DNA of 64,000 nt, from assembly GCA_003313425.1 (NCBI GenBank), contig NHZP01000046.1:287222-351221 (forward strand), read 5' to 3'. The stretch is from Pseudopyrenochaeta lycopersici (taxonomy: Eukaryota > Ascomycota > Dothideomycetes > Pleosporales > Pseudopyrenochaetaceae). The notes under the pieces were generated by a model. That model was not told where the DNA came from, searched no databases, and saw nothing but the letters and a program-made list of their open reading frames with translations. This document shows positions 1 through 64,000 of the stretch, one piece after another. Both the position numbers and the translations under genes were made by a program. Position 1 is the stretch's first letter, and every line of letters begins with the position of its first letter.

Positions 1-2
1 TC

Positions 3-179
3 GAAGACTTCTTCGGAGTATTGAAGGGCTTCATCAAGAAGAACTGGCAGGAGTATGAGAGCAACCCTGAGCAGGACTTTAGCGAGTTCATTGAATGGTG
101 CATCAGCGTTGCGGGTGGCAGAGAGAACATTGCTAAAGCGCACTTTCGGCATGCTGGAGTCACTGTTGAAGAACCTTGA
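3..179 (+). CDS. 3' end of an unknown protein gene (5' part outside window)
   Basis: The reading frame is open from the first bases of the window to a TGA at 177-179 and gives the last 58 residues of a protein, rich in Trp, Phe and Glu, ending in VTVEEP. I recognise no domain. It is judged real because a diverged inverted copy of the same C-terminus exists at 17580-17756, where the protein frame and stop position are conserved (shared WQEYESNPEQDF and AKAHFR stretches). It converges on the minus-strand gene ending at 288, and the copy at 17.2-17.75 kb keeps that arrangement. Confidence 0.65.
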   Translation, partial: EDFFGVLKGFIKKNWQEYESNPEQDFSEFIEWCISVAGGRENIAKAHFRHAGVTVEEP

Positions 180-287
180 CGAGGGGGCGAGCAGTATAGT
201 AGAATTATACAGGCATATCCTGTGCCTGTGGGAGCGGGATCACATAAATCTAAGGCAGTGTGTTTTCACGCGACGTTGTATTCCAAC

Positions 288-1673
288 CTAGTCCTCCCCC
301 TCCCTATATGCCGACTTATATAGCTTAGCCCATGTTTCAATATCTCTAACAAATCGACGTGCCACTCCCCGCTTGACTCCGCTCTGAACGAAGAAGTCGG
401 AATCTTGGTCCTCGAAAACCTGCTCCAAGTCCAGCCCATCCCGCAAGGTGGCATCGCGGGCCTTCTGATACTCGATTTGCAATGTCTCGTCCACAACCTT
501 CGACTGCTGCCATTCACAGTACGCTGCAACGGCTATATCGCGAGGGCCGGGGATGTCAAGACATGCACTTCCCAAGGACCGCCTGTTGGATGTTGGAGTG
601 CTGCTGGCATATGCCGCCAAGGGAGATTCATAGGCTGGAGATGGCATGACGTTGTTAATTGTAATGGGCGGAAGACTTGGCGTAGGCGCGACGCTGCCAG
701 TTGACCGCCGCTCGAGGCGCTGTTGATCTTCTGCGTACAACTGTTCACGAATGTCCTCGGGTACGTCATCATGGGTGTTTAGTCGGTGACCCTGCTCAAC
801 TAGTCTGACCAGTGCTCTGAGATGATGAGTCCGTAGCTTGTAGTGCTTCTTGCCGAAAGGATCACGCCAGCAATGCGGACCGAGGTTGCATGGCGGGCCA
901 GGGCATCGCATCAAAGTATACACGTCTACCCAGACGGAAGGTTGTCCACTACTCTGTTGCTCTGCATCGAGCAGAGAAGTACGATCGGCCAGCATCCTCT
1001 GGGTAGCGGACAAGCCTCGCTTGTTCCCGCGGTTCGTTCCAGCCGATAATGGAGGGGCTGAGTCTTTATAGGTGAAAGAGAGGTCTATCCTAAGCTTCTT
1101 ACCGGAACGGAACAGCTCACCCCATCGAATCAGCTGTCTCTCTACTACTGACCAGTCAAATTCCATGTCATCGAACCGCTTGGTCAAGTCACGCTCTGAG
1201 CGATCGTTCACAGATGCAATGACACTAGTGTCATCAAACTTCACGTGTCTGTCGTGTGGTAGCTTCTTGTCCAAGAGTTTTTCCACCTTGGACTGCAGGT
1301 ACATCTGCCAGTACACAGCGGGGGCCAGAACGATGTCCTGCTCTGTGTCCTTCGCAACCACCTTGTTGTTAACAGCTACCTTCCACTCGATCGAGTAGCG
1401 CAGGTGGCTCGGTGTATCCTCGTCGTAACTATTGTACTCATCCCACTCGGCCAGAGGAAGGAACCCGAGCCTGTCTGCACCTGGATGTGCCACCCCATTA
1501 CAGCCTTGTGAGGTATGGAAACGCAACATTCGACTCGTCGTAGGATCGCAAGAGGCCGACGGCGTGTATGGCGGTGCCGTCCGGTCACGTTCAATCGATT
1601 GCACATCGCTGAATGTGTCGTATCGCTGCGTCGGATCGAAGGAGAGGTCCGCTTCGGGAGAGAAAGGGCGCAT
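288..1673 (-). CDS. unknown 461-residue protein
   Basis: A single uninterrupted frame of 461 codons, with the start taken at the first Met. The N-terminal third carries short conserved-looking segments (DTFSDVQSIERDRTAPPYTP). A charged middle follows, then a Cys/His patch (RCPGPPCNLGPHCW near residue 265), a Pro/Ser-rich linker near 330-370, and a helical C-terminus (about 385-461) with many Glu/Asp. The final ~75 residues recur, with conservative changes, in frame at 17241-17468 fused to the end of an ankyrin gene, which argues that this is a translated protein. No signal peptide or membrane segment is visible. I do not recognise the family. It sits beside an NLR cluster and converges with the partial gene at 3-179. 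Confidence 0.75.
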   Translation of the reverse strand: MRPFSPEADLSFDPTQRYDTFSDVQSIERDRTAPPYTPSASCDPTTSRMLRFHTSQGCNGVAHPGADRLGFLPLAEWDEYNSYDEDTPSHLRYSIEWKVAVNNKVVAKDTEQDIVLAPAVYWQMYLQSKVEKLLDKKLPHDRHVKFDDTSVIASVNDRSERDLTKRFDDMEFDWSVVERQLIRWGELFRSGKKLRIDLSFTYKDSAPPLSAGTNRGNKRGLSATQRMLADRTSLLDAEQQSSGQPSVWVDVYTLMRCPGPPCNLGPHCWRDPFGKKHYKLRTHHLRALVRLVEQGHRLNTHDDVPEDIREQLYAEDQQRLERRSTGSVAPTPSLPPITINNVMPSPAYESPLAAYASSTPTSNRRSLGSACLDIPGPRDIAVAAYCEWQQSKVVDETLQIEYQKARDATLRDGLDLEQVFEDQDSDFFVQSGVKRGVARRFVRDIETWAKLYKSAYREGED

Positions 1674-2976
1674 CGCCGTTGGAAAGTGGGTTGGGCCGAA
1701 TTGCCGCCTGTTCTCGTGGTATTGTGACTAAAATGATACGTCCAGACGGCCTCGATATGTCCGGAAACGTGTCAACATGGACAGCAACAGAAGAACTACT
1801 GTACGAAAGTCTGCCTGCCTACCTGAAGTCTACTCGAACAAACAACGAAGTGGTGAAGAATCGCGTAGAAACCACTCGTCACAAACGCACCCCTTGTGGT
1901 CGACCCGACCAATCACTGGGAGGGTGACGGTGACGCTCGCACACCCGCGTTCGCGGGCACGCGGACGCCAGCAGAGGTGTGAAGCACATTAATGAGTTCG
2001 CATGATGGGATTGTTGTCGTTGAGATGCGAATGGCGTTTATTAGTGATGCCTTCGTGCCGTTGAGCTCCTCTGTAGATCAGGTGGGTCCAGCCCAAAGGC
2101 ACGTACGGATTCCGCTCATGTAGCTTAGTCATGCCGCGATTTGCACATCATGCGTTGAAAAGAACCCTGCAAGCGCCATGTTGAAGTGCATTAGCTTGGG
2201 AAACTCTAATGGGACTTCACTGGTGTTACTGCCTACGATAACGGCAAGCCCAAAGTCGCAAGAGGGATAGTCAACGTAGCAAGCTGTAGGACGACCCTCT
2301 GCAGCCGAGTCCGCCCGCCGACGTGGGCGGTTCAGCCTTTCGCCTCGCATCCAGATGAAAACCCCGCTACAGAAGGCAACTGATGGCAGGCCAGCGCAGT
2401 CCAACGTGTGTAGTATAGGCAACTCTGCTTGTATGCGTCCCAACCGACGGAGCATGTAGCGTGGCGAGGCTGAGTATGAACAGCACCCCGATATTGGGGG
2501 CTGGCAAACCATCCTAAGCACAGCCAACCCTACATATGATCATACAACCTCTCGTCCCTTCTTTTCCTTTACCCTTCTCTTAGGTCTATGTTTAAGTCTT
2601 GCTACCCAGCTTCAAGGGCAAAACCGCCCAGGCGGTTGCTTTGATGGCCTTCCTTATATCGAAGATTGAGCAGCCGATGCCCTTGATGGCCGGACAATGG
2701 ATGCTTGGACTATGGTGAGAACTGTAGACGAGGCTACATTTGCTGAGAGTTGAGAAAAATAATATTCTCCATAAATATCTGGTTGCACATTAATGTTAAT
2801 CGGCTCAGTGAGTAGGTTATCACTGCCTGGTAGTCGCTTTCCGTTGGCTCTTACGTTATTCATGGCTGCTCTGTTTGCAATGAACATATATTCACATGTG
2901 TCTTCCCTCTTCCCCATGTTATCTGCGGATTGTGGAATAGAAATGACAAGAACTAAACGATAGATGCTCCTATGCA
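1674..2976. other. intergenic, no supported gene
   Basis: Frames here are short. A 132-codon minus-strand frame at 2129-2527 and a 108-codon one at 2654-2980 show no domain, biased composition or paralogue elsewhere in the window. The left part is presumably the upstream region of the gene starting at 1673, and the right part the 3' flank of the effector gene ending at 2977. Confidence 0.5.
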
Positions 2977-3927
2977 TCATAAATCCTTCATGCTGATGTT
3001 GCCGCTGAATACACCAACAACAGCAGCGGAACCTCGTTCGGTCCTCACCTCTCCAATCCGCTGGTTGATCTTGTCCACCACGCTCTCCGGCAGCCCTACC
3101 AGTGCCTTAGAATCCTCCGAGGTTATGACTTTGCCGATCTCTTGGCCGCTCCGTTGAGACCGTACTTGCGAGAACACTACTCCACAAGAGACTTGATTGG
3201 CCTCAAGTAGGCGTGACTGCTCTTCAATCTCCTTGATGGCCAGAGTTCGCTGCGCGCCGCCATCTTCCTCCTCTTCCGGCTCTTCTTGGAGCTCTTGCTT
3301 GCGCCCCTGGGCTTCGTCATGCTGCTTCTTAATGAGGTCAAGATGCTCCTGGATCTTCGTCTCGAGTGTCTGCAGCCGCCTCTTCAATAGTTCACGATCA
3401 ACCTCAGACGTCTTCTCGGATCGTATTTGGGTCATGCTATTGCAGAATTAGTGTGTGCTTTCACAGTGGCTAGAAAAGTCCCCTTACAGCTGAGTGCTCG
3501 TGACGGCAAACTGCACGGTGGCCTCGCACGATTGCAACTGCGTTCTGAACGTACGAATCTTTTCTTTGTTCCACACACCAACCGAGAGGCGATCCCTGAG
3601 CGAAAGCCTTGCAGTGCTGGAATGCTTCGTCCACTTCTTGAGATTCTTGCTGAACTCATCGCAAGCGTCACCGCACTTGTTAACCGCTTCCGCAACACCA
3701 GCTTTCTTCAGGTCCTCTTTAGCCGCAGTCGAAGTGGCTTCATCCGAGATGCTTAGCCGCTCAAGTGCAGCTAGCGGACGCTCTATGTTGGCTAAACTGG
3801 AAGCAACATCTGTCACAATGTCTTTGGCTTCGGTCAGACTGTTAATGAGACTGTGGAGCTGCACAATGCTGGTTGTGGCGAACCCAGTGATCCCAATAGC
3901 CCCGGCTGTGATGCTGAAAGGGTCCAT
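2977..3927 (-). CDS. E1: HeLo-like/PigL_N-type effector with two C-terminal signalling-motif repeats
   Basis: Join of 3488-3927 and 2977-3436 (299 residues). The intron 3437-3487 has donor GTAAGG and acceptor ATAG and keeps phase. Residues 1-145 begin MDPFSITAGAIG and form an all-helical domain typical of the fungal STAND-protein N-terminal family (HeLo-like/PigL_N). Residues ~155-215 are a Glu/Lys/Gln coiled coil. Residues 245-271 and 272-299 are two adjacent 27-residue repeats (QEIGKV...SKALVG and QRIGEV...AAVVG) matching a single copy near the N-terminus of the NLR encoded divergently 0.56 kb away. In known fungal systems a receptor-borne copy templates amyloid folding of the effector copies and activates a membrane-targeting cell-death domain; that role is inferred here. 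It ends five residues before E2 because of an early TGA after MKDL. Confidence 0.85.
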
Positions 3928-4485
3928 GATATGTCTTTTGGTGCGGATCAGGATTGTCTCAGTTATTTTTTCGCAAAAGCAGATGGATGCAGAAAGGAGT
4001 CGCTGAGTTGCTTCAAGTTATTCGTTGTGAACGGACAACCTGAAGTCAAGCGCAACGTCTTCTAACGGAACTTGGCTCACGCGGCTTATTGAGGAGCGTG
4101 GTTGCCTCCATGCGTTAAAGACTTCTCCAGCATGGCTCAGCTGCGGCTGAGAGCCCATAATTTGCGTGCAGAGTACGCCCTGGACGCCATGAGCTGCACG
4201 TGGCGGCCCGTGGCGCTGCGGGGTTGCGGGGGAGTGAAGCTGATAGGCTACGCGCCGCAAGGCAACGAGGTTGAGAACCCTGCCTCAGCCGCTCTTCACT
4301 GCTTGCAGCTGTACGACGGCTTGCACTGACATCGCCAGGTGCATGCTACCGCGATGCCCTACCTTTGCGCAACTCTCGCGACTCATCCCGCAAAAGTCTT
4401 CAGAACAGCGCCTCATGATACGTAGAGCCGCTTTTCCCGTAGCGTTACACGACGAAAATTTGGCGACGCGCGCAACCTAGGGCAA
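3928..4485. promoter_or_regulatory. divergent promoter region between E1 and NLR1
   Basis: This 558-bp gap separates the starts of the divergently transcribed E1 (-) and NLR1 (+) genes. No conserved box was identified with confidence. The placement implies shared upstream sequence for the effector/receptor pair. The equivalent gap in the second cassette is 10281-11163. Confidence 0.45.
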
Positions 4486-7364
4486 ATGTCCGAGGGCACA
4501 TCACACAACCAACAACACATCGGCGAAGTATCCGGAAGCAATGGAGCGCAGGTTGCCGTGGGTATCTTTCACGGAAACGTACAGTTCGGTTGCGCAGGTG
4601 ATCCTCAAAGTTCGTCTAATGCGTTCTTTCCCTCTCCACCACTGTTACCGGCCGCCGCTAACATGGGTACTCGACAGAAGCTTCGGAACAAGCGGCCAGC
4701 GCGTGTCGCAACGCCCTCTTCCTCACCGATCCCCACATCGACCGGGAAAGCCTGATCAGCGCGAAGGGAACGAGAGTCGCTGGTACCTGCGAGTGGATTA
4801 CAAACAATGAGAGCTATCGCGCCTGGCTTAATGGCAGCACGCGCCTTCTGTGGATCTCGGGAGGGCCTGGCAAAGGCAAGACAATGCTGTCTGTCTTCCT
4901 GACGGAGGAGCTCGAGAAGAAGACTGCAGGCAGAGAAGACGCACAACTGTTGTACTACTTCTGCAGCCACCAGGACGAGAAGCGTAACACGGGCGTTGCC
5001 GTGCTTCGCGGACTGGTGCACCAGATTATCACCAAGCGTCTGCAGCTGGTCAAGCACGCGCTGCCGTACTTTGAGACGCCTGAGAGAACACAGCAGACGC
5101 TTTCGTCTTTGGAGACGCTGTGGCTCATCTTCAGCAAGCTGATCGTCGACCCCGGCTTCGGGACGACATTCTGCGTGCTTGACGGGCTTGACGAGTGCGA
5201 AGAGGGCGCGCTTAGGGCGCTCGTGCCGAGGATCGTCAGCCTGTTCGCTCCCCAAGCGACATCGCCCACTGCGAAAGCATTCAGGCTAGCGATCGTTAGC
5301 CGAGACATACCTGGTCTGCAAGGATGTGCGAGAGTGAAGCTGGACCCTGACAACAACGATAAGGTGGCCGGCGACATTGAGCTGTTCATCGCGGCTCGAG
5401 TGGGCGAACTGTCGAGGATTGAGGGTTCCAACGACGATTTCCGGACGGCCGTGCAGGCGACTCTGCTGGCACGCGCTGAGGGGACGTTCTTATGGGTGGG
5501 CTTCGCGATGCACAAGCTGTTGCAGAAGCAGACGTGCAGTCAAGTGCTGGAGGCTCTCGACGCTCTTCCAAGCGGCCTTCCGGCGATATACAGCCGTATG
5601 CTGCTGCAGATTCCATCCGAGCGGAGACAGACGAGCTCCTCGATCTTGCGTTGGGTGACTATGGCTCTGCGCCCTCTGCAGCTGCAAGAGCTGGCGGCTG
5701 CGGTCGGCGTCCAGTCCTCGTCTCCACTCATCACCGTAGAGCAAGCGATCCGCGACGAGATTGCTCTGTGTGGACCTTTTTTGAAGGTACAGGAGCAAGA
5801 AGTCAGCCTCGTCCACCAGTCAGCGCGGGATTACCTGCTACGCAAAAAGCCGGACAATAGTGCGGTTCCAGAGGAGTTTCGGATCAAGCCCGGAAAAGCA
5901 CACCTAGAGCTGGCGCGGGCGTGTTTTGATTGTGTTGCACAGAGCGGCCTGCAACATGGACCTCTAATGCTAGACAAGTGGTCATGCTCTCAAGACTCTC
6001 CGCTGTTGCGGTATGCAGCGCTTCACTGGCCTGAGCATGCAAAGAGCTGTTCGTCACTTGCCGCTGAGCTCTTTGATCCGTCTATGCCCTTTTTTCAAGA
6101 GGAATCTGCCCTGCGAAAATATTGGTGGGCAGCTTACAGCGAAGCGAAGAGTCTATATGGACCTATGCCTCCACCATTACTACATATGGCGTGCTTCTTA
6201 GGAATTGTTCCATGGGTAGAAATAGTACTGATAAAGTATAGCTGGAGACCTTGGCTCTACAAGCATGTGGACAAGAAGGACAATGACGGGCAGACGGCGC
6301 TGCACTTTGCAGCCCGGGGAGGGAATGAGGCAGTGGTGCGGCTACTGCTCAACAGAGGAGCGGACGTCAATGCGAAGGACATTTATGGGAGGACTGCGCT
6401 GCACTTGGCAGCTGAGAGTGGGGACGAGGCAGTGGTGCGGCTGCTGATCAACAGAGGAGCGGATGTCAAGGCGAAGAACAACAACGGGGAAACTGCGCTG
6501 CACCGGGCAGCTGAGAGAGCGAACGGGGCGGTGGTGCGGCTGCTGGTCGACAGTGGAGCGGACGTCAAGGCGAAGGACAACGATGGGGAGACGGTGCTGC
6601 ACTTGGCAGCTTGGGGAGGGAACGATGTAGTGGTGCGGCTGCTGGTCGACACAGGAGCGGACGTCAAGGCGAAGGACAATGATGGGAAGACGGCGCTGCA
6701 CTTGGCAGCTGAGAGTGGGGACGAGGCAGTGGTGCGGCTGCTGATCAGCAGAGGAGTGGACGTCAAGGCGAAGAGCAACGATAGGAAGACGGCGCTGCAC
6801 TTGGCAGCTGAGAGTGGGGACGAGGCAGTGGTGCGGCTGCTGATCAGCAGAGGAGCGGACGTCAAGGCGAATGACATTTATGGGAGGACTGCGCTGCACT
6901 TGGCAGCTGAGAGTGGGGACGAGGCAGTGGTGCGGCTGCTGATCAACAGAGGAGCGGATGTCAAGGCGAAGAACAACAACGGGGAAACTGCGCTGCACCG
7001 GGCAGCTGAGAGAGCGAACGGGGCGGTGGTGCGGCTGCTGGTCGACAGTGGAGCGGACGTCAAGGCGAAGAACAACAGCGGGGAGACGGTGCTGCACTCG
7101 GCAACTTCAGCTTGGAGCGCGAACGAGGCAGTGGTGCGGCTGCTGGTCGATAGAGGAGCTGACCTCAAGGCGAAGGATGACGATGGAGAGACGGTGCTGC
7201 ACTCAGCAGCTTGGAGAGGAAACGAGGCGGTGGTGCGGCTGCTGGTCGACAGAGGAGCTGACGTCAAGGCGAAGAACAACAAGGGGAAGACGGCGCTGCA
7301 CTCGGTAGATCACATGGGAAATAAGCCGCTTGTTCAATTGCTTGAAGCCGCTCTTGCGTCTTAA
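4486..7364 (+). CDS. NLR1: NACHT-ankyrin NOD-like receptor
   Basis: Join of 4486-4609 and 4678-7364 (936 residues). The 68-bp intron has donor GTTCGTCT, a CTAAC branch site and acceptor CGACAG; the same donor and phase occur in NLR2 and NLR3. Residues 9-35 carry the motif shared with E1/E2 (QQHIGEV...AVGIFHGN). The NACHT ATPase follows, with Walker A GGPGKGKT at ~103-110 and Walker B FCVLDGLDE at ~206-214, then a winged-helix/linker region. From ~576 there are 11 ankyrin repeats of 33 residues, extremely similar to one another at DNA level. Expected role: cytosolic STAND sensor in which the ankyrin array binds a ligand, NACHT oligomerises, and the N-terminal motif nucleates the cognate effector, probably E1. 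It is divergent from E1 and appears intact. Confidence 0.9.
6376..7071 (+). repeat. 495-bp (five-repeat) duplication inside the NLR1 ankyrin array
   Basis: Ankyrin repeats 2-3 recur as repeats 7-8. A stretch of about 195 bp starting with ATTTATGGGAGGACTGCGCT at 6381 is repeated without visible change from 6876, an offset of 495 bp, exactly five 99-bp repeat units. This points to a very recent unequal exchange or gene conversion within the array. Confidence 0.85.
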
Positions 7365-7908
7365 TATAGCATCTACTAAAAGTATTGTATGAGATTATCT
7401 AAGTAATCTTCAACACTATCGATTCCGTTCACCGTAGGGAGGCAAACATGCGTACTGCATCACGATGCGAGTGTCTGTGCTGCGACAGTATGTGCACATG
7501 TACCATCCGGCAAGACGAGACTAAGTTTTACAGAGCTTTTGCTCGTCGGCATTGTAAGTAGTAGTCTCACATGTTCTGCTCTTCTTTAGGATAAGGCTAC
7601 GCTTAGCGCGACAAGGACCCCTGCAAGATGAGTAGTTTCTGTTGTGCACATACCGGAAGCCGATTGTGCAAGCGAGTGACTCGCTTGCACAATCGGCTTC
7701 CGGTTTTCTGCATTGCGCAAAAGATTCATCTTACAGGGGCCCTGTCGCCCAAGCGCTGGCCTTGCCAAATCAAGCACAGTGCATGTACAACTACAATCCG
7801 CAGTGCTGAAGAGCAAAAGCTCCCTAATTTCAGTCTCCTTGTTACAAGAAATAGTCACTACTTTAAGGCTTCCGTTAGAGACATCCGTTGGACAAACATC
7901 AACTCAGG
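7365..7908. other. convergent 3' region between NLR1 and NLR2
   Basis: No gene is supported. This gap contains the symmetry centre of the inverted effector/NLR duplication, including the perfect palindrome at 7652-7704 and weaker inverted similarity extending to about 7585 and 7775. Confidence 0.7.
7652..7704. repeat. perfect inverted repeat (26-bp arms, 1-bp centre)
   Basis: The left arm starts ACCGGAAGCCGATTGTGC and ends GCGAGT at 7677. A single G at 7678 follows, then the exact reverse complement to 7704. Imperfect inverted similarity continues outward (CCCCTG.AAGATGA on both sides). A single arm also occurs at 18838-18864 downstream of NLR4, so the sequence is the conserved 3' flank of this NLR type, here joined head to head. 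Confidence 0.95.
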
Positions 7909-10280
7909 TTAAGAGGTGGATACTGCTTTGAGAAGCCGCACCACCGCCTCGTGCCCTTGCTGAGCTGCCCAATGTAGCGCTGTCTTCCCAAATTTGTCCT
8001 TCGCCTTAACGTCCGCTCCGCAGTCAATTAAGGCTCGCCCCACCGCCTCGTGCCCCAAAAAAGCTGCCCAGTGTAGCGCCGTCTGCTCGAGATAGTTCTT
8101 CGCCTTGACGTCCGCTCCGTTGTCCAATAGCAGCCGCATCGCCGTCTCGTTCCCTGCATTAGCTGCGAAGTGCAGCGCCGCCTCGTCACAGTTGTTCTTC
8201 GCCTTGACGTCCGCTCCGCAGTCAATTAAGGCTCGCACCACCGCCTCGTGCCCCAAAAAAGCTGCCCAATGCAGCGCCGTCCCCCCATCATTGTTCTTCG
8301 CTTTGATGTCCGCTCCGTTGCCCACTAGCAGCCGCACCACCGCCTCGTGCCCCGAAAAAGCTGCACAATGCAGCGCCGTCCGCCCATCATTGTCCTTCGC
8401 CTTGATGTCCGCTCCGCTGCCCACTAGCAGCCGTACCACCGCCTCGTGCCCTTGCTGAGCTGCCATCTGCAGCCCCGTCTGCCCATTCTCGTCCTTCTTC
8501 TCCACACGTTTATGGAACTTAAATATCCAAGTCCTCTTGATAAGTATCGCTTTAACCCATGGAACGATCCCTGAATGACAAGCCATATGCAATAATGGTA
8601 CAGACGGAGATTTGTACTGCCATGATTTGGCGTTCATGTAGGTTCTCCACCAATTGTTCCGTAGATCAGAATCTTTTTGGAAGAAGGGCTGTGAGGGCCG
8701 AAAGAGCTCAGCTGCGAGTGTTGAACAGCACCTTGCGTGCTCAGGCCAGTGAAGCACTGCATACTTGAATAGCGGAGACTCTTGTGAGCATAACTCACTA
8801 TTCAAGTCTAGCGGCGCATGTCGCAAGCCGCTCTGCGCAATGCAACCCAAACAAGTCCGTGCTAGTTCTAAGTGTTCTCTCTCCGGTTCGATCCGAAACT
8901 CTTCTAAGACTGCGTTGCTGTCGCGCTCTTTTCGCAGTAAATACTCCCGAGCTGACTGATGTACAAGATCAACTTCTCGCTCCTCCATCTTAAGGAAAGG
9001 CCCACACATAGCAATCTTGTCGCGAATCGCTCGCTCCGTGGTAATCAGAGGAGAAGAGGATTGAATGCATATGGCAGCTGCCAGCTCTTGCAGCAGTAGG
9101 GGGCGGAAGGCCATGGTAACCCAGCGCAAGATCTTGAAGCTAGTTCGTCTATGCTCGCTTGGGATCTGAAGCAACATGCGGCGGTATATCGCAGGAAGGC
9201 CACTTGGAAAGCTTCCAAGAGCCTCTAGAACTTGACTGCATGTCTTCTTCTGCAATAGCTCGTGCATCGCGAAGCCCACCCACAGAAACGTCCCCTCCGC
9301 ACGTGCCAATAGAGCTGTCTGCACAGATGCTCGAAAGTCATCGTTGAACCCCTCGATCTTCGACAGCTCTCCCACTCGGGTGGAGATGAACCGCTCAATG
9401 TCGCCGGCCACCTTATCGTTGCTGTCAGGGTCCAGCTTCACTCTCGCGCATCCCTGCAGACCAGGTATGTCTCGGCTAACGATAGCTAGCGTGAACGTTG
9501 TTGTTGGTGGCGACGAAGCTTGGGGAGTAAGCAGGCGAACAATCTTCGGCACTAGTACTCTCAGCGTACTTTCATCACATTCGTCAAGCCCATCAAGCAC
9601 ACAGAAGGTCGTCCCGAGGCCAGGGTCTACGACCAGCTTGCTGAAGATGAGCCACAGCGTCTCCAGAGACAAAAGTGTCTGCTGTGTTCTCTCCGGCGTT
9701 TCGAAGTACGGCAGCGCGTGCTGGACCAGCTGCGGACGCTTGGTGATAATCTGGTGCACCAGTCCGCGAAGCACAGCAACGCCCGTGTTGCGCTTCTCGT
9801 CCTGGTAGCTGCAGAAGTAGTACACCAGTTGTGCGTCTTCTCTGCCTGCAGTCTTCCTCTCCAGCTCTTCAGTGAGGAAGACGGACATCATCGTCTTCCC
9901 CTTGCCAGGGCCTCCCGAGATCCACAGAAAGCGCGTGTCGCCATTCACCCAGGCGCAGTAGCGCTCATTTTGTGTGATCCACTCGCAAGTGCCCGCGACC
10001 CTTGTCTCTTTTTTGCTTATAAGGCTCTCGCGGTCGACGTGGGGATAGGTGAGGAACAGGGCGTTGCAACACGCCCGGACTCTTTCTTCAAAGGTTTCTA
10101 TTGAACGCCCTTGTCAGCAGCCGTCAACAGAGACGGAGAGGGAAAGAGGTCGTCAGACGAACTTTGGGGATCCTCAGCGCCGAGCTGGCAGTTGCTGAAG
10201 CTGCCTACATAGGAGTGGGAGCGATTTCGCGTGGCTACTCGACCGATGTGCTGTGGGCGGGGCAATGGGTCGCCTAACAT
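7909..10280 (-). CDS. NLR2: NACHT-ankyrin NOD-like receptor
   Basis: Join of 10163-10280 and 7909-10097 (768 residues), intron 65 bp with donor GTTCGTCT and acceptor CAATAG in the same phase as NLR1. The N-terminal motif is QHIGRV...SHSYVGSF, diverged from NLR1 around the glycines. Walker A GGPGKGKT lies at ~101-108 and Walker B FCVLDGLDE about 100 residues later. The NACHT and linker closely parallel NLR1 and NLR3. Six ankyrin repeats (~574-765) end in LLKAVSTS. It is divergent from E2 and convergent with NLR1; E2/NLR2 is the mirror image of E1/NLR1. It appears intact. Expected role: STAND sensor paired with E2. The motif is less like the effector motif than that of NLR1, so pairing is uncertain. 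Confidence 0.9.
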
Positions 10281-11163
10281 GTGGGGTGCGCTTGCCGCTG
10301 GATTGTCGTGTTGGGATAGTCAGATGGTGGATCTACAGTATTCGTCTATCAGAACTGTCTTTCTGGCTATTGCGCCCGCAAGATGAGCTTCAGTCGTGCT
10401 AGAATACAGCGGCGTGAGTCGCGAGAGGATGCGCAGCAGCAGAAGCGGTTAGGGCAGCCTTGTCGTCGCGATGCGTGCGGCTGAGTGGTGATCAAGGCTG
10501 CCATGAGCTGTCTTGCTGGTTGTCGCGCCCGCAGGGTGAGGCCTGAGGTGTGCAGTCGACAGAGAAGCAATGCTGTGGTTATTGCTCAAACTCCTGGGGG
10601 TTGACGTTCAGCTGGATCTTGCGCCACGCTGATTGCGGGGTGGAATCATCAAGCTTGTTGCCTTGCTGCGCACAACTTGCAGTATCAGCTGCCCTTCTCT
10701 GCACAGCGTCATGACCCGGTATGCGGCAACTCCTGATGTCGTGAGCACCAAGCTTCTGTGCGCACCAAACCCCAAGACTCACGCCACCTTTGGTCCCAAT
10801 GAACGCAGCATGTATTAGAGGGGTACGGCGTTAAAGCGCTATAGAGAACAGGATCCGTGGATACGCTGTAGGTCTAGAGCAAGCTTGTCGCCTCAAAGCA
10901 GCGTTTGGTTGCCTTTTCTACCCCGCACATACAGATCGAGCGCTCAGCTAGAGCTGAACGCACCACGAAGCCAAACTCAGCTCGAACCTTGGCATTTGCA
11001 GGCAAACACCCCACCCCTACTTGTCCAGTCTTGCCGGCCCGCATTAAGAGAGCGCTGTCCGCATCTTCCAGGTCGCATCCCACAGTGTGTTTAGTTTCTG
11101 CCTGCCTCCACGGGAAAGAAGACATACACGTTTCTTGAGTCTCAAGTCCAAAGTCTTAAACTC
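10281..11163. promoter_or_regulatory. divergent promoter region between NLR2 and E2
   Basis: An 883-bp gap between the divergent starts of NLR2 (-) and E2 (+). Only short frames without recognisable content occur. It is the counterpart of 3928-4485. Confidence 0.4.
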
Positions 11164-12131
11164 ATGGATCCCTTCAGTATCACAGTCGGTGCTCTTGGCA
11201 TCACCGAGTTTGCCGCATCCAGCATCGTTCAGCTTCGTAATACCATCAATGGCATTGCCGAAGCCAAAGACGTGGTGCAAGATATTGCTTCAAACTTGGA
11301 GGACATAGAGCGTCCGCTGGCCGCGCTTGAACAACTCAGCATTTCGGATAAAGCGACTTCAATTGCGGCAAAAGAAGACCTGAAGAAGGCTGGTGTTGCG
11401 GAAGCCGTCAACAAATGTGGCGATGCTTGTGCCGACTTTACCAAGAACCTCCAGAAGTGGACGAAGCATTCTAGCACTACGAAGCTTTCCCTCAGAGATC
11501 GTTTCTCAGTTGGTGTATGGTATAAAGAAAAGATCCGTACATTTAAGACACAGGTTCAATCCTGCGAGGCCACCGTACAGTTTGCTGTGACAAGCACCCA
11601 GCTGTAAGTGAGCCTTCATATGTCATGCCGGCCAACACATGCTAACTCACCAAAAGGATGATCCAGCTACGGTCCGAAAAGACGTCTGAGGCCGATCGCG
11701 AGAACTTGAAGCAGCAATTACAGATCCTTGAGACGAAGATTCAGGAGCATCTCGATCTCACCAAGAAGCAGCAAGACGAAATTCAAAAGCGCAAACAGGA
11801 GCTTCAGGTAGAGCCAGAGGAGGAAGAAGATGACGGTGCTCAGCGAACCCTAGCCATCAAGGAGGTCGAAGAGCAATCTCGCCTACTAGAGGCCGACCAA
11901 GTCTCCTGTGGAGTTGTGTTCACCCAAGTACGCTCTAAACGAACGGGCCAAGAGATTGGCAACGTCCTAACCTCCCATAACTCTAGGGCTTTGGTAGGGT
12001 TGCCGGAGAGCGTTGTCGGAAAAATCAACCAGCGGATTGGGGAGGTGATAACACAGAACAATTCCACCGCGGTCGTAGGGGTTTTCGACAGCAGGGTCAG
12101 CATGAAAGATCTCTTGCAGAAGGTATCTTAG
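11164..12131 (+). CDS. E2: HeLo-like/PigL_N-type effector with two C-terminal signalling-motif repeats
   Basis: Join of 11164-11603 and 11657-12131 (304 residues). The intron of 53 bp has donor GTAAGT, branch CTAAC and acceptor AAAAG. Exon 1 is 440 bp, exactly as in E1. Domain order matches E1: helical N-terminal domain (MDPFSITVGALG), coiled coil with an EEEEDD acidic stretch near 200-206, and the motif repeats at 245-271 (QEIGNV...SRALVG) and 272-298 (QRIGEV...STAVVG), with a LLQKVS tail that E1 lacks. Second-repeat residues after VVG differ from E1 (FDSR versus FSGN), the region where NLR1 and NLR2 also differ. Likely a cell-death effector controlled by NLR2; inferred. Confidence 0.85.
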
Positions 12132-12846
12132 CCATTTGGGGTCGTCAGTGCAGCATTGGTGTCGGCCATGTTGTCGCATACTGCTTGGTTCTGGACAGCG
12201 TTACGCGTTACGTTTGTACTTCCTTGCCCATCAACGGCGTTGGAAAGTCCAAGAGCAGTTCGAGAGCATCTGCATGTATCATTACAGCAACAAGGTACAC
12301 AATAGAGGTCAAGATTCTACTTGAACAGATCGACAGCTTTCGAGATGGGAACGGCTGGAGGCGAGTCGCACTATCGAGCACGGCCTGTCGATCTGAGGTA
12401 GGCTGGCGTGTATATCAGCTGCGTAGCCGTTGCAATGCATCAGCCCATGTCGTTACGTGCATTAGCTCAACAAGTTTATTCAGACATCACCAGAAGGTAG
12501 AAGCAAGTCGAGGCGATCCAGCCACGATGCAGCAATTTGATCGGCCCACGGGCTGCACTCACGACTACGACCCGAACGGGCGTGGGCTGCGCCACGCGTG
12601 TCTCACCCCCACAGACAACGACAGCAGACGCTGTGCGCGAGCTGGCTACAGCCAACCACCAGCCATGTCCATTCGCCAGATCTCCTCGCCAGCTCAGCCG
12701 CGAGCGCTTGGGGCTGAAAGACTTCCACAGCCTTGCTGCCATAAAACGGCATGGTAGCCACCCTCAGAACAACAACTCTGCCGTCTCGTGGCGCAGAACG
12801 CTGAACCGTCGCATGCGATCCTCATTCTGCGTTTCGCCGCTACACT
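12132..12846. other. intergenic upstream of patatin gene
   Basis: 715 bp without a supported gene. A 190-codon frame from 12185 and antisense frames have no recognisable domain and overlap one another. It presumably holds the E2 3' end and the patatin-gene promoter. Confidence 0.45.
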
Positions 12847-14485
12847 ATGCCCGGCAACGACCTGCGCCTGTTCGCGCTCGACGGCGGCGGAGTGCGCGGC
12901 CTGTCCGCCCTGATGCTGCTTGAGCAGCTCATGGAGGCTGTCGACCCAGACGCGCCGCCCAAGCCGTGCGACTACTTTGACATGATCGGAGGGACAAGCA
13001 CAGGGGGGTGATTACTACTGTTGGCCTTGACGTGCGTGCGAGGTGTACTGACGTACTAGACTGATCGCTGTCATGCTCGGCCGGCTGAGGATGAGCGTGG
13101 CGGACTGCATCACCGCGTACCTGTCGCTCTCTGACCGCGTATTCCAGAAGTCGCGACACCGAGTCACGATCAAAGGCAAGGTGCAGGGACGCTTCGACTC
13201 GGAGCAGCTGGCGCGCTCTGTGAGAGAAGTAGTCACACAGCAAGGGTTACCAGAAGAGGCGCTGCTTAAAGACGACCCTGACGCGGCCTGTAAAGTGTAG
13301 GTCCATCTACTGCTTCTACGAGAGCTTAGCTAACTGCTACAGCTTCGTGTGCGCGACGAGCAGGGAGACTAGCGAGACCGTCTGCCTAACGAGCTACCGC
13401 ACGGCGCGGGGCAACAACGATCTCCTCAACAGCGTAAAGATATGGGAAGCCTGCCGGGCGACGTCGGCGGCGACGTCCTTCTTCGATCCGATCGCTATAG
13501 GTCGCTTTAGCGAAGAGTTTGTGGATGGGGCGACAGGCGCGAACAACCCAGTGCGGGAGGTGTGGGACCAGGCACAGCAGGTGTGGGGGCCAGAGGTGGA
13601 GAGCAAGGTCAAATGCGTGGTGTCGATCGGAACAGGCGCGCCGTCGCTCAAACCGTTCAAGGACGACGTGTTGCACATCGGCGAGACGCTGGTGGCCATC
13701 GCGACAGAGACAGAGCAAACGGCAGAGCGATTCCGGCGCGAGCGGCAGCTGCTGGACCGCACGGGGAGACTCTATCGGTTCAACGTGGTGCGGGGACTAG
13801 AGGACATTGGGCTGGAAGAGGCGAAGAAGGTCAAGGAGATGGCAGCGGCTACACGACGGTATATGGGGTCGCAAGAGGTGCACAAGCGGATGCAGGCATG
13901 CGCGGGCAACGTTGCCGGCAGAGAGTGTTAGTTTTGGTCTATCTACGTTCTTGTGCACGTGTGGCTAAATAGTAGATAGATTTTGGAACGTACCACATCA
14001 ACTTCAGTCTTCACGGCATCCCGAGAGCGAGACATTTCGTCGACAGGCCGGCCGAGATGGCCGCGATCGAGAGGGCGCTGCTTCCTCAGCGGATGCAACC
14101 CCAGCGACAGAAGGTGTCTATCCTGCGTGGTCTCGGCGGAATAGGCAAGACGCAGCTGGCGGTGGAGTTCGCACGACGGCAGCACCGCCGGTTCAGCGCC
14201 GTGTTCTGGCTGGACGGACGGAGCGAGGACAGCATCAAGCGAAGCATGGCGGGTTGCGCCAGAGCTATATCGACGGACTTCATAGAATTGCTCAGTATCA
14301 TATCTCGTATCATATCATGCTGCGATACGGCAAGGTTAGGGGCCATGATGGAATCTACAGTACTATGCGTGCAAAGTCTCAGCACCTTGTCGTTTGCGAT
14401 GCGCGAACATGAACACATCGCAGCAGCCTTGGCATGGTGGAATTACTTGGCACCCGGAACCCTCCGTTCCAACACCGTCATGTGA
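12847..14485 (+). CDS. patatin-like phospholipase / NB-ARC protein, truncated
   Basis: Join of 12847-13007, 13060-13296, 13343-13926 and 13980-14485 (495 residues). All three introns are 46-53 bp and restore the family reading frame. The patatin domain has the oxyanion-hole motif DGGGVRG (12-18), nucleophile elbow GTSTG with Ser51, and catalytic Asp in DGA (Asp194), so it should be catalytically competent. Next is FVDRPAEMAAIERALLP and an NB-ARC P-loop GLGGIGKT (378-385). Family similarity stops abruptly after residue ~422 (about 14263), before Walker B; the last ~70 residues are unrelated and the usual TPR region is missing. In this family the enzyme is thought to be gated by the STAND module, so the truncated form may be unregulated or dead. 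It lies just upstream of NLR3. Confidence 0.8.
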
Positions 14486-14854
14486 TTGGGAAACGTGCTT
14501 CGATAAAAAGCAAACTCGGCAAGCCTTCTGAAGACCATGACGCGAGGAAGAGGGAGAAACGCTTACGCACGCAATCGGTCGCGTTTCTGCACTATAGGTT
14601 GTCCAGTCACGACTCAGCCGAGCCATGTGGAACAGGCTGCTACACCAGGATTGGACCAATACCTGCCGCTGTTCTGCCTCCAAGCGGATGCGCCAAAGGC
14701 TGCAGCTCTCCAGCCCAGCTGCACACCTAACAATGACCTTGCAGCCTCGCCGCGCGACTGGCGTAAGACTGCTCATAATCTCCTGCGACTCACGATGCTC
14801 ACCCTGTGAGCGCAAGACCCAACACGGTAGCAGTAGTGCAAACAACGTGGACAG
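14486..14854. other. gap between truncated patatin gene and NLR3
   Basis: No supported gene. It is the presumed promoter of NLR3; the break that truncated the patatin-NB-ARC gene lies just upstream, near 14263. Confidence 0.4.
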
Positions 14855-17341
14855 ATGTCTGGAGGTTCATGGCCCCACCAGCAACACATTGACCAGGTAT
14901 CCGCACAACATGGTTCACAGGCCTATGTAGGCAGCTTCATCAACTGCCAGTTCGGTAGCAATAACGAGCCCCAGAGTTCGTCTGCCAAGCTCTTTCGACT
15001 CTTCCACCACCTCCATGCCGGCCGCTAACATGGGTACTTGACAGATGCCTCAGAACAAGCGGCCAGCGTGTGTCGCAACGCTCTCTTCCTTACCGATCCC
15101 CACGTCGACCGAGAGAGCCTGATCAGCGCGAAGGGGACGAGGGTCGCAGGCACTTGCGAGTGGATTACACACAATGAGAGCTACCGCGCCTGGCTGAACG
15201 GCGATGGCGATGGCAGGAACAATGACAACACGCGCCTGCTGTGGATCTCGGGCGGTCCAGGCAAGGGCAAGACCATGCTGTCCGTCTTCCTGACAGAGGA
15301 GCTGGAGAAGCACGTAACGCGCGCAGACAACGCAGAGCTGGCGTTCTTCTTCTGCAGCGCCCAGGACGAGAAGCGCAACACGGCCGCAGCTGTGCTACGT
15401 GGACTGGTGCACCAGATCATCGCCAAGCGCCCGCAGCTAGTCAAGCACGCGCTGCCGTACTTTGAGACAGTCGAGAGGACACAGCAAACGCTGTCGTCCC
15501 TGGAGACGCTGTGGATCATCTTCAGCAAGCTAGTCGCAGATGCTGAGCTGGGGACGATGATCTGTGTGCTTGACGGGCTTGACGAGTGCGAGGAAGGCAC
15601 GCTGAGGGTGCTGTTACCAAGGCTTGTCAGTCTGCCTGCTGGAGGAGCTCCGTCATCGACAAAGGGCGCGTTCAAGCTAGCGATAGTCAGTCGAGACATT
15701 CCTGGCCTGCAAGGTTGCACGAGGGTAAAGCTGGATCCTGACAACGATGAGAAGGTGGTCGGCGACATCGAGCTGTTCGTGTCTGCCCGAGTCAACGAGC
15801 TGTCGAGGATCGAGGGGTTCAACGATGACTTTCGAGCATCCGTCCAAACGACTCTCCTCAAACGCGCTGAAGGGACGTTCCTGTGGGTGGGCTTCGCGAT
15901 GCACGAGCTGTCGCAGAAGCAGACGTGCAGTGAGATATGGGAAGCTCTGGAAGATATGCCGAGCGGCCTTCCAGCGATATACAGCCGCATGCTGCTGCAG
16001 ATTGCAGCCAAGCAGAGAGGGATGAGCTGTGCGATCTTGTGCTGGGTGACCATGGCTGTTCGCCCCCTGCAGTTGCAAGAGCTGGCTGCTGCGACAGGCG
16101 TCCGGCCTTTCTCCGCTCAGGTGACCATAGAACAAGCGATCCGCGACGCTATTGCTCTGTGCGGGCCTTTGCTGAAAGTACAAGGGCAAGAGGTTAGTCT
16201 TGTCCACCAGTCAGCGCGAGACTATCTGCTGCGCCAAGAGCGCGACAGTGATACAGTGCTGGAGGCGTTCCGGCTTGATTTACAAGGCGCACACCTTGAG
16301 CTGGCGCGACAATGCCTCGATTGCATTGCACAGAGCGCCTTGCAGTATAAGGCCATTGACCTAGATACTAAGCCAGACCCGCAAGAGTCTCCGCTGTTGC
16401 GATATGCGACGCGCCACTGGCCTGAGCACGCAAAGAGCTGTTCCACGCTCGCAGCAAAGCTCTTTGACCCTTCTGGGCTTTTCCTGCAGAAGGAGTCTTC
16501 TTTGCGAGACTACTGGTGGAAGACGTACACTAAACAGGTGAGAGGTCGTAAACGCAGGTCCCCTCCATTGCTACATATGGCGTGTACTCTGGAGATCATA
16601 CCATGGGTAGAAGCGGTACTGGCAAAGAGGAGCTGGAGACCTAGGTTCCACCGACGTGTGAACAACAAGGACCAATATAGGGAGACGGCACTGCACTGGG
16701 CAGCTCTACGAGGGAACGAGGCGGTGGTGCGGCTGCTGGTGGGTAGAGGAGCGGACGTCAAGGCGACGGGCAACAGTGGGGAGACGGTGCTGCACTCAGC
16801 AGCTCTAGGAAGGAACGAGGCGGTGGTGCGGCTGCTGTTAGACAGAGGAGCGGACGTCACGGCGACGGACAACAAGAACATTGGGTATGGGAGGACGGTG
16901 TTGCACTCAGCAGCTCAGGCAGGGAACGAGGCGGTGGTGCGGCTGCTGGTGGATAGAGGAGCGGACGTCAAGGTGAAGAACAATGGTGGGGAGACGGCGC
17001 TGCACTGGGCAGCTCATGAAGGGAACGAGGCGGTGGTGCGGCTGCTGGTGGACAGAGGAGCGGACATTGAGGCGAAGGACAACAATGGGGTGACGGCACT
17101 GCACTGGGCAGCTCTACGAGGGAACGAGGCGGTGGTGCGGCTGCTAGTGGACAGAGGAGCGGACGTTAAGCCGAAGGAAGACCGCGAGGGGACGGTGCAC
17201 TACGATGCCGTGAGAGGGTATGAGGCGGTGGTGCGGCTGCTGGCAGCAGTCCAAAGTCGTGGACCAGACACTGCAGCTCGAGTACCAGAAGGCGTGCGAT
17301 GCGACGCTGCGGGATGGACTGGACCTGGAGCAGGTGTTTGA
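14855..17341 (+). CDS. NLR3: NACHT-ankyrin NOD-like receptor with chimeric 3' end
   Basis: Join of 14855-14975 and 15045-17341 (805 residues), 69-bp intron with the same GTTCGTCT donor as NLR1/NLR2. The N-terminal motif is QHIDQV...SQAYVGSF. Walker A GGPGKGKT lies at ~110-117 and Walker B CVLDGLDE about 100 residues on; six ankyrin repeats start at ~583. The last ankyrin unit runs out at ~17240, where the DNA switches to a copy of the gene seen at 288-1673, read here in the wrong frame, giving an unrelated tail of about 33 residues to the TGA at 17341. No divergent effector gene accompanies it; the truncated patatin gene lies upstream on the same strand. Confidence 0.85.
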
Positions 17342-17468
17342 GGACCAAGACGCGGACTTCTTCATTCGGAGCGGAGTCAAGCGGGGAGTGGCACGCCGGT
17401 TTGTCAGAGACATAGAAGTATGGGCTGAGCTATATAAGGTGGAATATACTGGGGACAGGGAAGACTAG
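17241..17468 (+). pseudogene. C-terminal fragment of the 288-1673 gene
   Basis: Reading in a frame different from NLR3, this segment encodes QQSKVVDQTLQLEYQKA... to RRFVRDIEVWAELYK and a stop at 17468, matching the last ~75 residues of the 461-residue protein. The join to the NLR3 ankyrin array falls at CTGGCAGCAGT, a sequence both partners could supply. Confidence 0.85.
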
Positions 17469-17579
17469 TGTGATGTATAGTCTTGTGTGAGGGTTACCGT
17501 CATTCTTGGAAGTTACATCTTTAGTTCGCTTAGAAGCAGAATATGCCAGTAGATTTCTATTGCCCCGTCTGCGCCTTGA

Positions 17580-17756
17580 TTAACATTCTTCCACCGTAAC
17601 CCCAGCACGCCGGAAGTGCGCTTTGGCAATGTCTTCCCTGCCGACGCTGATGCACCATTCGAGAAATGCTGCAAAGTCCTGCTCGGGGTTGCTCTCGTAC
17701 TCCTGCCAGTATCTCTTAATAAAGCCGTTCAAGGTGCCAAAAAAGTCCTCGATCTT
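17580..17756 (-). pseudogene. C-terminal fragment paralogous to the gene at 3-179
   Basis: Reverse-strand reading gives KIEDFFGTLNGFIKRYWQEY... to GVTVEEC and a stop at 17580, aligning residue for residue with the partial gene at window start apart from a two-residue gap. Together with the fragment at 17241-17468 this is one inverted ~0.5-kb block. Its right junction (TCCTCGATCTT) runs straight into NACHT-gene sequence, which has the same 11 bases at 5635-5647. Confidence 0.85.
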
Positions 17757-18548
17757 ACGTTGGGCGACGTTAGCTGCTCGCCCTCTGCAGTTGCAAGAGC
17801 TCGCAGCGGCCGTAGGTGTCTAGGTCCTTTCAGCGTGAATGACTGAGGAGCAAGTAGCCCGCGATGCTGTTGCTTTGTGCGGGCCGCTGTTGAAGGTGTA
17901 AGAGCAAGAGGTCAGCCTTGTCCACCAGTCGGCGCGAGACTACCTGCTGCGCAAAGAGCGCGACAGCGACGCAGTGCTAGAGGCGTTCCGGCTTGACTTA
18001 CAAAGCACACACCTGGAGCTGGCACGAAAGTGCCTTGATTGCATCTCACATAGCGACTTGCAATATAGAGCCCTGGATCTAGTTGCTGAGTTAGACTCTC
18101 GAGAGTCTCCGCTGCTGCGATATGCAACACTCTACTGGCCGGATCATGCAAAGAGCTGTTCTGCACTCGCAGCAAAGCTCTTCGACCCTCCTGGGCTTTT
18201 CTTCCAGAAGGACTCTTCTTTGCGCATACACTGGTGGAAGACCTACCATAAGGAGATGAGAGGATATCAACGTCAGCCTCCACCATTACTCCATACGGCG
18301 CGTGCTTTGGAGATCATGCTATGGGTCGATGCGATACTAGCAAAGAGAAGCTGGAGGCCGACGTATCACCGGCGTGTGAACAAGAAGGATGCTGGAGGAG
18401 AGACAGCACTGCACGGCGCAGCTTCGGAGGGGAATGAGACGCTAGTGCGGCTGCTGGTGGACCTCGGAGCGGACGTCAAGGCGACGGACAACGATGAGGC
18501 GGTGGTGCGGCTTGTTAGACAGAGGGGCGGACGTCAAAACAAAGGATA
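17757..18548 (+). pseudogene. NLR4: 5'-truncated NACHT-ankyrin pseudogene
   Basis: Similarity to NLR1/NLR3 starts mid-protein at LRWATLAARPLQLQELAAAVGV, so motif, Walker A and Walker B are absent. In-frame stops include a TAG right after AAAVGV, and a TAA at 17899 where the paralogues have a Gln codon (CAA/CAG). From 17974 the frame is open for 191 codons through the linker region and two partial ankyrin repeats, then degenerates. The stops are consistent with C-to-T changes in CpA context. Confidence 0.9.
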
Positions 18549-18759
18549 AGGATAGGAGAAAGGCACTTTAGCGGAATCCTCTTAACAACATCACGATGTA
18601 GCCAAGCAAACCCGGTTACATAGTCTTAGTGCAAGTATCCAGACTCTTGTTTCTCCTGCTGTGTTCTGTATGTACTGTACGCGCGATACAATATCGTCAT
18701 GATCAGCTCCACACATTAAGGAGCTTTCGCCTTTCCGAGCCTAAATAACGTCTATGTCA

Positions 18760-18870
18760 ACGCTACTCCCAATAAGGTCAAGGCTAGACTAAGCGATGCA
18801 TGGCCCCTGTGAGCTGAGTGTTCTGTGTGATACGCAAACCGGAAGCTGATTGTGCAAGCGAGTGTGTAAC
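18760..18870 (+). repeat. third copy of the conserved NLR 3'-flank sequence
   Basis: This contains GGCCCCTGTGAG... then ACCGGAAGCTGATTGTGC and CAAGCGAGTG at 18838-18865, matching one arm plus outer flank of the 7652-7704 palindrome with one mismatch in the arm. Its position ~0.3 kb downstream of NLR4 corresponds to its position behind NLR1 and NLR2. Confidence 0.8.
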
Positions 18871-19499
18871 GCAGCGTCGACTGCCCGCGAGCGTGACGTT
18901 CGACATGCAGCATACCAATTCCACTAGTTACCACACTGCCGGGCCGTTAGGTCGAGCGTCACTAATGGACAGTTAGCGACTGTGCCGACTGGGCGCCGGA
19001 ATGGCCGCATAGTTGTTGAGTCACGTTACCAGCGGTTGACGCCTCTTGGGGGCTGTGTTTGTGGGTCAGCGCCGAGCCGTGGACGAGATGGGCGGCGGAA
19101 TTCCGGGATAGTAAGCTTTTTAGGCTAGGGCGGGCCGACGCCTCTCAGATCCAATGCAGACGAATAACCTGAACCTTTGAATAGGAAAGGCAGGGGCTAG
19201 GTCTCTCCACTACATGCAGGTTGAAGTCTGACCTGCGCCCGTTGAGCCTGCTTGACTTTATTCGATCATCAGCAGCTCCTGCCGCCCTCGTGCAGCTATC
19301 GAAGCGCCGCCATGTGCGGTCGCACTAGATGTGGCGTGGTCGGATCATTCCCCAGCCAATTATAAGCTTCTTGCTCAAGTAGGTAAGGCTTGGCCTGATC
19401 AGAGCATTGTAGGAGCTGTGATTGGTGCTTCTGAGAGAATCCAAAACTTGCCAACAGATTGCATCACTGGCTGCATTTTGAGAACGCAAGAAGAGACAG
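18871..19499. other. no supported gene
   Basis: Only short frames are present. Nothing recognisable is seen between the NLR4 flank and the F-box-like fragment. Confidence 0.4.
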
Positions 19500-19681
19500 T
19501 GTTCAACAGCGGGTCAACCTCAGATTGTCCGACTGAGTTATTACTCGGATTTTTTCTGCATCAAACCAACATCGACAATGCACTGCACCTGGCGCGATGC
19601 TCCAAGCGCATGTACGACGTGTTCGATACCTATCGGTTTCACATATTGAAACACATTATCGTAAGAACAGGCCGCGCATGA
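19500..19681 (+). pseudogene. F-box-like N-terminal fragment
   Basis: The plus-strand frame (open from 19331, stop at 19681) encodes DCPTELLLGFF...NALHLARCSKRMYDVFD...ILKHIIVR, which resembles the start of fungal F-box-like proteins (L-P-x-E-L motif followed by a helical segment). The frame ends soon after, and no continuation is visible. Immediately downstream, 19690-19790 contains a similar-looking segment on the opposite strand (MKHHIVRVDARREL), hinting at a small inverted rearrangement. Confidence 0.35.
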
Positions 19682-19849
19682 GCTGTTCAGTGTATTTATC
19701 GCTTACGTTCTCTAGCTCTCTTCTAGCATCCACTCGTACGATGTGATGCTTCATTTCCAAGATACTCTCAAGGAATTTTCGCGAAAGCAGCTCCACGAAG
19801 ATCGCAGTTCTGCGCCCACCGACCTGCATCCGCTGCCCGCACCCGGGAG

Positions 19850-21447
19850 GTGCTGCAGGCGATGCCACGCGGACTAGACCCGCTGTACGACCGGATGATG
19901 GCACAGATCTTGGGGCAGGACGACGTCAGGACAGCAGAGTACTGCAAAGATGTTCTCCGGGCAGTCACTGTCGCCTTCCGGCCCTTGCGTTTGAGAGAAC
20001 TCGTCGTAGTAGCTGGCCTCCCGAGCGACCAGTTCGATCATCCCCAGGCAGTAGCTGACCTAGTGAGTCGCTGCGGCTCGTTTCTTACCATCCGCCAAGA
20101 CACTGTATCCTTCATCCACCTTTCTGCCAAAGACTATCTCACATCAGGTAACGGGCGGCATGTGTTCGATGGCGCAGTAGTAGAGGAGCACGGGCGGGTG
20201 AGCTATCGCCTACTCAATGCGATGCGCAGCTCGCTGCGAAGGGATGTGTGCGGCTTAGAGAAGCCAGGAGCGGAGACGAAGGAGCTGACAAGGCGGGTTG
20301 AGGACAGCATTCTCGGGCAGATCGCATATGCATGCGAGTACTGGGTCGATCATTTGTGCGACTCGAATCTCACGTCTTCCGCAAGGTCTGAAGATGTACT
20401 ACAGGATGGAGGCATTGTTGATCTGTTTCTGCAGGAGAAGTTTCTCTACTGGCTAGAAGCTCTCAGTCTGTGCGAGAGCGTGTCGAAAGGTATTGTCTCT
20501 GTAAAGAAACTCTGGTCGCTGACGCAAGTGTGTTCACTAATTGCTATGGTCGCAGAAACTGTTAAGCTAACAGATGCTAGGGAAGAGAAGAAACAAGCGC
20601 GTTTGCTAAGCTGGTCAAGGATGCGCATCGCTTCGCTATGTATCACAAGAGAGCTATTGAGGCCAGCGCGCTGCAAGCGTATGTATCTGCGCTGCTGTTT
20701 AGCCCAAGGAAGAGTTTAGTAAGGAAGCTTTTTCAGCATGAAGAGCCAGATAACATCACGGTTCTACCCGCTATGGACGACAGCTGGAGCGCGTGCCTGC
20801 AGGCACTCGAGGGCCATAGCCGTTCGGTCACGTCAGTGGCCTTCTCGCACGACTCGGCCCAGCTGGCGTCGGGGTCGGACGACAACACCGTCAAGATCTG
20901 GGATGCGAGCAGCGGGACGTGTCTGCAGACGCTCAAGGGTCATGGCAGCACTGTCACGTCAGTGGCCTTCTCGCACGACTCGGCCCAGCTGGCGTCGGCG
21001 TCGCGGGACAAGACCGTCAGGATCTGGGATGCGAGCAGTGGGGCGTGTCTGCAGACGCTCAAGGGTCATGGCAGCACTGTCACGTCAGTGGCCTTCTCGC
21101 ACGACTCGGCCCAGCTGGCGTCGGCGTCGTGGGACAAGACCGTCAAGATCTGGGATGCGAGCAGCGGGACGTGTCTGCAGACGCTCAAGGGTCATAGCGG
21201 CTCTGTCAACTCAGCTGGTCTCATCTCTATTCTTATGTCGCTGCACTCTGGTAAAACAGTGACAAAACGAAAGCTACCTGTCTGTCAGGAGCCAACGCTT
21301 AGCGCAGATAGCTCCTGGATTTCTGATAATGCCCAAAATCTGGTGTGGCTCCCAACAGAGTATAGACCCGTGTGCTCAGCCGTGTCAGGAAGATGTGTTG
21401 GTCTAGGTACAGGGTCTGGAAAGGTTTGGATATGTCGGTTCAAGTGA
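19850..21447 (+). pseudogene. NLR5: 5'-truncated NACHT-WD40 gene
   Basis: Join of 19850-20527 and 20581-21447. It starts within the C-terminal part of a NACHT-type protein (EVLQAMPRGLDPLYDRMM), so the P-loop half is missing. The intron 20528-20580 (GTGTGT...GCTAG, branch CTAAC) removes an apparent frameshift and sits at the same place as the intron of NLR6 (after LWSL.Q). Three WD40 repeats of 42 residues follow (GHxxxVTSVAFSHDSAQLAS..TVKIWDASSG), nearly identical in DNA. The C-terminus ends with a WLPTEYRP...GSGKVWICRF segment typical of complete family members, so the 3' end is genuine. First Met in frame is at 19862; no promoter or N-terminal exon is apparent. Confidence 0.8.
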
Positions 21448-22156
21448 TATTCAAGTGATATGTGTTGCCTAAATGCTACTCTTATATCTTATTTTAAAAG
21501 ATCGGCACTCATGGAGGGACGGAGATGTACATGTATATATATGACGATTCTTTGCCACATCAAATCTTCCAGCACTCCTACGGTAACTACGCTGTTAGCG
21601 GCGTGAGTTATGAGCATCCACTGACTGTGTAGCGTGTTGTGACGAGAGGCTACAAGCAAGGACGTCAAAACTTGCTTCAGAAACTTCATTCATGTGCGGA
21701 AGCTAACTTATAGAGGAAGCTACTGGCAAGTTGAAAATATGGTGTATAGACAAAGTTGAGAGACCTTAACGTACAGTAATCACGAGATTCCATGACATGC
21801 GATTGGTCCAAGGTTTTAATCGAAATACGCATGCTCGAAATATACCAAGCTAATACAATCACTGACCACATGTGGAAGGTCGGAGAGTCATAGACTGTTT
21901 TGACCAATGAAGGATTGCACGAAATACTCGCATTTTCCGTCTCATATTCGCTTTTCTGTCAGTCCAAGCCGGTAATGGATGGTTAAAGGGCTGTTTACGC
22001 GACTCTGCTATCCCATGCACTGTTAAACTTGCCCGTACACGGGCCACCTGCTTGTGGCCAATCGGACGATTGCTCCGATCTGGGCAGAACACCAAGATTT
22101 AGGTATTTTATAGAGATTTGTATGGAGACTTCATTTGTGAGAGTTTCGAGATAGAT
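21448..22156. other. no supported gene
   Basis: About 700 bp of AT-richer sequence with short unrelated frames only. It lies between NLR5 and the piggyBac remnant. Confidence 0.45.
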
Positions 22157-22790
22157 TTACATAATACTTGAGCTTGCTTTTGTGTCTGTTGACTTGACTG
22201 TTTGATGCCGACGGAGGTGCTCCAGCCAGCACTCAGCGTTGACTTCAGGCCTACACAAAGGCAGCCGGCAGGACGTACAACCAAAAGTAGTACGCGGAGG
22301 ACGCTGAGGACGAGGAGACTTCTGTGAATTACCAGAAACGTGACCTAGAGGTGCTCGTGAGCGCCTTGAGTTGGCCTTTGCCCGCCCGTTTTCAGCACAA
22401 GCTACACAAGTCCTAGCTTCTGCAAATAGCTTTGTAGACGTGTGATAGCTCTCCTCGTTGACGTCAACGTCGTCAGATCTCTCACGTTTCTTATGGCCTG
22501 CGCAGAGGCGTTTGCCGCGCTCGAATAGTTGCTCAATGAGGGTACATAGGAACTTCTTATGGCCACTACGTTTAGAGGCCTTGGCGGAAGAGTAAGAGGA
22601 AAGCCTATAACAGTTGTTGAAAGTCAGATCTAGCAGGAAATACCAGAGAGGTCTCCAAGTACGAGACTTAACCTGCTGCGTTGAGTAGTACTGCTTAACT
22701 TGTACGGGACACCAGCCTCAGCTCGCGACTCCAGGAACGCTTCTTTACCATCATAGTGTCTGGAGCTGTACAGCTGCTCGTTCTCCTCTC
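22157..22790 (-). pseudogene. piggyBac-type transposase C-terminal remnant
   Basis: A reverse-strand frame without Met, open from about 22703 to TAA at 22157-22159, encodes VKQYYSTQQVKSRTWRPLWY, then LLDLTFNNCYRLSSYSSAK and a Lys-rich region. It ends in a cysteine/histidine cluster (CVAC...CTSCRLPLC...CWLEHLRRH) like the zinc-binding tail of fungal piggyBac-derived (DDE_Tnp_1_7) transposases. A one-base loss near 22703 shifts the preceding frame (DGKEAFLESRAEAGVPY). The catalytic Asp region is absent. Confidence 0.7.
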
Positions 22791-22919
22791 CCTAGGCTGA
22801 CCTCTACGTAAACAGCGAAGCCAGTTGTCGCCGCAACACTCTCCTCCTACCAGGCTGCCGTATCAAGCCGCTCGTAACACGTCCTACCGCATGCGCCTAT
22901 CACAGATCTACCCGAATCA

Positions 22920-25900
22920 ATGCGCCTTCTGAAGCACAAAGAAGATGGAGAGTTCACTATCATCAGTTTCGATGATGACGAGGTACCTCCTTACGCGATA
23001 CTTTCACATACTTGGGGGGCAGATGAAGAGGAGGTACCTTTGCGGACCTTGAAAACGGCGACGGCAAGGCTAAGCCTGGATACAAGAAGATTCGCTTCTG
23101 CGGAGAACAGGCACGACATGATGGTCTGAAGTACTTCTGGATTGATACATGCTGCATCGATACATCAGACAAGGCTGAGCATTCGTGGGCTATCAGGTCC
23201 ATGTTTCGTTGGTACCAAAACGCAACGAAATGCTATGTATACCTATCAGACGTATCAACAAGGAAGCGGAAAGCTAGCAGTATACTTAGCGAATTTACTT
23301 GGGAGCCTGCTTTCACGTTAAGCCGATGGTTCACTCGTGGTTGGACCCTTCAAGAGCTTCTTGCGTACAGTCGAGTTCTTTTCTAAAGAACGAGAGAAGC
23401 TTGGCGACAAGGTGACACTAAAGCCATTAATCTACAAAATCACCAATATACCGCACGAAGTGCTCGACGGAGCTCCTGTCTCCTGCTTTAGCGTCGACGA
23501 GCGGCTGCGATGGAAAGGCGACAGGGAGACCAAACGTGACGAAGATGCGTGGTATTCATTATCAGGCATCTTTGGTGTTGAGATAGCGCCGGCTTACAGC
23601 GAAGGGGCGGCAAGCGCGTTCAGACGTCTGATGGACGAGATCCACAAAGCGGAAAGATGCATTCAAGACATACGGCATACAGATCCGCGTGACGACAAGA
23701 AGCGTATTGAAGATACAAAGGGTGGGCTACTAGAAGACTCCTACCGCTGGGTTCTCAACAACGCTACTTTCCAACAATGGCAACAAGACCTGCACGGCCG
23801 ACTGTTATGGGTAAAAGGTGATCCTGGTAAAGGCAAGACGATGCTGCTCTGCGGCATCATCGACGAGCTGCACAGCTCGATGCCTAGATCTACCATTCTA
23901 TCGTACTTCTTCTGCCAAGCGACCGACTCGCGCATCAACAGCGCCACGGCCGTGCTACGAGGACTGTTGTACATGCTTGTGGCTCAGCAGCCGTCGCTTG
24001 TATCGCACATCCGCAAGAAGTACGATCACGCAGGCAAAACCTTGTTCGAGGATGCGAATGCCTGGGTAGCCCTGACTGAGATCTTCGTGGACGTGCTTCG
24101 AGACCCCAGCCTGAGCACGACGTACATAATCATTGACGCACTAGATGAGTGCGTCACTGATCTGCCTAAACTGCTTAAATTTGTGGCAGAGCATTCATCT
24201 ACGTCTCACTGCGTCAAATGGATTGTCTCTAGCCGTAATTGGTCAGGCATCGAAGCACAATTAGAGCGGGCCGGGCAAAAAGCAAGATTGAGCCTTGAGC
24301 TAAACGCAGAGTCGGTTGCTGCGGCGGTCGACATCTTCATCCAGCAAAAGGTGGCCCAGTTGGCGCAGGAAAAGCAATACAAAGTAGAGATCCGATCTGC
24401 CGTGCTCCAACACTTAACGTCAAATGCTAACGGTACCTTTCTCTGGGTAGCGTTAGTATGCCAAGACCTCCAAGTGACAGCAAATCGGCACGTGCTGAAG
24501 AAGTTAGCCTTATTCCCACCTAGGCTAGACGATTTGTACGAGCGGATGATGGACCAGATAAGTAAGTCAGACGACGCTGAGACCTGTCGGCAGGTACTGG
24601 CTGCGACTGCAGTCTTGTATCGACCTATTACGATTCCTGAATTAGTCGCGCTCGTCGAGCAGCTTAAAGAATTCGTAGACGATATGCAGTCCGTGCGGGA
24701 GGTTATTAGCCTCTGTGGATCGTTCCTTACTCTGCAAGAAGACACAGTCTACTTTGTGCATCAGTCTGCAAAGGATTTCCTCTTCGTAAAGGCGTCTGGT
24801 AAGGTCTTTCCTAGTGGAACCGAAGCCGCACATCAGGTAATCTTTTCGAAGTCGCTAGAAATTCTGTCCAAGACATTGCACAGGGACATGTACAGTCTAA
24901 ACGCGCTAGGATCTCCTATCGAGAACGTCGAGCGGCCTAATCCGGACCCATTAGCAACATCACGCTATCCATGCGTCTACTGGATTGATCATCTACACGA
25001 CTCAAAACATGAGTCTGGTACGCGTAGTGTTAACGATGTACAAGTTACAGCCGTTCTTGATCAGTTTTTACGGAAGAAGTATCTCTACTGGCTAGAAGGA
25101 CTTAGTCTATGCAAGAGTATAGAAAAGGGTGTAGTATCAATATCTAAACTATGGTCACTTTTGCAGGTACAGCATTCAGAAATTATACGTCTAGATGACG
25201 TGCTACTTCCAGGTGCTAACGTAAGTAGGAGATACGGGGCCAAAATGAACTTACTCGGCTTGTTCAAGACGCACAACGATTCCTCATGTACCACAAAGGG
25301 GCGATCGAGGGTTACCCCCTCCAGACATATGCCTCTGCGCTGCTGTTTAGTCCGAGGGGTAGTTTGATTAGACAGCTGTTTCAGCACGAAGCGCCAGAAG
25401 GAATGACTATTAAGCCAGCTATGAGTGACGGCTGGAGTGCGTGCCTGCAGACGCTCGAGGGCCATAGCGACTCTGTCCACTCAGTGGCCTTCTCGCACAA
25501 CTCGGCCCAGCTGGCGTCGGCGTCGTACGACATGACCGTCAAGATCTGGGATGCAAGCAGCGGCGCGTGCCTGCAGACGCTCGAGGGCCATAGCGACTCT
25601 GTCCACTCAGTGGCCTTCTCGCACAACTCGGCCCAGCTGGCGTCGGCGTCGTACGACATGACCGTCAAGATCTGGGATGCAAGCAGCGGCGCGTGCCTGC
25701 AGACGCTCGAGGGCCATAGCGACTCTGTCCACTCAGTGGCCTTCTCGCACGACTCGGTCCAGCTGGCGTCGACGTCGTACGACAAGACCGTCAAGATCTG
25801 GGATGCGAGCAGCGGCGCGTGCTTGCAGACCCTCGAGGGCCATAGCAGCTCTGTCCACTCAGTGGCCTTCTCGCACGACTCGGCCCAGCTGGCGTGCCAT

Positions 25901-25930
25901 CGGACTGAGCGCGACACCCTTGTTATCTGA
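22920..25930 (+). pseudogene. NLR6: HET-NACHT-WD40 gene (HET-D/HET-E architecture), HET part frameshifted
   Basis: The HET domain begins at MRLLKHKEDGEF with PPYAILSHTWG, FWIDTCCID and FTRGWTLQE motifs, but is broken by frameshifts near 23036 (one base lost in EEV) and near 23366 (about five bases lost in LLAPST). From 23337 the frame is open through the HET tail (FSVDERLRW), Walker A GDPGKGKT, Walker B-like YIIIDALDE, linker helices and KLWSLLQ. An intron at 25167-25228 (GTACAG...GTAG, branch CTAAC) joins this to the WD40 part. The array has two identical 42-residue repeats, a third variant and a partial fourth, cut at ~25895, where the DNA becomes the antisense of another gene. Relatives control heterokaryon incompatibility; this allele looks non-functional as a HET protein. 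Confidence 0.85.
25441..25895 (+). repeat. 126-bp WD40 tandem repeats
   Basis: Units starting GCGTGCCTGCAGACGCTCGA recur every 126 bp. Units 1 and 2 are identical or nearly so, unit 3 carries a few changes (STSYDK for SASYDM), and unit 4 is cut short. Such homogenised arrays are typical of HET-D/E-type receptors. Confidence 0.9.
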
Positions 25931-26918
25931 CTTAAAATTCTCGTAAATTCTGCGGACGCCGTCGTCGTTGTCTCCGCAAAATGCAAGCACGAAGTCCGCC
26001 TTTTTGGATACGGTCAGTTCGGAAGTACCTATAGACAAGAAATCAGGATGGATATTCTGTGACTGACTAGATAGCTTGGATGTTAGCCATGCTGTATCAA
26101 TACCCGAACCCGGCGATGCCACTTACACGCTGTTAATTTCTAGGCATGTGGTATCATCCCCCACCACTGCCTCTAGAGCCTCCCACACGACTCTCACCCA
26201 AGCATTCTCGTCTTTGTTGTTATCGTTGCATCGTTTTGCCCTTGTATGAATGCGTTGCACCCGACCCCACAGAGACTCCAGCCTCTCCGTTTCGGCCTGA
26301 TCCAATTGTGTTTCGTCTGACTGGTCGAACATATGAGAGCGGATATCATTCCTAAATACTATGGGATCCGCTTGGCGGAGGCGATCCTAGAGCAGGCACC
26401 GATTAGCCTTCAGCGCATTGAAGCAAATGAAACGCACAGTAACGCACCTTGAAGTATGCCGGGATGAAGTTATCGGAGAAATTTGCGGAAAGTATGCCTT
26501 GAAGTTCTTCTGATGATGCTATTCGACTTGTGCTATCTGGTTGTCGGATACGAATTGGAGGTTTCCCTTGCTCGAGCAAAACCCGCTGGGTTCGCTCGGG
26601 ACTTTGCGAGCCTTTGCGCTTCATCAACGGACTCGTCGCTTTTAGCTTCCTCCTTGAATCAAGCGAGGTGACAGAAGATGCATCGGTAGTCGAATCCATC
26701 TCGAAAGAGTTTTGCGCAGACGATTGCGCCGATGGGTCAAGCCTCGGGCGTACTTGTCGATCGGGATTTGGGGAGCAGTGCGCTCGTTTTAGGCGCGGTT
26801 GAGGAGAGAATTTGCATTCAGATATCCTAAAATTCTCAGAATATGACGATACATAGTCCACCCAGGCGTGGATCTCGTCCATAACGGCGCTGGTAGGGTG
26901 GTGGGCTTGAGACTGCAC
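25859..26918 (-). CDS. PD-(D/E)XK nuclease-like protein, 3'-truncated
   Basis: Join of 26448-26918, 26127-26386 and 25859-26066 (312 residues). Introns of 61 and 60 bp have donors GTGCGT and GTAAGT. The Ser/Pro-rich N-terminus is followed by a helical region (DENAWVRVVWEALEAV) and then VQSQNIHPDFL...KADFVLAF, the arrangement of the fungal PD-(D/E)XK superfamily 12 proteins commonly found near transposons and NLRs. After GVALSPMA (about 25895) the coding sequence runs into the antisense of the NLR6 WD40 array and stops at 25859. The conserved E-x-K half of the predicted active site would lie beyond the break, so activity is unlikely. Start chosen at the first Met in the open frame; an in-frame Met further in (MDEIHAWV) is equally possible. 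Confidence 0.65.
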
Positions 26919-26953
26919 AGTTTGTTTGGAGAGTGATGTGGGGTTCAGAATGA

Positions 26954-27505
26954 GTGTCCATGCGTTTGTTGACTCAGCAACAACATTGCGCTAACGAGTT
27001 CCACCACATCAACACTAACGCGATTGCTCTCAAAACAACCACCATGACTATTCAACGACCGCCTCACGCAGCTCAAAAGGAGGGCCGTGTCCTTCTTGCG
27101 TCTAAAGCGATTAATTTAAAAAAAATTACAAGTATGCACAAGGCCGCGCAGCTGTATGATGTTCCTCGAACGACTCTCCGAGGCCGCCTTAAAGGCCGCC
27201 TGCCTACCTTAACGATTAACGCACGCAAACGTAAGCTATTACCTACTGAGGAGGAGTCTCTCGTTCAGTGGATACTAGACCTTGATCGACGAGGTTTTCC
27301 GCCTCAGATCATTGACGTACGACGAATGGCAGACTCCCTACTCGCCGCACGCGGCGGGCAGCCTCCACTACCACCTCTTGGCAAGAACTGGGTGTCATGC
27401 TTTATCAACGCGCAGTCAGAGCTTCAGACAAAGTGGAACCGAAAATTTCACTCACAACGCGCGAAATGCGAGGATCCTGTAACAACACGACGTCCAATTT
27501 CCTAA
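26954..27505 (+). pseudogene. Fot1/pogo-type transposase N-terminal fragment
   Basis: The frame encodes a psq-like helix-turn-helix (ITSMHKAAQLYDVPRTTLRG) and a CENP-B/Tc5-type DNA-binding domain (LPTEEESLVQWILDLDRRGF...GKNWVSCFINAQSEL...KWNRK). The likely native start is the Met at 27044. Similarity ends after RAKCEDPV (~27478) and a stop follows at 27505; the DDE catalytic region is missing. It starts 36 bp beyond the divergent PD-(D/E)XK gene start. Confidence 0.85.
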
Positions 27506-27747
27506 TCTCTCAAGCCGAAGAACTATTTCCTCTCTTCCAAGCCTGCAATCCAAATCCTTTCCTTCAGAACGGCAGTTCATGTTCCTTCTATCAAGACGTA
27601 GAACCACTCCCTGTCAGCCAAAGCATCGGCCCAATTCTGATAAACCAGGATAATGCAATCTGCCAGCCACATCGTCAGCAAACTGAGTTGCAGTCACAGC
27701 CGCAGCTGACGCCACTCTGCGATCATCATGATCTAGAGCTCTCTGTA

Positions 27748-27886
27748 GTGGAGCTTGACAGGATCAATGGCCGCATCGTGTTCGATCGATTCAGCACAGT
27801 GTAGGCTTTTGAGTATCTTTTCTGTACGTGAGCGTCCCGATGTTGGATTACTCACTTGCAAGCGTGCCCAAGGGTCATCTGCATTC
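27748..27886 (+). repeat. fragment of the 52-57 kb palindromic element (block 1)
   Basis: This matches 55789-55922 (right arm) in the same orientation, with scattered transitions. On the minus strand it encodes SNPTSGRSRTEKILKSLHCA as in the arms, preceded by DDPWARLQ where the arms have a TAG in place of the Trp codon. Confidence 0.85.
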
Positions 27887-27888
27887 TG

Positions 27889-28098
27889 CAGAACAACTTT
27901 CCAGTGAGAGGGGCAGGAGATGGACAGACGGGATCTCTCTTCATTGCCTTTGTTGGCTGGCCGAGCATGGATGCAAATGTGAAGTTTCAGGAAACAGATG
28001 GATTCAAGGAACATGTAAAACTTATCACGGATACGGAGGGCCTGTTGAAGATGACCACGTTCCACGTCAGTTGCCACAGCTCTGAAAGGGAAGTTTGA
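27889..28098 (+). pseudogene. ABM/dimeric alpha-beta barrel-like fragment
   Basis: About 65 residues (LFIAFVGWPSMDANVKFQET...FKEHVKLI...MTTFHVSCHSSE) resemble the C-terminal half of small fungal antibiotic-biosynthesis-monooxygenase-like proteins. The 5' side is replaced by the element fragment ending at 27886. No start is convincing, so this is taken as a broken gene. Confidence 0.4.
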
Positions 28099-29006
28099 AT
28101 GTATTAGAAGATACGAGTGCTATAACGTATTCAGAGTATTACTATAGCCACATAATTGAAGACTAGATCTTTTCCTTACGTCATGAAACTACATTCGTCT
28201 TCACGCATGATATCCTCACTCCCAGGCATCCAGGATACCTGCGAACGCGCAATTTCGGCTATTGCCATATATACTCAGCACAAAAACAGGGTTAGCCAGG
28301 ATGATTTGACCCTTAGATAGAGCTTACCCAGCTTTGTGTGCTGATAAGGATATGTCAAGAGAAACAAAAGAATTACCTAGTCTTACGTATAGATAAGTTA
28401 CAAGCAGAGAACGACGCTTTTCTGTCATGAGCTTACCTATTGTTACACCGACCCAACTGCAATGTATTATAAGATTTATTTCCAAACTGTTACCCCTCAC
28501 TCGTATTAAACAATCCGCTGCAATGCCCTCCCAAAGTATGCTACGAAATTCCTCCAAGTACCAGTTCTATCAACAGTACGAGGTGAGTCAAGCTTGTGTC
28601 AGGGGATCTGGGGAGGATCCTGTGACAAGTTGTATACCTCAAACTAAACTCATCTCATTTTCTACTGCTTAAGTAGGTACGTAAAAGTACAGGTTTAGAA
28701 AAGTGTAGGTGCGCCAAAGTGCAGGGGTGCAGGCGCCCTCTTAATTGCGTCCGTGTCGCAGCCGCACAACTGCTCATATCTCACTCAATATAGGACCCTG
28801 CAGCGATGCCCTCAGCGCCGATCACGGAGTGCCATTTCACAATTCTCAGAGAGCAATGTTCTCTAATTCTCTAGCTTTTCTTGACGCCAACGATTTTCTC
28901 AAATATGTAACGAACGTGTAACCTATACAGGTCAATCCCAGCAGCCACGCCTACTGTAACATTCCCCCATCTCCCCATCTCCATCCCCATCTCATCCTCA
29001 TCCTAG
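28099..29006. other. no supported gene
   Basis: Short frames only. It includes the 3' flank of the SnoaL-like gene (TC-rich stretch near 28960-29010). Confidence 0.45.
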
Positions 29007-29570
29007 CTACTCCCCCTTCGCCTTCTTCATCGCAGCCAACATATCCGTCGAATCCGTCCACACCTGCACAAACCCAAACTTCCCACCCTGCCCAACCACG
29101 AACCGCGCATTGAAGTCCATGTCCACCTTCTGCCCATCTACAAAGCCGATCTTGAACATGCCTTGCACCAGGAGATCCGAAGCCGGCGAATCTGCGCAGT
29201 ACACGCGGTGCAGCTCGTGCGCCTCCGAGACGATGAGCGTGCTGTTGTTCTCGCGGCTGGCGGCGATTTCTGGAATTGCGGGGTCAGCGGATTGTTTGCG
29301 TGGAGAGGGGATGAATGGGTGGGGATATAGCATTGTACGGAAGGGGTTGGAACGGGAAAAGAAAAAGTGGGACGTACCCTCGCGCCCTCGGAACACGCAC
29401 GTAGGATGCGTCGTGAAGACGGCGTCGTCGGCGAAGAGCTCCTCGGCGAACAAGCGTCCGGAGCTAGGATCCATCGAGTCGCTGATTTCAAAGAAGCGGA
29501 CAATCATTTGCTTGATGTTGTCGCTGATTTCCAGGGGCGCGGTAGGCCAGATGGTGCTGTTTGGTGCCAT
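29007..29570 (-). CDS. SnoaL/NTF2-like small protein
   Basis: Join of 29378-29570 and 29007-29269 (151 residues). The 108-bp intron 29270-29377 has donor GTACGT and acceptor CCAG. Splicing gives FRGREEIAASREN, a continuous family-like sequence, whereas reading through the intron inserts a Pro/Phe-rich stretch. Features are a helical N-terminus (QMIVRFFEISDSMD), LFADDAVF, the G-R-E helix, STLIVSEAHELHRVYC, and a final strand FGFVQVWTDST. The NTF2-like fold covers ester/ketone-isomerase-like enzymes and non-enzymatic ligand binders; the substrate cannot be told. No signal peptide. A GTAT microsatellite lies just upstream. Confidence 0.8.
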   Translation of the reverse strand: MAPNSTIWPTAPLEISDNIKQMIVRFFEISDSMDPSSGRLFAEELFADDAVFTTHPTCVFRGREGTSHFFFSRSNPFRTMLYPHPFIPSPRKQSADPAIPEIAASRENNSTLIVSEAHELHRVYCADSPASDLLVQGMFKIGFVDGQKVDMDFNARFVVGQGGKFGFVQVWTDSTDMLAAMKKAKGE

Positions 29571-29615
29571 TTTGTTTGCTCTTCGGTTTTATCTGTGATA
29601 CTAGGATCGAGTGAA

Positions 29616-29665
29616 CGTATGTATGTATGTATGTATGTATGTATGTATGTATGTATGTATGTATG
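29616..29665 (+). repeat. (GTAT)n microsatellite
   Basis: About twelve copies of the tetranucleotide GTAT, immediately upstream of the SnoaL-like gene start. Confidence 0.95.
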
Positions 29666-30051
29666 CTGCAGCCAAAGATGCAGAGATGCTTGTGTCCATG
29701 TTTCTACCCCATGCTCTCACGGTTTAAATGGTTGCTGTTTAATTCGCTGCCTAATGTTAAATCGCTGCCTGATCGTTGGGGTTTTGTAAAACCTTCTTTT
29801 AGCTCTGCTACTAAGGCGGTGATGGCGTAATCGGCTTTGAGATGCCGTTCTTAGTTCATGCAAATAGGATGCTGCCTGGATGTGACATGCGTCGTTGTTA
29901 ACGTTACCCATCTAAATTACATAGCTCCTTGAAAACTGTATATGCCCTGTGCCCCACTGATTTAACACCCGCAAGAGATGGAAATGAGTTCGGGAGATTG
30001 AGTATGGACCTCATCAACCAGCTGCGACAGCACACTAAGAAAGCGGATGCG

Positions 30052-30126
30052 CTGTCAATCAAACGGCTGTCAATCAAACGGCTGTCAATCAAACGGCTGT
30101 CAATCGAACGGCTGTCAATCAAACGA
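30052..30126 (+). repeat. 15-bp minisatellite, five copies
   Basis: The unit CTGTCAATCAAACGG is repeated five times with single-base variants. It lies inside a 124-codon plus-strand frame (29929-30303), encoding RLSIK repeats; no domain is recognised. Confidence 0.9.
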
Positions 30127-30207
30127 CTGCTGTCTCCAATTCAGAACAGCAGCAGACCTATTCTGCTGCCAACTCACAGCCGCAGAAACGCAAGCGCGGC
30201 CGACCCA

Positions 30208-30405
30208 AGATCTTCTACATTTGGGTTTGGCGCCCTTTCATCGCGCCAATCGAACTTCCCACAAGGGAATTTTGACCTCCTCATGTTCTTATGCAACGGC
30301 TGAAGGGGCATAGTGTAGTCCACATATGGTGAATAGTTGTACGTCAGTACTTCCTCATCCTGTGAAAGACGGTGCGGCGAGAGCTTTGCCTGAATGGAGC
30401 CCTAA
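30208..30405 (+). repeat. fragment of the 52-57 kb palindromic element (block 2)
   Basis: This matches 56361-56530 (right arm) in the same orientation, including CCTCCTCATGTTCTTATGCA and GAGCTTTGCCTGAATGGAGC, with an extra ~26 bp in the middle. On the minus strand it encodes part of the arm protein (QPLHKNMRR, YNYS.Y.DYT). Confidence 0.85.
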
Positions 30406-31478
30406 GTGAGACAGGGATGTGGGTGCCGCGGAAATGTTGGGACTTCAAGCGAGTGTGAGTGGCGGCCCACGTGCAGTGTGCAATAAGAATCGCTGAAGAG
30501 AGGGGAGATCAAAATGCGATTTCGAACCCGAGGAATTCCTTACACGCTGCTCGATAGCTGAGATGGGGTCTTCAAAGAGACCTTTGGCATTGCGAATATT
30601 GTTCAGGTAATGTTGAATCTTCATGACATCAATCTGAACAATGTGGAGCAAGATCTCTGTTTCTGCAGTAGATGTGCCGCCATACACGTCACGTCCCAGC
30701 ACCGTGATATTCAACACATGAGATCATCACTCCCATGAGATCTATGCTCCTATGAGATCACTCCTATGAGATCATCACTCCCATGAGTGCTGAGAGGTGA
30801 GGTGTTGCCTCATGTGTGTAAGCCCACGATGAGCCCGTATAGACAGTGGCGGTGAATCCTTGCTTGTAGCTACACAGGGATACTGCGCATTGTTGCTTCA
30901 TAACTGAGGAGGGATCGATGATCTGCTATGTGACAAGGCGAAGTCCATGTGGCGGACTGTCTCGTTGTCACAATAAAGAGCATAGGTCATGTCGTGGGAC
31001 TGGTAGGGGCCGATCGACCTGTTTTTCTTGTTACCTAAAAGACTCCTGAGCATCTCACGGGCCATATGTCATGCAACCCAAGAGGCTGAGCCCCTCTCCC
31101 ATGTTCAGCTACATGCTCTGGGTTTCGAAGACGTTATAATCCCGCGGCTTTAGAATAAGAGGGCAGTGAGTACGTCTGAATGGCCTCCGATAGCAATACT
31201 ATATGCTGGATCACGCAGATGGACTGTTCTAGGAGAAAATAGCCCACTGATACGAACAATTATCTTTGATTATTCTCAACCCTGCTCCAGATACTGCACC
31301 TCGTATATCCGCAACAGACCTGGACATGTGCGCTTACCCAGATCCAATCCCAGCCAGCTTCGCTCCCGCGGCATGACATCTCTTAAATAGACGCCCTTCT
31401 TTCCCATACAAAACCTTCCACATATCCATTTACAACTCCCACAAAGACCAAATTTGTTCAACATCACCTGCTGTTAAC
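30406..31478. other. no supported gene; short ATGAGATC repeats at 30715-30790
   Basis: A 90-codon minus-strand frame (30445-30717) has no recognisable domain. At 30715-30790, CATGAGATCATCACTCC and variants repeat several times. The right part should hold the ligase-gene promoter. Confidence 0.45.
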
Positions 31479-33971
31479 ATGCCCTTTAACTTTAGTATCC
31501 TATGCGACCTCCTCAACGAACTGGACCAAAACCGTGCCAGAAAATCATCAAGGACGCGTAATGCCCTGAGTCCCAGCCCCGAAATAGTTGTTTCCTGGTT
31601 CAACAAGCATAATAAAATCATTCCGCGAGAAGGACAAGGAGCCGTTGCCTTGTTATCATGTCTATTTCCAGAGCGGAGGGCAGACCATGTCTTTGATCTG
31701 CGGGAAAATCGCCTCGAATCAATCATCAAGCAAGCCCAAGGGATCGGTGAGACACGTTTAAAGCAATTACAAAGTTAGAGGACTAGAGATGGTGCCGACT
31801 TTGCGTCCTGCGTCGAGCGCTTGATGTCTGCAACGGATGCAGAAGGCAGATACGGTTCAAGCGTGACTCTAGAAGAGCTTGACGAAACTCTAGACCGGGT
31901 TGCAGCCATGTCACCCTTCTCGTCCACCGAGCTGAGGCAGAGGGTGGAAGCCAAATACGAGGAGCCGATTCGGACTTATAACGTGTTGGCGAGAATATTT
32001 CGAAGATTATACAGCTCCGAAGCGAAGTGGATAGTCCGTATAATCCTGAAGTCCTATAGTCCAGTGCAGATCCCGGAGACACTAGCGATGCAAAAGTTCC
32101 ATTTTCTTTTACCTAATGTCCTGGGCTTCCAAAATTCTTTCAAGGCTGCCGTAAGGATATTGTCTAGAACCTCGATACAGCGGATGCCCGTCCAGCCAAC
32201 AATAGCTGTCGAACTCTCGCTCAGAGACAAAGCCGCAAGTCGGTTAAAGCCTCAAATTAGAGTTATGATTACACGAACAGCGCACGACAAGGCCAGAAGC
32301 ATCAAGCATTACTGTCAACTGGCAAGGGGTAGACGCATAAGTGTCGAGCGAAAGTACGATGGCGAGTACTGTCAAGTGCACATTAAACTAAATAAAGGAA
32401 GGGATTACATCAAAATCTTCTCCAAAAGCGGAAGAGACTCGACAGAAGATCGGACAGGCTTGCATGACGTGCTGCGAGATTGCCTGAGGCTCGACTCGGC
32501 AGACTGCAAGATCAAGAAGCAATGCATTCTGGAGGGAGAGCTACTGGTCTGGAACGATCACAGCGAGCGGATTGAACCCTTCCATAAGATCCGCAAGCAT
32601 GTGCCACAATCCAGCCGATACCTTGGAACCCGGGAAGACTCACCCACCAATATTAATAAGCATCTTATGATCATGTTTTATAATCTGCTCGTACATGATG
32701 ACACCTCTTATATAACATATACTCACGATGCGCGCCGGCAGCGACTTTGCTCACTAGTCCACTGTATTCCCGGCCGAGCAGCCATCGGCAGCCGCGAGAA
32801 CATCAATTTCTCCTCTCGCCATGCCCCCGAACAGCTTCGCGAGGCATTCTCTCGAGCCATTATACAGCGATGGGAAGGCCTGGTGCTAAAGGGACGAGAT
32901 AAACCTTACTACTCACTCTCTAGAAATAATAGATTCATCAAGTTGAAGAAAGACTACATCCAAGGGCTAGGAGACACCGCTGATTTTGCTATCGTGGGTG
33001 GCCGCCGCGATCCGATGGACGAACAAGAACTTGGGATGGGGAAGTTGCGGTGGACATCATTCTATATTGGATGCCTAGAGAACAAGGACCAGGTTTACCG
33101 TCTTGACGTCAAGCCGATATTTCGCGTCATCGACAAGGTAGGCCGGCACGGTATGGCCAAAGAGGATATTCTTTTTCTCAACAGGCTTGGATACTTCCAA
33201 GAAACACCTTTTTCTCTCTCCACCCCCGAGCTCGACGTCAGGTTAGAACGAGGGAAGCTGCCTTGGCCAACCGACTTGTTTAAGCGACCCTTCGTCGCGG
33301 ATATAATGGGCGCTGGCTTTGACAAACCGGCCGATACCAGGTATTATGCTCTGCGATTTCCTCGGGTGCAGAAGATCCATCGGGACCGTACGTTCAAGGA
33401 TACGGTAAGCTTTGGCGAGCTGCAAGAGTTAGCAAGGAAGAGCATGGAAATGCCGCAGGAGATCGAGAGCGAAAACAGAAACTGGCTCGAGAAGCTCAAA
33501 CAAACATACTCTAATCCAGACTACCTGATAAATTCCATGAATCGCACAATCAGCTCTAGTGGTGGCCTAGAGAAATGGGAGAGTGAAGAGCAGGACAACG
33601 GAAAGGTAAAAGAGGATTGTCCACCTTTGGATGATAGTTTCGTTCAGCCATTGAAGCGAAAGCTCCTCTCAGAGGATTATCGACCGACCGTCAAACGAGC
33701 TAAGGTATTGCCTATTACTTCGACAGACGCTGAGGGCATGCAGGAATCCCCTGATACGTTGACGTGTACAAGCCTTTCTTCTTTCCATGAAGACTCATTG
33801 GTCACACTCTCCGCCAACTCTTCAATGACTGAGCCCGCAGCGGAAGCGTTCGCAAGAAGTCATGACGGACAGCGAGGGTATATAGCAACTTCATTTACTC
33901 ACCAGGAAGTAACGAGTGAGACGGAGCACCAAATGGTCAGTTCCTTACGCTTGCAACAAACGGGTAGCTAA
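31479..33971 (+). pseudogene. ATP-dependent DNA ligase (LIG4-like family) with one in-frame TAG
   Basis: A single frame of 831 codons from MPFNFSILCDLL to TAA at 33971, interrupted only by TAG at 31776-31778 (codon 100), where the surrounding sequence LQS-stop-RTRDGADF suggests an ancestral Trp (TGG). The nucleotidyltransferase domain has motif I KYDGEY (Lys ~292), the motif III region MFYNLLVHDD, motif IV WEGLVLKG and motif V FIKLKKDY, followed by an OB-fold region and a variable Ser-rich tail with a basic patch (KRKLL). All catalytic motifs survive, so loss is recent or the TAG is tolerated. Restart at a Met near codon 115 would remove most of the N-terminal domain. No intron with proper signals removes the TAG. 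Expected substrate: nicked DNA in the nucleus. Confidence 0.85.
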
Positions 33972-34170
33972 TGCGTAAACTAACCCGGAAAATGTTCTCG
34001 TTGTACCTGCGAGAAATATGTGGTTGATGAGATTCATTTTACCACTACAACATTCTATGAGAAGCTTCCGGAACTCAAGTGCACTTGCAATCTTCGAACT
34101 CATGACCATAGTATCATCACCTAAGTAGGAGGGGTAATAGCTCTTGGAGGGATGGAGGAGGGAAGGAGGA

Positions 34171-34185
34171 GGGAGGGAGGGAGGG
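34171..34185 (+). other. G-quadruplex-type motif
   Basis: Four GGG runs separated by single A residues within a longer GGA-rich purine tract, 200 bp downstream of the ligase gene. Confidence 0.7.
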
Positions 34186-34234
34186 AGATGGATGAGAGGT
34201 GGTCTCTATTAGATAATGTTCAAATCACATAATA

Positions 34235-34316
34235 GTTAGGCGTCTTGAGCGGACTTTTACGTGCGATATACTGCGTTAATTCCAAAAATTGAAATACTCG
34301 CTGTTGTCGTGTTTTT
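34235..34316 (+). repeat. 82-bp direct repeat, copy 1
   Basis: It begins GTTAGGCGTCTTGAGCGGAC and is identical by eye to 42816-42897 in the same orientation. The second copy lies just upstream (on the minus strand) of the LINE ORF1 start, so this could be a captured or truncated LINE 5' end. Confidence 0.9.
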
Positions 34317-34500
34317 TTCAATTTTGTCATGCCTCTGATGTGCAATTGAATGGCGCAGTTGCTGAGTCAGCTGACCAAGTCCAAAGCGTCCAAATCTTAG
34401 CGCTTCGAATACTTCCCGCCACCTCTCTTCACGAACAGGCAACACTCTAATAGCTCTTTGCTTATATCACGTTTAAACATATATAATAGGCTTTTCTAAT

Positions 34501-34962
34501 ATGCCAAATATCATCCGTAGACCACGTTCTAGGCAACCCGAGCGACGACACAATCGAGCCAGCGCTCCTGGCACACATCTTACCTACAGTATGGACACTA
34601 CATGCGACTGTCGCGGAAAGCAATTCAATGGACCTTGCAATCGAAATATGCATGAAGAGTACAAGCCATATGAGTGTAATATATGTCAAAAATCTTTCCG
34701 GCATCCTAGTAATCTAAGTCGACATTCCAAGCAGCATCAGGACCATCCAAAGCAGTCTACGACGGTTCATCCGTTAAGACAAGTTTGTAGAGTTTGGCAT
34801 AACCTAGCAATAGCTAACAATACCAGGCATCAGCGTTCTTGCACAAGAAAGTTTTCAGAGCTTTTAGAAAGAGGAATACGGATACGGATAACACCTCGTC
34901 GATCAACGCAGGATATTAAAAGAATGTGCTCTATTTCATTCCTCTGTAACCCAAATCCTTAA
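34501..34962 (+). CDS. small C2H2 zinc-finger protein
   Basis: 153 residues with one canonical C2H2 finger (YECNICQKSFRHPSNLSRHSKQH, about residues 58-80), preceded by an incomplete finger-like CDCRGKQFNG...NMHEE segment. The protein is basic, suggesting DNA binding. Composition outside the finger is low-complexity. The stop at 34962 abuts the element fragment starting at 34963, so the C-terminus may be truncated. Confidence 0.5.
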   Translation: MPNIIRRPRSRQPERRHNRASAPGTHLTYSMDTTCDCRGKQFNGPCNRNMHEEYKPYECNICQKSFRHPSNLSRHSKQHQDHPKQSTTVHPLRQVCRVWHNLAIANNTRHQRSCTRKFSELLERGIRIRITPRRSTQDIKRMCSISFLCNPNP

Positions 34963-35276
34963 GAAATGGCGTTGCCGAGATTGGTCACCTACTAAGACAA
35001 GGGAGCGCATCTTGAACCGAATGACTTCACAAAAAATGTGATGGTGCAAAATCGACAGTCTGAGAAGAATAGATACAAAGAGCACGTTCAGGCAAATGTT
35101 TTGGTCTTTGCGAAAGAACCTGAAATGGCCGCAGGGCGAAGCCCAAAATCCACCAGATTCTATATATAGACACCTACTACGCTGTCGAGGAGCCCGAGAT
35201 AGCTCTTCTGAAAGTCACAAATCTGGCCGTCGCCACCAGAGCATCTAATTATAGGAACCATCAATACAGTCTGACT
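34963..35276 (+). repeat. fragment of the 52-57 kb palindromic element (block 3)
   Basis: This matches 56702-57020 (right arm) in the same orientation and the mirrored left-arm segment 52455-52773, with a handful of transitions. It ends at CAGTCTG where a MITE-like foldback begins. Confidence 0.9.
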
Positions 35277-35412
35277 CAGGCTTGCAAACAGATAAATCAA
35301 ATCAAATTGGACCTTCAATTTGATTTGATTTGGATAAAACCATTTCCTTTGATTTGATTGGATTGGATTGGATAGATTTGAATTCGATTTATCTGTTTGC
35401 GACCCTGATTCT
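35274..35412. mobile_element. hAT-like MITE
   Basis: Terminal inverted repeats: the left end GACTCAGGCTTGCAAACAGA and the reverse complement of the right end GAATCAGGGTCGCAAACAGA, both continuing TAAATC. The interior is AT-rich with TTGATTTGATT tracts. CAGGGTCGCAAACAG-type ends resemble hAT elements. No clear 8-bp target duplication was found. Confidence 0.65.
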
Positions 35413-35547
35413 ATATTAAGGTCACGCTACTGAGTATGGCCCATATCTGGTCCATATTGATGGCCCGGTTTTAGTCCATTACGATCAATGGACCTATAGC
35501 TAACTCCCAGTTAAACCCGTCGAAGAGCTCAACACCTCTTAAGAATC

Positions 35548-35958
35548 CTAATCACTCGCTCCATATGCCAACATGAACGGTGCAACCGAAGAAGTACTCG
35601 ACTTACTCTTCCAAACTCGAAAGGTGCAGACTACCGATGGGTTCCGGCTGACCATCAAGAGGCGGACAGAACACGAAATTGGATACATTGAAGTCTTCAT
35701 CAGGGGACCAGGGATGCCAAATGAAGATGACTTTGTAACGCCTACCGTGGTTGACAGAGTATTGCGGAGGTTGGAGGGCATCTGACATACGAGAAGGGTA
35801 AACAGGCTCAGCGTCTCCATTTTGCGTGTAAATGACCGTATCTCCGGTTGGGTCCATGTGCAGGCGTCATCAGATCTGTCGTCATACTGGAAAAGCTGTG
35901 TGTTACCTGTAGAAGCTAGCAGCAACGTAGCAACGGTAATAGCGCTAGAACTGATCAT
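35548..35958. other. ambiguous small coding region (both strands open)
   Basis: The minus strand offers a 136-codon frame starting with a signal-peptide-like MISSSAITVATLLLASTG, overlapped by another minus frame with more protein-like content (YSVNHGRRYKVIFIWHPWSP). The plus strand offers a 70-codon frame (35573-35785) with balanced charged composition. I cannot decide which, if any, is real. A frameshifted small secreted protein on the minus strand is one possibility. Confidence 0.3.
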
Positions 35959-36223
35959 CGTGGAAATCCAACCCCAACCCCTAACGCTTTCACGATGAGA
36001 TGTCTGATGGGAATAACGTAGGGATAGATTGTAGTAGTGAAGAATTGCGATTCTCTTGTCCTGTCCTCAGGTATATAAGGGGGAACATGTGTCCTCTTGG
36101 CTGCCGGACCCCCCGGATGAGGTTATAATAGGCTATAATGGCCCACCTGAGCCCGAAGCCTTACGCGTAGTACTTAAGTCCGTATGCCCAAGGACTGTTT
36201 GTGTTACTTCACTCTATACAAAG

Positions 36224-36613
36224 CTACTGCTTAATATCAGCCTGATCCCCAAGCAGCGCGTAGATAATCTTAATCTTCCCATTTTCCACAATAATATGAT
36301 CTGAGCCCTCCAGAACCGTCTTTCCCTTCGGCCCGTATGTCCATGCGATGAACACAAGATCCTGCACTTGCTTTACCGGCCCGACAGTCTTGAACTCCCA
36401 GTCAATGTTCTTCTCCTGTATTTTCTGGATATGTTTATCGATGGCGTCGTGTCCCTTGATAGTCACGCCGTGAGGCTCATGGAGAATTCCATCTTCATGG
36501 TATAACGATATAATTGCTTCGCGACGCGAGACAGCGTCGTAGTTGCCGAAGACATCAAAGAGGTTGCCGTGGGCGAGCTCTACCGCTCGTTGTTGGATTC
36601 GTACCGGTTCCAT
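36224..36613 (-). CDS. SnoaL-like/NTF2-fold small protein
   Basis: An intact single-exon frame of 129 residues. A helical start (QQRAVELAHGNLFDVFGNYD) leads into ISLYHEDGILHEPHG..IKGHDAIDKHIQKI, the hallmark of SnoaL-like proteins, then FKTVGPVKQVQDLVFIAWTYGP and a final strand pair (EGSDHIIVENGKIKIIYALL). The length fits the family (~130). No signal peptide is visible. The exact substrate is unknown; relatives act in secondary metabolism or as orphan NTF2-fold enzymes. It is only distantly similar to the SnoaL-like gene at 29007-29570. Confidence 0.85.
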   Translation of the reverse strand: MEPVRIQQRAVELAHGNLFDVFGNYDAVSRREAIISLYHEDGILHEPHGVTIKGHDAIDKHIQKIQEKNIDWEFKTVGPVKQVQDLVFIAWTYGPKGKTVLEGSDHIIVENGKIKIIYALLGDQADIKQ

Positions 36614-36839
36614 CGGTAATTATGAATTGTTCTGGCCTTGGATCGCGGTTAGAGGAGATCTCTATAGTGGTGAAAATGCGCCTAGGTATACTTCCTAGGG
36701 ACAGAGGGCTAGGATATTTATATTCATGTCTAAATATCTGATTTCTCATAGTGCGGAATAATTCCGCGCTATGCTTATCAAGGATAGAACCTTCAAAAAT
36801 AAGCCTCCTTCCTCGTGCGTGCCCCTGTGACGCCTAGGC

Positions 36840-37385
36840 TGGACTAATGCTCAGAATACAGTCACTCAAGCAGCTTCAAATAGAATGCAAACTCGAGCCC
36901 GTGCAGCACTTCGAGGGATAAAAGAGCTAGATATTAACAACCGCGACAACGCTCGCAAGCTCTAGCATGTTAAGAAGCATGACTATCACCGCGGGATTAG
37001 GTTAAGAGGGGGTGTGGATGGGTATAGACATCGAGAAGGAGCATTGAAAAAGGTCGCCCTATAGGTCAATTCGCTCAAAAAACAAGGGATTAAGTGTGTA
37101 TTACTTAAGGATAGAGCTCCACCTCACAAATCTCGAATTGCTAACGACTTTCTTCTAGTTAAGTACATTAGTAAGATGTGGTGGCCAGGTCATTCACCAG
37201 AGGCAAACGCATCAGAGCACGCCTGGCCATGGATGCGCAGTCATGTAACAAAGCAATTCACTCCTAGCTATAATGCGAAGGAGTGCGCCTACTAGTAGGT
37301 AACTAAATAGGAGGCTGTGCCTATTGAAATTATAAATAAGTAGGTGGATAATATTCCTAAGGTTGTGCGGCGCATCATATTTATG
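36840..37385 (+). pseudogene. degenerate Tc1/mariner-type (DDE) transposase
   Basis: Interrupted plus-strand reading: GIKELDINNRDNARKL, then RGGVDGYRHREGALKKVAL, then GIKCVLLKDRAPPHKSRIANDF and ISKMWWPGHSPEANASEHAW (the second catalytic Asp and the downstream NASEHAWPW block), VTKQFTPSYNAKECAY and VDNIPKVVRR. Several in-frame TAG/TAA codons separate the pieces. It is unrelated in detail to the Tc1 copy at 47.5-48.9 kb. Confidence 0.75.
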
Positions 37386-37390
37386 CGAAC

Positions 37391-38160
37391 GTGCGGAGAG
37401 GCTTGGAGGTAACGAAAGCAACAAACTACAAGCTAGAGAAGTCGATGCCGCCGCCGGCCACGAGCGGGAAGCGGGCCTCGAGGAGCAGCAGCGTCGCTGG
37501 GCAGAAGCGATCCTCAAGCTGCACGGGCGCACCATTGCCGCCTAGGAAGCGCACTTGTTCAAGCTCTCCATTCCAGGTTGAGAGGTCTGCAACCGCGAAC
37601 CGAATCCGTCGCCGTGTCATCGTGTGTGATTATGGGAAACCCATCTACAAGGCAAGCTCGCGAACAAGTCTCCTTGCTGCATTAGCCGGCTGTATCGAAG
37701 GATATGAGTCCCTGCATATGCGAGCCGGCATGCTTCAATGCGACATCTCACCGAATAACCCCATGGTCAATGAAGACGACAAAAACCCCTCCTGGCTCGA
37801 CCTTGCGATCAAGGAGCAGCGGGAGAAGCGTTCGGGAGCACGCGGGAAGACAGGCACGCGAGCGTTCATGGCAATTGGTGTACTCCATGACGACGAGCCG
37901 CATTCATTCATCACTACAGCGGGTCACAGGATAGAGTGGTCCAACAATTCTACAAATGGAATTATGCGAACACGGTGGAATTAGCCAAGCTGAAGCTGGG
38001 CACAATATCGGAGGGCCTCGTGTGGGTCCAAAGCCAGCCCCTTGGAGCGGGGTTCATTGCGGGACCCTCGTTTTTGTACCAATTAATTATGGAGTGCCGC
38101 GTGCATCTCGCGAATCCGGGCATCACGCGCACGGGCACGGTAGGCACGCGTCCGCCATCG
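37391..38160 (+). pseudogene. FunK1-type fungal protein kinase fragment
   Basis: The frame at 37391-37984 contains VIVCDYGKPIYKASSRTSLL, LAGCIEGYESLHMRAGMLQC and the catalytic-loop motif QCDISPNN, then LDLAIKEQREK..GARGKTGTRAFMAIGVL, all typical of FunK1 kinases. The DFG-like region is shortened and the protein shifts frame near 37936 to VVQQFYKWNYANTVELAKLKLGT. The N-lobe ahead of 37391 is missing. It is non-functional as a kinase. Confidence 0.75.
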
Positions 38161-38176
38161 TAAACAAAGATTTAAA

Positions 38177-38395
38177 GTGGTCGCATGCGAGAGCTTCTCG
38201 ACCACTTTCATCACCGCACAGTTTCCTCCACCAGCTCGTTCCAATAACAACACCAAAACATCAGTCGTGGCCCGTCAGACACGATTATCGTTCGCTGACA
38301 AGATCCCAAACGTCGAAGCTGAAGCAACCCGGAAGCGCAAGCGCCCTACTGTCGACGACAATTCCCAGTCCGACCTAGAACGCGATATACTCTGA
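38177..38395 (+). other. 72-codon frame, possible hAT transposase N-terminus
   Basis: It encodes TSVVARQTRLSFADKIPN..AEATRKRKRP, a style of Lys/Arg-rich start seen in some fungal hAT transposases; a hAT C-terminus follows on the same strand at 39333. The link is weak, because an opposite-strand frame lies between. Confidence 0.25.
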
Positions 38396-38485
38396 ATACA
38401 AACTAAATATTTCACGTGTTGAAAAAAAATTAACCAAATTACAGTTCCTGCTTCTGGTCGAGACTCCTCCACGTTTTAAACCCCC

Positions 38486-39088
38486 TCATCTGCTTGACAA
38501 TTTGGAGCCTCCAGCCGCCCGATATAAAAAAGCTTCGCTTCCGCGGCGGTCTCGTGTGCTACTCTGCCTTCTCCTCGAGCGTGAGGATGTTTGCTCAGCA
38601 GATCGGGAGTTATCGCGCTCTTCGCGCGTCATCGAACGAATCTGGCTCTTCCGGACAACAATCCCAGTCGTAATAGGCTCCGGATCTTCCCCTTGAACGA
38701 TGAACAAAATCCGGGGAACTATGACAATGAGGTCCTCATTGGGGTCATCGCCCGAGATAGAAGCTGGAGTATTTTCTCTGGCTGCGTTGTGCCCGATCTG
38801 ATATTTGAATGCTTGCCAGTGCGTTCCGGGGTCCGGGTTGTACTCAAATTCGCACCCGAAAATATGCGGACTGTACTGAACAGCGCGCCAAATGTCCTGA
38901 GCGTTGGTAAAAACCTGTGTCACATCTTGTCTGAATTGTGCGACCGAATTTGGTGGGACAATTTCTTCGACCCCAACGTCTGTCAGAAGGTCTCTTACAG
39001 CGATGCTCACAATTCGTTCTTCGGCGAGTTTCCTTTCATCCGGAAGGATCGAGCGCTGAGGGCAATAAAGCATCTCTTTCACAGTCAT
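38486..39088 (-). CDS. unknown 200-residue protein
   Basis: A single open frame of 200 codons with balanced composition: helical N-terminus (RKLAEERIVSIAVRDLL), central Trp/Tyr segment (DIWRAVQYSPHIFGCEFEYN), hydrophobic LIVIVPRILFIVQG, and an Arg/Ser-rich C-terminus (SSRSRRRQSSTRDRRG). I recognise no family. The overlapping plus frame at 38591-39091 is less convincing. It may be a fragment of a larger gene broken by the neighbouring transposons. Confidence 0.45.
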   Translation of the reverse strand: MTVKEMLYCPQRSILPDERKLAEERIVSIAVRDLLTDVGVEEIVPPNSVAQFRQDVTQVFTNAQDIWRAVQYSPHIFGCEFEYNPDPGTHWQAFKYQIGHNAARENTPASISGDDPNEDLIVIVPRILFIVQGEDPEPITTGIVVRKSQIRSMTREERDNSRSAEQTSSRSRRRQSSTRDRRGSEAFLYRAAGGSKLSSR

Positions 39089-39146
39089 TAATGCTAATGG
39101 ACTGCCTTCTTTCTCATTATGAGAACGAGAAGGTGAGTAATTTCAT

Positions 39147-39299
39147 TGCGAGGTAGCAGATTTGACAATCAAGCCAATCAAGCCAGTCTAACTTAATCCG
39201 GTAAGAGTTAAACGTAGAGAAGCTAGATTACTACCAGATCAAGCTAGACCGGCTTGATTGGCTTGATTGGCTTGATTGTTGATAACTCTGCGAGGTAGC
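39147..39299. mobile_element. MITE-like foldback with 11-bp flanking direct repeats
   Basis: TGCGAGGTAGC occurs at 39147-39157 and 39289-39299, flanking about 131 bp. The ends are inverted: CAATCAAGCCAATCAAGCC on the left and its reverse complement, one AATCAAGCC unit longer, on the right. The direct repeats suggest a target duplication (possibly 8 bp inside the 11). Confidence 0.7.
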
Positions 39300-39332
39300 C
39301 GGGGACGTCTCAGCGTTAATCCCATAGCTGCT

Positions 39333-40056
39333 AATACGATTATAGGAGCGCTACAGCGCACCCGAGACACACGACGAGCGTATGCTACATGCTATTAATA
39401 TGGGTTGGTTTATCATAGACAAATACTATAGCATGACTGAAGACGTTCCCGCGTATGCCGCCGCTCTCCTTCTTGACCCTTCGAATCGACGCGCCTATAT
39501 TAAGAAGAACTGGCCAAAGGAGTGGCATAATAACGCAATTAGCGGAGCACAAGCAATTTGGGAGGAAGAATATAATATTGAGCTTCCTAGTCGCCCTGTG
39601 GCTGCTCCAAGTAGGGAACGTGAGGGTAATAAATTAGCTCAGTTGGCGCGGAATATGAAGGTAACGACCGATGCGCAGCGTTTTGAGGAGGATGATTTCA
39701 TGGTCTTTATTGCTGCCGACCCGATAGAGATCGATTCTACGCCGCTTGAATGGTGGTGCGCATCTGAGCAGCAGAGAAAATACCCACGGCTTAGTCGCAT
39801 GGCCATCGCGATACTCTCCATTTCACCAGAGTCATCTGAGCCAGAGCGGACCTTCTCCGGAGCCCGCAGAACGTGCTCATGGGACAGGCTGCGGATTAAA
39901 TGTACAACCATTGAGAAGGTAGAGTGTATTGGGAGCTGGCTACGCGAAGGCCATATCATACCTACATCCTGCAGCGGATTTGGGTTACCGATGATGTTGG
40001 AACATAATCTTGCTGATTCAGATGATGATTTAGAAGACGGAGAAGACATTGATTGA
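39333..40056 (+). pseudogene. hAT transposase C-terminal part (dimerisation domain)
   Basis: The frame is open from 39333 after an in-frame TAG. ERYSAPETHDERMLHAINMG and KYYSMTEDVPAYAAALLLDP precede the hATC dimerisation block PLEWW....YPRLSRMAIAILSISPESSEPERTFSGARRT..DRLRI. The protein ends naturally in an acidic DSDDDLEDGEDID tail. The catalytic N-terminal two thirds are absent, so it cannot transpose itself. Confidence 0.85.
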
Positions 40057-40211
40057 TAGAATATAGCCGTTAATTTTTGTTTGATTCCATCGTCTCATTG
40101 GCTTCTTATCGTGTTCCTTATCGTGTTATCGTGTTATCTATCGTGTTATCGTGTAATCTGTATATTTTATTATCTTGTTCTGTTTAACATGTTAAGGGAT
40201 TTCTTAACATG

Positions 40212-40505
40212 TTATACAGGATGCCCATGTATGGTCTTGCGGCAGAGCACAAGGTGCTCTGGCGTCTTGTCGCGCCCGCATGAGCAGGTAAGGGTTGCGT
40301 TATTGTGATTGAACTTTCGGTGGTACCAGGCGAAGTCCCCGTGCATAGATTGGATGGAGAGGAGTCTGGCTAAGGTGGCTCTTGGTAGGTCTAGTTCGCT
40401 TGGTCCGCTGCGTGGTGCGTAGTCCAAATCCCATCTTTTGTACCATTTAGAGAGTTTGTTCTTCTTGTTAGACCACCAGCCGAGCTCGACGGCAGTGGGA
40501 TGGCG
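40212..40505 (-). pseudogene. 3' end of LINE ORF2
   Basis: Minus-strand reading gives HPTAVELGWWSNKKNKLSKW, DLDYAPRSGP, then LLSIQSMHGDFAWYHRKFNH and a CSCGRDKTPEHLVLCRK cysteine motif, typical of the extreme C-terminus of Tad-type LINE ORF2 after the RNase H domain. Endonuclease and reverse transcriptase sequences are absent from the window. Confidence 0.75.
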
Positions 40506-40862
40506 ACTTGATCACCGGCGAGGGATATAGTTTTGTCCTTGGCAAGAGTTGGTTTTCAAATAGGTGTGAGAGGTGAGGGGCCTACAAGAGCATCTCCATC
40601 TGGCGGCTGACCACGGCCGACCTATCTTAACTATATATACGAATCCATTATATCGACCGTTGCGATGCGCTTGTAAGTAGATGTCCGCGTCGTATTCGTG
40701 GCACAGCTTCGACAGCTTTCTGTAGAGGAGTTTGAGAAGTCTGTCGCTGCCGCTGCAACGACATGATTACAACGCTGGAGACACTGGCCTATCGCCTTGC
40801 ATGGGCTGCGAAAAATAAGCGAACAATGAATGAGGATTATATCAACGAAGAGGCTGCACTGC
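40484..40862 (-). repeat. inverted repeat flanking the LINE, copy 1
   Basis: About 380 bp matching the reverse complement of 43490-43872 at roughly 85% by eye. On the minus strand it encodes KLSKLCHEYDADIYLQ.HRNGRYNGF, reminiscent of degenerate MADS-box-like small fungal proteins, but too short to assign. Confidence 0.8.
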
Positions 40863-41161
40863 CTGCAAGACGTGTCTTGTAGAGTCGATGTTCTCTTTAA
40901 ATCCTCTGACAGAGACACCACGTTCCCACACCATTCCTTCATCGAGCGTTGCTGACCACTAAATTTCGCTGGCTAGTCAATGCTGCTGACCAGTAATGAG
41001 CGGCTGGTTTCGCCGTAACCATTTGCTTGTCGCGTGAATGGGAGATGCAGCAATGGGGTTGCGTGATGCAACGGGTTTTGTCATCCCAAGTGGTTCCGCT
41101 AGGAAGAGGAATGGCCGCTTCTGGAGGAAGAGTGATGTTGTCTGGAAGAGGAATGGTCTCG

Positions 41162-42769
41162 TCAGGGAAACGAGTGGTTTCGCGCGCTCGGCATGATGGT
41201 CCTCTGCGGTCGCTGGCTGCTAGCTCCTGATGGCGGCATGTTTTCCTGGTCCATTAGGTTGATTGTCGTTCCAGTATTGGTTCGCTTCTGTCCTCGTCCA
41301 GGCTGCGATCGGTTCCTGGTGAGCTGGATGACCTGTGTTGATGCCGCGTTCTGGCCGGATCTGCTTCTACGCACAGTAGCAGGCATCTCCAGCTGCACGG
41401 TCCTTCCTCTGGTTTCGGGTACATAGTGATAGTGAGGCCGCATCTCGTATGCCATCTTTGCTTTGGCAATCTCGTCTTTCCTGGTTGGGCACTGGCGGCT
41501 CCAAGCTTCGTGGTCGCCACGGCAGAGGGTACATTTCCTGGGCGCGTTCCGGTCCGACTTGGTGGGGCAGTCCCGGGTGTCGTGCTCCTGCGCACAGTAG
41601 CCACATGCTGTTGGTGCCTTGCACTGGGTTCCTATGTGGCCGTATTTTTGGCACTTGAAGCACTGCTTCACGCGGCACTGTCTCTCGTATCGCTCGCACT
41701 GGAAGACCTCGCCCTGCCAGACTAGGCCCTCGTCTATGATCTTGTTTGCGTCCTCTGGCTTGGTGAATTCAATAGTGATAGTTGATGCGATCTTAACGGC
41801 AGCGTCTCTGGTCAGCCATCCTATGTGTCGAATCTCAGCCTGGGGAATGAACGGTCTGTTGTCCTGCAGAATCTGGTTCCTGTTCTCTTCGAACTTGTCC
41901 ATATCCATCGTATTAGTGCGGATGCCGTGAGCAAGGACGCCGTACGTCGGGATCTGTATGCTGGCCCCGTTGCCGATGCGCATGGCCCAATCGTCTGCGA
42001 ACTGTCGGAGTGCTTCGACTTCAGTACTAGTGGCTGCCTTGACGCTTAGGTCTCCGCTCTTAAGCTGGTTAGATGACACAATCTTCACGCTTGCAATGTT
42101 CTCGTTCCCGCTTTGCTCGATTGCACGCTCCACGTGGGCTTTAAGGTTGCGGGGGTTCATTGCCCGAAGGGCCTGTACGGTGAGCGGATCTCTGATGTTC
42201 ACGATGACCTCACGTTGCGTCTGCACAATTGGTGCTTTGCGACTCTGTGTATTATATGTACCTGCTAGTGGGGAACCTCTAGCTGCCGCTGCAGCGTATG
42301 ACACTGGCCCGTTCGTCTGCTGTTGTGGTGCTTTATTCTTGATCTCTCTCGCCATCTCTAGGGTCGCTTTCCCTACTTCTGTTGCTTCTTTCGCAGCAGC
42401 CCTCGCCTCCTCTGCTGTGTTACCATTCTGCTGTATACTTGCAGCTGTCTGTTGCATGATTTCTGTAGTGTTCTTGAGCTCGCTCTTGATCTGATCGAGG
42501 GCTTGTGCGGTGTGTTCCGCAGTAGCTTTAGCTTCAGTTTGTGCGACCCTGAGGGCGTCGCAGATAGTGCCAAGGTCAGGCGTGTGCTGCGTCTTCAAGA
42601 CGAACGTCAGTGCACCGCGAATGACATCTCCAGCAAGGTCCGCTGGCACGGTCTGGCTGCCATTGCGTTCGATAGTGTTCAGCACATCGTGAAGAAATGC
42701 GCTGAGGGCGGTAGCATGCTCGCGAAGCGGGGCAGGCCATGTCGCCCTTCGAGGCCACGGTGTCGCCAT
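41162..42769 (-). CDS. Tad-type LINE retrotransposon ORF1 protein
   Basis: An intact 535-residue frame. The N-terminal helical region (about 60-150) is rich in Ala/Glu/Lys and coiled-coil-like. A central RNA-binding-like domain follows (about 180-350, VNIRDPLTVQALRAMNPRNL...). The CCHC knuckle cluster is CFKCQKYGHIGTQC, then CGYCAQEHDTRDC and CTLCRGDHEAWSRQC. The C-terminus is Arg/Pro/Ser-rich. It packages LINE RNA in autonomous elements. The overlapping or following ORF2 is missing except for its last ~100 codons at 40212-40505, so this copy depends on others for movement. Confidence 0.9.
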   Translation of the reverse strand: MATPWPRRATWPAPLREHATALSAFLHDVLNTIERNGSQTVPADLAGDVIRGALTFVLKTQHTPDLGTICDALRVAQTEAKATAEHTAQALDQIKSELKNTTEIMQQTAASIQQNGNTAEEARAAAKEATEVGKATLEMAREIKNKAPQQQTNGPVSYAAAAARGSPLAGTYNTQSRKAPIVQTQREVIVNIRDPLTVQALRAMNPRNLKAHVERAIEQSGNENIASVKIVSSNQLKSGDLSVKAATSTEVEALRQFADDWAMRIGNGASIQIPTYGVLAHGIRTNTMDMDKFEENRNQILQDNRPFIPQAEIRHIGWLTRDAAVKIASTITIEFTKPEDANKIIDEGLVWQGEVFQCERYERQCRVKQCFKCQKYGHIGTQCKAPTACGYCAQEHDTRDCPTKSDRNAPRKCTLCRGDHEAWSRQCPTRKDEIAKAKMAYEMRPHYHYVPETRGRTVQLEMPATVRRSRSGQNAASTQVIQLTRNRSQPGRGQKRTNTGTTINLMDQENMPPSGASSQRPQRTIMPSARNHSFP

Positions 42770-42815
42770 GACGCCTCAGTAGCAGTGGGCGCTGCTTCTG
42801 AAGTGCTGGCTAGTC

Positions 42816-42897
42816 GTTAGGCGTCTTGAGCGGACTTTTACGTGCGATATACTGCGTTAATTCCAAAAATTGAAATACTCGCTGTTGTCGTGTTTTG
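42816..42897 (+). repeat. 82-bp direct repeat, copy 2
   Basis: Identical by eye to 34235-34316; located 46-128 bp upstream of the LINE ORF1 start on the minus strand, probably part of the LINE 5' untranslated region. Confidence 0.9.
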
Positions 42898-43489
42898 CTT
42901 CGACGCTGGAAACACGTTAGCTAACTGACAAGCGCCGTGGCCGTGCAGGTCTTGGCACTGCTCCTAATCCCAAGCCGGATTTAATCATATTCCGGGCGCA
43001 CGTGCGATCCGCACAGCCACATATCTTACCCACGGATGTGTGAGCTGAGAAGTGCGGGGTCATCTCGCATTAGCCAGAATTAGGGATTCGCTTCCGTGGA
43101 AGTACCAATCAACATGGCCGCCCTGCATGAATTTGCCCGCGACAGCGCGCACTAGGCTGATGATGGCTTCTGAGCATTAGAGGGAGGTTCTGAGGCTCGG
43201 ACAAGGCTATTCTACGAAAATTCGGAGCGATAAAGACTTGACGTTGGCGCTGTGGGGAGGAAGGTCTGCTACGCCACGAAAGAAGGCGCTGTACAAATCC
43301 GGCTCGGAGGCGGCGATGCGATTGTAAATTTTTAGAAAGAGTGCATTATAGACATTCAGGATTAGCTACAGCAGATTATTTTTATCGAATTATAGCAATA
43401 TTCTTTGCGCGCATGGGTTTTCTAGTTGCTGAAAGTCAAAGTACCCCTCATTTGTCTCGCCACACAGTGTCTCGCTACGCAGTGGGGCA
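42898..43489. other. no supported gene
   Basis: No frame of interest. Presumably unique sequence between the LINE 5' end and the second inverted repeat. Confidence 0.4.
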
Positions 43490-43872
43490 CGTTAGTATAG
43501 CCTCTTCGTTGATATAATCCTCATTCATCGTTCGCTTGTATTTCGCAGCCCATGCAAGGCGATAGACCAGTGTCTCCAGCGCTGTAATCATGTCGTTGCA
43601 GCAGCAGCCACAGACTTCTCAAACTCCTCTACAGAAAGCTGTCGAAGCTGTGCCATGAATACGACGCGGACATCTACTTCCAAGTGCGTCGTAACGGTCG
43701 CTTCGACGGGTTTATGTCTACGCAAAGTATGAGACAGGACCGCCTTGGTCGCCGCCAGATAGAGATGCTCTTGTAAGCCCCTTACCTCTCACACGTATTT
43801 GAAAACCAACACTTGCCAAGGCCAAACTATATCCCTCGCCGGTGATCAGGTCGCCATCCCGCTGCCGCCGAG
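43490..43872 (+). repeat. inverted repeat flanking the LINE, copy 2
   Basis: Reverse complement of 40484-40862 (~85%). It reads KLSKLCHEYDADIYFQVRRN and GRFDGFMSTQSMRQDRLGRR on the plus strand in a broken frame, so it appears to be a decayed small gene, possibly MADS-like. Confidence 0.8.
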
Positions 43873-44829
43873 CTCATCAGTGCGGAAGTGCAGGCAGTCT
43901 TTCGGAAGGGAGTCGCTAGAACACCTCGGGCCCAGTGTCAACGAAATGGGCTCAACGTCAGCGAGGATGTGTTTTGGGCTCCAGAGAAGGGGCTACAAAT
44001 AGGTGATTCTAAATAGAAAGTGCCCGAAAGATGAAGGGAGGCCAAATCGGGAAAGGGTCCAAATCAAAAGTGAACATATTACTATCCGCAAACTACGAAC
44101 CGGCCGAGCCCGTAGGCGGAGGCGAAGTAGCAAATGGCAATGATGCACGGTAAGTAGATAGTGAGAGGCTGCGCCCCGAGAAGGTTAAAGACATTGCCGC
44201 AAGCGCCGACGCGAATAGCGTTTCATTAGTGCCAAAGAAATCGCCGGTACGCCGGTACATGTCAAGGTGTCAGATACAAGATGCGTGCCTGGAAAGAGTA
44301 TGCTGTTAGATCTACAGCACAGCAGCGAAGGTACGTGATACTGCATTGTAGTACAAAGCTCGGGTGTAACCACTTGGCACACACGCACTACATAAAAAGG
44401 AAAATAGCAAAGAACAAAAACAAGACACATACAATAATCATATTTTTGACCACCCAATCGATGATCTCGTTCAATTATAATCCTATAGCACCGGATAACG
44501 CATTTTATCTGACACAAGGATGAAGGTGAAAGCAGACTGGACTCGGCGCTTGTCAGCAATAAACTTGCATCGATAAAGGTGTCCGACTTGCTTTACGAAG
44601 TACATGCGGACTGTACTCACGATGACGCGATAGTTTAGGCCGTCCTTGATGTCGCTCCAGTACTAGGGCAGTCGCCGCTTGATATCGTGATACATGCCAC
44701 GGCCAGGTCTCAGTATACGCCATCCTCGCCATCCTCGCTGATTTTGAAATGTGTATGAATCTCCCGTATTGGTTGTCGTCAAATGGTTCTTGGTTAGCGA
44801 TATACAGCCACACGCAGTCAACCGCTTGA
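43873..44829. other. no supported gene
   Basis: Frames up to 124 codons (44185-44559, minus) have no recognisable content. It includes the 3' flank of the fusion gene ending at 44830. Confidence 0.4.
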
Positions 44830-46601
44830 TCAGCCAAATGCAGGATTCCCGTGGGCGATGCAGTCGCGCGGAAGGTCCTGTAAAATGTTAGTATCGCCAC
44901 AAGGTATTGCGTCGAACCCACGTACTCGAACCACAACAGACCCAGCGCGCACAATGGCGCCACCACCAATCCTGACGCCAGCTTCAATGATGCAGCCATC
45001 ACCAATATAAACATTCTCACCAATCCATACATCTTGAGCGGCCTCAGCACCGTTGCTTCCTTTCAAAGCCTTAGTATCGGTGGGTGTCTTTAAAGTTGAA
45101 ATTGTGACACGAGCGCCAATTTTGGTGTTCCTTCCAATGGCTATCCGTCCAGAGTCGAGTAATTGACAGTCTGATCCGATAACCACGTTATCAGCAATAG
45201 AGAGATTGTAGCCATATTCGCAGTGGAAAGGTGCTATAACGTGTACGTTTCTGCCAAGGTGACCAATTATAGGACGCTCTTCAGCATGGGGCGGTATCCA
45301 TCTTGCTGCTATGATGGTCTTGAGACAGCGTCCGAGCTCTTCCTTTGCGATAACCACTGTGGCGTTGGCAGTACTGTTGAATTGATATACCGCTCTTGTG
45401 CAATGTGCACGTTCGTCCACCAACTGCCTATCAAATGGTAAGAAGGGCTGGCCAGCCAACATTTTCTCTTTCTCAGATTTCTGGATCAACGGCTGCGGTA
45501 CAAGTTGGATTGGTGGTACACTCGACGGCGCAGTAGTGGGAGAAGCTATTGAAGATGGAAGCGGTGACCGCGGCGACAGCCGCTGAGAGTGCTGTACAAC
45601 CCAATAGTGTTGGATTGAAACATTAGCGGCTCTAGAACAACGTGAGCTGATTGACAATTATCGGGGTTTCTGAAGGCACACGCGACACCCAACCAGAGAA
45701 AGGAGATCCCGGATAAGACAGACTGGATACCCACATTGACTTGAGGATGACTTACATAACTGGTGATGGGGTATGGGCAACCACCCGGCCTAGGTTTTGT
45801 GGTGCGTGATAGTACAGTTGTGGATTGTGCTGTTGATGTGGTGGCTCTTGGGAGCGAGATACGGGCTGACCTTGCGTTGCGTGCCTCTCATGGGCTGGGT
45901 CGTCAGGAGCTTGGGCATACGGCGATGTATGTTCAGGAGGGCACGAGACTCTCAGCAGAGGTGGTGGCGCTTGCTCACTCTCGTCACTGTCACCACAGTT
46001 GCTAGCCACTGCTGAGTTAAGCTCATGTTCTTCAGCGGCGATGGACAGTCCGCGAGTGCCACTATGGCCTATTGGGGTTGCTGCTGTGCATGCCGTGTGA
46101 GTGCCGTGAGTAGTTCCACAGAGGGGTATGTGGATCTGAGTGCAAATCGGACACCGATTGTAGACTGCGGCGATCTGCTCCTTTGCCTGTGTGGGTGGTG
46201 GAGGCTTTGTGATTCCCTTTTTCGGCCAGTACGTTCTGTTTGCATAGCCTTCACAAACAAAGCCACCTCGTGTACAATTGGCACCTAGTCATTGTATCAG
46301 ACGACTATAAGGTATAGTACTTTGCTTGAAACTTACATTTGGGTTTCGCTTCATCGCACTTCTTCTTGCGTTTCCGACATGTTCCACAACCAGTCTTAGT
46401 TCGGTGTGCGAATTGCTGCCCGAAGTCAGTTTAGTCATGAAGTATTCCAACAGAACATACCCTCTTCGTTTTCTTCAATGACACCTGTACGCCCGCTCGG
46501 GTCACCTCGTATGCGTTGGTGTCTGCAAAGCCATTTGAGTCGTTCGTACCACCCGTGGTGGCGTGCAACAGCGGTGGCCCGCCGTTCTGGAATGGCTCCA
46601 T
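44830..46601 (-). CDS. Zn2Cys6 DNA-binding domain fused to NodL/maltose O-acetyltransferase-like hexapeptide domain
   Basis: Join of 46461-46601, 46337-46415, 45756-46284, 44926-45646 and 44830-44877 (505 residues); introns 45-109 bp. Start ATG at 46599-46601. Residues 57-84 form a binuclear zinc cluster with Cys57/60/67/74/77/84 (GCGTCRKRKKKCDEAKPKC), so nuclear DNA binding is expected. A Pro/Gln/Ser-rich linker (about 120-310) precedes the acetyltransferase at ~312-505: KEKMLAGQPFLPFDRQL, then PFHCEYGYNLSIADNVVIGS and left-handed beta-helix hexapeptides ending in PRDCIAHGNPA. The domain acetylates sugar hydroxyls from acetyl-CoA in relatives; here it may sense or modify a metabolite. The acceptor of the fourth intron is uncertain (45647 or nine bases further in). 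Confidence 0.85.
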
Positions 46602-47517
46602 TATGTACAGTTCACGACTTTTTCATCCTTGCTGGACGCTCCGTGGTATCTGCGGAGGGTTCAGCAGCCCATCGTTTCTCGGCCTCTGAGTAGCTTTGAG
46701 GGGGTAGGGTCCGCTGTTGAAGATTCGGACTCTCAAGCGACCTGTTCCTGCTAGGAGATTTTGGTATCCGTTCTCAGGCGGTCTGAACAAAGAGGCCAAA
46801 GTGGCCACTGCATGTGTTGCTGGCTGCTGGTTTTTGAAGATATGGCTCAGGAGGCTCCGATCACGGACGGAAGCGGAAGCGTTTATAAGCCAAGTGTCGT
46901 ATGCTGGAACGGAAAACTTGACAATGGCCTGGGCTTGATGTTGCGTGATGTGCTCCGTTATAGTCGAGTATCGATAGAGATGCCTAAAGTCTGAAATCAT
47001 TCGCGATGCTGTGGGTGATAAGATCTAAAACGCTGATAGCAAACCGTCACAGCCAGACGTTGTGTGAGGCGCGAGAGTGGATAAGAGTGCACACGAGTGA
47101 CGAGACTCCAGACGCCAGGCGCCGCTTGCCGCGGGCAGCGATTGAGCAGGGGTCGCTCCTTACTAGGGCAGAGAGGACGTCCAGCACAATTGGACCGAAC
47201 CGCTCCGGCCCCCACCCCCCTACGCTTATCATTCGGACTCGAGCTCCGAGACGGTCACGAACAGCCATAGCAGCGCTTAAATCTGGATGGGAAGGCTCCG
47301 GCACGCATTCGCGCGGATGATTCGCGTGTACACGCCTAAAGCTGCTTTGTGAGTGCAGATTCGAAGTGGTTTTGCTGGGCGATTTGGCCAACGCGGAACG
47401 CCGCGTTTGCTTATCACATGTTGCGTGCTTCGGGCTGCCAATTAGTGGAGATAGCCCCGCTAGCGTGCCTTCCTGGATTTGCATCAAACGCGCAAGAGCG
47501 GCTTGCCGCCCACTGAA
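46602..47517. other. no supported gene
   Basis: Frames of 70-168 codons on both strands overlap each other (for example 47047-47553 minus and 47006-47320 plus) and show no domain. It contains the promoter of the Zn2Cys6 fusion gene. Confidence 0.4.
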
Positions 47518-48919
47518 GCTGCCACGCGGGCGCCAAAAAAGGCCGCACCGCAAATGCCTTGGCGTCCCCCAACACTAACAAATTACTATGGAGAGGAGGA
47601 CAATTGCGCACTTTTTGGAGTAGATTTCAACAAGCTATGATGCTCGCAAGGTGAGGTTATAGATTTCGCTATACAGGTTGGGTTTTAGTGTTACAGCTAT
47701 CAAAACAGCGCGCTCGCGCGAGGTTACCAACCAGTCATTTGACCATCCATTGCAATGCAATCTCTCAGCCTATTTGGCATAGAATTAACACGCTCATTGA
47801 TGAAGCCTTGTCCTATCCTCTCCCATCCTTCAAGAGCAAGCTCTCGCGTATCTCCCTCATCCTAATGTGGAAATTTCTTGACGTACTGCTTAGGTGGTTG
47901 CCAGCAATTTTCTATAGGAGCAAGGTTAGGGCTGGAGTGACAGTTAAAGTAACTCTCAAGCTTATAGAGATTTTTCCACTGCCGTACTATGTTGTTTTTG
48001 CCTGGGCCATGGCCTGAGTCGCCATCCTCCTCAAGTACAAAGTCGTCTCCTCGTTCAAGCCAGGGCTTAACCACAGGCTCAAGGATCTCGTAGAAGGTGA
48101 GAGCCGACTTGAAGTTATAGCCAATGGCCGCCCAGGCATGCACTTTCTTAAGGTTGCGCTCACGGTTATCTCGCTCCCGCTCATCTCGTTGCTGGATACA
48201 ATCACTACAGTAGCGTTCTCCTGGCTTGCGGATAATATAGATGCTGCCTTGAGGGCCAAGAGCCCAGTGTACCTCATCAGAGAACCTGACACGATGCCAT
48301 CTGCAGCGTCAGGGTAGCGTTGTAGCATAATAGAGGCCCAGGATTTTCTAGCAGCAGCTGTACTATCATTAACCCATCTCTTCTGGCATGCAATACACTT
48401 AGAGTAGCTCATAGTATTACCCATCGCATGAGAGATTGTACGTGCTGAGACTCCTTCAACACCAGCCTCAAATCCTAGCTCAAGCCATGACAGCTTTCTT
48501 GCTTCAAAACCTACCTCTTTTATAATCCTGTCCATCTCCTTAAGCTGTCCATTTAAGATAAGTGAGGGCCTACCACGGCGCTCACCTGCCTCGCTTCTGT
48601 GGTGCCTTCTGTCAACGCTGCCTGGTGAGATCATTGCCCAACCTTGTCGTTTAGAGACTCCATTAAATCTAAATACGTCTGCTTTTGAGTGTGGAATGCC
48701 ACAGGCCTCCATGTACTCAATCGCCCCCCGAACCCAGCTTTTTTTGGGCGTATCATAAGAATCACCATTGTCCCAGTCTGTCATGAAGAGGAGGAGAAAA
48801 AAATAATATGTAGAGCGTTGGTGGTGTGGCTGCAAAGTTGGTTGACAGAGCACTTGGGTTTCAATTTTGGTGGGGCACGGACGCGCGGTGCGGCCTTTTT
48901 TTGCGCCCGCGTGGCTGCC
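47518..48919. mobile_element. Tc1/mariner-type DNA transposon with terminal inverted repeats
   Basis: Left end GCTGCCACGCGGGCGCCAAA (47518-47551) is the imperfect inverse of the right end at 48885-48919. Both continue into an A-run and GGCCGCACCGC. The ~1.4-kb length, single transposase gene and ~34-bp inverted repeats fit the superfamily. A flanking TA duplication was not clear. Confidence 0.8.
47724..48784 (-). pseudogene. Tc1/mariner-type transposase, one frameshift and one stop
   Basis: MTDWDNGDSYDTPKKSWVRG and the helix-turn-helix region (GIPHSKADVFRFNGVSKRQG) continue to [10 protein letters not shown]. One base is missing near 48300 before [18 protein letters not shown], the first catalytic Asp block. 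The other frame carries [37 protein letters not shown] with the second Asp, and [23 protein letters not shown] after KKFPH replaces a probable Trp, and the frame then continues in DEGDTRELALEGWERIGQGF to a TAA at 47724. Nearly complete, so decay is recent. Confidence 0.85.
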
Positions 48920-50370
48920 TCTAAGTTAGGGACGCACAAGCGTGATTTTTGGCGCGGTGCCCGGCCTGCCCATTCCCCTCGATGACGCATGGCAGCTCCA
49001 GCATTCTCAAGGTGGTCCGATGCACTCTGATCCTAGCAACGGCTTAGTCTTGTGAGGCTGCTATAAAATCCCTCTATGAAGAGGGATTCCTTGATTTGCG
49101 TGACCCGGAAGTTGGAGGTCTTTACGTGGATACAGGGGATAAGAGAGGAGAAGAAGTTTTTTGAGAGTACAACCTCGTGGGTGCTCGATGACGATGATGG
49201 ATTACAAGGATTGTTTGCACGGGTTTTCCACGGCAACGTTGCTGCGGGATCTCGGGGACGATGATCACATTCCTTTTTAGAGCCTTTAGCGTATCGGCGC
49301 GTGCAGCAAGAAAGGAACTCTTGGACAATTGATTAGCTCCTTATTCATCAAAGTATAGTCGAGTGGTAAGTCGCACTTAAGTACCGGTTGATATCGAAGC
49401 TTTGAACCATCATGGCAGTCCTTCGAACTCCTTCCGAACCGAGCAACTCGTCAGACGCTCAAGGTCGATGAAGTTCACAAGATCCGCATATGGCTTAAAG
49501 TACGCTGGCTCAAGATCCTTTTCAGAAGTAGCCAATTCATCTTGATGAATGCCTCTCTCCACGGAGATTCTGGAAGCTGCAGTATTGAGCACTTCGCAGT
49601 ATCCCCAGCCATAGAGCCCCACTTGTAGTGTTCGGATCTTTCGATTCCCTAGTATGAGCTTGCTTTGCTTAAGCTAGCAATGCATTCCCTCCTCAAACCG
49701 GCGCCAGAAAACGCTAAACTCATAAAAGCTCTCATCGTCTCGTGCCCAAATCTAAATGTTTACATTTTAGCCGACGGCTCTTCGCCTTCTTGTAATGAGC
49801 CATTTCGTCAGCTCAATCCCGCCCATGCGAAGAGGTATTTGCGCTGGTTGAGCAGCTTACCCCAGATTTGTCTCGCTCATTTTCAATCGGACGGAGAGAG
49901 TCTCGGGACTTTTCGACCTTAGTTTGGTCGTTGATAACGTATCTGAGCACCGTTGACGTTTGGAAGCGATAAGACGACCAATTTTGCCCATGAATCCACG
50001 ACGCCATTACTTCTAGCTGATGTTCCACGACCGTTTGCTGTGATCTGTGAGTTTTGTTGGGCTCTATCCATGGGTTTATTTGTATACAACTAAGCAAACA
50101 AGCTTGAACGAAAATACCCCGTAAAACATTGTCGATAGAGGTAACGTTGGGAAACCTACGATGTCCACTGCAACCTCCCCACAGATATTGGCTACCGCCG
50201 ATATATGCCCTTGATTACTCCCTGAGTGTTGTTTCACATACGCTACACGTACTTTGTTGCCGCGAGTCACATGGCCTGATGCTGCAAGATACTACCTTAG
50301 TGATGAAGGACTTGGTTACTGAGGATTAGACCGCTCGAGACGAGACGACCTTTGATGACGTTGGTATGAT
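48920..50370. other. no supported gene; diverged element fragment at 49995-50300
   Basis: Small frames (49410-49622 minus, 49665-49922 plus) lack recognisable domains. At 49995-50300 the sequence resembles 57255-57510, the outer part and flank of the palindrome's right arm (CCACGACCGTTTGCTG, GAGTCACATGGCCTGATGCT), in the same orientation but more diverged. Confidence 0.5.
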
Positions 50371-50470
50371 GATATGATGCTGAGTGGTGGTGAGTGGTGG
50401 TGAGTGGTGGTGAGTGGCGCTGAGTGGCGCTGAGTGGTGGTGAGTGGCGCTGAGTGGTGCGAAGTGGTGC
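50371..50470 (+). repeat. 10-bp minisatellite
   Basis: About ten units of GCTGAGTGGT/GGTGAGTGGT type in tandem. Long minus-strand frames across it are repeat artefacts. Confidence 0.9.
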
Positions 50471-50509
50471 CGATGCCGGTGCTGAGAGGCGAAGAGCGAA
50501 CAAGACTTT

Positions 50510-50690
50510 GTCGTCAGCACCACTTGATTGAGGAATAGCTCGAAGCGTGACTATCTCATGTGACTATCTCATACAGTGAAAGAATAAACAGAACGTCGAG
50601 TCCGCATGCGAATTACGTTCTGCGAGCAGTGCAGTCTCTCCACCAATACACTCCTCACCTAATATTCGCTCACATTTTGTTGTGATGCGC
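50510..50690 (+). repeat. dispersed repeat, copy 1 (copy 2 at 62750-62932)
   Basis: Shared sequence includes CAGCACCACTTGATTGAGGA, AACGTCGAGTC and CACATTT.GTTGTGATGCG in the same order and orientation. Overall similarity is moderate. The copy at 62.8 kb has an open frame across it (62679-62924). Confidence 0.75.
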
Positions 50691-50939
50691 TTGACGTCTG
50701 GAAATTCCCGCTTCAATGGGGCCGCGTCTAGAGATGCGTAGTTGCTGGCAGATCTGAATGTTCTAGTAAGACTCCTTCGCTGCCCGTTGCAAGCCGGCTC
50801 ATGCGGATATCAAACAATCTTCTCACTGGCGATGAAGCTGAGCTACTAACGTATCAGAGAGAAGCGCAGGAGATCCTCTGGAAATGGTTCGGCGAAGCAC
50901 GTTCGGTCCAGCCTCCTAACATTACAGAATGGCTTTTGA

Positions 50940-51272
50940 TGTTGTGAGGACCTCTTTCGGGCCCTAGAGTCGAAGCGTCTCTTGAACGATGGCGTCGAGA
51001 AAGGGGAGAGCGTCCAAGCTCTGAAAGCTCGGTAGTCGCTGGGCATGGTCACCTGGAGAATTCGGCTGCGTACAGAACGTAGGCTGGATGGGAGGTTTGA
51101 GGGTGAATAGTTCGTTTCGCAGACGGGCTTGTAGTGATGGTCGTTTGGATAGTTCCCACTGTAGAAATGTTAGTGTTGTCCTGGTGCCTTCTGGCCCGGT
51201 TGCCGCAAAGCGCTGCGTGCATTTCCGAGAGCTCTTCCTCCCTTGCCACAAAGTGTTCGATTTCAGAAACAT
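50940..51272 (-). pseudogene. cytochrome P450 fragment (I-helix to K-helix)
   Basis: Minus-strand reading gives GPEGTRTTLTFLQWELSKRP (I-helix with the oxygen-binding Thr), then RLRNELFTL and LDALPFLDAIVQETLRL, the K-helix E-x-x-R start. A TAG follows at once, and no heme-binding Cys loop or N-terminal half is present. It is a short relic of a fungal P450 gene. Confidence 0.75.
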
Positions 51273-51401
51273 CGGAGAGACCGAAGGGGATTGAAAATCC
51301 CTCGCTTTTAGTGCCTATTCCCAGTTAATAACTTTCTAACAGTCAATGACATCTGTACTCTTCATAAAGAATAGTAATATCATGAGAGAACAGCCTACCC
51401 T

Positions 51402-52182
51402 TTAAGGCCTTGTCGATCTCTTCCCGGAGCCGTTTAAACGCCTTCTCTCTTCCTTAACCATAGATGAGCGGCATACGGATGTCAAATATGCCTAGTAGAG
51501 AGTATGCCGCGTCTTCTTCACGTTTTGTCTTGCGTCTTGCAGCCCATGACATTCGCTCATCAACGCTGAACTGAGATAACGGACCTCCTTGAAGGGCTCG
51601 AACGCCAATTCCCGTTATCTCGTGAATTTCTTGCATTATCGAATCTTTGTGACCAAGTAGCTCACCCTCTACAGAAAAGAATTCCACACATGACGGAGCA
51701 AGAAGCTCTTGGAGCGTCCAGCCTCGAGTAAACCATCTGCTGTGCTGAAAGGCTGATTTCCACGCCAGCTGAGAGGATAAATCATTACCAATAGAACCAT
51801 TGATCGAAACATCCGGTAGATACACGTAGCATTCAGCCGCATCATGGTACCAGCGGAACATGGAGTTGATGGCTTCTGAGAGCTCCGCGCTGCTCGATTT
51901 GTCGATGCAGCAAGTATCCACCCAGAAGTGCTTCAGGGTATCGCGAGTAGCTTGCTCTGCGCAGAAGCGAAGCTTTTTGTATCCAGCTTTTGCCTTCCTA
52001 GGGTCCATTGCCAAGTCTTTGAAGTTAACCTCGTCGGAGAGACGATCAAGGGCGCACATCAGCATACCTGGGGTATGCACGAGGAGGTGGCAGCGGCTGA
52101 GTGTCGTAGATGCCCTACCTTTATCAACCATGTCTCGCGACTTGTTAATTCGAGCTTGTCTTAACATTGTACTACCCACCAC
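51402..52182 (-). pseudogene. HET-domain gene, 5'-truncated by the palindrome, internal stop
   Basis: HET sequence starts at EVNFKDLAMDPRKAKAGYKK and includes FWVDTCCIDKSSSAELSEAI, MFRWYHDAAECYVYLPDVS, RWFTRGWTLQELLAPS, FSVDERMSWAARR and LLGIFDIRMPLIYG. The first HET block (YAILSHTWG) is missing: codons before ~52039 belong to the palindromic element. A TAA at 51454-51456 replaces the expected Glu, after which GREKAFKRLREEIDKALKG continues in frame. HET domains trigger cell death in incompatibility reactions; this copy is disrupted at both ends. Confidence 0.85.
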
Positions 52183-52777
52183 AAATCATAGATCGCAGCA
52201 AATGGTCGTGGGCCGTCACCTAGAAAATGGTTCCGTAAGTTGAGCTTCTCGGTATTTCTCATACTAGAAAGCAGCTGCAAACTATGTTCAAGATGGGCAA
52301 TGAAGGCAGTGGTCTTGTGACCTTGTCTATATGACTAATTAGCGTCATTATTTAGTCTTACTAAGTTTTGACAGAAGTCCCAATAAACAGCAGACGAAGA
52401 GGACAACTCTTAGACGCCAAATCCAAGTTGACGGGAGCACCGCATTGTGAAATCGGCACAGCCAGACTGTATTGATGGTTCCTATAATTAGATGCTCTGG
52501 TGGCGACGGCCAGATTTGTGACTTTCAGAAGAGCTATTTCGGGCTCCTCGACAGCGTAGTAGGTGTCTATATATAGAATCTGATGGATTTTAGGCTTTGC
52601 CCTGCGGCCATTTCGGGTTCTTTCGCAAAGACCAAAACATTTGCCTGAATGTGCTCTTTGTATCTATTCTTCTCAGACTGTCGATTTTGCACCATCACAT
52701 TTCTTGTGAAGTCATTCGGTTCAAGATGCGCTCCCTTGTCTTAGTAGGTGACCAATCTCGGCAACGCCATTTCTAAC

Positions 52778-53439
52778 ATGGACCAGAGCTCTATTGTCGA
52801 CGAATCGCTTCTGGACTATGCTCGAGATAAGATGGAAGATGATGAGGTATGATTTGATGTTGTCGTAGAAGTGTTACTGATGTTTGACAGTTTATCTTCC
52901 GTGGGAAAGCCTTCTTGGCTCTCCTTGCCTCCGCTGAGACTGAGTACATCGGCTCCATTCAGGCAAAGCTCTTGCCGCATCGTCTTTACAATTATTCATC
53001 ATATGCGGACTATACTAGGGTCCCTCAGCCGTTGCATAAGAACATGAGGAGGTTTAAATTTCCTTATGGAAAGTTCCACCGGCGTGATGAAAGAGCCCCA
53101 AACTCTAATGAAGAGCATCCAGTCGCCAATGTGGCATTCAGCCACACCCTCTCTGAGGACATTGTGATGTCAGACAGTCAGGACCAGGTACGAGAAACTG
53201 TCGAATCACTAACGAGCAGTAATCTTGCATTAGCTTCAAGATTCGAAGATGAATTCAATAATCCGGGAGCATTAAACGTAGGCGAGGGTTTGGGACCGAG
53301 AATAGAATTGGTCGGTAGAGATGGCAGTCCGGTGCCGCCACTTTCCCCCACAAGATTGCCTTCCATATCTCGATCGGAACTCTCTTCGAACTGGAATGGA
53401 GGAACGACTGAGGACCCATTAGGTTCGTTGTTACGATAA
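52778..53439 (+). CDS. unknown 205-residue protein, palindrome copy A
   Basis: Join of 52778-52846 and 52891-53439. The 44-bp intron has donor GTATGA, a TACTGA-type branch site and acceptor GACAG. It starts MDQSSIVDESLLDYARDKME; exon 2 continues FRGKAFLALLASAETEYIGS, LLPHRLYNYSSYADYT and a Ser/Pro-rich acidic second half. No known domain is recognised. Fragments of the same protein are encoded at 30208-30405 (minus), where QPLHKNMRR and GKF.RDERAPN are kept, implying former coding constraint. It may be the first exons of a longer gene whose downstream part is decayed (53440-54380). Confidence 0.55.
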
Positions 53440-54380
53440 ACTACGCAATATTTATGGACTAGAACACCAGGAGATTATGCAGCTTACTACGATTGGCGAT
53501 AGTTTCCTTCGGCAAGACGCTGTGGACTTCATCAATCACTTCTATAGTAAATGGAATGCAGATAACCCTTAGGCACGCTTACAAGTGAGTAATCCAACAT
53601 CGGGACGCTCACGTACAGAAAAGATACTCAAAAGCCTGCACTGCGCTGAATCGATCGAACACAATGCGGCCATTGATCCTGTCAAGCTTAGAATGGCAAG
53701 AATCATCCTTTACCACCAGTACCAGCAGAAATGCAACGAACTCAAAGGAGACTCCCACCTATCGAGCCAACTTTCTTAGGGTAGAGGTGTAGCGAGTGTA
53801 GCGAAGGACTTCATTCTAGAGACGATCTATAAGTGTCACCACAAGGACATGAATGTGGACTTAAAGAAAAAGCGCAAAAACAGTTTGAAATGGCACATAA
53901 GATTAGGCAAGAGATGGTCTTACGTGGCGTTTTACCTAGGGCTAGGAATCATTTTGACCTGCAGCAACGACTTAGAGCTTTCTATGTAAGTCATGGATAA
54001 TCACGCAAGCGCACGCACTTGGCTCACCAAATTGCTCTAGCAACGATACCGGAACATTTCTGGACCGAAATTTGATGGCTCTTTTGACATACTTGCTACA
54101 TGGGTATCCGAGAGGCGTTCAGGTCAGCCAAATGGCTGACTCGCTAGTCAAAGCCATGATGGAAGGAGCCGTACTGCTTGAACTTTCAATGGCTATTGCT
54201 GCAGTGCGTGGCATGAGCGGATACCAACAGGAAGAAGAAAAGTCTACCGTCGAGATTCAAGATGAATGGCAGCTAGTGGAACGACCTAGAGGTTTCGTTC
54301 GTGTAATATCCGTGTAGAGCAGGTTCGAGGCAACTGATGAGGATGACCTAATCTTGCAGGGGGTCCTACGGAAACCGACG
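53440..54380 (+). pseudogene. decayed downstream exons, palindrome copy A
   Basis: Interrupted plus-strand coding pieces: HQEIMQLTTIGDSFLRQDAV to NADNP, a TAG where the 27.7-kb fragment has Trp, SNPTSGRSRTEKILKSLHCA (53585-53779), KDFILETIYKCHHKD...RLGKRWSY, and an 81-codon frame at 54072-54317. The mirrored copy B occupies 55095-56035 on the minus strand. Function unknown. Confidence 0.5.
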
Positions 54381-54564
54381 TCCTCAAATCCAACTAAGAC
54401 GTAGCTAGTACATTTTCATCGTTTGGCTTGGGCCTTCTTGGGTATAATGTATTAACCCAATCATACCGTCTCTTCTAGAGATCACATGTCTTGAGAGTGA
54501 CGAGGATGACGAATATGGGTTGCCTTTGTCTCTGTAACAATCCGTGCTTGTACCGCTCCGTTTC

Positions 54565-54925
54565 TGGACTGATACGGGATGGGGATTGTTACAGAGAGGT
54601 GCATTTCCGTAATGTTCCAAAGAATGGACTGATACGGGATGGGGATTGTTACAGAGAGGTGCATTTCCGTAATGTTCCAAAGAATGGACTGATACGGGAT
54701 GGGGATCGTTACGGATACCGGCATTTCCGTATTGTTCCAGAGAGCGGATTGATACTGCACTGGAATAGTACGCTGATTGTACCAATCCGCTCTCTGGAAC
54801 AATACGGAAATGCCCGGTATCCGTAACGATCCCCATCCCGTATCAGTCCATTCTTTGGAACATTACGGAAATGCACCTCTCTGTAACAATCCCCATCCCG
54901 TATCAGTCCAGAAACGGAGCGGTAC
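54565..54925. repeat. central 60-bp units of the palindrome
   Basis: The left side has two identical 60-bp units beginning TGGACTGATACGGGATGGGG plus one diverged unit; the right side has, in reverse, the diverged unit and one standard unit. The frames of 91-143 codons here come only from the repeats. Confidence 0.9.
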
Positions 54926-55094
54926 AAGCACGGATTGTTACAGAGACAAAGGCAACCCATATTCGTCATCCTCGTCACTCTCAAGACATGTGATCTCTAG
55001 AAGAGACGGTATGATTGGGTTAATACATTATACCCAAGAAGGCCCAAGCCAAACGATGAAAATGTACTAGCTACGTCTTAGTTGGATTTGAGGA

Positions 55095-56035
55095 CGTCGG
55101 TTTCCGTAGGACCCCCTGCAAGATTAGGTCATCCTCATCAGTTGCCTCGAACCTGCTCTACACGGATATTACACGAACGAAACCTCTAGGTCGTTCCACT
55201 AGCTGCCATTCATCTTGAATCTCGACGGTAGACTTTTCTTCTTCCTGTTGGTATCCGCTCATGCCACGCACTGCAGCAATAGCCATTGAAAGTTCAAGCA
55301 GTACGGCTCCTTCCATCATGGCTTTGACTAGCGAGTCAGCCATTTGGCTGACCTGAACGCCTCTCGGATACCCATGTAGCAAGTATGTCAAAAGAGCCAT
55401 CAAATTTCGGTCCAGAAATGTTCCGGTATCGTTGCTAGAGCAATTTGGTGAGCCAAGTGCGTGCGCTTGCGTGATTATCCATGACTTACATAGAAAGCTC
55501 TAAGTCGTTGCTGCAGGTCAAAATGATTCCTAGCCCTAGGTAAAACGCCACGTAAGACCATCTCTTGCCTAATCTTATGTGCCATTTCAAACTGTTTTTG
55601 CGCTTTTTCTTTAAGTCCACATTCATGTCCTTGTGGTGACACTTATAGATCGTCTCTAGAATGAAGTCCTTCGCTACACTCGCTACACCTCTACCCTAAG
55701 AAAGTTGGCTCGATAGGTGGGAGTCTCCTTTGAGTTCGTTGCATTTCTGCTGGTACTGGTGGTAAAGGATGATTCTTGCCATTCTAAGCTTGACAGGATC
55801 AATGGCCGCATTGTGTTCGATCGATTCAGCGCAGTGCAGGCTTTTGAGTATCTTTTCTGTACGTGAGCGTCCCGATGTTGGATTACTCACTTGTAAGCGT
55901 GCCTAAGGGTTATCTGCATTCCATTTACTATAGAAGTGATTGATGAAGTCCACAGCGTCTTGCCGAAGGAAACTATCGCCAATCGTAGTAAGCTGCATAA
56001 TCTCCTGGTGTTCTAGTCCATAAATATTGCGTAGT
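55095..56035 (-). pseudogene. decayed downstream exons, palindrome copy B
   Basis: Mirror image of 53440-54380 with the same interruptions. The frames at 55158-55403 and 55696-55890 give the same proteins as their left-arm partners. Confidence 0.5.
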
Positions 56036-56697
56036 TTATCGTAACAACGAACCTAATGGGTCCTCAGTCGTTCCTCCATTCCAGTTCGAAGAGAGTTCCG
56101 ATCGAGATATGGAAGGCAATCTTGTGGGGGAAAGTGGCGGCACCGGACTGCCATCTCTACCGACCAATTCTATTCTCGGTCCCAAACCCTCGCCTACGTT
56201 TAATGCTCCCGGATTATTGAATTCATCTTCGAATCTTGAAGCTAATGCAAGATTACTGCTCGTTAGTGATTCGACAGTTTCTCGTACCTGGTCCTGACTG
56301 TCTGACATCACAATGTCCTCAGAGAGGGTGTGGCTGAATGCCACATTGGCGACTGGATGCTCTTCATTAGAGTTTGGGGCTCTTTCATCACGCCGGTGGA
56401 ACTTTCCATAAGGAAATTTAAACCTCCTCATGTTCTTATGCAACGGCTGAGGGACCCTAGTATAGTCCGCATATGATGAATAATTGTAAAGACGATGCGG
56501 CAAGAGCTTTGCCTGAATGGAGCCGATGTACTCAGTCTCAGCGGAGGCAAGGAGAGCCAAGAAGGCTTTCCCACGGAAGATAAACTGTCAAACATCAGTA
56601 ACACTTCTACGACAACATCAAATCATACCTCATCATCTTCCATCTTATCTCGAGCATAGTCCAGAAGCGATTCGTCGACAATAGAGCTCTGGTCCAT
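56036..56697 (-). CDS. unknown 205-residue protein, palindrome copy B
   Basis: Join of 56629-56697 and 56036-56584, the exact mirror of copy A, with identical protein in exon 2 and the same intron signals. The two copies are transcribed toward each other, so their transcripts would be complementary over the palindrome centre if long enough. Confidence 0.55.
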
Positions 56698-57436
56698 GTT
56701 AGAAATGGCGTTGCCGAGATTGGTCACCTACTAAGACAAGGGAGCGCATCTTGAACCGAATGACTTCACAAGAAATGTGATGGTGCAAAATCGACAGTCT
56801 GAGAAGAATAGATACAAAGAGCACATTCAGGCAAATGTTTTGGTCTTTGCGAAAGAACCCGAAATGGCCGCAGGGCAAAGCCTAAAATCCATCAGATTCT
56901 ATATATAGACACCTACTACGCTGTCGAGGAGCCCGAAATAGCTCTTCTGAAAGTCACAAATCTGGCCGTCGCCACCAGAGCATCTAATTATAGGAACCAT
57001 CAATACAGTCTGGCTGTGCCGATTTCACAATGCGGTGCTCCCGTCAACTTGGATTTGGCGTCTAAGAGTTGTCCTCTTCGTCTGCTGTTTATTGGGACTT
57101 CTGTCAAAACTTAGTAAGACTAAATAATGACGCTAATTAGTCATATAGACAAGGTCACAAGACCACTGCCTTCATTGCCCATCTTGAACATAGTTTGCAG
57201 CTGCTTTCTAGTATGAGAAATACCGAGAAGCTCAACTTACGGAACCATTTTCTAGGTGACGGCCCACGACCATTTGCTGCGATCTATGATTTGTGGTGGG
57301 TAGTACAATGTTAAGACAAGCTCGAATTAACAAGTCGCGAGACATGGTTGATAAAGGTAGGGCATCTACGACACTCAGCCGCTGCCACCTCCTCGTGCAT
57401 ACCTCAGATATGCTGATGTGCGCCCTTGATCGTCTC

Positions 57437-58016
57437 CCCGAGTTTTGTTCCACATAAACTACGCCGTACTTTATTGCCATGAGTCACATGACCTGATGCT
57501 GCAATATAGTTGTGAAGGACGATTAAGCAAACAAGATATAATTCTGGCCTTCCTCGCCGGATGGCTCCGATTTCGAAATCGTTACGGCTTTGAAGCCACA
57601 GTCTCGAACAGCTTCATTGCAACGTGTCTAATTTGCATAGCCTCTCATGACGAATTTGAGAAGGCTTTCAGCTCGTCAGAAAATGCCAGCAGCACAGATT
57701 CATGCGTTGCTGGTAAGCCATGCGCAGCGAGCAGATTGATTGCCTCGAAGGAGACGTCGCCCCAAATCCACGACGGCAACCTGTTCATGCACTGGATCGG
57801 TGTCCGCCTCGTACTGCATTATATTGAGGCTTGGCTTCTAGGAAAGCGTTTCGTCAGGGGTTTCGCTTACGGCGTGATCTGGAATCTGGCTATATAAGCT
57901 AAGAAAACCCTCGCTTTTCTTCCTACTCTTTCTCTCATTGACATTGATAAGCCACCCACGATTATCAGCAATACAGCTACTTCACGGTAAGCGCACCCAC
58001 AGGAGATCAAGCGTCA
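57437..58016. other. no supported gene
   Basis: The first ~75 bp continue the element-like sequence also present at 50.2 kb. A 150-codon frame (57445-57897) has no recognisable domain and starts inside that repeat. Confidence 0.4.
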
Positions 58017-58528
58017 GTGCTGACCACGTATACATGGACGGTATCGACCAAACTGAAGAACGGAACGAGGCTTTGGGTCTTCGACTTGACTGCTCTCCGC
58101 GACATGTTTTCAGTGTTCGACCGCATACTGCCATTGATACCTCAAATTACAACTTATCTGCGACAGGGCCTTTGGGGCTCCCCTTTTGCCGTAGTCCAGT
58201 AGGCTTCCGAGATGGGGTTCAATACAGTAACGAATGCCAGGCCGAGGGCGACTTTAGCTACGATGGCAGTGCACTCGTTGGCTCCGACCACAAGTGAGTG
58301 CATTTGGCCTTTTCTCCTTTCATACTAATAGTCACCAGCGAACCTTTTGACGCGGAATATCTCTGCCATTCTCGAAGCGACGTCCATATCTGGCTCATGA
58401 TTGCTTGGTCGATACTCTTTTTGTTGGCTGTATGTCGAGCAGTCGCTGTGATCGCTGAGCTGTTGTCCATGGTATGCCATATACTCATTATTCTGTGTGC
58501 TGTTCTCATTGTCTCGCATGTTTCATAG
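58017..58528 (+). pseudogene. degraded gene with a predicted membrane segment
   Basis: The frame at 58017-58202 (RLWVFDLTALRDMFSVFDRI..PQITTYLRQGLWGSPFAVVQ) looks protein-like and is followed by TAG and ASEMGF, as if a Trp were lost. After a plausible intron at 58295-58336 (GTGAGT, acceptor CACCAG) another frame encodes a hydrophobic span WLMIAWSILFLLAVCRAVAV. The two parts do not join cleanly, so the model is uncertain. Family unknown. Confidence 0.3.
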
Positions 58529-59390
58529 CTTTCGTTCTGAGAATGCAGCTCTTCAGCATCATGTTTCTCTTCAATGATTCTTAGTTATTAGCATGCATAC
58601 CTCCAATGCTACAGCAGCAGGAAGGTCTACTCTTTTGTTCGCCAATATTAGTCTACCATGCCCAAGACTCTGACTGCCCATTCATTCCTCGGTTTGCCTG
58701 TTGCTAGCAATGCGATTGATAATTTATACCGCTCAAGGGAGCCGGTCAGGCTCCTGATCTCCTTTCCGACACCACAGTGCTCCGCGATGAAAACAGAAGA
58801 GGCCTCAACACCATATACACAATGTCCATGGCCCCTTAAAAATAATGTTTAGCAGCGAAAGCTAGCTCTATGTCCGTCAAAGGCACTGAAAGCACGATGT
58901 TTGAGCGGCTTCAACGCCTTCATGGCGCAAAAATCCATCTAAATGCTTGGATCGTCTACTAACCGCCTCTGTTGCTAGCTGTCACGGTGAGAATTGCATT
59001 GTTAAGACAGCCGCGCCCTCATCTTAAGAATAGAATACGCCGGAGTAGAGCTAGTCCCCCAAGGTACACATCTTAAATGCTATATATCTACGATCGGAAG
59101 TTACGTTGTCGCGAAGCAAAAGGAACCTCAAGCAACGCTTCCATTTCGTTGTATTTCAAACCGTCACATGTGTACAGAAAGCGCCCTAAGTACGATGCGT
59201 CCGCGACTAAGATATATTTGAGTGATGGTAATCATATACTCTTTGGGAGCGTTCTCTGCTATTGAGTTGCGGATTTGCCGCGAAAAAATAGTATTCATCG
59301 ATTCGTGATCTTTAGCCACTAATATAGCTGTAATCTCTGGATGAAACACGAACATACTAAGTCTGACATGGAAGCCTATTGACGATGTTT
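58529..59390. other. no supported gene
   Basis: Only frames of about 60 codons are present; nothing recognisable. Confidence 0.4.
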
Positions 59391-61282
59391 CTACCGGCGC
59401 TGAGTCTTGCTTGGACGTCTCCCCTTGTAATCCTTGTCCTTGTTGTCATCCTTCCTATCTATAGGGCCGAGGCACTCTTCAATGATGTCGCACAATGCCG
59501 CTTTAGCCGCAAGCAAATCTAAAGCCTGCTCGAATTGGAGCATTTTGCTCTTTTCCTCGCCATCTTCCGGAACCTTCCTTGTCCTCAGCTCTCCCTTTAG
59601 CTTCTTCCAACAGCCGATGGGCTCCAACACGCTCGCTGGATCAATCGAATCGCTTGTTTCCAACTTCTCATAAAGATGGTAAAATTCCGCGCGGAAGTCC
59701 GCAACCAAATTTTCGAGATGGTTGCTATGGCTTTCCAGCTTCGCTACAAGAGGTTTGATCTCGAACAAGTACATTTCCTGTATTACGGCCCATGCGTCTT
59801 GAAGCTCTTTGAATTTCTGATTCTGAAAGTCCACACCACCCCATGGTTGCATGTCGTCGCAACTCCTCTTGCGCTTTCGTCGTTCTGACCTACGAGGGGG
59901 ATCACCTGCGGTTCGTCTGCCCCCGTCGCTGTCGTCAATGTCGGTGTCTGCATTGGTTGACTCGTGAGAAAACTGGCTTGGTAATTCTTCCTCGTCATCG
60001 AGCAATATTGGGTTGTCTGTATTGTCAGCGGATATTTCGCAGTGCGCATAGAGTCATACCTTTGGAGCCACATGCAGCATTCTTTGGAGTCCCTGTACGT
60101 CCACCCTTGTTTCCTTCAGCCTCCACCTGCATGCTTCTAAATCGTGCAGGACTGTCACCGGTCTCGTTATTAGACGTTCCGGGCCCCTCTCGATCTTCTT
60201 GCACCCGTACCTTGGCGCTTCCTCGATCTGACGGACCGATCCTGCTGGTAGCAGTTCCGCGCCCTTGATTCGTACTTTCACCAGTTGCCGTCTTAGTTCC
60301 AGGCTCCTTCCGCTCGATCGTGCTAACAAGCAGTCCTTGCGGAACAGTGTCGTTCTGCTTCAACAGGTCGCCTTTCATGGCACTCTGGTTGGAGGGGCTA
60401 CGAATCCCAGCGTCATCATTCTGGGTCGATCCGCTCTGTGGCACTGCTGATAGGCGGTCTGTACGTGCTTGCTCGCAGAAGCATTCCCCGTCTTGGAACG
60501 CCTGCACTCCGGTTACATCCTCAGCCGCCATGGTCGCTAGCTCCATTCGGGCTCCCTTGTTCTCAACGGGGCAGGGGACTTGGGTATGATCCAGACCAAC
60601 AGGGTCTTCTATGCCGCCTGCCTGTGCCTCGCATAACTCCTCGGGGCGTGTCTCGGCGTCTGCTGGTGATGATACGCGCAGCGCCTCAAATGGTGGGCTC
60701 AAAGACACTTTGCAACTCGTGACGAGAGAGATGCCCTGAACGGTGGCATCCCCGCCTTCGCCCAATGCTACCAGAGTCTCGACACCCACGTCCGGCATTT
60801 CCGTAGCAGGCTCGTGGCTCGCCCCAGCGCTCCACTCTTGGCCGACCTCGTGTCCAGGAGCATTCTCTTCCCCGACTTGTGTGTTCGAGGGCACTTCGTG
60901 GCTTGTGATGCGAGGTTCACGTTGATCGAAATCCAGTCCAGCAGCAATTTCACCATTGGCTGGTTGTTTCGCTAATACCTGGCTCGACGTAACAGCATAG
61001 GCGAGGCGAGATGCATCCATCTCTTCTGTTTGCAGAATCAAGCTCATGTAAGTATCGGGATCAATGCAGAAAAGATCTTGTTCCTGCTCATCAGGATAAG
61101 CTCGTTGACATCAAGACGGGAGGGAAGGGTTCACTCACTGTTTCCCCAGTTTCTCCATTTTCCATGTCTAAAGTCCAGGGAGAGTCACAAAGAAAGTCAT
61201 CGTGTATGAGATCCGGGACAGAGTTAAACAGCTGCTCAATTGCGTCCGAACTCCAGGAGAAAAGTAAAGGAGAGAAGGCCAT
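59391..61282 (-). CDS. unknown 597-residue three-exon protein, likely nuclear
   Basis: Join of 61139-61282, 60060-61083 and 59391-60016. Introns of 55 and 43 bp have donors GTGAGT and GTATGA and keep phase. The N-terminus (MAFSPLLFSWSSDAIEQLFN) is followed by a long low-complexity region rich in Glu, Gly, Thr and Pro (about 75-390), a basic nuclear-localisation-like patch (RRSERRKRKRS, about 430-440), and a C-terminal helical region (about 455-597; LQDAWAVIQEMYLFEIKPLV, LESHSNHLENLVADFRAEFY) ending in a Lys/Arg-rich tail. No catalytic motif is seen. Composition suggests a regulatory or scaffold protein. All exons are intact; codon use resembles ordinary genes rather than the transposon remnants nearby. 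Confidence 0.65.
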
Positions 61283-62749
61283 GATGTGATGAGCAGACCA
61301 TAGCGGGCCTCACGCATGACTTTATACTTCATCCCGGGCTTCGGGGTGCAGGGGAGCACGCTCCAAAAGCGTCCCGCCACGCCATCCTCAGCCGTCCTCA
61401 ACGATGCCTCCACCAATCGACACCTCCCCTCTTACAACGCATAGAGGGCGCAGCTCAATCATCACCGGACGAGCCTTGTTGGTGTTCTACTGCCAGGATC
61501 CTGCCACCGCTAGGGCATGCGAAGGGTGGTAATATGCATGTCGTGACACACCAAGTCACACGATGCCTGCTCAGCGGCCATGACCGCTCATGTTGATTGG
61601 AAGTTGTCACCATGAAGGGAGTTACCAGCCTTTCACAGTGGCTTGATATGGTCAAAGGGCCGAAGTCTGCCTTGTACGATGACACAGCTGGGTAGCTGGG
61701 GTTGGTGAAGCGCCGTACTGGCGCAAATCGTTGCGGAGGATGGTCGTAGCTTCAATGCAATCGATGCATCTGAACTCGTGCCCTTGGTCAGGACTGGGCC
61801 CATGTCTGTTGCAGGAGCGTGGACAAGACGAGCTGTCACGCAATTGTAGGCTCCATTCTACAAATGTCCCTCGTCTAACGCCTTTCGAAGGATGACGCAA
61901 GACTGTTCATTGTTGAGCAATCAGCTGTCCCACCCGGAAGGAGTTGGGAACCTCGACGTGGACGAGTTTGAAGCAGGCGCATTCATGCGGTGGTGATGTA
62001 GGCAAGTGGCTACAGCAGCACAACGAAAACCAGATCATGTGCTCCCTTGGAGCCGCGAGCGACCGTGCGAGCACATGGCCTTGCCCTGAAGACAGAGCAG
62101 GTTGAACGGTGCTGCGCGACCGACGCAGTCCGGGCCTCAAGTCCAGTATGCTCCCCTGGTTGCGTCGATCTTGAGCAGAAAGAAATCCGGGCATGGATAC
62201 TCATACGACAGTTTCTGGCTTTGTGCGGTGACACATTTGGCTGGATCTCCCATCATCTGCATCGATGCATGTTGTTTATTTTGGGCGCTATTGTTCCTCT
62301 ACAGCTCATATGGCCCGGTGCTGGAATGACAGTAATGCAAAATAAATCAACTGCGGAGCAAACCTGATTCATCTAGCTCTGTGGGTTCCTTGTGGACGTG
62401 GAGGCTCAGAGAATTCGTGTGACGTCGGTCGTACGGGCAAGAAGGGGAATTCGGGGACGAAGGTCGAATGGAATATGCCGGAAAGGGCGTTGTTGACCTT
62501 GACGTTTAAGGAGAAGTCATTGCACTTGTGGAACCGATGCATACTCCTAACCTGATCTCCAATTAACTGGTGGTTAAAGTAAGTTGGGTTAATGCGTGGT
62601 GGTTGTATCGAGAAGCGGTGGTGGACAGATTGATTTAGGTTTGGTCTGTGCGGAATGGCAAGCGCTGGCACAACCTAATTGAGGTCAAGGTCAATGCGGC
62701 TGCGGGAAATCCTAGCCGCTAGTGATTGGTCAACAACATTGATCAGCGA
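61283..62749. other. no supported gene
   Basis: Overlapping frames of 60-106 codons occur on both strands, none recognisable. It includes the upstream region of the gene starting at 61282. Confidence 0.4.
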
Positions 62750-62932
62750 ACGAGATTGTCGACAGCACCACTTGATTGAGGAATGGGCCGGAAGCCTGAT
62801 GTTCTCATACACAGTAGAAGAATTTAAGAGGAACGTCGAGTCTATATGCGAATCATATCCTGCAAGCAGCGGAGCCTCCTCGCCAACGCAGTCCTCATCT
62901 ATTATTCGATCACATTTGTTGTGATGCGACAG
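62750..62932 (+). repeat. dispersed repeat, copy 2
   Basis: Matches 50510-50690 as described there, with an 81-codon open frame (62679-62924) containing HHLIEEWAGSLMFSYTVEEF. This may be the less damaged copy. Confidence 0.7.
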
Positions 62933-63157
62933 TAATTTTAAAGTGCGATGGTGTCTGCATGCTTGGAAGCACCTACAGCACATAATAATCGCTAGTGCAC
63001 AGCAGAAATTGAGGTGTGATTGGAGTGAGAGTTGTTGGAAATCAAAGTACTCGTGATTTTTCCGTCACGGGGGTTTTTCCGTTGCGTAGGGATTGAACGT
63101 TATTCCTATAACACTAAGAGACATCAATTCTACCCCTGAAATTGCTCAAATTTACGT

Positions 63158-63994
63158 TTACGTCCCACTAATAGGCTGTCCCTCATTGCACATGCTCTCT
63201 GAAGGAGCTGTTTGTCCATCTTCCCCTTTAAGTCGACAAGGATCCTCAAGTTCAAAGCGTACGTCTTTAAACTCCGGAACCTCGCTAAGCGCCTGGAGAA
63301 AGCGTAAAACTTCAACCTCCTCTTCCTCGCCTGTCAACGTCGCTACCGTGAACTTTATCGTAAAGCGCCTTGGCTGCGTTCTTCGTTTAGGGCAGAGTGC
63401 ATGGACGAAGTCCAGCAAAATCGAGCGTTCGGGCATCGTCAGAGTCTTCGAGATCCACGTAAATCTCAATATCGTTAACGTATTGAAACGAATTTCCGCC
63501 GAGCAATCGGAGGAGCGCGGATTTGTTCCAACTCGATCCTAAGTAGCGTCCAACGTTGTGATCTTGGCCGTCCAATCGGTAAATTCATCATCAATGCTCA
63601 AGTCGTCCTCCTCATATTTAAGTCTAAGTGGCTTCGTGCTATACATTAGACTTATAACTTCTTTATGGACCTGTTTGTTGACCGCAAGAAGCCCTATACT
63701 GCTCCCCTCAAGCCTACGCTGGGGAAAGAGCCCTAAAAATGGAGGAAATGCGTACTTGTAAACTTCATTTCGGATTTCCCCTGGAAGTTCGAGCACCTTA
63801 GATTGTCTTTTAGGCAGTAATAGATCGTGGCCGCCGCAGTACCATTGTTGGTCTCGTGCATCTGTACGGACAAATGGCCGTCCGCATCGATGTCCACATA
63901 TAAGCATTGCTGCACATCGGGCCCGGAGGGAATGGGGATGTTTTCGAACGCGGCGCTGTAACCAGGCCGTGCGCTCCCATGAAGACAGCAACAC
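63158..63994 (-). pseudogene. F-box-like/2EXR-type protein, runs off the right edge, probable frameshifts
   Basis: From the edge the minus frame encodes a Cys/His-containing start (CGHRCGRPFVRTDARDQQWY), then VLELPGEIRNEVYKYAFPPF and LLAVNKQVHKEVISLMYST, the pattern of fungal F-box-like proteins, to a TAG at 63539. Protein-like sequence continues in two other frames: NSFQYVNDIEIYVDLEDSDD (63387-63575) and PERSILLDFVHALCPKR...FTIKFTVATLTGEEEEVEVL (63158-63469). No intron fits the frame changes, so two small indels are likely. The 5' end lies outside or at the edge of the window. Confidence 0.6.
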
Positions 63995-64000
63995 CGTGCC

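What the first reader, a model, noticed from the sequence alone, without database searches (positions are those of the whole stretch)
2977..12131. Two effector/NLR cassettes sharing a 27-residue motif: one copy in each NLR, two tandem copies in each effector
E1 and E2 end in two back-to-back 27-residue repeats (residues 245-271 and 272-298/299). NLR1, NLR2 and NLR3 start with one copy (residues ~9-35). The common pattern is Q-x-I-(G/D)-x-V, six variable residues, then (S/A)-x-(A/V/S)-x-V-G. One copy in a STAND receptor and two in a small helical-domain effector encoded next door is the arrangement of HET-S/NWD2 amyloid signalling. The match is visible in the sequence; prion-like signalling is inferred from the known family. 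I cannot place the motif in a named class (HRAM, sigma, PP), so it may be a new or poorly described variant.
Basis: partly seen in the sequence, partly recalled or inferred. Interest (0 to 1): 0.88.

Follow-up and report, generated by a model that had tools for sequence, protein, structure and literature searches.

The report
Fungal amyloid-signalling receptor and effector genes
Two gene pairs in a fungus encode a receptor and a probable cell-killing protein that share a short motif predicted to form amyloid; this looks like a new example of a known fungal immune-like signalling system (the HET-s family), not a new kind of system.

Summary
Both effectors (E1, E2) end in two repeats 27 residues apart, and NLR1, NLR2 and NLR3 each start with one copy, encoded by a separate first exon. 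A model trained only on effector repeats of other species scores NLR copies above shuffled sequence (86, 1, 1, 0, 36 and 0 of 5000 shuffles as high, for six NLRs).

The genome holds six motif-bearing NLRs (one with a damaged NACHT region), three effectors and one effector relic ending at a RIP-like, AT-rich stretch.

New member of a known kind. Fibril formation and killing were not tested.

The parts
2977..3927 (-). E1: HeLo-like (PF17111) effector, 299 aa, exons 3927..3488 and 3436..2977
   Evidence: PF17111 E 1.8e-21; 97 homologs up to E 10
3088..3150 (-). E1 repeat r1, HRAM positions 1-21 (residues 243-263)
   Evidence: score 36.6, iE 1.4e-9 with a model that excludes the window
3007..3069 (-). 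E1 repeat r2, HRAM positions 1-21 (residues 270-290)
   Evidence: score 41.1, iE 5.7e-11
4486..7364 (+). NLR1: r0 exon + NACHT/NPHP3_N + ankyrin repeats, 929 aa
   Evidence: NACHT; 99-base array, 10.3 copies, 83% matches
4507..4569 (+). NLR1 motif r0 (residues 8-28), in its own first exon
   Evidence: (86 of 5000 shuffles score as high)
7909..10280 (-). NLR2: r0 exon + NACHT + ankyrin repeats, 762 aa (GC splice donor)
10197..10259 (-). NLR2 motif r0 (residues 8-28)
   Evidence: (1 of 5000 shuffles)
11164..12131 (+). E2: HeLo-like (PF17111) effector, 304 aa, exons 11164..11603 and 11657..12131
   Evidence: PF17111 E 1e-20
11943..12005 (+). E2 repeat r1 (residues 243-263)
   Evidence: score 36.0, iE 2.2e-9
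12024..12086 (+). E2 repeat r2 (residues 270-290)
   Evidence: score 40.6, iE 8.1e-11
14855..17341 (+). NLR3: r0 exon + NACHT + ankyrin repeats, 798 aa; outside the finding's coordinates
14876..14938 (+). NLR3 motif r0 (residues 8-28)
   Evidence: (1 of 5000 shuffles)

Best explanation
These are HRAM-type amyloid-signalling cassettes, most likely HRAM2, of the HELLF/FNT1 kind. Each NLR (r0 + NACHT + ankyrin) would sense a ligand through its ankyrin repeats and oligomerise. The clustered r0 motifs would then adopt a beta-solenoid amyloid fold and template the same fold on the r1-r2 tail of the HeLo-like effector, whose N-terminal helical domain then attacks the membrane and kills the cell. Shown here: motif sharing, copy number, domain types and linkage in other species. 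Predicted here: the two-rung fold. Inferred from HET-S, HELLF and HELLP: oligomerisation, templating, membrane targeting and death. With five r0 receptors whose NACHT match is complete and three effectors in this genome, several receptors probably feed the same effectors.
Confidence: 0.9

Rival explanations
1. The motif is a new amyloid-signalling class outside HRAM, sigma and PP.
For: PF11558 is not hit; the linker between repeats is conserved (P23, V26, V27 and G28 nearly invariant in 28 chosen tails), whereas HRAM linkers are described as not conserved.
Against: The printed HRAM hallmarks are met except R/K15 in r2, and HELLF is the sole PDB profile match. PF11558 catches only 38 of 155 HRAM proteins in the defining study.
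Confidence: 0.06
2. The shared motif is an adaptor segment that lets receptor and effector bind, without amyloid templating.
For: No fibril data; AlphaFold2 models only one chain; Foldseek matches are not significant.
Confidence: 0.05
3. The repeats are ordinary C-terminal sequence of a pigment-cluster protein (PF17111 is named PigL_N), unrelated to signalling.
For: PF17111 is called PigL_N in the Pfam copy used, and many homologs carry a name beginning 'Azaphilone pig'.
Against: PMC9815663 names PF17111 the HeLo-like domain. The PF17111 match ends at residue 214 (E2) or 204 (E1), before the repeats. Some homologs with the same domain have a Ses_B tail instead.
Confidence: 0.02

Closest known systems
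HELLF/FNT1 of Podospora anserina (HRAM5)
   Same: HeLo-like effector with two C-terminal repeats, an adjacent NLR with one N-terminal copy; Q at position 3; repeats align without a gap between them to fibril 6EKA.
   Different: HELLF has Q at position 18, here V or I. FNT1 is NB-ARC/TPR, here NACHT/ankyrin.
HRAM2 subfamily (example Penicillium roqueforti W6Q0M1/W6PZN6, named in a legend of PMC5485727)
   Same: Q at position 3, no Q at 16 or 18, G19, two copies in the effector and one in the NLR.
   Different: Not known: the exemplar sequences and logos were not available, so the match rests on printed text.
HET-S/NWD2 of Podospora anserina (HRAM1)
   Same: Copy-number rule and gene pairing, divergent there too; predicted similar fold.
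   Different: HeLo not HeLo-like effector; N not Q at position 3; WD not ankyrin repeats; PF11558 not hit.
sigma (SesA/SesB/Het-eN) system
   Same: NACHT/ankyrin NLR in the original locus; the same HeLo-like effector lineage carries a Ses_B tail in some Penicillium and Talaromyces proteins.
   Different: E1 and E2 have no Ses_B match and carry a doubled motif.

Membership tests
HRAM (HET-s-related amyloid motif) | G at position 19 of a 21-residue motif | tested here: met
   Present in both repeats of E1 and E2 and in r0 of NLR1-NLR3. The 34/34 counts are by construction, as the picking pattern required it; 20/20 r0 were picked by eye
HRAM (HET-s-related amyloid motif) | Hydrophobic residues at 5, 8, 10 (or T), 16, 18 | tested here: met
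   I5, V/I8, T10, mostly A16, V/I18 in the effectors (criteria). In r0 position 10 is A, T, G or V and 18 is A in 6 of 20, G in 1
HRAM (HET-s-related amyloid motif) | Preference for R/K at position 15 | tested here: inconclusive
   r1 25/34, r2 5/34, r0 R 3/20
HRAM (HET-s-related amyloid motif) | Two copies at the C-terminus of a HeLo, HeLo-like or sesA protein, linker 6-18 residues | tested here: met
   Two copies, 27 apart, so linker 6; PF17111
HRAM (HET-s-related amyloid motif) | One copy at the N-terminus of an adjacent NLR | tested here: met
   NLR1 beside E1 and NLR2 beside E2; NLR4 beside E3 elsewhere in the genome
HRAM (HET-s-related amyloid motif) | Beta-solenoid amyloid, r1 stacked on r2 | tested here: inconclusive
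   Predicted strands and weak structural matches only; Foldseek not significant
HRAM (HET-s-related amyloid motif) | Fibril formation and templating | not testable with these tools
   needs a bench assay
HRAM2 | Q at position 3, no Q at 16 or 18 | tested here: met
   Q3 31/34, 32/34, 19/20; no Q at 16 or 18 among the listed letters of the effectors. Q3 alone is not exclusive, as HELLF has it too
HRAM2 | Clusters with the published HRAM2 repeats at PAM 110 | not tested
   the published repeat set is in a supplement not available here
HET-s prion domain PF11558 (HRAM1) | Pfam HET-s(218-289) match | tested here: not met
   no match up to E 1 (E1, E2) or E 10 (tails); no positive control was run for this model
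sigma motif | Ses_B (PF17046) match | tested here: not met
   no match in E1/E2; P0036, P0040 and P0042 do match above cut-off
PP motif | G-hydrophobic-Q-hydrophobic-G core (pattern) | tested here: not met
   pattern absent from the E1 and E2 tails and the N-termini of NLR1, NLR2 and NLR3; no HMM run

The most novel reading that the evidence does not exclude
A branched HRAM2 network that has been rewired in evolution: at least two r0 receptor subtypes (NLR1/NLR5 and NLR3/NLR4/NLR6, the last with a damaged NACHT region) share three effectors, a receptor (NLR5) outlives its local effector, and the same HeLo-like effector lineage has exchanged its two-rung HRAM tail for an unrelated sigma tail, so that the effector changes receptor class by swapping its amyloid plug.
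Probability: 0.35. Interest if true: 0.5.

Novelty: new member of a known kind. Interest (0 to 1): 0.35.

Why it matters
In the passages I read, HET-S (HRAM1) and HELLF (HRAM5) are the HRAM systems described as functionally and structurally characterised (PMC7889193, PMC7885112). This locus points to a conserved, probably HRAM2 system with homologs in Dothideomycetes, Leotiomycetes, Eurotiomycetes and Sordariomycetes (one genus of each looked up), in which the fold and the cross-seeding barriers could be tested. HRAM or sigma tails on one effector lineage make receptor-effector rewiring testable.

Tried and rejected
New amyloid class: rejected because the printed HRAM hallmarks are met, apart from R/K15 in r2. 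PF11558 and other Pfam matches for the motif: none above cut-off. Foldseek on the exon-2 model: no HET-s or HELLF among the 50 listed of 383. Foldseek on the repeat model: no significant hit. NLR-cassette specificity: r0 of NLR1 is no closer to E1 (7 and 8 of 17 identical to r1 and r2) than to E2 (7 and 8), so I cannot say that each receptor is private to its neighbour. The hits L015 and L026/L028 (C31) were weak (iE 0.25 and 0.16) and are not counted; the decayed fragment L017 had iE 1.6. Patatin gene between E2 and NLR3: considered as a second effector; the six-frame scan of the window found no motif there below iE 5, so it is not part of the claim. Not in print: (terms sigma motif, HeLo-like, HRAM, swap, effector domain, amyloid motif) listed 7 papers, and the word swap occurred in none; I did not read them all and only open-licence papers are held, so tail exchange may well be described elsewhere.

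Full report
The window is G000:C46:287222-351221 of an unnamed 62.7 Mb genome in 188 contigs. Among named homologs of E1 the closest is from Pyrenochaeta sp. (84% identity), a genus of Pleosporales; P0001, 98% identical, is from an unnamed source. A Pleosporales-like fungus is an inference from that.

Observation. E1 and E2 each have two exons and end in two repeats spaced by 27 residues, with the motif Q at residues 245 and 272. NLR1, NLR2 and NLR3 carry one copy with the motif Q at residue 10, in a first exon separated by a short intron (83-90 bases) from the NACHT exon. NLR3 lies outside the finding's coordinates. E1 and NLR1 are divergent, and so are NLR2 and E2. Pfam gives PF17111 for E1 and E2, and NPHP3_N plus ankyrin repeats for the three NLRs; NACHT itself is above cut-off for NLR2 and NLR3 and for NLR1 (the NLR1 piece given to began just after the P-loop).

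More than chance. An HMM from 64 repeats of 32 effectors of other species, window proteins excluded, gives iE 2.2e-9 to 5.7e-11 for the window's four effector repeats. On NLR N-terminal pieces 86, 1, 1, 0, 36 and 0 of 5000 shuffles score as high for NLR1 to NLR6. In the six-frame scan of the fetched loci and window (9583 peptides) only NLR6 (iE 0.014) and NLR4 (0.089) came through below iE 5. NLR5's copy was found by a pattern search.

What it is. PMC4518210 (parts 1-4 of 5 read) describes HRAM by G19, hydrophobic 5, 8, 10, 16 and 18, sometimes T10, a preference for R/K15, two copies in HeLo-type proteins with a linker mostly of 6-18, and one copy in adjacent NLRs. It gives Q3 for HRAM2, and Q18 and Q16 for HRAM4 and HRAM5. 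In 34 effector pairs I5 is 34/34 in both repeats, Q3 31/34 and 32/34, V18 33/34 and 31/34. The pattern that picked the pairs required G19 and limited the other positions, so these counts overstate the fit; the informative part is which of the allowed letters occurs. Homologs without two pattern hits were dropped, among them P0020, P0029, P0033, P0034, P0038, P0046, P0047 and P0072. The 20 r0 motifs (6 of this genome, 14 of other species) were picked by eye: Q3 19/20, I5 20/20, G19 20/20, V18 12/20. R/K15 holds in r1 (25/34), not in r2 (5/34). The naming in print is not consistent: HELLF has Q18 in the alignments, the 2015 text calls a Podospora HeLo-like protein HRAM4, and the 2021 papers call HELLF HRAM5 (passages). 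HELLF also has Q3. So 'HRAM2' rests on printed text, not on logos or the published set.

Charge and composition. In register, r1 and r2 have 49 opposite and 3 like charge pairs over 34 proteins, 28 of the 49 at position 4 and 12 at position 12; slides of 1 to 3 give at best 19 against 6 (at +2); 2 of 2000 position permutations reach the observed difference. r0 has 1.0% D, 0.7% E and 0.7% K against 2.7-6.7% in r1 and r2, and 8.6% H against about 1%. Both trends are printed for HRAM. The rows are related, so these are not independent counts.

Other genomes. 97 effector homologs were found. Of 35 named HRAM-class entries (classes), 7 share organism and longest-contig length with an NLR among the best 120 of 734 NLR homologs (Pyrenophora, Amniculicola, Karstenula, Corynespora, Periconia macrospinosa, Decorospora, Xylaria scruposa). 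Only in Pyrenophora do consecutive locus tags suggest neighbours. Of the 120 NLR homologs, 33 have 90-160 residues before the P-loop; in 19 of these at most 1 of 1000 shuffles scores as high with a model of the six r0 motifs of this genome, and in 9 with the effector-only model. The other 87 were not scored; many of them start at or after the second exon.

Own genome. Besides E1 and E2 there is E3 on C1 next to NLR4; its two exons are open frames, but I built no splice model. On C27 lie NLR5, NLR6 and an effector relic that matches over residues 1-44 only. Beyond the relic GC falls from about 0.52 to 0.21-0.34 and the RIP indices become extreme (TpA/ApT up to 2.81, CpA index down to 0.04), so an insertion of RIP-mutated DNA is likely but not shown. 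NLR1 to NLR5 match the NACHT query nearly end to end; NLR6 matches only residues 7-85 and 210-354 in different frames and looks damaged. So six r0-bearing NLRs, five with a complete NACHT match, stand against three effectors. Further NLR fragments of this clade (C12, C70, C75, C42, C40) were seen only; of these, C12 and C70 were held as loci and gave no motif below iE 5. r0 motifs fall into NLR1/NLR5 and NLR3/NLR4/NLR6 types with NLR2 apart.

Tail exchange. A quick tree of 70 effectors without their tails (42 HRAM-class, 28 sigma-class by my rule: an HRAM pattern in the last 85 residues or not) needs 2 changes, against a mean of 22 in shuffles; near-copies cluster labels by themselves. Of the 97 homologs, 17 carry a precomputed PF17046 (Ses_B), the named ones being Penicillium, Aspergillus and Talaromyces. 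Of seven sigma-class proteins that I scanned, Ses_B is above cut-off in P0036, P0040 and P0042, below it in P0048 and absent in P0044, P0050 and P0074. So 'sigma' is shown for some Eurotiales members; the three last tails are similar by eye only. E1 groups with Pyrenochaeta (support 95); E2 is nearest by path to Leptodophora (85% identity), without strong support. E1 and E2 are thus probably not a recent tandem copy.

Mechanism and novelty. The NWD2/HET-S and FNT1/HELLF model (PMC7885112 and PMC7889193, passages) transfers directly; every step after motif sharing is inferred here. Branched receptor-effector pathways are already predicted in print. I therefore call this a new member of a known kind. 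PMC9815663 was seen in outline, section 19 and passages; PMC5485727 and PMC3321046 in passages; other papers only in search listings.

Noticed in passing
contig C27:657435-660566 (L019): Effector relic beside NLR5 ends after residue 44 and is followed by a very AT-rich stretch with extreme RIP indices, suggesting a RIP-mutated insertion.
   Followed up: partly
contig C27:660664-663900 (L042): NLR6 has an r0 motif, but its NACHT match is interrupted (query residues 7-85, then 210-354 in another frame), so the gene looks damaged.
   Followed up: partly
window 12850-14250: Patatin-like phospholipase sequence (PF01734 on 13347-13928) followed by what looks by eye like a P-loop segment (no Pfam hit), between E2 and NLR3: possibly the remains of another NLR.
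   Followed up: partly
window 19850-21447 and 23337-25930: Two further NLR-like genes with WD40 arrays of 126-base units with 91% and 96% matches, the second with a NACHT domain; such uniform repeats suggest recent homogenisation.
   Followed up: no
window 17974-18549: Fragment resembling the NLR3 region before and at its first ankyrin repeats, probably a broken duplicate.
   Followed up: no
window 51454-52182 and 26954-27502: HET-domain protein (PF06985) and a Tc5/Psq-type transposase fragment.
   Followed up: no
contig C31:329746-333297 (L026): A different HeLo-like-related sequence with a weak HRAM-like motif (iE 0.16) near a NACHT hit (C31:329683), and a tail of similar look in P0034 of Pyrenochaeta: perhaps another HRAM cassette.
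   Followed up: partly
contig C3:2245556-2248795 (L017): Decayed effector fragment with five in-frame stops in a fairly AT-rich region with mildly RIP-like indices.
   Followed up: partly
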